38,354 nt of DNA, from contig JAHXHN010000006.1 in assembly GCA_025656675.1 (NCBI GenBank), forward strand, positions 1-38,354. The letters are read 5' to 3'. Origin of the DNA: Candidatus Thiodiazotropha sp. (ex Codakia rugifera). GTDB taxonomy: Bacteria > Pseudomonadota > Gammaproteobacteria > Chromatiales > Chromatiaceae. Position 1 is the first letter of the stretch, and each line of letters begins with the position of its first letter. The position numbers and the translations under genes were made by a program. This document shows, piece by piece, positions 1 through 38,354 of the stretch. Under the pieces are notes generated by a model. That model searched no databases, was not told the origin of the DNA, and saw only the letters and a list, made by a program, of their open reading frames with translations.

Positions 1-21
1 CTTCGTGAACGCCTGTGCCAT
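1..21 (-). CDS. norC: 5' end of a gene, possibly norC (nitric oxide reductase cytochrome c subunit), cut by window edge
   Basis: Only seven codons are visible: Met-Ala-Gln-Ala-Phe-Thr-Lys, starting at 21 on the minus strand and running off the window. A strong ribosome binding site (GGAGGAG) lies just upstream at about 25-32. NorC proteins typically begin with Met, two or three variable residues, then Phe-Thr-Lys and an Ala-Arg-Asn-Ile segment, so the start fits NorC, the membrane-anchored haem c subunit that feeds electrons to NorB. Context supports this: a perfect FNR/DNR box sits 72 bases upstream, and nirS, a DnrP-like gene and hemerythrin follow. A gene starting here is likely; naming it norC rests on seven residues and context. 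Confidence 0.5.
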
Positions 22-57
22 CACTCTCCTCCCAGCTCTTTTGTGGTTCAGTCCCGG

Positions 58-100
58 CTATTAGAAAGCAGTGCTTGTTTTGGGCCTTGATATTGATCAA
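58..100 (-). promoter_or_regulatory. FNR/DNR-type box and -10 element driving the minus-strand gene at the left edge
   Basis: TTGAT-ATTG-ATCAA at 87-100 is a perfect 14-bp FNR/DNR palindrome. Read on the minus strand, a -10-like TAATAG lies at 58-63. This puts the box centre about 41.5 bases upstream of a start of transcription near 52, the classical activating position, and leaves a leader of about 31 bases before the ATG at 21. The geometry closely matches that of nirS, so both genes are probably switched on together by low oxygen and/or NO. Confidence 0.75.
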
Positions 101-340
101 TTTATCTCGATAACTGATCAATTAGTGAGCTACTACAGATTATGTGAAAAGTCATGTCAGTGCCTGCCTGATATCGGTAAACATACAATGCAGTGCATCC
201 ATGTATCGCTACAAAGAAAGCAGCTGCCAACTGACACATTTTGCGTGCTTTGTATGATAGCGATTTAATCCAGCTTGCAGCCATTCGGCATCACCGAAAG
301 ATACACCTCAAAAATCCCTATAAATCAAGACGTCTATTAA

Positions 341-500
341 GGAAGCGCTGAACAGGTTCGGTTAAGCCGGAGTGTGAGCCATAAAACTTTCGCATCAAGG
401 CGTCAATCGCTGATAATGAATGGTCTATTGCCCAGATTGACAACGCAGTGGTGGAAGTTTTGGCCACAAGGTGGCCGTCCTTGACTTGTTCAGGGCTTCC
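341..500. mobile_element. MITE-like element with 18-bp terminal inverted repeats
   Basis: The ends GGAAGCGCTGAACAGGTT (341-358) and, inverted, GGAAGCCCTGAACAAGTC (483-500) match at 15 of 18 positions and enclose about 160 bases with no coding potential. A perfect inner hairpin, GGCCAC-AAG-GTGGCC, lies at 462-476. This is the layout of a non-autonomous insertion-sequence derivative. No target-site duplication is obvious. The rest of the gap between the left-edge gene and the DUF2189 gene (101-340 and 501-572) shows no further feature I can support. Confidence 0.65.
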
Positions 501-572
501 TCGAAGATTGGGTTTGCCCGGATAGCGCTACAGACCAATCAATTGCAGGGATTGGGGGGAAAGTGTTATTAA

Positions 573-1352
573 TTATGAAGCTGAATCCTCAGACTCAGAT
601 TGAATATGCGGATAGACAGTACGATATAACGCAAAACTGGCATATGCCATGACCGGTAGAACCACTAATAACAGTGGTAGAAATAGAATCGCAATCAGCA
701 CCGACAAGCTAAGTATCAATCCCCATAATATGGCTGTGAAGAGATTCTTGAAAACCGCCCGAACACTGGCGTGAACAGCTTGCACTAAATTCCCTCTACC
801 CTCGAAGAGTATGGGAACAGAAAATGCTGAAACACAGAAAATAGTAAATGCCAGTACGGATCCCATCAGTGACCCCCAAAACCAGAAGGTGGCAATTTTT
901 TCGTCTGCTTTTAGAATCCAGGGGAGTTCATAAGGTAGATGAGCACCACCGATAATAAAGCTATAGAGTACACCGGCATCGGTAATCCAGATGAGAAACA
1001 TGAATGCGCAAAATATTGCAATCATCCAAGTTTGTAACGGGGTACGAAAAAAAGCGATAAAGGGCGTGGATACGGTTGGCTTTGAATCAGTCAGTGCAGA
1101 CTCAGCAAGCTGGAAGAATCCGGTTAGCATGGCCGGAGCGATCAGCATAAATCCACCGGCAAAGGGTAGCGACATGGGAGAGAAGCCCAGCGCCCCGATA
1201 CTGAACAGTAATATAAACCCGATCAAGGCTGCAACAGAAGCATAAATAATGCTGGGAAGTGGAATCAGCCGGTAAAGATCCCAACCTGATTCGATTGCAG
1301 CGGATAAATCGGAAAGTTCAATCTTCGTGGGGTGCAGTCTTGTGTTATTCAA
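573..1352 (-). CDS. DUF2189-family integral membrane protein
   Basis: A 259-residue protein with about six hydrophobic segments. Its features fit the DUF2189 family: an N-terminal Gly-Trp-Asp-Leu stretch before the first membrane segment, a Leu-Ile-Ala-Pro motif in a 'gives way to Gly-Phe-Phe' segment near residue 72, and a Phe-Ser-Val-Pro segment before the last helices. Members are multi-pass inner-membrane proteins of unknown function, often found near respiratory or denitrification genes. It lies downstream of the hemerythrin and DnrP-like genes on the same strand, with 159 bases between it and the latter, so it may be the last gene of that group or have its own promoter. No catalytic motif is visible. 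Confidence 0.75.
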   Translation of the reverse strand: MNNTRLHPTKIELSDLSAAIESGWDLYRLIPLPSIIYASVAALIGFILLFSIGALGFSPMSLPFAGGFMLIAPAMLTGFFQLAESALTDSKPTVSTPFIAFFRTPLQTWMIAIFCAFMFLIWITDAGVLYSFIIGGAHLPYELPWILKADEKIATFWFWGSLMGSVLAFTIFCVSAFSVPILFEGRGNLVQAVHASVRAVFKNLFTAILWGLILSLSVLIAILFLPLLLVVLPVMAYASFALYRTVYPHIQSESEDSAS

Positions 1353-1511
1353 TGGCTCTACCCATATTTTGACCTGGATACATGTATCCAGATCAGCGTT
1401 AACTGATATATAACTACTGCATACTTATTTTGTGAGTGTACTGATGGGGCTGTCAAAGGTCACTTTAAATTAAATAATTTACACTCAATATTAACCCATG
1501 AGATGGGCATA

Positions 1512-1697
1512 CTATCTTGGCAATATGAGCGCAAGGGTCAATGATACGACGGAGAGCAGGATAAATATAATCACAAATCTTGTCCTGGCACCCAATCTAA
1601 ACCCGCGCTTCTGGAAATGGGATGGTGCACCACATTTGGAGCAGCGTTCAGCTTCGTCAGAAATCAATTCCCCACAATAGAGGCAGTTAACCGACAT
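1512..1697 (-). CDS. dnrP: DnrP-like small zinc-ribbon membrane protein
   Basis: A 61-residue protein with two CxxC pairs (Cys5-x2-Cys8 and Cys19-x2-Cys22) forming a zinc ribbon, a short basic linker, and a single C-terminal membrane helix ending in Leu-Pro-Arg. This composition and length match DnrP, a small protein found beside the dnr denitrification regulators of Pseudomonas; its biochemical role is not established. The start ATG has a GGTGAG-type ribosome binding site. It begins 32 bases after the end of the hemerythrin gene, so the two are likely cotranscribed. An opposite-strand reading frame covers the same bases but lacks recognisable features. Confidence 0.65.
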   Translation of the reverse strand: MSVNCLYCGELISDEAERCSKCGAPSHFQKRGFRLGARTRFVIIFILLSVVSLTLALILPR

Positions 1698-1729
1698 ATC
1701 TCACCAGGTTACCCAGCCGGTAAGCACTC

Positions 1730-2296
1730 TCAATGTATCCCCTTATCATTCAGGAACTTGCTGTACTTCTGGTCCGTGCCGGCAATATGATCGATCAGCC
1801 ATGTCTTGAGGAAACCGGTTAATTCATCAATAGTGCCTTCGCTGTCCTTTTCATAAGACTCCAGAAAGTGTGTAACCTTTGCAATCATTTCCTGATGCTG
1901 CTGCTTGTGTATCTCAAAGTCAGGATATCCGTTGTCCTGCATCAGTCGCTCTTCACGCTCAAAATGGTATTTGGTGTAGTCCACCAATTCACTCAGTGCC
2001 TGACGCTCAAAATCTTCGCCTGTTGGATAGAGCACTGAGGTTTGCAGATTATTGATCAGCGATAAAAGCTTTTGATGGTCATCATCAATTGTTTGTATGC
2101 CAACACTCAGGCTGTCATCCCAGGAGACAAACTTTTGCGATGTCATTTTTTTATGGATGACAGGTAGTACCAGAAGAATTGCGATCATTATCCAGGGAAC
2201 TGGATTATCGATCCCGAACATAAAGCCAATACCTATTACGATAAAGGCGAGCACAATAAACAGGGAGAGACCAAAAGTCTGTAAGCTCTTGCGCAT
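1730..2296 (-). CDS. Membrane-anchored bacteriohemerythrin
   Basis: The start chosen at 2296 gives a 188-residue protein and has a GGGGAT ribosome binding site; a longer frame from 2380 would overlap the promoter region. Two N-terminal hydrophobic segments precede the hemerythrin domain. That domain opens with the typical Trp-Asp-Asp-Ser-Leu-Ser-Val-Gly motif and shows the di-iron ligand pattern: His in IDDDHQ, His and Glu in YHFEREE, HKQQHQE, and HIAGTD near the end. Hemerythrins bind O2 or NO at a non-haem di-iron centre. Beside nirS and a probable nor gene, NO or O2 sensing or delivery at the membrane is the reasonable inference. It heads a minus-strand group with the DnrP-like and DUF2189 genes. 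Confidence 0.88.
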   Translation of the reverse strand: MRKSLQTFGLSLFIVLAFIVIGIGFMFGIDNPVPWIMIAILLVLPVIHKKMTSQKFVSWDDSLSVGIQTIDDDHQKLLSLINNLQTSVLYPTGEDFERQALSELVDYTKYHFEREERLMQDNGYPDFEIHKQQHQEMIAKVTHFLESYEKDSEGTIDELTGFLKTWLIDHIAGTDQKYSKFLNDKGIH

Positions 2297-2397
2297 GGTT
2301 GATATCCCCAGAGGATTGTCTAACGAATAGCGGTGTATTGTTGTACTAAAGGGCCATGTGGCGAGACTGGATGATCCCACCCGGATTACAAAACGCC

Positions 2398-2411
2398 TTG
2401 ATCCGTATCAA
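2398..2411. promoter_or_regulatory. FNR/DNR box between the hemerythrin gene and nirS
   Basis: TTGAT-CCGT-ATCAA is a perfect FNR/DNR palindrome. Its centre lies 108 bases upstream of the hemerythrin start and about 117 bases upstream of the inferred nirS transcription start. It probably serves the minus-strand hemerythrin group, although no good -10 element is visible on that strand, or it may add a second site to the nirS promoter. Confidence 0.7.
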
Positions 2412-2472
2412 TTCTATATCAGCATACTCCAAACCGTGTTTGAAACTATCGGAGATAGAGACGTTGTTTGAT

Positions 2473-2516
2473 TTGACCTTTGTCAAGGTGAGTAAGCCCA
2501 GCCGGGAGCCTAATCT
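2473..2516 (+). promoter_or_regulatory. nirS promoter: FNR/DNR-type box plus -10
   Basis: TTGAC-CTTT-GTCAA at 2473-2486 is a fully symmetric FNR/DNR-type site. A -10-like TAATCT lies at 2511-2516, placing the start of transcription near 2521-2523 and the box centre at about -42. The leader is then about 32 bases and carries the strong ribosome binding site GGGAGGAG (2539-2546) before the ATG at 2554. This is the architecture of NO- or anoxia-activated denitrification promoters. Confidence 0.75.
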
Positions 2517-2553
2517 GTCGTGCGTAATCGACAAGTTAGGGAGGAGTTCTCCA

Positions 2554-4203
2554 ATGATTAAAAGTTCCCGGCCACGCGCACAATCTATTCTACACGCAAG
2601 TGCGCTTTCCATGGCAATCGGCATATCCATAGGTGGCATAGGGTCTTCCGCCCAAGCCGCTACACCCACACTCAGTGAAGCAGACTTCGAGGCATCCAAG
2701 ACCATCTACTTTCAGCGTTGTGCAGGCTGTCACGGCACGCTGCGTAAAGGTGCTACTGGCAAGAATTTAGAACCAAAGAACACCCAGAAACTGGGTCAAG
2801 AACGCCTTGAGAAAATCATCAGTTTCGGTACTGAAGGCGGCATGAACAACTTCGACGATATCATGAGCAAGGAAGAGATCTCGAAGATGGCCAAGTACAT
2901 ACAGCTGGAGCCACCCATTCCACCTGAGATGTCTTTGGCGCTGATGAAAGAGCGTCACAAAGTCTTTGTTGAGCCGAAAGATTACCCCACAAAACCCCTG
3001 CATGGTCGTAACTGGGAGAATTTCTTCCTGGTCATCGAGCGTGATGTGGGTAAAGTGGCCATCATCGACGGTGATACCAAAGAGATCGTGGCTCATGTCC
3101 CAACTGGCTATGCAGTACATGTACTGAAGGCTGTTGAGCACCATGACACCCTGAAAACAAAGGATCCGGGGCGTTTCTGGTACATCATGGGTCGTGACGG
3201 CATGATGACCAAGGTCGATCTGTGGCAAAATCCAGAGAAGATGAAGGTAGCCCAGGTTCAGGTTGCTTATGATGCTCGTGACGTTGCAGTATCCGGCGAC
3301 GGCAAATATGTTATTGGTGGCGGCTACTGGCCACCTCACTTTGTCATTGCTGATGCCAAAACAATGGAACCGCTGAAAGTGGTTTCTGCGCGTGGCGTCA
3401 ATGTTGATGGTGAATACGTCAACGAATCCCGTGTCGCTGCTGTGTATGACACACCCATGGCACCTAGCTGGCTGGTCTCTATGAAGGAACTGGGTCAGAT
3501 GTGGCAGGTTGACTACACGGACTTAGAAAACCTGAAGATCACCAAGATGGACACCGCCAAGTACCTGCATGATGGTTTCTATGATCCAACAGGTCGTTAT
3601 TTCCAGATTGCTGCCAACGCCTCGGACAAGATGGTTGTGGTAGACACCAAGACTCAGAAACTGGAAGCGATGATCGATACCGACAAAAAACCACATCCTG
3701 GTCCTGGTGCAAACTGGATCGATCCCAAATGTGGTCCTGTCGGCGGTACCACTCACTTGGGTGTAGGCAAGGTCACGGTTTGGGGTAATGACCCAGCTGG
3801 CCACAAAGACCAAGCCTGGAAGATCTGCTACGAAGTAGAAACTGACGGTCCCGGTGTTTTCATCCGCACCCATCCGAAGAGCGACTATTACTGGGCAGAT
3901 CAGACCAAGCATCCAGAACCTGAAGTCCAGCAATCGCTCCAGGTCATCTCCAAGAAGACCCGCGAGATTGTCAAGACCATTCGCTTGACCGAGAAGACCG
4001 GCTACGCCGCTGTACACATCGAGTTCAATAACGATGGTTCAGAGGTATGGACTTCTGTCTGGAATCGTAAGGACAGTAAAGAGCCCAACGGTGAGATCAT
4101 CATCTTTGACACCAAGACCCTCGAAGAGAAGGCGCGCATCAAAGGATTGTACGCACCTACTGGTAAGTTCAACGTGCATAACCGCGTTCATCACGTCACC
4201 TGA
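2554..4203 (+). CDS. nirS: Cytochrome cd1 nitrite reductase, divergent NirS
   Basis: Periplasmic NirS reduces nitrite to NO. The start at 2554 is set by GGGAGGAG and a signal peptide ending Ala-Gln-Ala near residue 35; 549 residues in all. Haem c is bound at CAGCH (56-60), with Met97 the likely second ligand. The beta-propeller for haem d1 has the proximal ligand in Gly-Tyr-Ala-Val-His (His189) and the second pocket His in Leu-His-Asp-Gly (His339). It ends in a Pro-Thr-Gly-Lys-Phe-Asn-Val family motif. Oddly, the segment that in Pseudomonas NirS carries the first distal histidine (Ser-His-Glu-His-Pro-Glu-Phe) here reads Asp-Thr-Pro-Met-Ala-Pro-Ser-Trp (299-306), and the N-terminal arm with the tyrosine is missing. 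The rest, especially the haem c domain, is much closer to NirS than to NirN. No haem d1 biosynthesis genes are in the window. Confidence 0.9.
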   Translation: MIKSSRPRAQSILHASALSMAIGISIGGIGSSAQAATPTLSEADFEASKTIYFQRCAGCHGTLRKGATGKNLEPKNTQKLGQERLEKIISFGTEGGMNNFDDIMSKEEISKMAKYIQLEPPIPPEMSLALMKERHKVFVEPKDYPTKPLHGRNWENFFLVIERDVGKVAIIDGDTKEIVAHVPTGYAVHVLKAVEHHDTLKTKDPGRFWYIMGRDGMMTKVDLWQNPEKMKVAQVQVAYDARDVAVSGDGKYVIGGGYWPPHFVIADAKTMEPLKVVSARGVNVDGEYVNESRVAAVYDTPMAPSWLVSMKELGQMWQVDYTDLENLKITKMDTAKYLHDGFYDPTGRYFQIAANASDKMVVVDTKTQKLEAMIDTDKKPHPGPGANWIDPKCGPVGGTTHLGVGKVTVWGNDPAGHKDQAWKICYEVETDGPGVFIRTHPKSDYYWADQTKHPEPEVQQSLQVISKKTREIVKTIRLTEKTGYAAVHIEFNNDGSEVWTSVWNRKDSKEPNGEIIIFDTKTLEEKARIKGLYAPTGKFNVHNRVHHVT

Positions 4204-4236
4204 TGATGTGCTGCTGGTACGCACTTAGCTGAGAAT

Positions 4237-4271
4237 AAGGCGGATATGCGGCTATGCCCCATGTCCGCCTT
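4237..4271 (+). terminator. Hairpin after nirS, possible attenuator
   Basis: AAGGCGGATATG (4237-4248) pairs with CATGTCCGCCTT (ending 4271) except for one weak position. No T tract follows, so this is more likely a partial terminator or an mRNA-stabilising 3' hairpin that lets nirS be expressed above the downstream cytochrome genes. Confidence 0.45.
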
Positions 4272-4346
4272 GTTCACCGACATCTGCACCATACGCAATC
4301 CTGCGCTGGTGTATCACCTGACCATTGTGACCTGACGGGGTAAGCG

Positions 4347-7154
4347 ATGCATCAGCACTCTCTATTTAAAAGCCTACTTTCACGCAAAGTCGCATTCGGT
4401 GCGACCCTGGGTAGTGCTGTCCTGTTCATGGTCATTGGCGTCATCGTATGGGGTGGCTTCAATACAGTTATGGAAGCTACCAATACCATGGAATTCTGTA
4501 TCTCTTGCCATGAAATGGAAGAGAATGTCTATCAGGAGTACAAAGGTACACCACACGATGGCAACCGCAGTGGCGTGGGCGCAGGATGCCCGGACTGCCA
4601 TGTACCCCGTCCATGGGTGCACAAGATTGTAAGAAAAATCAAAGCCAGTAACGAGATTTGGCACAAGCTCATGGGGACCGTGGATACCCCGGAAAAATTT
4701 GAACAACATAGGCTTACCATGGCTCGCCGCGTATGGAGTGCCATGAAAGAGACCGATTCACGAGAGTGCCGCAACTGTCATGACTGGGATACCATGAATC
4801 CTGAAAGACAGAAGCCTCGAGCACGCAATCAACATGTGTTCGCCATGGAGAATGGCAACACCTGCATTGACTGTCATAAAGGTATTGCTCATAAAGCGGT
4901 CCATAAAGAAATCAGTGAAGAGGAATTGGAAGAGTGGGCACAACCCATCGAGTCCTACAAAACCGAAATTCCAGCATCCTTCAAACTCGGGCTTTTAAGA
5001 GCCGCAGAGACTGAAGCTGAGGCTGAAGCAGCGGCACAACTCGCGACCCAAAAGGAACGTGATCGGCGTAAAGCTCAAGCTTTGGCGCAACAACAAAAAA
5101 TCGATGCGGCTGTTGCTCAGGCACTCGCCGCTCAAGGACAGAACAAACCAGCTGCATCCACAGCGACGCCCCCTAGCGCCGGTGTAACCACGCAGGGGTT
5201 TGGTGTCGATTGGAGCGCATCACCAACACGCCAGATCACACTCTTCTATCCTGGCCAGACATCCATGGAGTGGACCCTCGTAGGTAAATTCCATGGTGGT
5301 GCCCGACCTTTCAAGGCAGGTGATCGTTGCACAACCTGCCACGAAAAAGAGACGGCCGATATGGGCCAGAGGATGGTCACAGGACAAAAGGCAGAACCAA
5401 CACCCCCAGAGGGTAAACGAGCCGCTATCCCTGTTTCAGTACAGGCGGCACATGATGAGAGTAACCTCTATTTTCGCTTCCAATGGGAAGATACCGACCA
5501 TGTCCCGGTCCCTTTTATTGAAGGCGGTAAAATGGATCCCGACAATCAGATTAAGTTGGCACTGATGTTGGCTACCGATGAAGTAGAGTACGCTTCGCAA
5601 GCCGGTTGCTGGGGCACCTGCCACGAAGATTTGCGTACGATGCCCGGGCATCCTGATGACCCTGCAGGCTCTGGCCTTAAACTCGATCTCACCAATGGCG
5701 TCACTAAATACATCAAAGAGTCACGCACCAAGGTCGAGGAGAAAGGTAGACGCGGTAAGAAACTGGGTGGTTGGGATAAACTCAAGGACGACAGCGCCCT
5801 TCAGACAGAGCGTGATGCTCACAAGTATATGGACCTGGTACGCTGGAACAGTAACGGCAAGGTAGAAAATGGCCATGTACTAGAGCAGCGTCTGATGAAT
5901 GATGGTAGCGCTATTGAGGCACAAGGATGGAAGGATGCAGGCATCTGGACTGTTGTGATCAAGCGTCCATTGACATCCACTACAGCAGGCGACCTGTCAA
6001 TTGAACCAGGCACCCTATACAACTTCGGCTTTGCCATTCATGATGACTACACCAGTGCCCGCTTTCATCATGTCTCACTCGGCTATAAGTTTGGACTGGA
6101 CAATAGCGAAGCCGAGCTGAATGCTGTAAAAGCCAAGGTTGACTCACCTGTTGCCACATCGTCAATGGCAGCAGCTGCAGCACCCGCCGGCCAGCAAGCA
6201 GCAGCAACCAATGAAAGTATCGACTGGTCTAAATCCAGTGAACGTCAGATCACCCTCTTCTATCCTGGACAGACCTCGATGGAATGGACGCTCGTGGGTA
6301 AGTACCATGGTGGTGCCCGTCCTTTTCGTGCAGGCGATCGTTGCACAACCTGCCATGAAAAAGAGACGGCAGATATGGGGCAGAAGATGGTCACTGGCCA
6401 AAAAGCGGAACCAACGCCCCCCACAGGTAAACGGCCTGCCATCCCTGTCGCTGTACAGGCAACCCATGATGAAGAAAATCTCTATCTGAGATTTCAGTGG
6501 GAAGATACGCAACATGTCCCTGTTCCATTTGTCGATGGCGGCAAAATGGACCCGGAGAATCAGATCAAACTGGCATTGATGTTGGCAACCGACGAAGCGG
6601 AGTACGCCTCTCAGGCCGGTTGTTGGGGTACCTGCCATGAAGATCTACGCACGATGCCTGGACATCCGGAAGACCCGGCAGCCGCCGGTTTGAACCTGGA
6701 CGTCAATCAAGGTGTCACAAAGTACATTAAAGAGTCACGCACCAAGGTAGAAGAAAAAGGACGGCGTGGTAAAAAGCTGGGGGGCTGGGATAAGCTAAAA
6801 TCTGATGGTGATATTCAAGCCGAGCTGAATGCCCATAAATTCATGGATCTAGTGAGAATCAGTAGTGGCACTGGGGCTGTTGAAGATGGGCACGTACTTG
6901 AACAACGTAGCATGAGTGGCGGCCAAGGCCTTAATGGCAGCATCAAGGAGGAAGCCGGTTATTGGACAGTGACACTGGAAAGGAAGTTGAAGTCAGATAA
7001 CCCGGGTGATATTACTATAGAACCCGGCAAGCTCTACAACTTCGGTTTCGCAATACATGACGACTACACGAATGCGCGCTTTCATCATGTATCACTTGGC
7101 TACAAGCTGGGATTGGACAATAACGAAGCTGAAATCAATGCTATGGCGCAATAG
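4347..7154 (+). CDS. NapC/NirT-type tetraheme cytochrome fused to two haem-binding EB_dh-like domains
   Basis: A 935-residue fusion. Residues 1-200 are a NapC/NirT quinol dehydrogenase: an N-terminal anchor helix (about 15-38) and four CxxCH sites near 51, 81, 141 and 173. An Ala/Glu/Gln-rich linker (about 215-285) follows, then two tandem copies (about 288-593 and 626-935) of a domain resembling the haem-binding subunit of ethylbenzene dehydrogenase/DMSO-reductase-family enzymes. Each copy adds one CxxCH (CTTCH) and one CxxxCH (CWGTCH), so up to eight covalent haems are possible. Known family role of NapC/NirT: passing electrons from membrane quinol to periplasmic reductases. Directly downstream of nirS, it is inferred to feed NirS, bypassing the bc1 complex. 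Ordinary NirT ends near residue 200, so most of this protein is an unusual addition. Confidence 0.85.
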   Translation: MHQHSLFKSLLSRKVAFGATLGSAVLFMVIGVIVWGGFNTVMEATNTMEFCISCHEMEENVYQEYKGTPHDGNRSGVGAGCPDCHVPRPWVHKIVRKIKASNEIWHKLMGTVDTPEKFEQHRLTMARRVWSAMKETDSRECRNCHDWDTMNPERQKPRARNQHVFAMENGNTCIDCHKGIAHKAVHKEISEEELEEWAQPIESYKTEIPASFKLGLLRAAETEAEAEAAAQLATQKERDRRKAQALAQQQKIDAAVAQALAAQGQNKPAASTATPPSAGVTTQGFGVDWSASPTRQITLFYPGQTSMEWTLVGKFHGGARPFKAGDRCTTCHEKETADMGQRMVTGQKAEPTPPEGKRAAIPVSVQAAHDESNLYFRFQWEDTDHVPVPFIEGGKMDPDNQIKLALMLATDEVEYASQAGCWGTCHEDLRTMPGHPDDPAGSGLKLDLTNGVTKYIKESRTKVEEKGRRGKKLGGWDKLKDDSALQTERDAHKYMDLVRWNSNGKVENGHVLEQRLMNDGSAIEAQGWKDAGIWTVVIKRPLTSTTAGDLSIEPGTLYNFGFAIHDDYTSARFHHVSLGYKFGLDNSEAELNAVKAKVDSPVATSSMAAAAAPAGQQAAATNESIDWSKSSERQITLFYPGQTSMEWTLVGKYHGGARPFRAGDRCTTCHEKETADMGQKMVTGQKAEPTPPTGKRPAIPVAVQATHDEENLYLRFQWEDTQHVPVPFVDGGKMDPENQIKLALMLATDEAEYASQAGCWGTCHEDLRTMPGHPEDPAAAGLNLDVNQGVTKYIKESRTKVEEKGRRGKKLGGWDKLKSDGDIQAELNAHKFMDLVRISSGTGAVEDGHVLEQRSMSGGQGLNGSIKEEAGYWTVTLERKLKSDNPGDITIEPGKLYNFGFAIHDDYTNARFHHVSLGYKLGLDNNEAEINAMAQ
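5208..7148 (+). repeat. Internal tandem duplication encoding the two EB_dh-like domains
   Basis: The two domain copies (about 5208-6125 and 6222-7148) are nearly collinear in protein sequence and still clearly alike at the DNA level, for example around the shared Phe-Tyr-Pro-Gly-Gln-Thr-Ser-Met-Glu-Trp and Lys-Gly-Arg-Arg-Gly-Lys-Lys-Leu-Gly-Gly-Trp-Asp segments. Differences are mostly at third codon positions, which indicates duplication under selection to keep the protein. An Ala-rich linker separates the copies. Confidence 0.85.
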
Positions 7155-7234
7155 CTGACTGCCCGAGCTTGATTCTATGATGATCAATGAGTGAAACCTT
7201 CTCCCTGTAGGGAAAAGGACAGGAGGTCTATCAA

Positions 7235-7570
7235 ATGGCACATCACAATCTTCTCGTCTCAGCCTTCATGTACCTGTTACTGGCCCAACCTGTCCTGGCA
7301 GAAGAAAGCGTGACCATCATCACTAAAGACTATAAGTTCGAACCAGAGGAAATCACAGTCAAAGTGGGTACCAAGGTACGCTGGGAGAATCACGAAAAAC
7401 GCCAATATCACAGCGCTTGGTTCGAGATTTTAGGCGAGGAGCCCGGTGACTACTTCTTCCCTGGTGATGTCAGGGAACGCACATTCGATAAACCAGGCAC
7501 CTACCATTATATCTGTGAACCACATCATGAAAGCCACAATATGAAAGGGGTGATTCACGTTGTGGAGTAA
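7235..7570 (+). CDS. Periplasmic cupredoxin (small blue-copper-like protein)
   Basis: A 111-residue protein with a signal peptide (cleavage near Leu-Ala-Glu, residue 22) and a single plastocyanin/amicyanin-like fold. Likely copper ligands are His59 in Tyr-His-Ser-Ala-Trp, Cys94, His97 and Met103; the Cys-x2-His-x5-Met loop is one residue longer than in plastocyanin. An AGGAGG ribosome binding site sits at a good distance. Cupredoxins such as azurin and pseudoazurin are soluble electron donors to nitrite reductases; placed between the NapC fusion and a multiheme cytochrome downstream of nirS, this one is inferred to do that job. Its last codons overlap the next gene, so the two are translationally coupled. 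Confidence 0.85.
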   Translation: MAHHNLLVSAFMYLLLAQPVLAEESVTIITKDYKFEPEEITVKVGTKVRWENHEKRQYHSAWFEILGEEPGDYFFPGDVRERTFDKPGTYHYICEPHHESHNMKGVIHVVE

Positions 7571-8462
7571 ACAACGCCCACTAGCCGATTTACCTCAAGC
7601 AAATACCAAGCACACAACCCGACAGAGCGTTCCTGTTCAGCTGACTGTCGCACTGCTTGTCTCATTTTTAGCCCTATCACAGCCTGCAGTCGCTAATGAT
7701 GAAACAACCATTGAACAACTCCCTGATTCCCTCGGACAGTGGTACAAACCTGTGAACAAAAGGCAGGTCTGGCTACATACCATGTTTGCATTACGTCGAG
7801 AAATGCAAGCTGTTGATGAGTATGCAGCTCTGAGGGACTTACCTCGGCTAAAAAAATGGAGCGATAAGTTTATACAACATTTTAAACAGCTTCCGGAAAT
7901 GGTCCCTGAATGGGATGATGAATTGGAACTGGACGAGATTGCTCGTCTTGATACGGAGGTCAACCAAGGCGATTTTAAAGCTGTTTCCCAGACGCTAGCG
8001 AGAATTTCCCGTAATTGTAGAGCCTGTCATCGCGACTATCGTGCACTGGCTGCAGTACGATATCGTACAGCCGATTTCTCGCAGGTATCGATATCTGATA
8101 ATGAACAGGGTGAAATCAGCTATACCGACCACATGAAAGCACTCTCTCGCAACATCAATCGCATCAAAATTGCCAGTGAGGACAGTCGCTGGAAAAGTGC
8201 ACAACAAGCCGCTGAAGCTCTGGAAGTCCAACTGGAACTACTGGGAAAGAGCTGCGATAACTGCCATAAGGACCAGCCACCCTACGAAAGAATCCTTGGC
8301 CGAACCAGTCAACAGATGCTTGACGAACTGGCTCAAGCAATTCATCAACACCAGCCCAAATTAACGGCAAGAAGGCTCGGTGAGACTGCCGTCAGTATCT
8401 GTGCTCGCTGCCATAGCGTACATCGCAGCTTGAGCGATATACGTCATCAACTCTTTCCCTAA
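7560..8462 (+). CDS. Periplasmic triheme cytochrome c, tandem cytochrome c'-like
   Basis: A 300-residue protein with three CxxCH sites: CRACH (153-157), CDNCH (232-236) and CARCH (281-285). The helical regions before the first and last sites, with CRACH followed by Arg-Asp-Tyr, resemble cytochrome c'/c-556 units, suggesting two such units plus an extra haem. A hydrophobic segment at 25-45 ending Ala-Val-Ala is a signal peptide or anchor. The best start is TTG at 7560, inside the end of the cupredoxin gene, with GAAAGGGG nine bases upstream; no ATG precedes the hydrophobic segment. Cytochrome c'-type proteins bind NO or carry electrons; its place in the nirS group suggests one of these. The substrate cannot be told from sequence. 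Confidence 0.8.
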   Translation: MWSKQRPLADLPQANTKHTTRQSVPVQLTVALLVSFLALSQPAVANDETTIEQLPDSLGQWYKPVNKRQVWLHTMFALRREMQAVDEYAALRDLPRLKKWSDKFIQHFKQLPEMVPEWDDELELDEIARLDTEVNQGDFKAVSQTLARISRNCRACHRDYRALAAVRYRTADFSQVSISDNEQGEISYTDHMKALSRNINRIKIASEDSRWKSAQQAAEALEVQLELLGKSCDNCHKDQPPYERILGRTSQQMLDELAQAIHQHQPKLTARRLGETAVSICARCHSVHRSLSDIRHQLFP

Positions 8463-8623
8463 ACCGCCCTCCCTCTGAACTAAAACCTGGCATATTCCTT
8501 TTGCTGATTGTTAGTCAATAAAGTGGATTGCCTGCACTATCCTATGAGAAAGAAATTTGACCTTAGGATGACCACTATCTAGTGTACAGTCCTATACTGT
8601 TTAACGCTTTCAGAGGCCCAGAT

Positions 8624-8668
8624 ATGAAATATCTACCACGATACCCCTGGGAATATGCCCACAGGTAA
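8624..8668 (+). CDS. Possible 14-codon leader peptide overlapping the kinase start
   Basis: ATG at 8624 opens a short frame of 14 codons ending with TAA at 8666-8668, which overlaps the ATG of the CHASE kinase at 8655. The kinase start has only a weak ribosome binding site of its own, so coupled translation through this short frame is conceivable. The peptide has no recognisable features and may be chance. Confidence 0.2.
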   Translation: MKYLPRYPWEYAHR

Positions 8669-10661
8669 CGATATTAAGCATCTCGTCGACGAATTGCATG
8701 CCGCTACCATGCGCATGAAGCAACGTCTTACAGAGAGATACCTCGCAAAGGTTTCTGGTCAGCAAACACCAGAGAAAAGTAGTGATCCAAGATCGATCTG
8801 GTGGGGATACTTCCCAGTTGTACTGGTTGCTGTAATGGGGTTAGCAATAACAATTGCAGTATTTGTACAATCATTGAGTTGGGAGAGGAGTCGGGTAGAA
8901 ATTGCCTTTCATGAGGCATCTCAAGACAGAATCCTAGTCATTCAACGAGAAATAAAACATTCACTCGGCATCATTCATGACATTGCCACATTTTTTGAAG
9001 CATCTGAGATTGTAGGACGACGAGAGTTTCGTAAGTTTGTCGGTCCCGCGCTGAAAAACCAGGCGGGCATCAAGGCTCTGGAGTGGGTTCCTGTTGTACG
9101 TGCCGAGGACAGAGACACCTTTATCGAGGAGGCTCAGCACAGTTTTCCTCCCTTTCAGCTTCTCGAGTGGGATGGTTCGGGCAACCTGATCGAAGGCAGG
9201 CATCGATCCACCTACTATCCTGTCCTCTATATTCAGCCCTACCAACGCAACAAAGAAGCATTAGGCCTCGATATGGGTGTTGATCCAATCGTCTCGCAAT
9301 TATTGATTGAAGCTGAAATCTCCCGTGAGATTCAGGTCTCTCCGGGGATATATCTCCAGGATGATACAGATAAGAAGACAGGTATTGTGGTCGCTGTACC
9401 GGTATTTTTCAAAGACAACCCGTCCGAAACAACATCCACACAAGCACCCACAGAAATCAGAGGATTTGCCATTGGGATCTTCTATATTGGCGATGTTATT
9501 GAGCGCGCAATGGAGAGCCTGCGTACCGGTGGAATTGATATCCACTTTTACCAGGACCAATCGATAGGAAATGGACGACTGCTCTATAGCCACTATTCCC
9601 GGTTAGACGAAAACCCAATGTCCTATACTGATAGTGATGCACCTGAAATTTCTTATACCCAACAGATTATGGTTGGGAACCAGAAATGGCAGATTGTGTG
9701 TAATAGCGCATCTGAAAAGTTCACTGCCGATACCTGGAATAGTTGGATCATTTTTTTCGGGGGCATCGCATTTACCCTACTTTTCACCATCTATGTGGCA
9801 ACCCTAGTAGGGAGAGCCAGACAGGTACGTCTGGAAGTAGAAGAGAGAACATCCCAACTATGGGAAGTAGTACAGGCACTGAATCAGGAGGTAGTTGAAC
9901 GTAAATCGGCTGAACAGGAATTGCAGAGGTTAAACGAAACATTGGAACATCATATTGCCTACCGTACTGCTGAAGCAGAACGGCGGGCTCAGTACCTTGA
10001 ACAATTTGCCTATGTGACATCTCATGACTTAAAAGCCCCGCTTCGAGCGGTATCCAACCTGGCTCAATGGATTGAAGAGGATCTTACCGATAAATTGGAT
10101 GCCGCTTCAAGAGAACAACTTGCGTTGCTTCGTGACCGGGTGAGAAGGATGCATGACCTGATTGAGGGGCTGCTGGAGTATTCAAGGGTTGGCAGAACCT
10201 CCGATTCTGAAAGTGAGTTCGACTCTAACGAAATGATTAACGAAATCATCGATTCGCTCTCTCCACCTGAGGGATTCACAATCAAGATCAAGGGTAAGAT
10301 GCCAATACTGTATGCCGATCGGCTTCAACTTGGACAGGTATTCTCCAATCTGATCAGCAATAGTCTAAAACACCATGGGGGAGATAAGGGTAAGATTCGG
10401 ATCAGGTGTGAAATTATCGATGAATTTTATCAGTTCTCAGTTTGTGATGATGGGCAGGGAATTGCCCCGGAGTACCACAAAAAAGTGTTTATGATGTTCC
10501 AGACGCTGGAATCGAGTGATTTTGAGAGTAGTACAGGCATTGGATTAGCACTGGTCAAAAAAATTGTTGAGGAACATGGTGGCACAATAAGGTTAAAGTC
10601 TGCGATTGGGGAAGGCGCATGTTTTCACTTCACTTGGCCAATAAAACATGCATCTGAATAA
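8655..10661 (+). CDS. CHASE-domain sensor histidine kinase
   Basis: A 668-residue membrane kinase: cytoplasmic N-terminus, membrane helix about 50-72, a CHASE-type extracytoplasmic sensor domain about 75-340, a second helix about 360-388, a coiled-coil linker, a HisKA domain with the phospho-acceptor in Thr-Ser-His-Asp-Leu-Lys-Ala-Pro-Leu (about 455), and an HATPase domain with the N box (Asn-Leu-Ile-Ser-Asn-Ser-Leu-Lys), Asp-Asp-Gly-Gln-Gly and Gly-Ile-Gly-Leu-Ala boxes. The HisKA/HATPase pair is of the bacteriophytochrome-like type that usually works with a stand-alone receiver, and such a gene follows 48 bases downstream. The signal is unknown; CHASE domains bind small molecules or peptides. 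Confidence 0.9.
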   Translation: MPTGNDIKHLVDELHAATMRMKQRLTERYLAKVSGQQTPEKSSDPRSIWWGYFPVVLVAVMGLAITIAVFVQSLSWERSRVEIAFHEASQDRILVIQREIKHSLGIIHDIATFFEASEIVGRREFRKFVGPALKNQAGIKALEWVPVVRAEDRDTFIEEAQHSFPPFQLLEWDGSGNLIEGRHRSTYYPVLYIQPYQRNKEALGLDMGVDPIVSQLLIEAEISREIQVSPGIYLQDDTDKKTGIVVAVPVFFKDNPSETTSTQAPTEIRGFAIGIFYIGDVIERAMESLRTGGIDIHFYQDQSIGNGRLLYSHYSRLDENPMSYTDSDAPEISYTQQIMVGNQKWQIVCNSASEKFTADTWNSWIIFFGGIAFTLLFTIYVATLVGRARQVRLEVEERTSQLWEVVQALNQEVVERKSAEQELQRLNETLEHHIAYRTAEAERRAQYLEQFAYVTSHDLKAPLRAVSNLAQWIEEDLTDKLDAASREQLALLRDRVRRMHDLIEGLLEYSRVGRTSDSESEFDSNEMINEIIDSLSPPEGFTIKIKGKMPILYADRLQLGQVFSNLISNSLKHHGGDKGKIRIRCEIIDEFYQFSVCDDGQGIAPEYHKKVFMMFQTLESSDFESSTGIGLALVKKIVEEHGGTIRLKSAIGEGACFHFTWPIKHASE

Positions 10662-10709
10662 TTTAAAATATGGGAGATCCCCTGTTCGAGAGAGACAGGA
10701 AATGCGAAT

Positions 10710-11126
10710 ATGTTGAAAAATGATGAAACGATCTTACTGATCGAGGATGACCGAGTCGACATTATGACCGTTCAGCGCGCCCTAAAAAAGAACAAAATCA
10801 GTAATCCACTGCGTATCGCTCGAACCGGACTGGAAGCACTCGATATGCTTCGAGGAACACCCCAAAGCAAAAAAATCACCCCCTTACCAGCGCTCATTCT
10901 TCTGGATCTAAACCTACCAAAAATGAGTGGTATCGAGTTTTTACATGAACTACGCAATGATCCGGAGCTCAAAACACTGCGCATTATCGTACTCACCTCA
11001 TCCAATGAGCCCAAGGATCGTGCTGCCGCATTTGAGTATGATGTTGATGACTATATTGTAAAACCCCACTCATTTAATGAATTTACCCGAGCGGTTGCGA
11101 CCATTCTGGCGCTTTGGGATGATTAA
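10710..11126 (+). CDS. Single-domain response regulator (Rcp1/CheY-like)
   Basis: A 138-residue receiver domain with no output domain: acidic pair in Ile-Glu-Asp-Asp near residue 12, phospho-acceptor Asp in Leu-Leu-Asp-Leu-Asn-Leu-Pro near residue 70, Thr-Ser at about 96 and Lys in Val-Lys-Pro-His near 117. The ribosome binding site AGGAA precedes the ATG. It is the expected partner of the upstream CHASE kinase. With no DNA-binding or enzymatic domain it must act by protein contact or by passing phosphate to a further protein not seen here. Confidence 0.9.
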   Translation: MLKNDETILLIEDDRVDIMTVQRALKKNKISNPLRIARTGLEALDMLRGTPQSKKITPLPALILLDLNLPKMSGIEFLHELRNDPELKTLRIIVLTSSNEPKDRAAAFEYDVDDYIVKPHSFNEFTRAVATILALWDD

Positions 11127-11185
11127 ATCAGCCACTCAGACAAGTAGAGGAAAAAGCTGGTAGATATCGCAGTCTATCTGTGTTC

Positions 11186-11737
11186 CTAGGAATCCAATCT
11201 TGTCACCTTCATTATGCATTTGTCAGCACCGTCATGCATACACTGAGTTTCATTGATATCAAACCGTTCATTGAATTTCTCACCCAGGCCACGGATGATG
11301 CCCCTGACGACCGGACACAGTTGTCGATGGGACTGATAATGCACTATGAGGACATCATCAGAATCACGTACGGATGATAAGCGGGGAGGTTTTCGGTTAG
11401 GATTGTGCTTATGGATCACATCATGGATGCTACCACCGGCAGTTTCAATAACATCAAAGGTCTTCATCTCCTTGTTTTTTATATACATATGGTAAAAAGA
11501 GAGTAACTGAGGCCCAACATAGGAACCAAAGTCCTCCAGTATGACCGGGATAGGAGTATCCAATGCCTTGGATGCCGTTCCCACCAGCGCAAGAATCTCC
11601 TCATCCGGGTAGTCCTGAACAGGAAAGTAGAGTTTAAATTTATACCCCTGGGCCTCCAGTAGGGCCTTCCAAGTCGCTTCACCACCATGCCGTTCAATTA
11701 CGTAGTCACGCAGGAAATGAAATATTACGCCGTACAT
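11186..11737 (-). CDS. Stand-alone H-NOX (haem NO/O2-binding) protein
   Basis: A 183-residue protein starting with the family's Met-Tyr-Gly. The proximal haem ligand is His105 in Ser-Ile-His-Asp-Val-Ile, Pro118 is in the conserved Lys-Pro-Pro segment, and the haem-propionate motif Tyr-x-Ser-x-Arg is complete (Tyr134, Ser136, Arg138). It ends after the domain, so it works through a partner protein. Known family role: bacterial H-NOX binds NO and controls a histidine kinase or diguanylate cyclase, often to set biofilm formation. Its gene converges with the CHASE kinase/receiver pair and is not cotranscribed with them; a functional link is only a guess. Near nirS and a probable nor gene, NO sensing is the natural role. 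AGGAA precedes the start. Confidence 0.9.
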   Translation of the reverse strand: MYGVIFHFLRDYVIERHGGEATWKALLEAQGYKFKLYFPVQDYPDEEILALVGTASKALDTPIPVILEDFGSYVGPQLLSFYHMYIKNKEMKTFDVIETAGGSIHDVIHKHNPNRKPPRLSSVRDSDDVLIVHYQSHRQLCPVVRGIIRGLGEKFNERFDINETQCMHDGADKCIMKVTRLDS

Positions 11738-11770
11738 GGCAATTCCTCAGTAAAAAATTAAAACCCATCG

Positions 11771-11789
11771 GTGAGAGTAAACCTCTCAC
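11771..11789 (-). promoter_or_regulatory. Small hairpin upstream of the H-NOX gene
   Basis: GTGAGAG and CTCTCAC form a perfect 7-bp stem around a 5-base loop, 34 bases upstream of the H-NOX start. Read toward the gene it is followed by a T-rich stretch, so it could be a 5' leader hairpin, a weak terminator or an operator. The upstream gap contains no clear FNR/DNR box. Confidence 0.3.
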
Positions 11790-11934
11790 TCCATATAGCT
11801 GACATAATACCTTTTTTTTTTGCCCTGTAATCAAGTCTGAAGAAAAAGAGAATAACAGTTCAAACTCTATTGGGATTTTTATTACCATCCCACACCGGAT
11901 TGTCATTAATAAAAAAAATCAAAGGCGTTGTCAT

Positions 11935-12237
11935 GTGCATCTATATGAATGCCTGGCTGGTGAATCTGCAGTGGATAAGGTTATCGCTATCTTTTATCGC
12001 AAGGTATTGGCAGATGACCGGGTCAATTTGTTTTTTAGCCGCATTGATAGGTAACAGCAGGCCGCAAAACAGAAGGGATTCCTAAAAATGGACTTTGGCG
12101 GATCGCATAACCACACTGGCATGGACATACACAAAGGCCACAAACATCTTTTAATTCATGAACTTAGTGATATCCATATTGATAGAATCACTGAGCACTT
12201 AGCTGTGCAGACACCGGGTATGGCCGGTTATCCATAG
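11935..12237 (+). pseudogene. Decayed group I truncated haemoglobin
   Basis: Reading from GTG at 11935, codons spell a typical truncated-haemoglobin start (Leu-Tyr-Glu, then Gly-Glu-Ser-Ala-Val-Asp-Lys-Val), an Ile-Phe-Tyr-Arg-Lys-Val-Leu-Ala-Asp segment, then an in-frame TAA at 12052-12054. The same frame continues with the rest of the fold: Phe-Gly-Gly followed by His-Asn-His-Thr-Gly, and a His-Lys-Gly-His-Lys-His-Leu segment with the proximal haem His, up to Glu-His-Leu. It stops at TAG 12235, short of the final helix. One internal stop and a lost C-terminus mark a pseudogene; read-through at the TAA is a less likely alternative. Truncated haemoglobins bind O2 and NO, fitting the H-NOX next door. 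Confidence 0.75.
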
Positions 12238-12238
12238 A

Positions 12239-12502
12239 TATCACTCCCCTCGCCTGCAGCCGGAATCAGCGTTTGATTATCGACCTGGTCAGTATGTAAC
12301 CCGATGCTGCGATAACACGTTTGATTGTGGATTCCTGCTGGTCGCACCCCGGCACAGGCACTGGTCTTCTCACTGTACACTCTCCTCTATAGGAGACCTG
12401 GACAGTGGTTTTCAGGTCAGGAATACCAATGATGGTCTAGTCGGGAGAGAAAAATCCTATAAGGTTGGAAGGTTTATCTTAGCACCCCTGATCAGTGTAT
12501 AA
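12239..12502 (+). pseudogene. Fragment of a ferredoxin-NADP-reductase-like flavoprotein
   Basis: A start-less frame directly after the haemoglobin relic contains Leu-Gln-Pro-Glu-Ser-Ala-Phe-Asp-Tyr-Arg-Pro-Gly-Gln-Tyr-Val-Thr, the hallmark FAD-domain entry of ferredoxin-reductase/flavohaemoglobin-type enzymes. A degraded Thr-Leu-Ser-Ser segment (where Tyr/Ser-Leu-Ser-Ser binds FAD) and a Gly-Leu-Val-x-Arg...Lys-Val-Gly stretch follow. The frame ends at TAA 12500 before any NAD domain. It is probably what is left after a deletion joined the haemoglobin remnant to an oxidoreductase gene; the two would have formed a haem-dioxygenase/reductase pair for NO detoxification. Confidence 0.55.
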
Positions 12503-13032
12503 ACGCACTGCACAGAAACTGTTTTTAGCTGGCGCAGACTTGTAGGGAATCTGCTCAGACTCTAGTGTGGTACATAAATAATCTCCATCTAGTATCACCT
12601 GCTTCGAGAACCCTGCTGAAAAATACCAGCCACATACCAATCCAAACATAGAATAGTAACTTTATGAATTTAATTCACTATTTCTAAGCAAAGCCTATCT
12701 AGGCTTACTTACGACTGACGAATTTCATCAATAATTGTTTTTTTCCTATATAATTCTGGTTATCTGCTTACTCTACTAATCCTAAATACATTCAGGATCG
12801 ACAGCATCGCAAGGAGAGCACAAGTCAATTAACTCAACAGTCTCTTCACTCTCAATAATATGGCTCCAAGGGATTAAAAATCAGCCCTAGACAGCTACCT
12901 GTTAAAAACTGATTAGGGAGTGCGTCTATGACGATGCCAACAACCGTGATATCAATAAGAAAGTCTCCCTTTTCCTGCGAGAGTAGTGCCCAGAACCTTT
13001 GCTATCGGTAAAAAATAATATTCCGAGGAAGT
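12503..13032. other. Gene-free stretch upstream of the TonB-dependent receptor
   Basis: About 530 bases with no supported gene. The left end may hold further decayed reductase sequence (a Leu-Phe-Leu-Ala-Gly reading near 12517, interrupted by stops). A perfect short palindrome, AAGCCTA-TC-TAGGCTT, lies at 12691-12706. The rest is AT-rich and probably holds the receptor's promoter, but I see no FNR/DNR or Fur box I can defend. The receptor's ribosome binding site, GAGGAAG, is at the right end. Confidence 0.5.
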
Positions 13033-15120
13033 ATGATTAATCTCAAACACGCCATCGTATTTTTCGGTCTTGTTCTTAACACTGCAACCCAAGCAAATAG
13101 TGATCAAAAGCTGGACCGGTTTCTTTCAATGAGCTTGGAAGAATTGATGGCCTTAGAGGTGACTATCTCAACCGATACAAAACAGACAATAGCCAAGGCA
13201 CCTGCAGCTGTCACCGTAATAACATCAGAGGATATCAAAGCCACCGGATCGACAAATCTTGTAGAAATTCTGGAGAGTGTCCCGGGGATCCATGTCAGGG
13301 CCAGTCAATTTGGGTTCCGTCCCCTTGTACAGTTTCGTGGCGCCAGTGCCAGCCAAACCTTATTGATGGTAAATGGCACTCCGATGAGAGATTTGATGTG
13401 GGGATTCGGAATTTTTTGGAAAGGTATACCTACCAGCATCATCGACAGAGTGGAAATTATTCGTGGCCCCGGATCAGCGTTATTTGGAGCTGATGCATCC
13501 GCTGGTGTCATAAACGTCATTACCAAGACTGCAGGAAATATTGATCAATTCGAAGTGGGTTTACGAAATGGTAGCTTTGACAGCAAAACTGGCTGGATGC
13601 AGTACGGTGACAACTGGAATGGCTTTGATGTCTCAATGACACTGGAGATAGACAGCACTGATGGCCACCACCCTTTTATTCAATCTGATGGCCAGACCCG
13701 ACAAGACAACGAACTGAATACAACGGTCTCACTGGCCCCCGGTACAGCTCAGTTCGGTTGGAAAAATACCGACTTTCGCTCATCAATTTCTAAAGATAAC
13801 TGGCGTGTTCACATAGACTATGCACGCCATCATGATCTGGAGACAGGGATTTCGGGAGCTGGCGTATTAGATCCAGTTACTCTAGCAAACGACAGTCGTT
13901 TCAATATTGACTTGCTATACAGTGACGATGCATTCAGTGACAAATGGGGAATTGACGCAGAAATTCGTTATCAAGACCTTAAATATTCTTCAGGTGACGG
14001 CTTTCAAGAGTATCCACCCGGTGCATTTAATGGTGACTTTCCAAACGGTGTCATCAATAAGATGCGCTCAGCCGAACGAAGATTCGCATTTGAAACCAGC
14101 GGCTTATATTCAGGATTTGACGACCACTCTCTCAGATTGGGCCTAGGCTACACCTTACAAAATCCATATTTTGTCAGACATATCATAAACAAGGGTATAG
14201 GTCCTGATGGAAATGAACTACCTCCCGGGAGCCAATTGGTGGATATTTCAGATACACCCTATGCCTTCGCTCCGAAAAAAACACGGATAATTCGTCACCT
14301 TTTTTTCCAGGATGTTTGGTCTATCGACGAAGCGTGGGAATTAACCGCAGGCGTTCGCTATGATAACTACTCAGATTTTGGCAATACATTCAATCCACGT
14401 CTGGCGCTGTTTTGGCAGAACACTGAAAGACTCACAACCAAGTTGATGTATGGCCGTGCATTTCGCCCCCCCTCCTACCTGGAACTCTTTACTGAAACTT
14501 CATTTGCACTACCCAATCCTAATCTGAAACCAGAGCGATCCAAGACACTCGAGTTAATATTTACCTACCTATTGAACAAAGATTTAAATCTCGGGCTGAA
14601 TCTCTACCATTTCAAACAATCTGACTTTATTCGCCAAATACCTGTCTCGGGACTTGCTAAGAATCAACAACAGAATGTTGGAGAACACACAATTCGTGGC
14701 CTTGAAATTGAGGCCAAATGGCAAGCAACAAAAGATCTGAGGATTTCAGGTAACTATACTTTTCGAAATCCTGACAACAATAACTTTCGCACCGTTGTTG
14801 AACCGGATCAGGACGCCTATCTACGTGTTGACTGGTACCTCTTACCTCACTGGAATTGGAATTTACAGAGCAACTGGATTGGTAAACGCACCCGTAGTAG
14901 TAATGATACCAGACATTCAGTTGACGATTACTTTATCACCGACACTACTGTTCGTTACACAGGCTTAGAAGACTGGGAGATTGCCGTTTCCATTCGTAAC
15001 CTGTTTGACAAGGATGCAAGGGAATACACAAGCGCCTCTATACCAGATGACCTACCACTTCCAGAGCGTAGTTTATACGCAGAATTTCGCTATAACTTCT
15101 CGGGCAGTGTAAGAAAATAA
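13033..15120 (+). CDS. TonB-dependent outer-membrane receptor
   Basis: A 695-residue protein with a signal peptide (cleavage near Ala-Thr-Gln-Ala, residue 22), an N-terminal stretch with the Leu-Glu-Glu-Leu-Met-Ala-Leu-Glu-Val motif common to this receptor subgroup, a plug domain (about 52-170, with Ser-Val-Pro-Gly-Ile, Arg-Gly and Ile-Arg-Gly-Pro-Gly-Ser-Ala-Leu-Phe-Gly-Ala-Asp-Ala motifs), and a beta-barrel ending in an aromatic strand close to the C-terminus. It imports a scarce ligand using TonB energy; the ligand is not identifiable. The Asp-Ala-Ser-Ala-Gly-Val-Ile-Asn-Val-Ile motif is shared with siderophore, cobalamin and copper receptors. The genes that follow encode a YfiR-like protein and a hybrid kinase, a recurring arrangement in which receptor and signalling may be linked. 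Confidence 0.9.
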   Translation: MINLKHAIVFFGLVLNTATQANSDQKLDRFLSMSLEELMALEVTISTDTKQTIAKAPAAVTVITSEDIKATGSTNLVEILESVPGIHVRASQFGFRPLVQFRGASASQTLLMVNGTPMRDLMWGFGIFWKGIPTSIIDRVEIIRGPGSALFGADASAGVINVITKTAGNIDQFEVGLRNGSFDSKTGWMQYGDNWNGFDVSMTLEIDSTDGHHPFIQSDGQTRQDNELNTTVSLAPGTAQFGWKNTDFRSSISKDNWRVHIDYARHHDLETGISGAGVLDPVTLANDSRFNIDLLYSDDAFSDKWGIDAEIRYQDLKYSSGDGFQEYPPGAFNGDFPNGVINKMRSAERRFAFETSGLYSGFDDHSLRLGLGYTLQNPYFVRHIINKGIGPDGNELPPGSQLVDISDTPYAFAPKKTRIIRHLFFQDVWSIDEAWELTAGVRYDNYSDFGNTFNPRLALFWQNTERLTTKLMYGRAFRPPSYLELFTETSFALPNPNLKPERSKTLELIFTYLLNKDLNLGLNLYHFKQSDFIRQIPVSGLAKNQQQNVGEHTIRGLEIEAKWQATKDLRISGNYTFRNPDNNNFRTVVEPDQDAYLRVDWYLLPHWNWNLQSNWIGKRTRSSNDTRHSVDDYFITDTTVRYTGLEDWEIAVSIRNLFDKDAREYTSASIPDDLPLPERSLYAEFRYNFSGSVRK

Positions 15121-15142
15121 CATGGTCTGGAGGAATAGCTAG

Positions 15143-15307
15143 ATGCACTATGCACTCAGTTCGGCACAACAAACCGCTGCTGTACGATATTGTCATCATG
15201 TACTTAACAAACAGACTCTACCAGCAACTGAGAACTCAGGTTTTGATGGCTATTCCATCATGAATAGAAGGCTAGAAAGCAATAATATTTATCAGGAAAT
15301 GGATTGA
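15143..15307 (+). CDS. Small protein of unknown function between receptor and yfiR-like gene
   Basis: A 54-codon frame from ATG at 15143 to TGA at 15305-15307 with a good ribosome binding site (GGAGGA, about 8 bases upstream). It fills almost the whole gap between the receptor and the YfiR-like gene, and its end lies five bases before the next GTG start. The peptide is hydrophilic, with no signal peptide, membrane segment or known motif. The tight packing and strong ribosome binding site argue for a real small gene; the lack of any recognised relative argues for caution. Confidence 0.4.
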   Translation: MHYALSSAQQTAAVRYCHHVLNKQTLPATENSGFDGYSIMNRRLESNNIYQEMD

Positions 15308-15311
15308 TACA

Positions 15312-15857
15312 GTGACGACAAGGTTGTTAGTCTTTATTTTACTTTGGACACTTAGTAGTGTATGGCCAGTTGCTATCGCCCAGAATTTACTGCAGGAGGA
15401 GAACCTACTTAAGGCCGTCTTTATCTATAACTTTGCCAAATTTACCCGTTGGCCAGAAGCCATGGGGGATGAAGCTGATACACCATTGAAAATTTGTTCT
15501 ATAGGCAATGATGAGCTCGTTAGTGAGTTAGAGCGACTCAGCGGAAGAATAATCAAGGGTCATCCAGTAATGATCGAGCCAATGAAAGACAAGAATAATC
15601 TTCATAATTGCCAGGTACTGTATGTTGCTCATTCACTACAACGGCAATATCTCAAAATCATCAAATCACTGGTTGGAAAGCCCATCCTGACAGTTAGTGA
15701 ACTACCCGATTTTGCACGCTCTGGAGGTATCATTGAACTCTATAGAAAAGAGGGAAGAATTAGTTTTATTATCAATCTTCATATGGCCCGTCAAGCTGGC
15801 CTGGTCCTCAGCTCCCGACTTCTCAACTTAGCCGAGATAGTAGGACAAGAGGAGTAA
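15312..15857 (+). CDS. YfiR/HmsC-like periplasmic protein (DUF4154)
   Basis: A 181-residue protein from GTG at 15312 with a signal peptide (cleavage near Ala-Ile-Ala, residue 22). The opening [16 protein letters not shown] is the signature of the YfiR family; a central Cys-Gln-Val-Leu-Tyr segment and the Gly-Gly-Ile-Ile-Glu-Leu...Ile-Ser-Phe-Ile-Ile-Asn end are also typical. Known role: YfiR of Pseudomonas represses the membrane diguanylate cyclase YfiN from the periplasm. Here the next gene, two bases downstream, is a hybrid histidine kinase with a periplasmic domain, so regulation of that kinase is the likely variant. Confidence 0.85.
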
Positions 15858-15859
15858 CC

Positions 15860-18184
15860 GTGTATCTACTGCGTAATGCCTCCATAAAGCAAAAATTGGA
15901 AGCGATCATTCTGGTTACTGCTGCATCCGTACTATTACTAAATCTAATCCTTTTCATGGTAGTTGAAATAAGCTCAGCTCGCAGTGAAGCAGCCACCCGT
16001 CTTCAGGCCTTGGCACTACTGCTTGGTGCAAATAGCAGTGCAGCTATTGCATTTAATGACAAAGAGACCGCTAGCGATGTTTTATCTACACTCTCTACAC
16101 AAGATGATGCCGTTGAGGCTACTATCTTCCTTCGGGATGGAGCCATTTTTGCAAACTACAGATCCCCTCATTTTCAAGCAGGGGTTGAAGCCAGTGATGC
16201 AGGTGCAATAAAAGAATCCTATTTTGGATGGGTTACTGTAGAAGAGGAAATTGTACTTGATGGTGAATCAATTGGTTCTTTGCACATCATCGGTGATATG
16301 AAGAAAGCACGAACCACCCTGCTTCAACAATCTCTCCTTATGCTGGGTGTTTTTGTTATTTCGATGTTACTGGCACTACTACTTTCGAGCCGTTTCCAAC
16401 GGATAGTATCAACACCTGTACAACAATTACTCGACACCATGAAGATGGTGGCAGCAAAAAGGGATTTCTCACACCGTGCAAAACGAATCAGTAATGATGA
16501 ACTGGGTAATCTGGTTGACGGTTTTAATATCATGCTTGACCGGATACAAACTCATGACCGAGATTTGGCTGCCTATCATCTGGACCTGAAGCGACTGGTT
16601 ACAGAACGAACCCAGGAACTTAACAACGCAAAAGAGGAAGCGGAAGCTGCCAGCCAGGCAAAAAGTGATTTTCTTGCCACTATGAGCCATGAGATACGCA
16701 CACCGATGAGTGGTGTTATTGGCTTTACTCATCTTTTGGAGAAGTCTGTCTTAACGACTCAACAGCGTGAATACGTCGATATCATTACCAATTCTGCTAA
16801 CAGCCTACTCGATATTATTGATGATATTCTTGATTTTTCAAAGATGGAAGCGGGGAAAATCAGTCTTGAATACAGTAATTTTCTATTGGAACCCCTAGTA
16901 AATGGGGTACAAGTTTTATTTACACCAAAGGCCCTGGAAAAAGGACTGAAATTAAAAACATATATTGCGGATGATGTCCCTCCACTTTTATATGGAGATC
17001 CAGCAAGACTTCGACAAGTACTCATTAATTTGATTGGAAACGCGATTAAATTCACCAACCAGGGACAAGTAGAAATAAAAATTGAGAAAAACCGACAAAA
17101 GGATAATATAGTTTTTTTATGTATATCTGTCAGTGACACCGGAATAGGTATCACACCTGAGCAGCAGGCCCAGCTATTTCAACCATTCCAGCAATGTGAT
17201 GGATCAATCACCAGAAATTATGGTGGTACCGGTCTTGGATTGGTTATTGCACAAAGGCTGGTATACCTTATGGATGGAGAGATCACACTGACAAGTGCAC
17301 CAGGTAAAGGTTCTACCTTTACAGCACTTATCAGTCTAGCTTTGCCAAAAACAAAAAGGCCCACTGAGGCCACACAGATCGATCCCACAACCAATCAGGC
17401 ACTGACCCAAGATACCTTGCCTGATACTATTTCCGAATCTAATTTTTCAAATTTGCGTGTCATGGTTGTCGATGACAGCAACGTTAATTTGACGCTGGCA
17501 AAGACACTGCTTGAAAAAAAAGGCGTAGCGGTTGTTGCAGTACAGAGTGCTGTCGAAGCAATAGATAAAGTTTCACATCAATCATTTGATCTGATCTTAA
17601 TGGATCTTGAGATGCCAAAAATGAGCGGTATTGAAGCAGCATCCAAAATCAGACAAATTGATTACCGTACTGAAAATATACCGATCATTGCTGTTACCGC
17701 ACACGTACTCCCTGAAAAACGTCATGAAGTAGTCGAGTCTGGCATGGTTGATCTATTAGCAAAGCCCTACTTGCCTGAGCAATTCTATGCCATTGTTGCA
17801 AAATGGGGTCTGGGTAATAGAAATCACCTTGACAAGAATTATCTGCAACCCATCGCCAGCGAAAACGCAACTATTCAAAGTTTACATGCGGTAGATGATA
17901 TACAGTCAGTTAAACTAAAGCATGATGAGTTTTTAAAATTACTTCCAGATTTCGAGTCAACCATTCGTACAGCGCATTTGGCTAGCGACTACACTACTCT
18001 ACTTCAAGCTGTCGAAAAACTTGCTGTTGCTGCCAATAGTAACGAAGCCACATTGATCCATGCAGAGGCTATCTATCTCACGAATATTTTAAAGCAAGAT
18101 ACACCGCAAATAATGCAAATCGATGTGAGCGTTGCAACCGTACTTGATCAGATCAACCGTTTTCAACAACAACCCAATCCCTGA
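15860..18184 (+). CDS. Hybrid sensor histidine kinase with receiver domain
   Basis: A 774-residue protein from GTG at 15860, preceded by GAGGAG. Order of domains: helix about 14-36; short periplasmic CHASE8-like domain about 40-150; helix about 154-176; HAMP about 178-232; coiled coil; HisKA with His277 in Met-Ser-His-Glu-Ile-Arg-Thr-Pro-Met; HATPase with Asn, Asp-Thr-Gly-Ile-Gly and Gly-Thr-Gly-Leu-Gly boxes; a receiver domain with phospho-Asp in Leu-Met-Asp-Leu-Glu-Met-Pro; then about 120 helical residues where an Hpt domain would sit. That tail lacks His at the expected position and is probably a degenerate Hpt. It is operonic with the YfiR-like gene, which probably senses on its behalf. 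The output partner is not in the window. Confidence 0.9.
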
Positions 18185-18332
18185 CACTATATTTAATTCA
18201 GAAGATTTTTCTGAAGCATATATTGAAATTTAAGTGCTTTACCATTTCATCGGTATAATAAAAGGGGCATAAACCCAGTCCCCAATGCGGGGGGTGGCCG
18301 TTAACAGGATCTCATTGAGCCTGGAGATTATT

Positions 18333-18365
18333 ATAACCCGGCAACCGAATAGATTGCCGGGTTAT
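18333..18365. terminator. Bidirectional terminator hairpin
   Basis: A perfect 12-bp stem, ATAACCCGGCAA (18333-18344) with TTGCCGGGTTAT (18354-18365), around a 9-base loop. It lies between the converging hybrid-kinase and small secreted-protein genes. T-rich bases follow on the plus strand and A/T-rich bases on the other, so it can end both transcripts. Confidence 0.7.
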
Positions 18366-18370
18366 TACAA

Positions 18371-18772
18371 TTATTTCCAGTAATGTCGATTCCTCGAATA
18401 TTCATCATGATAGGCGATATAACGCTTGACATCATTGTGCATAAATTCTCTGATCAGGTCGCTATTATTATCTAATTTACGCTTCAAATGACGAAACTCT
18501 CTGCGTGACAGATACCCGTCTTCCCGGTACTCCTTTGAAAGACGACGGGTTTTGCGAAGCTTTTTTTTAAGCTTTCTTGCCTCCTTATAGGTCAACCGTT
18601 CATTATCAATACCACGCTCTATCCTATGAAATTGACGATCCAGTCGTTTGTCGATCTTATACTCCATCTTACTCGGGCAGTAATGATGCTTGTCACCACG
18701 GTCTGCAAATGCCGGCATCGCAAGAAGGAAAGAGAGTGAAGTGGCAATCAATGTTGCATGAATCATTCGCAT
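18371..18772 (-). CDS. Small secreted charged helical protein, unknown function
   Basis: A 133-residue protein with a clear signal peptide (cleavage after Ala-Phe-Ala, residue 23) and a very basic, helical mature part. Pairs of Leu-Thr-x-x-Glu-Ala-x-x-Leu-Lys and Asp-Gly-Tyr-Leu-Ser-x-x-Glu-x-x-x-Leu motifs look like degenerate EF-hand or Spy-like helices: the repeated Asp-Gly-Tyr-Leu-Ser-Arg-Arg-Glu pattern belongs to a family of short periplasmic proteins of unknown role. A single Cys occurs near residue 32. AGGAG stands just upstream. It is monocistronic, ending at the shared terminator. Envelope-stress or metal-binding function would be a guess. Confidence 0.7.
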   Translation of the reverse strand: MRMIHATLIATSLSFLLAMPAFADRGDKHHYCPSKMEYKIDKRLDRQFHRIERGIDNERLTYKEARKLKKKLRKTRRLSKEYREDGYLSRREFRHLKRKLDNNSDLIREFMHNDVKRYIAYHDEYSRNRHYWK

Positions 18773-18952
18773 ATCTGCATCTCCTGTTTCGTTGATTGTT
18801 TAGTTTCAACTAAAGAATACGCTGTCAATGCTGAACAAAAACTGAATGACCGACACCAGATTTTCCACTAGCACACAATCAATCTATTCGATATCCTCAC
18901 CATAAATGAATGAAATGAATAGACAATTATTTACCTGCTGTAATTCAACGAG

Positions 18953-19585
18953 ATGGAATTGATGAAGTACTATAGAGATTGGTTTGTCGGGATCTGTCTA
19001 ATTGGCTGTTGTTTTTCTGTGTTTGCCGAGACACGTTACGTCACCGATGAACTTCAACTTTCACTACATGAATTGATCAACTCCAAAGGTAAGCTCCTGC
19101 AACGCCTTAATAGCGGCACTGAGCTTGAACTGCTGGATGAAGAGGGACTATTTGCAAAGGTACGTACTAAAGAGGGTATCGAGGGCTGGACAAAGTCAGG
19201 ATTCCTGATCGCGAGAAAACCTGCACGAGCGCAACTATTAGAAATGCAAGCACAAAACCAGGGACTAACCAGCAAATTAAGCGCGAGCGAAACAGCACTG
19301 AAACAAGTCCAGAATCAATTGGCCCGCATTAAGGATCAGGAAGAACAAGCGAATGCTGAACTGCAAGGTCAACTGAAGAATACCGAAAACGTGGTGGCCG
19401 CCTTGGATAGGATTCAGCAGGAGAATGAAGCCCTTCGCCAACACCAAAGTAATATGATATCAGCTATTCCACTGAAATGGGGAGCGACTGCCGCAGCTAT
19501 CTGCTTCGTTCTTGGTCTGATGGCAGGCATACTGCTATTCGATTATCGTAGCCGCAAACGCCATGGCGGCTACCGTATCTACTAG
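18953..19585 (+). CDS. SH3-domain protein with coiled coil and C-terminal anchor (TIGR04211/YgiM-like)
   Basis: A 210-residue protein: signal peptide (cleavage near Phe-Ala-Glu, residue 25), a bacterial SH3 domain about 28-85 beginning Thr-Arg-Tyr-Val-Thr-Asp-Glu and ending Gly-Trp-Thr-Lys, a coiled coil about 90-165, and a C-terminal helix about 174-196 followed by basic residues. This is the layout of the TIGR04211/YgiM family, inner-membrane proteins facing the periplasm whose SH3 domain probably touches the cell wall. The exact role is unknown. An in-frame ATG at 18962 with a better-placed GGA is an alternative start. It converges with the sigma-54 activator gene; only six bases separate the two stop codons. 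Confidence 0.85.
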   Translation: MELMKYYRDWFVGICLIGCCFSVFAETRYVTDELQLSLHELINSKGKLLQRLNSGTELELLDEEGLFAKVRTKEGIEGWTKSGFLIARKPARAQLLEMQAQNQGLTSKLSASETALKQVQNQLARIKDQEEQANAELQGQLKNTENVVAALDRIQQENEALRQHQSNMISAIPLKWGATAAAICFVLGLMAGILLFDYRSRKRHGGYRIY

Positions 19586-19600
19586 GGCCTGTTAACACTC
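19584..19600. repeat. Copy of a 17-bp repeat also found at 29037-29053
   Basis: TAGGGCCTGTTAACACT occurs here and exactly again in the gap next to dtd, where it forms one end of an inverted-repeat element. Here it overlaps the stop codons of both converging genes (TAG of the SH3 gene, TAA of the activator). A shorter match, TAGGGCCTGT, lies between hisH and hisB near 27311. An exact 17-bp match in a window of this size is unlikely by chance. Confidence 0.5.
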
Positions 19601-20536
19601 TATGGCGTATTTTTTCATTCGATAGAGTAGCGTATCGCGAGTAAGTCCTAAAAGCCTTGCCGCTTTGCTGCGATTACCGAATGTTTTCCCCAGCGCCTGT
19701 TCAATCAGACTGGCCTCGAGTTCATCCATGCTCAAGCCCTGTTCCGGTAATACAAAATGGCCGTTTTGCGATGATACTCGGTGGCTTGCTGTTGTTCGAA
19801 ACTCATGCGGTAGATTGTCAATATCAACATTACGTCCTGAAAATAGGATCAGCATACGTTCTGCAAAGTTCTTCAGCTCCCGCACGTTGCCTGGCCATTG
19901 GTAGTTATTTAAAGTCTTCAGCACCATATTGCTATAGAGGGGGGGATGCAGGTTGTATGATGAGGCAAGCTCAGTTGTCAGCCCTTTCAATAACAGACTC
20001 ACATCACCAGGGCGTTGGCGCAAGGGTGGCAACTCCAAGGGTACAACATAGAGTCGATAGTAGAGATCACGGCGAAAACTCCCATCGTCGATTGATTGAG
20101 AGAGATCCCGGTTGGTGGCAGCTATAACCCGTACATCGACGCGCTGACTACTCGGACGCCCTACGGTCTGGCACTCACCTGTTTCCAGAAAACGCAATAA
20201 TTTAGCTTGGACCGCAACCGGCAGTTCACCTATCTCATCTAGAAACAGGGTGCCACCATTTGCGGCTTTCACTTTACCGATACTTTCACACGAGGCACCT
20301 GTAAATGCACCTTTGCAGTGACCGAACAGTTCAGTCTCGGCCAATTGGGAAGGAAGTGCGGCGCAGTTGACAGTTATGAATGGCTTATCGCGTCGACGAC
20401 TGTTCTCATGCAGTGCCTGAGCCAATAGTTCTTTGCCCGTACCACTCTCACCCGTTACCAATACCGTGGCATCCGTAGCTGACACAATACGCATTGCGCG
20501 AAGCAGGGCCTGAAATTCCGGCGCTTTTCCTAACAT
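19592..20536 (-). CDS. Sigma-54-dependent activator without a sensor domain
   Basis: The ATG at 20536 has GGAG six bases upstream and is preferred to a TTG at 20548; 314 residues. Nearly the whole protein is an AAA+ sigma-54 interaction domain: Walker A Gly-Glu-Ser-Gly-Thr-Gly-Lys-Glu (about 30), the Gly-Ala-Phe-Thr-Gly-Ala loop that contacts sigma-54, Walker B Leu-Phe-Leu-Asp-Glu-Ile, and Arg fingers in Phe-Arg-Arg-Asp-Leu-Tyr-Tyr-Arg-Leu. A Fis-type helix-turn-helix lies at the end (Asn-Arg-Ser-Lys-Ala-Ala-Arg-Leu-Leu-Gly-Leu). No receiver, GAF or PAS domain precedes it, so activity must be set by a partner (as with PspF/PspA) or by amount. It follows the LysR gene by 76 bases on the same strand. 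Confidence 0.88.
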   Translation of the reverse strand: MLGKAPEFQALLRAMRIVSATDATVLVTGESGTGKELLAQALHENSRRRDKPFITVNCAALPSQLAETELFGHCKGAFTGASCESIGKVKAANGGTLFLDEIGELPVAVQAKLLRFLETGECQTVGRPSSQRVDVRVIAATNRDLSQSIDDGSFRRDLYYRLYVVPLELPPLRQRPGDVSLLLKGLTTELASSYNLHPPLYSNMVLKTLNNYQWPGNVRELKNFAERMLILFSGRNVDIDNLPHEFRTTASHRVSSQNGHFVLPEQGLSMDELEASLIEQALGKTFGNRSKAARLLGLTRDTLLYRMKKYAIEC

Positions 20537-20612
20537 AACCATCTCCAAGCTAATCTATCCGTATTGTAAAACAGTTTACCAGCTGAGGAAAATAGTAAAG
20601 GAATGGAATTCC

Positions 20613-21524
20613 CTATTTGAATACCCCTTTGACGATCTCGAGAAAACGCTTGGCCTGAGGAGAGAGAAATTTTCCTCGACGCAGCACAATCCCGTAGCTT
20701 CGATCAGGAAAGTACTCACCCAGTGGTATCGTGGCTATCTGCTCCTCTCCCGTAAGACAGACATCGGTAACAATGGATATACCCAAACCAATTTCCACAT
20801 ATTTCTTGATTACTTCCCAACCACCCGCTTCGAGAGTCACATTATAGTTGGCATTATGTTGCTTGAAGACCAGATCCACCATCCGCCAGGTGCTCAGGTG
20901 ATGCGGTGGCAGGATAAGGCCGTAAGGCGTGATATCATGTAGACGAATTGATTCTTTCTTTGCTAACGGGTGGTCCAATGGCGCAATCAGCACGGGAGCA
21001 TAGTTAACAACCGGTTGATAAGTCACATCGTCGGGTATTTCGAGCATTGAGCCAATAGCGAGATCTGTCTCATCCGCCCTTAACATGGCCATCCCGTCCC
21101 GCCCTGTCACGTTATGCAGTTTTACTCTAATACCAGGATAGCGCTCCGCAAAAAGACGAATGGGTTCAGGCAAGATATAGAGAATGGTGGATTCACCAGC
21201 AGCGATATTCAATTCGCCACTCTCCAGTTTTCCACAAGAGGCTGAAAAGGTCTCTTGCAGTTTATCCATTCCCTCCACCAGAGGCTGAGAGAGCTTATAG
21301 AGGGTCTCTCCCTCAGGCGTCAGTTTGATTTTCGGTCCTCTTCGCTCAAACAAAACGGTTTCCAGTTCACGTTCAAGAGCCTGAATCTGCAAAGATACAG
21401 TCGGCTGACTCAGATAAAGTCTCTCAGCTGCCTCGCTGATAGAACCTGTCTGCGCCGCATGACAGAATGCACGCAATTGCTTGAGTCGGTTTTGTTTGTA
21501 ATGAATCTGCGGAGTACTTGCCAT
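20613..21524 (-). CDS. CysB-like LysR-family regulator
   Basis: From ATG at 21524 (AGGG eight bases upstream; a GTG at 21533 is an alternative) the protein has 303 residues. The N-terminal winged helix-turn-helix spans about 15-75 (Leu-Ser-Gln-Pro-Thr-Val-Ser-Leu-Gln-Ile-Gln-Ala-Leu-Glu), followed by a periplasmic-binding-protein-like effector domain with the CysB-type Gly-Leu-Gly-Ile-Ser-Ile-Val-Thr end. CysB-like regulators usually control sulfur assimilation in response to O-acetylserine or sulfate-related signals. No sulfur genes are adjacent. A divergent gap leads to the pentapeptide gene, and the sigma-54 activator follows downstream. Confidence 0.88.
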   Translation of the reverse strand: MASTPQIHYKQNRLKQLRAFCHAAQTGSISEAAERLYLSQPTVSLQIQALERELETVLFERRGPKIKLTPEGETLYKLSQPLVEGMDKLQETFSASCGKLESGELNIAAGESTILYILPEPIRLFAERYPGIRVKLHNVTGRDGMAMLRADETDLAIGSMLEIPDDVTYQPVVNYAPVLIAPLDHPLAKKESIRLHDITPYGLILPPHHLSTWRMVDLVFKQHNANYNVTLEAGGWEVIKKYVEIGLGISIVTDVCLTGEEQIATIPLGEYFPDRSYGIVLRRGKFLSPQAKRFLEIVKGVFK

Positions 21525-21846
21525 TCCAGCCACCCTGAAGTATTAATATTATCAATACTAGATGCAGAAGCTACCAATAGCAATAATAGATACCCCTGTC
21601 ATTTAAAATGCATTCGCATACAGCACTTGGTATTGGCTATCCTTAACCTAGCTGTCTCCTTCAAGAAACAAGAACAATGCTTCTTATGACGAAAATAATA
21701 TCCAGCAAGACATTGATTTCAAAGGACTCTTGGATGATCCAGGGAGATGTAACTTCAAAAAGTTTGTATTCATTGTGTTTCTTTGCACACTATAGGTTAC
21801 AAAGGCGTTTTTCTGGTGTAGTAAACCGACAAAAAAAGAGGTGTAC
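21525..21846. other. Divergent gap between the LysR and pentapeptide-repeat genes
   Basis: About 320 bases of AT-rich DNA between divergent genes. Near the LysR start lies TATTAATATTATCAATA, a dyad-like stretch that could be an autoregulatory LysR site. I see no gene, strong palindrome or FNR/DNR box. Confidence 0.4.
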
Positions 21847-22185
21847 ATGCTGAAGCCCCAACAAAAACAGGACCCCATGTATCTATTACTTAAAGAGGGA
21901 AAAATTGAAGAGTTCAACCAACGACGCGCCAATGGTGAAATCTGTGACCTTCAGAATGCTGATTTGAGAGGTGTGGATTTACGGGATCTGGATGCCCGAA
22001 ACTTAAGTCTAGAGGGGGCCTATTTACGCCACGCTGATCTTCGTGGACTGAATTTGAGTCAGACCAATCTTGAAGGCGCCAGCATTAATAGCGCAAAGAT
22101 TTCAGGGACCTATTTTTCTACGACACTCTCTGCTGAGGAGATTACACTCTCACTGGTACATGGTACACGCCTGCGGAACCGCTGA
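21847..22185 (+). CDS. Pentapeptide-repeat protein
   Basis: A 112-residue protein from ATG at 21847 with GAGG five bases upstream (a GTG six bases earlier is weaker). After a leading segment, Asp-Pro-Met-Tyr-Leu-Leu-Leu-Lys-Glu-Gly-Lys-Ile-Glu-Glu-Phe-Asn, come about eight pentapeptide units of the A(D/N)Lxx type (residues about 36-85) that form a right-handed beta-helix, then a fixed C-terminal Thr-Leu-Ser-Ala-Glu-Glu-Ile-Thr-Leu-Ser-Leu-Xaa-His-Gly segment. This short, well-conserved type is common in gammaproteobacteria and is cytosolic. Its function is unknown; it lacks the size of the gyrase-protecting Qnr proteins. It is monocistronic. Confidence 0.85.
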   Translation: MLKPQQKQDPMYLLLKEGKIEEFNQRRANGEICDLQNADLRGVDLRDLDARNLSLEGAYLRHADLRGLNLSQTNLEGASINSAKISGTYFSTTLSAEEITLSLVHGTRLRNR

Positions 22186-22316
22186 CTGACCAGTGATATT
22201 GTTTGCCAGGAAACAGGTCTTTAGTAAGCCGAAGGCAATCAAATGTTTTATTGGAATGCTATGCGTTCTTTAGCTATTTTTAATTCTGGACGGACACGCA
22301 CCAGGACTTGAAAGTG

Positions 22317-23450
22317 CTATTCATCTGAATCGAGCTGTGCGAGGATATTTCTCGCTACAAGACGTTGATCTGCATTTCCCTCCTGCAGAATCTCGTAGAG
22401 CAGATCTCTGGCTTTTTCCACGTCACCGCTGTTTCTGAATTGCTGCACTTGCTGCAACTTAGCTTTATTGCTGTCTACACTGTCAGCGTTTACCCCTGTT
22501 TCTTTGCGCTCTTCTTCTTCGATTTCATCCAACTCGGCTTCCATCTCGTCATCCGAGAGAGGAACGAAGCGATCAGGATCAACGTAATCTTGAGCAGGAT
22601 CTATATCACTACCCACCATTTCATCCGGGGACTCCTCCTTGTACCCACTCATCTCAGTGCCTGCAGTTGCGGGAACGGGGTCAACCGACTCATTCTCTGA
22701 TGTCTTGGGGTGCCGCTTAACAAAACTTTTTGAGAAAATGAGCCCCAACTCGAACAGAATCCACATCGGGAATGCAAGCAGTGTCTGCGAGATGACATCC
22801 GGCGGTGTCAGAAACATGCCTGCGATAAATGCGCCAACGATGACATAGGGACGCTTATGGCGCAGTTTTTCGGGTGTAGTAACACCCATCCATACCAAAA
22901 TGATGGTTGCAATCGGGACCTCGAAGGCAATACCAAAAGCGAAGAAGAGCGTCATGACGAAATCGAGGTAACTCCCCATGTCAGTGGCAACTTCGACACC
23001 TTCCGGTGCAGTACCGGCAAGAAAGGCAAACACCAGCGGAAAGACGACAAAATAGGCGAAGGCCATCCCCAGGTAGAAGAGTAATGTACTGGAAATCAGC
23101 AAGGGTATGACCAGCCGCTTTTCATGCCGGTAAAGGCCTGGCGCAACAAAGGCCCAAAACTGGTAGAGGATAAAGGGAACAGCAACAAAAACAGCAAGTT
23201 GCAGACTCAATTTAAATGGAATCAGAAATGGATCGATAGGTTTGGTGGAGATCATGGTACTGCCTTCCGGCAGCGCAGCACGCATCGGTCCTGCAATCGC
23301 ACTATAGAGATCATTGGCGAAAGGGAACAGCACCAGAAACACAGCCAGCACAACGATCACCATCCGCAGCACGCGATCACGCAATTCGATCAAGTGAGCT
23401 ACCAGTGGCTGCTCCTGGGCGGTGACATTAGGGGTATTCTCGGCCGACAT
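22317..23450 (-). CDS. tatC: TatC, Sec-independent translocase core subunit, with long C-terminal extension
   Basis: TatC recognises twin-arginine signal peptides and forms the translocation core with TatA and TatB. Residues about 1-250 are a standard six-helix TatC: [12 protein letters not shown] (7-25), the Phe-Ala-Tyr-Phe-Val-Val-Phe-Pro segment, and Thr-Pro-Pro-Asp-Val-Ile-Ser-Gln. After helix six comes an extra tail of about 125 residues, absent from E. coli TatC (258 residues). It is acidic and disordered-looking, then ends in a TPR/FimV-C-like helical unit ([12 protein letters not shown]). The reading frame is clean throughout. It is the last gene of the hisB-to-tatC block, five bases from tatB. 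Confidence 0.93.
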
Positions 23451-23455
23451 CTCGA

Positions 23456-23800
23456 TTAAGACTGGCCTTTATTGTCAGTACTATTCTTCAAATCGAGGGC
23501 TGCCTGGCTCTCTTCCACCTGCTTGCTCGCCTCCTGTTTGATCTGATTGAGATCATCGCGAGTCTCTTCAAGAATCTCATGCATCGGATTGGCCAGGGTT
23601 GCCTGTTTTTCAATAACTTCCTTCAGCTCCTCTGCCTTGATCTCTTTGTCGATATCCGCTTTCACGTTGGCGATAAAACGTCTTCCGCGGCCTAACCAGA
23701 GACCTACGGTACGGGCTACCTTGGGTAGACGCTCCGGTCCGATCACAATCAAGGCCACCAGTGCAATGATTGTCAGTTCCCAGAAACCAACATCAAACAT
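23456..23800 (-). CDS. tatB: TatB, Sec-independent translocase subunit
   Basis: A 114-residue protein with the TatB start Met-Phe-Asp-Val-Gly-Phe-Trp-Glu-Leu, one membrane helix (about 5-21), the Gly-Pro-Glu-Arg-Leu-Pro hinge, an amphipathic helix and a charged tail with coiled-coil character. TatB forms the receptor complex with TatC for folded, twin-arginine-tagged exports. It starts 42 bases after tatA and ends five bases before tatC. Confidence 0.93.
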
Positions 23801-23842
23801 GACAATTTCTCATCAAGAAGGCGAGTAAGATAGCGTTTCTAT

Positions 23843-24088
23843 TCAGCTCTTGTCTCTCTCCTTGGAGGTTACTTCACCATCGACGACAGTCCCAGACTCC
23901 GATTTCTCGATCTGCTCCTTGGCCTTTTGATCTTCTTTTTGTTCACCATCCTTCATCGCGCCCTTGAAGCCTTTTATCGCGCCACCGAGATCCGAACCGA
24001 TATTTTTCAGTCGCTTGGTGCCGAATAACAGCAACACGATTGCCAGTATAATCAACAGTTGCCAAATACTGATGCCACCAAAACCCAT
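23843..24088 (-). CDS. tatA: TatA, Sec-independent translocase pore subunit
   Basis: From the ATG at 24088 (GGAG six bases upstream; a GTG twelve bases earlier is less likely) the protein has 81 residues. It starts [11 protein letters not shown], has one membrane helix, then the family's Phe-Gly-Thr-Lys-Arg-Leu hinge, the [12 protein letters not shown] amphipathic helix, and an acidic/basic tail. TatA multimers form the export conduit. It lies 100 bases downstream of hisE. Confidence 0.93.
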
Positions 24089-24188
24089 AATCTTCTCCAC
24101 TCACCGGCCAGGCCGGTTTTTTAATTTGTTGCTGAACTGATCAGGACTGGGATCATAACCCAGGTAATGTCTCCTGTCTCCAATACTA

Positions 24189-24503
24189 CTAGCTCCTTCG
24201 AGCCTTCTCCTCGAGTCCAGAAAGGCCAAAACGGCGTTCCAGCTCCCGCAGTACAAGATCGGGGCTCAATCCTTGGTGAGCGAGCAAAACCAGGGTGTGA
24301 AACCAGAGATCGGCGGTCTCATAGACGATCTTCTCGGCAACGCCATCCTTTGCCGCCATCACAGTCTCGGTGGCCTCTTCACCAATCTTCTTCAGGATCG
24401 CATCTAGACCCTTGGCATACAGCTTTGCTACATACGAGCTGTCTGGTTCAGCCTGTTTTCGCGCTTCCAATACCTCGGCCAATTGTTGTAGTACATCACT
24501 CAT
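24189..24503 (-). CDS. hisE: Phosphoribosyl-ATP pyrophosphatase (HisE)
   Basis: A 104-residue cytosolic enzyme of histidine synthesis (step 2) that splits pyrophosphate from phosphoribosyl-ATP. The all-alpha MazG-like fold motif [10 protein letters not shown] (40-49) and Glu-Thr-Ala-Asp-Leu-Trp-Phe-His (61-68) carry the magnesium ligands. It is a separate gene from hisI, 102 bases downstream of it. Confidence 0.95.
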
Positions 24504-24605
24504 GAAGTATCCTCATCTAGAATCGCCGGCCGCAGAGAACCATGACAATAGGCATGTTTCTGGGCGGACACTCATTTTGCCGTGTTGGAAAATCGCTATC
24601 CCGGA

Positions 24606-24989
24606 CTATTTCTCATAGATCTTTTGGGGATCCTTTAATACAGGCAGAATATCGACCCATTTATCGCCCTGCAGTTCACGATAGAAACAGTTATGCCTAC
24701 CTGTATGACAAGCGATCCCACCCTTCTGCTCCACCTCAAGCAGCACCACATCACCATCACAGTCAATGCGTATCCCTTGCACAATCTGCTGGTGGCCCGA
24801 CTCTTCACCCTTGTGCCATAGTTTCCGCCTTGAGCGAGACCAATAGACAGCGTGCCCACTCTCACGGGTAAGCCGCAGAGACTCAGCATTCATCCAGGCC
24901 ATCATAAGTATCTTGCCACTACCGGATTCCTGAGCAATAGCAGGCACCAGGCCATCCTGATCCCATTTCACCGCATCGAGCCAACTCAC
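24606..24989 (-). CDS. hisI: Phosphoribosyl-AMP cyclohydrolase (HisI)
   Basis: A 127-residue enzyme, step 3 of histidine synthesis. It shows the family's Met-Met-Ala-Trp-Met-Asn, the Trp-Ser-Arg-Ser-Arg...Leu-Trp-x-Lys-Gly-Glu-x-Ser-Gly stretch, the Asp-x-Asp-x-Asp metal site (Asp-Cys-Asp-Gly-Asp) and the zinc-binding Cys-His-Thr-Gly-Arg-x-x-Cys near 95-102. Its ATG overlaps the end of hisF by four bases (ATGA), so the two are translationally coupled. Confidence 0.95.
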
Positions 24990-25756
24990 AGCCGCACCTC
25001 GACATCCTGGTCCTGCATAAACCGTTTAGCCTCACCGACTGTGAACTCGGCGAAGTGAAAAATACTCGCTGCCAATACGGCATCTGCCCCTCCCTGCTTT
25101 ACACCATCCACCAGGTGCTGCAGATTACCGACACCGCCTGAGGCAATTACCGGGATAGGTACTGCATCGACGATAGCGCGAGTAAGTGCATTATCAAACC
25201 CGATTTTAGTACCATCCCGGTCCATGCTGGTGAGCAGGATTTCACCGGCACCGTAATCACTCATCCGTTTTGCCCACTCGATGGCATCCAATCCAGTTGG
25301 CTTACGCCCACCATGGGTAAATATCTCCCACTTGAGAGACTCACCTTCACTGCTCACCTGTTTGGCATCGATGGCGACAACGATACACTGGGATCCAAAC
25401 CGCTCGGTTGCCTGTTTGACGAACTCGGGATTGAATACCGCCGCAGTGTTGATGGCAACCTTATCCGCACCGGCATTGAGCATTCTTCGAATGTCGTCCG
25501 CACTGCGGATTCCACCACCGACAGTCAATGGAATGAAGACCTCACTGGCTACCTGCTCCACCACATGCACAATCGTATCCCGGTCATCGGAACTGGCGGT
25601 AATGTCAAGAAAGGTGATCTCATCGGCCCCCTCTTCATTATAGCGTCGTGCAACTTCCACCGGATCACCGGCATCACGGATATCGACAAATTTTACACCT
25701 TTGACCACACGTCCGGCATCAACATCGAGACAGGGAATGATACGTTTAGCTAGCAT
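24986..25756 (-). CDS. hisF: Imidazole glycerol phosphate synthase cyclase subunit (HisF)
   Basis: A 256-residue (beta/alpha)8 barrel that uses ammonia made by HisH to close the imidazole ring, giving IGP and AICAR. The start [13 protein letters not shown] carries catalytic Asp11; the second catalytic Asp is in the Leu-Thr-Ser-Met-Asp-Arg-Asp-Gly motif, and phosphate-binding Gly-Gly loops are present. It lies 141 bases downstream of hisA, the gap holding an inverted repeat. Confidence 0.96.
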
Positions 25757-25788
25757 ACGTTTGTTCCTGGTTTCCTCTTGGAAACCTT

Positions 25789-25891
25789 GTTTGAATTTTG
25801 AATTGATGTGTTCGCTTCACTCGCGCCCTATTCGATAAAAGATTCCCTGCACGGAGCACACACAAACAATTCAAAATTCATAATTCAAAAC
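25789..25891. repeat. Inverted-repeat element between hisF and hisA
   Basis: TGAATTTTGAATTG (25792-25805) recurs inverted and exact at 25867-25880. The outer parts (TTTG on the left; TAATTCAAAAC on the right) extend the symmetry imperfectly, and inner TGTG/CACA stretches do the same. The element nearly fills the hisA-hisF gap, ends just before the hisA stop, and may be a small mobile repeat or an mRNA-processing hairpin that sets relative expression of hisA and hisF. Confidence 0.6.
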
Positions 25892-25897
25892 TCAACA

Positions 25898-26635
25898 TTA
25901 ACCAACCAGTTCATCCGCCAGTTGCTGACCCGCAGTAAAGTCGAGCGTACCTTCGTAGATAGCCCGCCCCGTAATTGCACCCATTATATTGTCAGTATCC
26001 GCCTTGCACAGAGATTCGATATCAGAGATATCGGTAATACCACCCGATGCAATCACCGGTATAGAAATGGCATTCGCAAGTGCGGTTGTCGCCTCCACGT
26101 TAGGTCCGGATAACATGCCGTCACGCCCGATATCGGTATACACAATGGCGGAAACACCATCATCCTGAAATCGTCGGGCAAGCTCTGTCACCTCTTGATC
26201 AGTAACTTCAGCCCAGCCATTAATGGCAACCTTACCCTCTTCAGCGTCAAGACCAACAATCACATGCCCGGGGAATACCTTACAGGCACGAGCCACGAAT
26301 GCAGGTTCTTTAACCGCCTGAGTACCAATAATGCAGTAGCTGACACCTGCAGTCAGATAGGCTTCAATAGTAACTTCATCCCGAATACCGCCACCTACCT
26401 GGATAGGCATTTCGGGATAAGCGTGGGCAATGGTTCGGATTGCCTCGCCATTGACCGGCTCACCAGCAAAGGCCCCGTTGAGGTCCACTAAGTGCAGACG
26501 GCGCCCACCTGCATCGACCCAACGCGTCGCCATCTCCAACGGTTTATCAGAAAAAACAGTATTGTCGTCCATGCGGCCCTGACGAAGGCGCACGCATTGG
26601 CCATCTTTGAGATCAATAGCAGGTATTAGCAACAC
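25898..26635 (-). CDS. hisA: ProFAR isomerase (HisA)
   Basis: A 245-residue (beta/alpha)8 barrel, the sugar isomerase before the HisFH step. The start GTG at 26635 gives [11 protein letters not shown] and the normal family length; the open frame continues upstream but that part has no relation to HisA and overlaps hisH. Catalytic Asp8 and the second Asp in Tyr-Thr-Asp-Ile-Gly-Arg-Asp-Gly are present, as are the Gly-Gly phosphate loops. It follows hisH by 31 bases. Confidence 0.95.
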
Positions 26636-26666
26636 GATGATTTTCCTGAAACAGTAGTTGAGAGAG

Positions 26667-27308
26667 TTAGACCTTCCAATGCACAAAGTTCTGCAGCAAT
26701 TGCAATCCGGCATCGGCGCTCTTTTCCGGATGAAACTGTACCGCAAACAGATTCCTGGTGGCGATGGCGCTGGCAAAGCTGACACCATAATCTGTTGTTG
26801 CCGCGACCAGGTCCTGCTGAACCGGATCGACATAGTAGCTGTGTACGAAATAGAACCGGCTATCCTGCTCAATACCCTGCCACAACGGATGCTCGTAACC
26901 TTGATGCACCTGGTTCCAGCCCATATGCGGAATCTTCAATGCTTCACCGTCCGGGGCCACACCACCAGGAAAGCGATGTACATTGCCGTCAAACAATCCA
27001 AGCAGGGGGGTACCGTTATTCTCTTCACTGAAGTTGAGCAGCACCTGCTGACCCATGCAGATACCGAGAAACGGTTTACTCTGTGCAGCATCGAGTATTG
27101 CCCGATTGAGATGGTGATCGGAGATTGCTGCCATACAGTCTCTGGCTGCCCCTTGCCCGGGAAAGACTACCCTGTCAGAGTCGAGTATCAGCTTCGGATC
27201 ATCACTGACCAATACTTCATCATCCTCCGCTGCCACGTGTTCTACCGCCTTGGCGACAGAACGCAGGTTACCCATTCCGTAATCGATGACGGTGATACGT
27301 TGTGTCAT
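26667..27308 (-). CDS. hisH: Imidazole glycerol phosphate synthase glutaminase subunit (HisH)
   Basis: A 213-residue class I glutamine amidotransferase: nucleophile Cys in Gly-Ile-Cys-Met-Gly-Gln (about 82), and the His-Glu pair in Phe-His-Pro-Glu-Lys-Ser near the C-terminus. The starting Ile-Asp-Tyr-Gly-Met-Gly-Asn-Leu is diagnostic. It delivers ammonia to HisF. It lies 18 bases downstream of hisB. Confidence 0.96.
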
Positions 27309-27326
27309 GCTAGGGCCTGTGATCAG

Positions 27327-27917
27327 TTACAGACTGCCCTTGGTGGAGGGCACTCGTTCGGCCATGCGTGAATCTGGCTCCAGAGCCATACGCAAAGCAC
27401 GACCGAAGGCCTTAAATACTGTTTCCGCCTGATGATGGGCATTGGTGCCACGCAGATTATCGATATGCAGGGTGATGCCGGCGTGGTTGACCAATCCCTG
27501 AAAAAACTCTTGGAACAGATCCACATCGAAATCACCGATACGCGCACGGGTAAACGCCAGATTGTATTCCAATCCGGGACGACCTGAAAAATCGATGACT
27601 ACCCGCGACAGGGCCTCATCCAATGGCACATAGGCATGACCATAGCGACAAATCCCTTTTTTATCGCCCACGGCCTTGGCCAGTGCTTGACCTAAAGTGA
27701 TGCCGATATCTTCCACGGTGTGGTGGGCATCAATGTGCAGATCTCCTTTAGCTGTAATGCTCATATCTATCAGTCCATGACGGGCAACTTGATCCAACAT
27801 ATGATCAAGAAATGGCACCCCTGTTGCAAAATTTGCATCGCCTTTCCCATCCAGGTTCAGTGCAATACTGATCTGGGTCTCCAAGGTATTGCGCTCAATC
27901 TGCGCGTTACGCTGCAT
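27327..27917 (-). CDS. hisB: Imidazoleglycerol-phosphate dehydratase (HisB, monofunctional)
   Basis: The start at 27917 (Met-Gln-Arg-Asn-Ala) gives 196 residues, the usual size of stand-alone dehydratase; a longer frame upstream has no related sequence. Metal-binding His motifs are complete: Asp-His-Met-Leu-Asp, His-His-Thr-Val-Glu-Asp, and His-His-Gln-Ala-Glu. No histidinol-phosphatase domain is fused, unlike E. coli HisB. It is the first gene in the block, which then runs H-A-F-I-E and on into tatABC. Confidence 0.96.
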
Positions 27918-28049
27918 GCTGGTGACTCCGGTCAAAACTATATCGATTGGCAAAATCCGAACCAACAGGTTCAGGCTCAACTAAAACCGTGTATTTTAGA
28001 GAAAAATCACTGAAAAGACAGTGCTGCCTGTAGATTTTAATACACCGGG

Positions 28050-29009
28050 TCAAAAAAGCTCAGCCTCGACCTCCAGATAGGCTAGACTGATATGCTGACC
28101 GACATTCCGCTTGAAATCTACCCAGTCGCTAAAGCGACTGAGTGTTTCGATAATCAACGGACTCATTTCAAAATCACTGAGACCCTCTTCGAAATGCTTT
28201 GCCACTTCCACCTTCAGTGAACTCAAGTAATCAAGATAGGCCTCTGGCACCTCACGACCGCCTGTTCTGCCATGTCCGGGGATATATATTTCAGCACGAC
28301 GTTCCAAAGCCAGTTCGATGGCCGCGATATTACCGCTGAAGGTGCCGCTATCCATCTGTCCGAGTCGCTTACTCATGACATTGTCACCCAGAAACAGAAT
28401 CCTCTGCTGCGGCAGTTCAATCATGATATCGGAGTAGCTGTGAGCTTTAGGTTCAAATAGGATACGCAGAGTCACACCAGCGATCGTCAGCTCATCCCCA
28501 TGGGCTGCAGATTGATTAGGCGGGACTTCCAGGGTGCCTGCAACAGCGCCCTCGGTCATTCGCATTAAGGTCTCTAGAAAGCGTTGACCCTCTCCCTTCA
28601 ATACTAATTTACGCATCTCTTCATGGCCATATATGGCCACATCCGGATAGGCATCACGTATCGCCTGATTCGCAAACCAATGATCACCATGAATATGGGT
28701 ATTGAATACCGCTACAACGGGCAGTTCAGACAACTTGCGTATTTGACGCAGCACCATCTCACCCGTTTGAACACTGGACCCAGGATCGATGAGGATGACA
28801 CCTTTGTCACCGATCACAAATGCGGGATTGTTGATAAAGCCCTGGTTCTTCACCGATGGCACACCCAGCGGGCCATGAATGACATAGACATTTTCCGCCA
28901 CCCGATCGGCAGGGTAGTCAGGGATTGCAGGTCCCCGCTCCGCTATTGCAGTGGTCGATGACGCAAGGAGAGCAATAGCCAGTAATTGATGGAAGTAATG
29001 ATTAATCAT
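28050..29009 (-). CDS. Secreted metallo-beta-lactamase-fold hydrolase (SoxH-like)
   Basis: A 319-residue periplasmic protein with a signal peptide (cleavage near Ala-Ile-Ala, residue 23). The zinc motif His-x-His-x-Asp-His is intact in Thr-His-Ile-His-Gly-Asp-His-Trp. A further metal His is in Glu-Pro-Lys-Ala-His-Ser-Tyr-Ser-Asp, the bridging Asp in Leu-Gly-Asp-Asn, and the last His in Pro-Gly-His-Gly-Arg. The family includes SoxH and the zinc metallohydrolases of quinoprotein relay systems; substrates are uncertain. It is monocistronic, on the same strand as hisB but 132 bases before it. Lactamase activity should not be assumed from the fold. Confidence 0.85.
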   Translation of the reverse strand: MINHYFHQLLAIALLASSTTAIAERGPAIPDYPADRVAENVYVIHGPLGVPSVKNQGFINNPAFVIGDKGVILIDPGSSVQTGEMVLRQIRKLSELPVVAVFNTHIHGDHWFANQAIRDAYPDVAIYGHEEMRKLVLKGEGQRFLETLMRMTEGAVAGTLEVPPNQSAAHGDELTIAGVTLRILFEPKAHSYSDIMIELPQQRILFLGDNVMSKRLGQMDSGTFSGNIAAIELALERRAEIYIPGHGRTGGREVPEAYLDYLSSLKVEVAKHFEEGLSDFEMSPLIIETLSRFSDWVDFKRNVGQHISLAYLEVEAELF

Positions 29010-29036
29010 GATAATTCATTCTCATTCAAGATGTGT

Positions 29037-29132
29037 TAGGGCCTGTTAACACTAATTTGTGAGTCACTGTTGAGCCTTGCTGGACAAAATAGTGATCTTG
29101 GCAATGATAATCAAATAAGTGTTAACAAACGC
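29037..29132. mobile_element. MITE-like inverted-repeat element upstream of dtd's 3' side
   Basis: The left end CCTGTTAACACTAATTTG (29042-29059) matches the inverted right end (29112-29129, reading TTTGTTAACACTTATTTG) at 15 of 18 positions; about 90 bases in total, with no coding potential. The left end TAGGGCCTGTTAACACT is exactly repeated at 19584-19600. Together this points to a small non-autonomous mobile repeat present in several copies. Confidence 0.55.
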
Positions 29133-29184
29133 TAAGTAAGGTCACTATTGGAATACTGTTTATCCGGCAGCTTTGTGTGGAATC

Positions 29185-29622
29185 TCAACTCTCCAGCCAA
29201 AACGTGACTGGTCCGTCATTGATTAGCTCGACCTGCATATTGGCTCCAAACACGCCACTGGCCACAGTGTGATAACTTGCTTCTGCCATCATCGTTAAAT
29301 GTGAGAAAAGCGCTTCCCCCAATACAGGATCTGCAGCTGTGGAGAAGCCTGGACGCATCCCCTTTTTAGTGTCAGCCGCAAGGGTAAACTGAGGTACCAG
29401 TAGCAAACCTCCCTGGATATCACGCAGGCTCAAGTTCATCCGTCCGGTCTGGTCGTAGAAAACGCGATACCCCAACAACCTTTCCAGTAACCGGTCCGCC
29501 TTGCTTACATCATCGCCTTTCTGAATCCCAACCAGCACCATTAATCCCCGATTGATCTCGTCTACACATTGCCCCTCAATGTGCACCCTCGCCTTATTAA
29601 CACGCTGTAACAGACCGATCAT
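29185..29622 (-). CDS. dtd: D-aminoacyl-tRNA deacylase (Dtd)
   Basis: A 145-residue cytosolic proofreading enzyme that frees tRNA from D-amino acids and from mischarged Gly. The C-terminal Asn-Asp-Gly-Pro-Val-Thr-Phe-Trp motif with the Gly-cisPro selectivity filter is intact. In the other signature, usually Ser-Gln-Phe-Thr-Leu, this protein has Pro-Gln-Phe-Thr-Leu; the substitution is clear in the bases and may simply be a lineage variant. Its ATG overlaps the end of the aminopeptidase gene by four bases. Confidence 0.95.
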   Translation of the reverse strand: MIGLLQRVNKARVHIEGQCVDEINRGLMVLVGIQKGDDVSKADRLLERLLGYRVFYDQTGRMNLSLRDIQGGLLLVPQFTLAADTKKGMRPGFSTAADPVLGEALFSHLTMMAEASYHTVASGVFGANMQVELINDGPVTFWLES

Positions 29623-30569
29623 TTCAGCTTCTCGGCATAGTTGTCAGTCGCTTCGATGAGTGCACTGCGTATACCTGGTTCGGCGGCGGAATGCCCAGCA
29701 TCCGGTATCACCATCAACTCACTATCATGCCAGGCCTGATTAAGTTCCCAGGCAGAAGCCATGGGACAGATCAGGTCATAGCGTCCTTGAACAATGACAC
29801 CTGGAATACCAGCCAGCTTGCCGATCTCCCGCAACAATTGATTTTTTTGCAGGAAAGCATGATTGACAAAATAGTGGCACTCAATACGTGCCAAACTTAG
29901 TGCAGTATGCGGATCTGTAAAAAATCCAACTACTGACGGGTTTGGATGAAGGCTTGCCGTACGCCCCTCCCAAACTGACCAGGCCTTGGCTGCCGCCATA
30001 CGCGTGATTTCATTCTCACCGGTAAGACGCTGGTGATAAGCATGCAATAAATCATTTCGATCCTGTTCAGGAATGGGTGAGATAAATTCAACCCAATAGT
30101 CTGGAAATACACGACTTGCACCTGACTGGTAGAACCATTGAATCTCTTCATCACGACAGAGAAATATGCCACGCAGGATTAACCCCGTCACCTGTTGCGG
30201 GTGTGTTTGGGCATAGGCGAGTGCAAGCGTTGAACCCCATGAGCCACCAAATAACAACCAGCGATCAATGGATAACTTTCGACGGATGGCTTCAATATCG
30301 GCGATCAGATCCCATGTAGTATTCGCTATTAATGAGGCATGCGGGGTGGAACGACCGCATCCACGCTGATCGAATAGCACAATATGGTAGAGATCCGGGT
30401 TATAAAAGCGACGGTGGTAAGGTTCACAACCCGCTCCAGGTCCACCATGCAGAAAGAGAACGGGAATCCCATCAGGATTCCCTGCCTGCTCTATGTAGAG
30501 TTGATGGTTGTTATCCACCGACAGGGTATGTGACGCGAAGGGCTCAATGGGTGGATAGAGGTCTTTCAT
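29619..30569 (-). CDS. pip: Prolyl aminopeptidase
   Basis: A 316-residue alpha/beta-hydrolase (S33 family) that removes N-terminal proline. It shows His-Gly-Gly-Pro-Gly-Ala-Gly near 42 (oxyanion hole), Asp-Gln-Arg-Gly-Cys-Gly-Arg-Ser, the nucleophile elbow Gly-Gly-Ser-Trp-Gly-Ser-Thr (Ser about 111), the acid in Gly-Arg-Tyr-Asp and the base in Ala-Gly-His-Ser. It forms a two-gene coupled unit with dtd. Confidence 0.95.
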   Translation of the reverse strand: MKDLYPPIEPFASHTLSVDNNHQLYIEQAGNPDGIPVLFLHGGPGAGCEPYHRRFYNPDLYHIVLFDQRGCGRSTPHASLIANTTWDLIADIEAIRRKLSIDRWLLFGGSWGSTLALAYAQTHPQQVTGLILRGIFLCRDEEIQWFYQSGASRVFPDYWVEFISPIPEQDRNDLLHAYHQRLTGENEITRMAAAKAWSVWEGRTASLHPNPSVVGFFTDPHTALSLARIECHYFVNHAFLQKNQLLREIGKLAGIPGVIVQGRYDLICPMASAWELNQAWHDSELMVIPDAGHSAAEPGIRSALIEATDNYAEKLK

Positions 30570-30631
30570 GAGTATCCCAGTAACTATGTAAGAAAATTCC
30601 TACATTTATTAGAGAAAAATCTCACAAGTCA

Positions 30632-30649
30632 TGTGTGAATATTCCCACA
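30632..30649 (+). promoter_or_regulatory. GacA/UvrY-type upstream activating palindrome
   Basis: TGTGTGAATATTCCCACA is an 18-bp palindrome (all but one mirror pair symmetric) with the TGT-N12-ACA frame of GacA/UvrY/SirA sites. It sits about 45 bases before the inferred start of the small RNA described next. A -10-like TATTAA follows at 30673-30678. Confidence 0.45.
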
Positions 30650-30684
30650 GTAAAAGTTAATTTATGTGTCACTATTAAGTTGTC

Positions 30685-30806
30685 GTCATCAAGGACGTAC
30701 CCCCAGGACTCAATAGCTCAGGAGAGCACAAGGAAGAGTAGCTTAGCCAACCAAGCCGACGACTGTAAGCCCAACTGCAAGGATTGCAGTTGGGCTTCTC
30801 TTTTTC
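30685..30806 (+). ncRNA. Candidate CsrA/RsmA-sequestering small RNA (RsmY/RsmZ/CsrB class)
   Basis: A gene-free stretch of about 120 bases with a -10-like element before it and a strong terminator at its end. It holds five AGGA motifs (30692, 30705, 30720, 30731, 30780). Two are displayed in hairpin loops: GCTC-AGGA-GAGC at 30716-30727, and the loop of the terminator hairpin. GTCGTC (30682-30687) can pair with GACGAC (30758-30763) to close the structure. Known family features are exactly these: loop-displayed GGA motifs bind CsrA/RsmA and free its target mRNAs, and transcription depends on GacA. Length and layout fit RsmY/RsmZ. No expression evidence is available here. Confidence 0.65.
30767..30806 (+). 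terminator. Rho-independent terminator of the candidate small RNA
   Basis: A perfect 14-bp stem, AAGCCCAACTGCAA (30767-30780) with TTGCAGTTGGGCTT (30784-30797), and a three-base GGA loop, followed by CTCTTTTTC on the plus strand only. No plus-strand protein gene precedes it, which is what points to an RNA gene. The minus-strand side shows no T tract. Confidence 0.85.
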
Positions 30807-30845
30807 TACCCCACTGAAAGACTCAACGGGTGTTCATCACAGCAT

Positions 30846-32669
30846 CTATTCACGTGAGGCGCGTTTTCGTTCAAATTCCTTGAGGTGTTTCTTGCGGATG
30901 CGAATATCGCTTGGTGTAACTTCCACCAATTCATCATCCTCAACAAATTCCAGGGCCTGTTCGAGACTATAGCGCAGCGGGGGAGTCAGCATGATGGCAT
31001 CATCCTTGCCCGATGCACGCACATTCGTCAATTGCTTGCCTTTCAACGGATTGACCACAAGATCATTATCACGGGCGTGTATGCCGACAATCTGCCCCTC
31101 ATAGACCTCATCACCGGGCGAAGCGAACAGTCTTCCCCGTTCCTGCAGGTTGAAAAGGGCAAATCCGAGTACCTTTCCCTGACCGTTGGAGATCAACACA
31201 CCATTCTTTCGTGGCGCAATACCTCCATGCTGTGCCACACCGTAGTGATCAAAGACATGATAGATCAACCCGGTGCCTGAGGTGCTGGTCATAAACTCGG
31301 TCTGAAATCCGATCAGGCCACGGGAGGGGATGATGTAGTCCAGACGAACACGTCCCTTGCCATCCGGCACCATATCCTTGAGCTCACCCTTGCGCATGCC
31401 CAGAGCCTCCATGATGGTACCCTGATCCTTCTCTTCCACATCCACTGTCAACTGTTCGTAGGGTTCACAAACCTCGCCGTCGACTTCGCGAAAAATGACT
31501 TCAGGACGTGATACCGCCAGTTCGAATCCCTCACGGCGCATATTTTCGATCAATACAGATAGGTGTAGTTCACCACGTCCAGAGACCTTGAATTTCTCCG
31601 GATCCGTCCCCTCTTCCACCCGTAGCGCGACATTGTGAATCAACTCCCGCTCGAGTCGTTCCTTGAGCTGTCGGGATGTCAGATACTTTCCCTCTTTTCC
31701 TGCGAAGGGGGAGGTATTGACCTGAAATGTCATGGAGACAGTCGGTTCATCCACAGTCAATGGAGGCATTGCCTCCACAAGCTCCGGATCGCACAAGGTA
31801 TCGGAGACATTCGGTGCTTCCATACCACTGATAGCAATGATATCGCCGGCACTGGCCTCCTTGACTTCAAAACGCTCGAGGCCAAGATAACCGTACACAA
31901 CACCGATTTTAGCGCGGTGCTGTTCGCCGTCATACTTCACCACCGTTACCTGCTGATTGGGTCTGACCGTACCCCGGGTCACCCGTCCTACGGCAATCGC
32001 CCCGACATAACTGTTGTAATCGAGGTTTGAGATCTGCATCTTGAAGGGACCTTCACGATTGACATCCGGGGCCGGGCAATGTTTAACGATAGTCTGAAAC
32101 AGCGGTCTCATGTCACCATCACTGACATCATTATCATGCCCCGCATAGCCATTTACTGCTGAGGCATAGACGATCGGAAAGTCCAATTGATCGTCAGTAG
32201 CGCCTAATCGATCAAACAGTTCGAATACCTGGTCGATGACCCAATCAGGTCGTGCGCCTGGTTTGTCGATCTTGTTAACCACCACTATGGGGCGTAAACC
32301 GTGCTTAAAGGCCTTCTGGGTGACGAATCGGGTCTGAGGCATCGGCCCTTCCTGTGCATCAACCAACAGCAGCACCGAATCGACCATTGAGAGTACACGT
32401 TCCACTTCACCGCCAAAATCAGCATGTCCCGGTGTATCGACGATATTAATGCGGTAGTCATTCCAGCGGATAGCGGTATTCTTGGAGAGGATAGTGATAC
32501 CACGCTCCCGCTCCTGATCATTGGAATCCATTACCCGTTCCACTTTCCCAAAACGCTCACCCAAGGTGCCGGATTGCTTGAGTAGTTCATCGACTAATGT
32601 GGTCTTGCCATGATCGACGTGGGCGATGATGGCTATATTTCTTAAGTTCTCAATCACTGGAGGGTCCAT
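30846..32669 (-). CDS. typA: Ribosome-associated GTPase TypA/BipA
   Basis: A 607-residue translational GTPase involved in 50S assembly and stress or cold adaptation. The G domain has Ala-His-Val-Asp-His-Gly-Lys-Thr-Thr (G1), Arg-Gly-Ile-Thr-Ile (G2), Asp-Thr-Pro-Gly-His-Ala-Asp-Phe (G3) and Asn-Lys-Ile-Asp (G4), followed by the EF-G-like beta-barrel, two alpha/beta domains and the BipA-specific C-terminal domain. Start: ATG at 32669; a GTG four codons in, giving Val-Ile-Glu-Asn-Leu-Arg-Asn as in most BipA proteins, is also possible. Confidence 0.97.
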
Positions 32670-32688
32670 GCAGACAAAAAGATGGCGG

Positions 32689-32694
32689 ATTATA
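32689..32694 (-). promoter_or_regulatory. typA -10 element
   Basis: Read on the minus strand, a perfect TATAAT lies about 20 bases before the typA start. This implies a short leader of roughly 15 bases or a start close to the ATG. The -35 region is weak. Confidence 0.5.
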
Positions 32695-32816
32695 CCTTTA
32701 TAAAGGGAAATATCTTTGAAATTTTAATCTGCATATATATCAATTAGTTAAGAATCCTTTAAAGAATGATAGTCATCATCTATCGACAACTCCCTTTCAT
32801 TTCGAAACTTTCAGAA

Positions 32817-32851
32817 TTACCCACAACTCCTGTGGATAACATTGTTGATAA
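32817..32851. promoter_or_regulatory. Cluster of three DnaA-box-like sites in the typA-moxR gap
   Basis: TTACCCACA (32817-32825), TGTGGATAA (32831-32839, the inverse of the perfect box TTATCCACA) and TGTTGATAA (32843-32851, inverse of TTATCAACA) lie within 35 bases. They sit in a 657-base AT-rich gap (32670-33326) that otherwise contains no gene I can support. No dnaA, dnaN, rpmH or gidA gene is near, so this is not a recognised chromosomal origin; a DnaA-titrating or DnaA-regulated site is more likely. Confidence 0.4.
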
Positions 32852-33326
32852 ATCCTTAAAACTGCCCTCAAAGCCTAATAAAACGGGCCGATTCATTAAA
32901 TCGTAAAGAAAATGAACAATTCTGATTTTTTACTTTTAATACAACTATTTATTATTCTCCAGAGCACTTCATACAGTTCCGTGAATTAGAATAAAACCAA
33001 ATACACAGCTATTTTTTCCACGCTGTGCACACTTTACCTTTCCACTGACCCTGACATCCTCAAGTACCTGTCAAATTCACTTAATAATCAGCACTTAAAT
33101 CTTACAAATCATTAAACGTATTGTATGTGTACAGATCTTATCGTTATTTAAGAGTTACTAATACTCAAATAGATTGGACTTCTTTTAGAGCTTGCACTCT
33201 GAGTCAATTATGGACAGGATAGATCGGGACGTAGCCTGAGCAAACATAAAGCCGGGGTTGGCAGGATTGACCAATACCTAATGTGCTGCGCCACTTATCA
33301 ATAGCAGAAACGAAGTAGAAGCACCC

Positions 33327-34283
33327 ATGAACTCATCCGTCCTTGCTCCCCTGCGCGAACACCTGGCATCGCGTGTTATCGGTCAAACAAGTTTTATCGA
33401 CAGCATGCTGGTCTGTCTTCTGAGCGATGGCCACCTGCTTATCGAGGGATTGCCGGGACTCGCCAAGACTACAGCAGTCAAGGCCCTGGCAGAAGCCATT
33501 GAAGGAGATTTCCACCGTATTCAATTTACGCCGGACCTTCTGCCATCTGATCTCATTGGCACCGATATCTACCGCCATGAAAAGGGGGATTTTGAATTCC
33601 GCCAGGGACCGCTGTTCCACAATATTCTACTCGCAGACGAGGTTAATCGAGCCCCTGCAAAGGTCCAATCGGCCCTGTTGGAGGCAATGGGCGAGCAACA
33701 GATCACTGTCGGTCAGACCACGTATCATCTACCGCCTTTTTTCATGGTACTTGCAACCCAGAATCCGGTAGAGCAAGAGGGTACCTACCATCTTCCGGAA
33801 GCCCAGCTTGACCGGTTCCTGATGCAGGCCAATGTGGATTACCCGAATCGTAACGAAGAATTACAGATCCTTGAGCTGGACAGCGCCCAATTAAAGAAGA
33901 AACCGACTCCTCCCGATAACCCATTGTCACAAAAAGAGTTATTCACAATTCGACAGGAGGTTGCCGAACTCTATCTGGATCCAAAACTCAACAGCTATAT
34001 TGTCGATTTAGTACAGGCCAGCCGAAATCCCAAGGCTTATGATAAAGATCTGGCCCGTTGGTGTCGCTTTGGTGCCTCGCCCCGTGCCAGCATTGCGCTC
34101 GCCCGTTGCGCCCGCGCTCGCGCCTGGCTGGATGATGAAGAATTTGTGGCCCCACACCATATTCAGGCTGTTGCTCCGGCCATTTTGCGTCACCGTATCC
34201 TGCTCACTTTCGAAGCGGAGGCCGAGGGAATCACAACTGATGATTTTCTCTCCCGTTTATTGGATATGGTTGCAATCCCTTAG
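33327..34283 (+). CDS. MoxR-family AAA+ ATPase
   Basis: A 318-residue AAA+ ATPase with Walker A Gly-Leu-Pro-Gly-Leu-Ala-Lys-Thr (about 42-49), Walker B Ile-Leu-Leu-Ala-Asp-Glu-Val-Asn-Arg, sensor 1 Ala-Thr-Gln-Asn-Pro, and the sensor-2 Ala-Ser-Pro-Arg-Ala. MoxR ATPases act as chaperones that mature or remodel von Willebrand-domain partners. Its gene starts the operon with DUF58 and the BatA/BatB-like proteins, the usual arrangement, with 25 bases to the next gene. Confidence 0.95.
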   Translation: MNSSVLAPLREHLASRVIGQTSFIDSMLVCLLSDGHLLIEGLPGLAKTTAVKALAEAIEGDFHRIQFTPDLLPSDLIGTDIYRHEKGDFEFRQGPLFHNILLADEVNRAPAKVQSALLEAMGEQQITVGQTTYHLPPFFMVLATQNPVEQEGTYHLPEAQLDRFLMQANVDYPNRNEELQILELDSAQLKKKPTPPDNPLSQKELFTIRQEVAELYLDPKLNSYIVDLVQASRNPKAYDKDLARWCRFGASPRASIALARCARARAWLDDEEFVAPHHIQAVAPAILRHRILLTFEAEAEGITTDDFLSRLLDMVAIP

Positions 34284-34308
34284 TCTAAGCCAAACGCTGT
34301 CAGTTGAA

Positions 34309-35220
34309 ATGAGTCTCTATCCCCATATCGACGACCTGCTCGAGTTACGCCATCAGGCCCATACCCTGGGCTTGGCCTCGCATCATTTGGTTAACACCAG
34401 CTTTAGCGGTCTTTATGCATCAGTATTCCGTGGCACCGGCCTCGATTTCGAAGAGGTGCGGGAATACCGTGAAGGTGATGATATCCGCAACATGGAGTGG
34501 AATGTCACCGCACGCACCAATGTGCCTCATTTGAAAATATTCCGCGAAGAGCGTGAGCGCAGTGTCGTGCTGTGTGTCGATCGCGGACCACATATGAGCT
34601 TTGGTACCCGTGGCACCTTCAAATCGATACAGGCCGCTAAAGCAGCGGCCCTGCTGGGCTGGGCCGCCTCCAGGTTACATGACAGAGTCGGTGGCATGTT
34701 GTTCGGTGACAGACAGCAGGGCATGCAATACTTTCGTCCGACCAAGGATCGCCGTGCATTGTGGCGTCTACTCCATGCCCTCACTCAGGAAGGTGCAACC
34801 CAGCAACCCCATTTGGATTGTCTTTCTGAAGCGTTACAACGTGCTGATCGGGGGACTGCCACAGGATCGCTGATCTTTGTGATCGCTGATTTAAACAGGG
34901 AAATCCTCGGCCTACGGCAGACATTAGGACGCCTCTGCCAACATCATACCCTAGTGCTACTGCCAGTGGATGACCCGGCCGACAGTGAACTGCCAGAGAT
35001 GGGACGGGTAACCTTTGTCGGTCCAGATGGCAAAGCCATGGAGATCGACACCCATGACCGCCAAGCCAGGGAGCGTTATAGTCAAGCATGGCACATACGT
35101 CGCCAGAAACTGAATCAGTTGACGAATAGCCTGGGTATTTCGTTAATGCCGATCGCCACCCATGAAGAGATCCATCTGGCCCTGACCCATGGTCTGGCTA
35201 AACACTTCGGCAGGCATTAG
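34309..35220 (+). CDS. DUF58 protein
   Basis: From ATG at 34309 the protein has 303 residues. The core DUF58 motif Gly-Leu-Asp-Phe-Glu-Glu-Val-Arg-Glu-Tyr-Arg-Glu-Gly-Asp-Asp-Ile-Arg lies about 42-58, followed by Asn-Val-Thr-Ala-Arg. The C-terminal half is von Willebrand-A-like with a degenerate metal site (Val-Asp-Arg-Gly in place of Asp-x-Ser-x-Ser). The DUF58 proteins pair with MoxR ATPases; their molecular role is not fixed. A longer frame upstream overlaps moxR and is not real. It abuts the DUF4381 gene directly. Confidence 0.9.
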   Translation: MSLYPHIDDLLELRHQAHTLGLASHHLVNTSFSGLYASVFRGTGLDFEEVREYREGDDIRNMEWNVTARTNVPHLKIFREERERSVVLCVDRGPHMSFGTRGTFKSIQAAKAAALLGWAASRLHDRVGGMLFGDRQQGMQYFRPTKDRRALWRLLHALTQEGATQQPHLDCLSEALQRADRGTATGSLIFVIADLNREILGLRQTLGRLCQHHTLVLLPVDDPADSELPEMGRVTFVGPDGKAMEIDTHDRQARERYSQAWHIRRQKLNQLTNSLGISLMPIATHEEIHLALTHGLAKHFGRH

Positions 35221-35700
35221 ATGGACCCGCTTCGTGACATCCGAGGTATAGATCCTGCCTCCTGGTGGCCACCAGCACCAGGCTGGTGGTTGCTACTGCT
35301 GGGTCTGATACTGTTGGCGTTGCTGGCCTGGTGGCTGATCAGAAAGCGACGCCTCTATCCATTGGGTCGCTGGCAACAGGACGCACGGCACCAGTTACTT
35401 TCTCTGCGACGGCGCATGAAACGTGAGCCGGCCAAACAGGTCGCAGGTGAGCTTTCCGAACTGCTCAGACGTATCGCTATCGCACGCTGTGGTCGGGAAC
35501 AGACTGCAGCATTGACCGATGAGGCCTGGTTAGACTGGCTGCAAAGCAATGACTCAACCGGCTTTCACTGGCGAGAGAAGGGACGCGTGCTGCTTGAACT
35601 ACCATATGCACCACCGGATAGGACAGCTGAAAAAACTGAACTTGAACAGCTAATCAATGCCGCCATTCACTGGGTCAGCGAGGAGGCATGTCATGTTTGA
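35221..35700 (+). CDS. DUF4381 membrane protein
   Basis: A 159-residue protein with one membrane helix (about 20-41), preceded by Pro-Ala-Pro-Gly-Trp-Trp and followed by a basic cytosolic helical domain. This is the standard DUF4381 member of Bat operons. Its start follows the DUF58 stop with no gap, and its end overlaps the first von Willebrand gene by eight bases. Function is unknown beyond association with the Bat complex. Confidence 0.88.
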   Translation: MDPLRDIRGIDPASWWPPAPGWWLLLLGLILLALLAWWLIRKRRLYPLGRWQQDARHQLLSLRRRMKREPAKQVAGELSELLRRIAIARCGREQTAALTDEAWLDWLQSNDSTGFHWREKGRVLLELPYAPPDRTAEKTELEQLINAAIHWVSEEACHV

Positions 35701-36733
35701 GTTTTACTGGCCCTGGATGGCATTATTATTGACACTGCCATTGCTGGTGAGGTTCTTCTGGCCACGGCCTGCGGCCGAACAACATGAATCTGTTGAAGGG
35801 TTGCAGGCCACCCTTTTACACCCTGCCCTATCCCACCTGCAAGAGGCTTTTCAGACCCGAACGCCACGTCAACCACTGAGTGTACGTCTACACAGTTGGC
35901 TTCTCTTCCTGCTGTGGCTGGCGCTGGTCTTGGCATTAATGCGCCCCCAATGGCTGGAACCCTATACCGAGAACCGTACTGCCGGTTATGACCTGATGTT
36001 GGCTGTAGATGCTTCACACTCCATGAACGCCCTCGACTTCACATTGAATGATGAGCAGGTGAGTCGTATGCAGGTGGTGAAAGGGGTGGTAGCCAAATTT
36101 ATCGAGGGCCGTCAAGGGGACCGGATAGGCTTAGTGATATTTGGCAGCAGGGCCTATGTACTCTCTCCCATGACCTATGACCGGAAAGCGGTCAGTAGCC
36201 TGCTGAGTGAAGTGATCCCGCGCATCGCTGGTGACGGTACAGCCATTGGTGATGCCCTGGGTCTGGGAGTGAAGAAACTGAGGGAGCGTCCTGAGGGTTC
36301 ACGGGTGTTGCTACTGATTGCCGATGGCGAAAATACGGCCGGTACAATCCCTCCATTGAAGGCGGCACAGCTTGCCGCACAAGAGGGTATTCGCATCTAC
36401 AGCATTGGTGTTGGCAGTGATAAAAAAAAGGTGCCTATCCTGGAAAACGGTCGTATCGTCACCCGTTCCGATCTGGGCTTCAATGAACAGGCAATGCGTG
36501 AAATCGCAGAGGCAACCGACGGTGCCTATTTTCGCGCGACCGACACGGCGGCCCTGGAAAAAATCTATCAGCATATCGATGAACTGGAGAAGACTGAAGC
36601 AGAGTCACGTACTGTTTTCGTACCCCAACCTCTCTATTATTGGCCACTGGGTGTGGCGCTCTTGCTATTATTGATCCTCGGTCTCTATCCCGAAGGCAGG
36701 CAACGGCGGTTGGGGAGCGGCGGTTATGCCTGA
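35693..36733 (+). CDS. batA: BatA-like von Willebrand A-domain membrane protein
   Basis: From ATG at 35693 (AGGAGG upstream) the protein has 346 residues: N-terminal hydrophobic helices, then a VWA domain with an intact metal-ion-dependent site (Asp-Ala-Ser-His-Ser at about 105, plus Thr and Asp later), and a C-terminal helix. BatA/BatB proteins of the Bacteroides aerotolerance family are membrane-bound, partner with MoxR ATPases and are linked to envelope stress and oxygen tolerance. A longer in-frame upstream start overlaps DUF4381 and is less likely. Confidence 0.92.
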   Translation: MFEFYWPWMALLLTLPLLVRFFWPRPAAEQHESVEGLQATLLHPALSHLQEAFQTRTPRQPLSVRLHSWLLFLLWLALVLALMRPQWLEPYTENRTAGYDLMLAVDASHSMNALDFTLNDEQVSRMQVVKGVVAKFIEGRQGDRIGLVIFGSRAYVLSPMTYDRKAVSSLLSEVIPRIAGDGTAIGDALGLGVKKLRERPEGSRVLLLIADGENTAGTIPPLKAAQLAAQEGIRIYSIGVGSDKKKVPILENGRIVTRSDLGFNEQAMREIAEATDGAYFRATDTAALEKIYQHIDELEKTEAESRTVFVPQPLYYWPLGVALLLLLILGLYPEGRQRRLGSGGYA

Positions 36734-37757
36734 ATCTGTCTTCCACTTCGCCCGACCTGAATGGCTGTTTGCCTTGTTGGGACTGATCCCAGTACTTGGT
36801 TGGTTAATCTTTAGTGTGGTACGCCCGCGAAAAGGCCCTATCCATTTGTATGCCGATGAACATCTGCTGCCACACCTGACAGGCGTTAGGGAACTCGATG
36901 TGAATGAACGTTGGAGTCGCTACTCACGCTGGGGTGTATTGTGGATACTCCTGGTCATCGCCCTGGCCGGACCACGCTGGGATTTCACCGATATCGAGGC
37001 CTTCTCACCGGCCAGTGATGTGGTGATTTTGATGGACATTTCGCGGTCCATGAATGTCGCCGATGTGCAACCATCCCGCCTTGCGCGTGCTCGTCAAGAG
37101 GTGCAGGACCTGGTACAGCTCAATCAGGAACTACGCATTGGTATGATTGCCTTCGCTTCTGTACCCCATGTGGTGACACCAATTACAGAAGATAGCCAAA
37201 GCATCCTCAACGCCCTGCCGGCAGTCACTACCGAATTGGCCAACCTCCAGGGAAGCCGCCTCAATGCAGCCCTGGAACGAGCCAAGCAATTGCTTGGCAG
37301 TGATACGCTGGATAGTGCTCAAAGTATTCTGTTAATCAGTGATGGGGATTTTGATGAACCCGAATTGCTTGATCAGGTGAAGGCATTGTCAAACCAGGGC
37401 ATCACCCTGCACACACTGGGTATCGGCTCTCCGGGAGGTGGTCCTATACCGGCCCGGGTCGGCCAAAGTGACCTAATGAGAGAACGCAATGGCAAGCTCA
37501 TTGAATCCCGGCTCAACGAAAGTATGCTTCGGCAACTCGCCCAGGCAGGAGGTGGCCTCTATCAGCACGCTGACTTTCGTGACCAGGACAGCCGCAACAT
37601 TCTGAAACTGGCCAGTGGTGATGTCGGTAAACCCACACGTACCCAGGAGAAAACCCGCGTTTGGAACGAACGTTTCTACTGGCTGCTGTTACCGCTGCTG
37701 TTATTACTGCTACCAGGTTTTAGAGTCAGACGGTCTACCGGAGAACCACAACCATGA
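36726..37757 (+). CDS. batB: BatB-like von Willebrand A-domain membrane protein
   Basis: A 343-residue paralog of the preceding gene, overlapping it by eight bases: two N-terminal helices, a VWA domain with Asp-Ile-Ser-Arg-Ser (about 102) and Ser-Asp-Gly-Asp metal-site residues, and a C-terminal helix. It ends four bases into the next gene (ATGA). Together with BatA it probably forms a membrane complex facing the periplasm. Confidence 0.92.
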   Translation: MPESVFHFARPEWLFALLGLIPVLGWLIFSVVRPRKGPIHLYADEHLLPHLTGVRELDVNERWSRYSRWGVLWILLVIALAGPRWDFTDIEAFSPASDVVILMDISRSMNVADVQPSRLARARQEVQDLVQLNQELRIGMIAFASVPHVVTPITEDSQSILNALPAVTTELANLQGSRLNAALERAKQLLGSDTLDSAQSILLISDGDFDEPELLDQVKALSNQGITLHTLGIGSPGGGPIPARVGQSDLMRERNGKLIESRLNESMLRQLAQAGGGLYQHADFRDQDSRNILKLASGDVGKPTRTQEKTRVWNERFYWLLLPLLLLLLPGFRVRRSTGEPQP

Positions 37758-38354
37758 GGGTCTCTCTTGCACTGGCGCTGTTGTTACTATCCCTATTCTC
37801 CTGGGCTGAAGCCAACTGGTTTTTAAATCAGGAACAACAGGCTGCAGAGGACTACAACCAGGGACACTACGATGAGGCGGCTAATGGTTTTGAAGATCCT
37901 TATCGAAAAGGAGTTGCGCACTATCGTACCGGTGATTACCAGGCCGCAATAGATAATTTCAGTCAGGTAACGCGTGAAGAGATCAAACAGGATGCACGCT
38001 ATAACCTGGGTAACAGCCGCTACAAGCTGGAAGATTATCAGGGTGCTATCGAAGCCTACGAATCCGTGCTCGATACCGATCCGGATCACACCGATGCACG
38101 GCATAACCTGGCTCTGGCACGGGAAAAACTCGCTCAGGAACAGCAAGAAGAAGAGCAAAAAGAGAACGAAGAGGAAGAAGATAAGGAAGATCAGGAAAAA
38201 CAGGAATCAGAAAAAGAGGAGCAAGAAAAAGAGAGCGGTGATCAATCGGAAGAGCAGCAGGAGTCTGAGTCCGGTGATCAGGATCAAGAGCAAGCGCAAT
38301 CGGGGGATCAGTCGCAAGAGCAGCAGGAGTCTGAGTCCGGTGATCAGGATCAAG
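37754..38354 (+). CDS. batC: BatC-like TPR protein, cut by window end
   Basis: About 200 residues are visible from ATG at 37754: a signal peptide (cleavage near Ala-Glu-Ala, residue 20), three TPR helical pairs (about 25-135), then a highly acidic Glu/Gln/Lys/Ser-rich low-complexity tail that continues beyond the window. The overlap with batB shows coupling. BatC-type proteins carry TPRs and complete the Bat complex. The tail contains a 66-base tandem repeat. Confidence 0.88.
   Translation, partial: MRVSLALALLLLSLFSWAEANWFLNQEQQAAEDYNQGHYDEAANGFEDPYRKGVAHYRTGDYQAAIDNFSQVTREEIKQDARYNLGNSRYKLEDYQGAIEAYESVLDTDPDHTDARHNLALAREKLAQEQQEEEQKENEEEEDKEDQEKQESEKEEQEKESGDQSEEQQESESGDQDQEQAQSGDQSQEQQESESGDQDQ
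38235..38354 (+). repeat. 66-bp (22-codon) tandem repeat in the acidic tail of batC
   Basis: The 39 bases ending at 38288 recur exactly 66 bases later, at 38316-38354, with similar sequence between. Each unit encodes 22 residues rich in Glu, Gln, Ser and Asp. In-frame tandem repeats like this expand and shrink easily; how many units follow is hidden by the window end. Confidence 0.8.

Follow-up and report, generated by a model that had tools for sequence, protein, structure and literature searches.

In the nirSTBM cluster of Pseudomonas/Stutzerimonas stutzeri, NirT is a tetraheme cytochrome and NirB is a diheme cytochrome. We argue that the stutzeri NirB is probably an EB_dh protein, reasoning from an unfused locus described below (L152) and from the naming of relatives as 'Cytochrome c-552/DMSO reductase-like', not from the stutzeri sequence. 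A fused NirTB protein is known from Halomonas sp. 2A (Li 2018, as described in an extract of PMC13086519), and the same extract states that NirT is required for nitrite reduction. In Azospirillum brasilense Sp7 (AMK58_RS28485) and Ruegeria sp. THAF33 (FIU92_RS19430), a cytochrome D1, a NapC/NirT family cytochrome, and a plastocyanin/azurin are encoded in a row, as in the locus studied here. By their coordinates, the proteins from these two bacteria have 540 and 594 amino acids, which leaves room for one EB_dh unit, unlike the protein that we describe. Our literature searches turned up no paper on a doubled form of NirB or on a cupredoxin behind nirT, and an extract of PMC10999283 does not mention nirT, NapC, or cupredoxin.

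We analysed a stretch of 38,354 nucleotides (the window) from Candidatus Thiodiazotropha sp. (contig JAHXHN010000006.1). It encodes what is very probably a variant nirSTBM unit, in which a NirT-NirB-NirB protein would relay electrons from quinol to NirS, with a cupredoxin in the place of nirM. The features are:

2398..2411, + strand: FNR/DNR-type box TTGATCCGTATCAA, upstream of nirS
2473..2486, + strand: FNR/DNR-type box TTGACCTTTGTCAA, upstream of nirS
2554..4203, + strand: nirS, cytochrome cd1 nitrite reductase by domain and structure matches (549 amino acids from 2554, one CxxCH)
4347..7154, + strand: predicted nirT-nirB-nirB fusion (935 amino acids, six CxxCH and two CX3CH)
4347..4961, + strand: NirT/NapC part of the fusion (PF03264), with an N-terminal membrane helix and four CxxCH at residues 51, 81, 141, and 173
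5199..6206, + strand: first NirB/EB_dh unit (PF09459), CxxCH at residue 328 and CX3CH at residue 421
6207..7151, + strand: second NirB/EB_dh unit (PF09459), CxxCH at residue 666 and CX3CH at residue 759
7235..7570, + strand: small cupredoxin (PF00127)
7560..8462, + strand: triheme cytochrome with three CxxCH, its first half cytochrome c'-like (PF01322, 37 bits)

A sequence-only reading had described four redox genes in a row on one strand, and the row is real: there are four open reading frames (2554-4203, 4347-7154, 7235-7570, and 7560-8462), whose domains are, in gene order, Cytochrom_D1 with a class I cytochrome c, Cytochrom_NNT with two EB_dh domains, a copper-binding domain, and a cytochrome c'-like domain, with 1, 6, 0, and 3 CxxCH motifs. 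Dozens of other genomes share the nirS-fusion order, so chance is excluded as its origin. The same reading had the last two genes overlapping. They do so in the window by 11 bases, given a TTG start for the fourth gene (the sole ATG, GTG, or TTG within its first 60 codons), but the overlap is not conserved in a related locus (L013), because the homologous frame there opens about 70 bases past the stop of the copper protein gene. A longer frame from 2356 encloses nirS; the start at 2554 is preferred, as the likelier one, because it yields a signal peptide and is preceded by a purine-rich site.

That the first gene encodes a true NirS was borne out. Its protein aligns to a solved NirS (1bl9_A, 448 bits, covering residues 103-614 of the 615-amino-acid frame) over full length, through both the cytochrome c domain and the d1 propeller. 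The heme d1 active-site histidines of LHDG and PHPG, which we take to be the distal histidines of NirS, are both kept; the LHDG histidine lies at the position that reads alanine in 1hzu. The match to 6rtd reaches only 190 bits, and 6rtd is the best match of a NirN-type protein encoded on another contig (C14). The protein is predicted to reduce nitrite to NO. The genome encodes three strong d1 proteins, namely the window NirS and two on C14, and the window nirS is the only NirS-type match found. We considered whether there was a second NirS and rejected it: the C14 proteins are the NirN-type protein and, by gene order and size, NirF. Heme d1 biosynthesis genes are also present on C14, with a uroporphyrinogen-III methyltransferase, three AhbA/AhbB-type (siroheme decarboxylase) genes, and NirJ (629 against a cut-off of 515).

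The identity of the fusion gene emerged from an unfused locus in another sampled genome of the class (L152, genome G162). Its order is nirS-nirT-nirB, a small c551-like gene, nirC, F, D/L/G/H, J, E, and N. Its NirS is 46% identical to ours, its nirT encodes 202 amino acids with four CxxCH, and its nirB is a 336-amino-acid frame for an EB_dh protein with CAACH and CWASCH. The NirT part of the fusion is 61% identical to this NirT over 176 amino acids, and the first NirB unit is 42% identical to this NirB. Because of the unfused gene order, the EB_dh-type NirB with equal heme motifs, and these identities, we read the predicted gene as nirT-nirB-nirB in one frame. The sequence-only reading had held this hub to be foreign to nirSTBMCFDLGHJN operons, which did not survive the comparison: it corresponds to T and B of such an operon, fused, with B doubled. 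The cluster is best regarded as a modified form of an established denitrification gene set, not as a new pathway. It resembles nirSTBM of P. stutzeri in the order nirS, T, B, in the NapC-type tetraheme part, in the diheme EB_dh-type unit, and in the heme d1 genes of the genome. It differs in having T and B joined in a single polypeptide, with B present twice, in having a cupredoxin in the position of nirM, and in the location of the d1 genes on another contig. The Halomonas sp. 2A protein is likewise reported to combine NirT and NirB, but as NirTB rather than as NirT-NirB-NirB.

The NirT part scores 239.3 bits against PF03264 (cut-off 24.1) and has both the N-terminal helix, at residues 10-44 of a poor whole-protein model (pLDDT 57), and the four CxxCH motifs. 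Against TIGR02161 (napC_nirT), the fusion scores 254.3 bits, below the cut-off of 310.6, while the NirT of L152 passes (317), so we treat the part as a domain derived from NirT within a fusion protein rather than as a plain member of the subfamily. It is predicted to oxidize quinol. Right after it comes an EB_dh domain with CxxCH and CX3CH, as in NirB, and the second unit is 77% identical to the first. An alignment places the CX3CH motifs at C421-H426 and C759-H764. We compared 80 related loci, the best 80 of at least 576 confirmed relatives from a scan with two NapC-domain peptides, and found CX3CH in all 80; GCWxxCH is present in 36 of 36 rows of an alignment of EB_dh units (A2). An extract of PMC6295460 calls CX3CH an atypical, putative heme-binding motif. 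The CX3CH sites may carry heme, and the 935-amino-acid protein could bind up to eight c-hemes. The earlier label of an 'octaheme-scale' hub fits, because the two CX3CH add to the six CxxCH.

The fusion gene lies directly behind nirS, and the small copper protein gene is next. Among the 74 loci with 600 bases of downstream sequence, the cupredoxin is next after the fusion in 55 and missing in 19, and none of 66 tested loci has a NirM-like gene within 2.5 kb downstream. H59, C94, H97, and M103, presumably the type-1 copper ligands, are kept in 60 of 60 aligned cupredoxin sequences. A predicted type-1 copper protein occupies the nirM (cytochrome c551) position. Just 9 of the 80 loci contain relatives of the triheme cytochrome; that protein may have a role in the cluster.

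The claims that the fusion is tied to nirS and that these genes are dedicated neighbours of nirS held up well across relatives. The fusion directly follows NirS in 69 of the 80 loci, which, as the best 80 of at least 576, under-sample distant relatives. Of the other 11, L019, L037, L041, L048, L057, L063, L086, and L092 are at a contig edge and L051 has a run of N upstream, leaving no informative upstream sequence; the two exceptions are L089, with NirS on the other strand and the fusion in two frames, and L087 (Rhodoplanes), where the fusion adjoins alpha and beta subunits of the type II DMSO reductase family. We counted by hand 23 genomes with the fusion among the 321 sampled from the class (our own included). 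One of them cannot be judged because a contig end interrupts the locus, and in all of the remaining 22 the fusion is beside nirS. G094 and G290 have a fragmentary upstream NirS where their contigs stop, and G154 and G208 have the fusion divided between two contigs. Every one of the 20 examined NirS loci with 71% identity or more, counting that of the window, has the fusion behind it. Among 10 examined NirS loci of 45-51% identity, 9 have no NapC-type gene in the stretch of up to 1.5 kb examined on either side, so NirS needs no such partner in general. Neither the second NirS of L045 nor the first member of the L130 tandem NirS pair has the fusion immediately behind it.

These counts bear on an alternative that we think somewhat unlikely, that NapC-EB_dh is a general quinol dehydrogenase module for any periplasmic or outer-membrane acceptor and that nirS is merely its commonest neighbour. 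The arrangement in L087 is as this alternative would have it, as are five genomes of the class (G037, G179, G310, G194, and G211) that have no NirS match at E 1e-60 yet carry unfused, adjoining NapC and EB_dh genes; in G037, the pair is next to an 11-heme cytochrome and MtrB/PioB. However, these cases from the class sample are all unfused, and by the counts above the fused form mostly sits behind nirS.

The NirB unit seems to have been doubled in several lineages. We built two FastTree trees. In one, of 96 rows that passed filters on score and length, class loci were labelled 'single' from their frame lengths, and L140 is cut by a contig end. In the other, of 82 rows, many single-unit rows had been removed by a letter pattern (among them Ruegeria and the pairs L101, L104, and L117), L014 and L155 are shown as single owing to contig cuts, and L025 is ambiguous.

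In our preferred reading, quinol would give up electrons to the membrane-anchored tetraheme NirT part, the pair of diheme EB_dh units would pass them outward, the cupredoxin would shuttle them to NirS or act as a parallel soluble donor, and NirS would reduce nitrite to NO in the periplasm. Both the direction and the partners of electron flow are predicted ones, and quinol-to-nitrite transfer might bypass bc1. A cytochrome c1 and three clear c551-like cytochromes are also encoded in the genome and offer other possible routes. NirS could instead be fed mainly via bc1 and soluble carriers (the c551-like cytochromes and the cupredoxin), with the NirT part serving mainly in the reductive activation of NirS. 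The extract of PMC13086519 cites a paper (Zajicek 2004) whose title states the activation of cd1 by NapC. We nonetheless doubt this alternative, as the close linkage to nirS and the repeated doubling of NirB suggest a steady-state carrier. A bolder version of the NirT-NirB-NirB relay, which we put forward only tentatively, is an octaheme, membrane-tethered wire with two docking or storage units, separately gained by tandem doubling of NirB, that would feed NirS via a dedicated copper protein instead of c551 and independently of bc1; the NapC-EB_dh module would have been exchanged among NirS, type II molybdoenzymes, and MtrAB-like conduits.

It is very improbable that the EB_dh units have no connection with nitrite and belong, as gamma subunits, to a missing molybdoenzyme, since they score 43.8 bits against TIGR03477 (type II DMSO reductase gamma; cut-off 169.85), each has two c-heme motifs, their position and identity are those of NirB, and no molybdoenzyme was found among the 23 window proteins scanned (part of the window's frames). 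On the TIGR03477 score and the identity to the NirB of L152, we also rejected their assignment to an aromatic or molybdoenzyme system. A model of a single unit folds like the heme subunits EBDH gamma and NXR-C; in contrast to these parts of molybdoenzymes, the window protein has two covalent-heme motifs per unit and a fused quinol-dehydrogenase-type domain. Both heme motifs are in or beside low-confidence stretches of the model, so heme packing is not read from it.

'NapC/NirT family', 'ethylbenzene dehydrogenase-related', and 'cytochrome C552' are three database names that hide one another, and they are linked here to NirT and NirB. EB_dh matches in denitrifiers need not indicate hydrocarbon oxidation. 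Among the sequences sampled, the fused donor accompanies one large NirS branch in Gamma- and Alphaproteobacteria, and therefore the choice between bc1 and a direct quinol route to NirS, an old question, can now be put to the test in a tractable organism, for example Azospirillum brasilense Sp7.

An Rfam scan of the window gave no match at the gathering threshold, a plasmid search of the whole stretch in 'near' mode gave no match, and between 1300 and 8800 neither sigma-70-type nor terminator-like patterns exceeded chance. The bacterium that carries the cluster is a clam-symbiont-like sulfur bacterium. In 45 of 60 relatives, FNR/DNR-type boxes precede the NirS homology by no more than 450 bp, against an expectation of about 0.04 per 450 bp.

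Four genes on one strand of the window, which opens contig C6 of a 4.65-Mb assembly, are nirS and its proposed donor set:

2554-4203, same strand as the next three genes: nirS
4347-7154, same strand as nirS: 935-aa multiheme gene (NapC/NirT domain plus two EB_dh units; the fusion)
7235-7570, same strand as nirS: small cupredoxin
7560-8462, same strand as nirS: triheme cytochrome

The nearest named relatives of the window's proteins are from Candidatus Thiodiazotropha, and the fusion is 95% identical to its counterpart from the symbiont of Lucinoma kastoroae; these relatives are sulfur-oxidising clam symbionts. The gap between nirS and the fusion (4204-4346) contains an inverted repeat (AAGGCGGA...TCCGCCTT) with no T run, which could restrict read-through from nirS.

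The sequence-only reading tied the fusion to nirS, and would have been wrong if the fusion were equally common elsewhere. We examined 80 fusion loci from named genome records, the best 80 of 576 relatives. In 69 of these 80, the frame immediately before the fusion, in the same orientation, is NirS-type; from its stop, the next frame is a median of 95 and at most 443 bases away. Another 8 start no more than 300 bases from a contig edge, and the remaining three deviate (L051, which has a run of N upstream, L087, and L089). Among 321 sampled genomes of the class, EB_dh was found in 49, NirS in 62 (E 1e-60 or better), and the fused gene in 23, our genome included (hand count over tables). NirS is directly upstream of the fusion in 22 of these 23, two of them having a NirS fragment at a contig end; in the 23rd (G147), a contig end cuts the fusion inside a nir cluster. 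Conversely, the fusion directly follows NirS in all 20 NirS loci read at 71% identity or more, the window's own included. Ten NirS loci at 45-51% identity were also read: nine lack a NapC-type gene within up to 1.5 kb on each side, and the tenth (in G162) is unfused. Annotated records of Ruegeria sp. THAF33 and Azospirillum brasilense Sp7 list a cytochrome D1 protein, a NapC/NirT family cytochrome, and a plastocyanin/azurin family protein consecutively. Thus, across the 80 loci and the 321 class genomes, the fused gene is not equally common away from nirS.

The unfused locus of G162 (L152) identifies the parts of the fusion. Its order is nirS, NirT, an EB_dh protein, a c551-like protein, nirC, nirF, D/L/G/H, J, E, and N, which matches the textbook order nirSTBM... 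Its NirT (202 aa, tetraheme) is 61% identical to the N-terminal part of the fusion over 176 residues, and its separate EB_dh protein, with heme motifs CAACH and CWASCH, is 42% identical to the first unit over 311 alignment columns. Among the best 120 relatives of this EB_dh protein, which are about 290 aa long, named ones include Pseudomonas, Thauera, Bordetella, and Aromatoleum, and some bear names such as "Cytochrome c-552/DMSO reductas...". Given this gene order and these identities, the window gene is therefore almost certainly NirT-NirB-NirB, and it likely serves NirS. The locus is an ordinary denitrification donor set that is unusually fused and doubled, with a copper protein replacing c551. 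A fused NirTB is already mentioned in print, for Halomonas sp. 2A (PMC13086519). For Ca. Venteria ishoeyi, a sulfur oxidiser, nirT is reported next to two nirS copies (PMC5728499).

In the window, NirS aligns along its length to solved NirS structures (448 bits, vs 190 bits to 6rtd and 79 to NirF) and keeps both active-site histidine stretches. By these alignments, it is a genuine NirS, and the genome has no other NirS-type match. Two other strong d1 matches were considered and rejected as a second NirS: one is NirN-type (602 bits to 6rtd vs 106 to NirS), and the other occupies the NirF place among the clustered d1-biosynthesis genes of contig C14. The order there is nirE (uroporphyrinogen-III methyltransferase), nirC (small cytochrome), nirF, three siroheme-decarboxylase-type genes (nirD/L/G/H), NirJ (629 bits vs a cut-off of 515), a small one-CxxCH gene, and nirN; the names nirE, nirC, and nirF and the D/L/G/H letters were assigned by gene order. 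The small gene (C14 5945-6412, locus L008) has no NCBIfam match, is present in L013 too, and by our reading is probably cytochrome c'-like.

Among the best 80 loci, 74 extend 600 bases or more downstream of the fusion; the cupredoxin comes next in 55 of these, and none was found in the other 19. All 60 aligned sequences conserve its residues H59, C94, H97, and M103. A NirM-like gene is absent from the 2.5 kb downstream in all 66 loci tested (49 with the cupredoxin and 17 without), so the cupredoxin, where present, occupies the nirM place. c551-like proteins are encoded elsewhere in the genome. We take the triheme cytochrome to be an optional part: relatives occur in 9 of the best 80 loci, at differing positions in the nir region, and our genome has a single copy. 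Two FNR/DNR-type boxes precede nirS, and the whole window has three (3 of 100 shuffles reached as many). Such a box lies within 450 bases upstream of NirS in 45 of 60 relatives, where 0.04 per 450 bases is expected (from all 80 loci).

Composition, motifs, order, linkage, and homology of the donor set are established. From what is known of NapC/NirT proteins, the tetraheme part would oxidise quinol; the NirB units would then pass electrons outward, the cupredoxin would hand them to NirS, and an FNR/DNR-type factor would regulate the set. NapC-type proteins may instead activate NirS. The earlier proposal that this route bypasses bc1 is possible; the genome does have a cytochrome c1 gene. It also encodes NosZ and three more NapC-type proteins above the cut-off, matching along most of the profile.

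Quick trees suggest how the donor set evolved. The NirS tree has 96 rows, of which 81 form a branch of NirS from fused clusters, with the contig-cut L140 and the upstream NirS of the L130 tandem as label caveats. The other branch, of 15 rows, comprises nine without the fusion, four Alphaproteobacteria that have it, the unfused G162, and the second NirS of L045. Both L045 and L130 (genome G219) hold a pair of NirS-type genes at a single locus, adjacent and in tandem in L130. In the EB_dh-unit tree (82 rows), the eight separate NirB proteins are placed apart on one side. The two units of each doubled protein cluster by lineage: Thiodiazotropha together with a Chromatiales bacterium, Sedimenticola, a group of Polarisedimenticolaceae, and a fourth gamma group. 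The NirB unit therefore appears to have doubled several times, or its copies to have been homogenised. The trees disagree on the four Alphaproteobacteria, whose EB_dh unit is of the fused kind and whose NirS falls in the 15-row branch; this suggests that partners may have been exchanged. In L058, L068, L072, and L078, a fused NirTB accompanies a NirS of the 15-row branch that comes from Alphaproteobacteria or unplaced Proteobacteria.

NapC and EB_dh also occur together away from nirS:

L087 4521-11704: Rhodoplanes NapC-EB_dh fusion at the position expected of a gamma subunit, beside the alpha and beta subunits of a type II DMSO-reductase-family enzyme
L171 (genome G037) 3381-8374: NapC and NirB-like EB_dh protein, preceded by an 11-heme cytochrome and MtrB/PioB porin, in a genome without a NirS match at E 1e-60

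L087 is a real exception: its fusion lies behind the alpha and beta subunits, both above their cut-offs, and a chaperone-type gene, and it resembles a gamma subunit that carries its own quinol dehydrogenase. In five genomes without a NirS match at E 1e-60 (G037, G310, G179, G194, and G211), NapC and EB_dh are separate neighbouring genes. The pair adjoins the 11-heme cytochrome and porin in G037, a possible use in extracellular electron transfer; a protein that matches a porin weakly, below cut-off, in G310; and a one-CxxCH protein without a Pfam match in G179.

Divergent from nirS is a bacteriohemerythrin (1730-2380, minus strand; NF033749, above cut-off), a possible O2/NO sensor or scavenger. 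By hand count, 15 of the best 80 loci have a divergent hemerythrin frame immediately upstream of NirS. On the other strand, 8655-11737 encodes a CHASE-domain histidine kinase, a single-domain response regulator, and a Haem-NO-binding (H-NOX) protein, which adjoin the NO-forming reductase.
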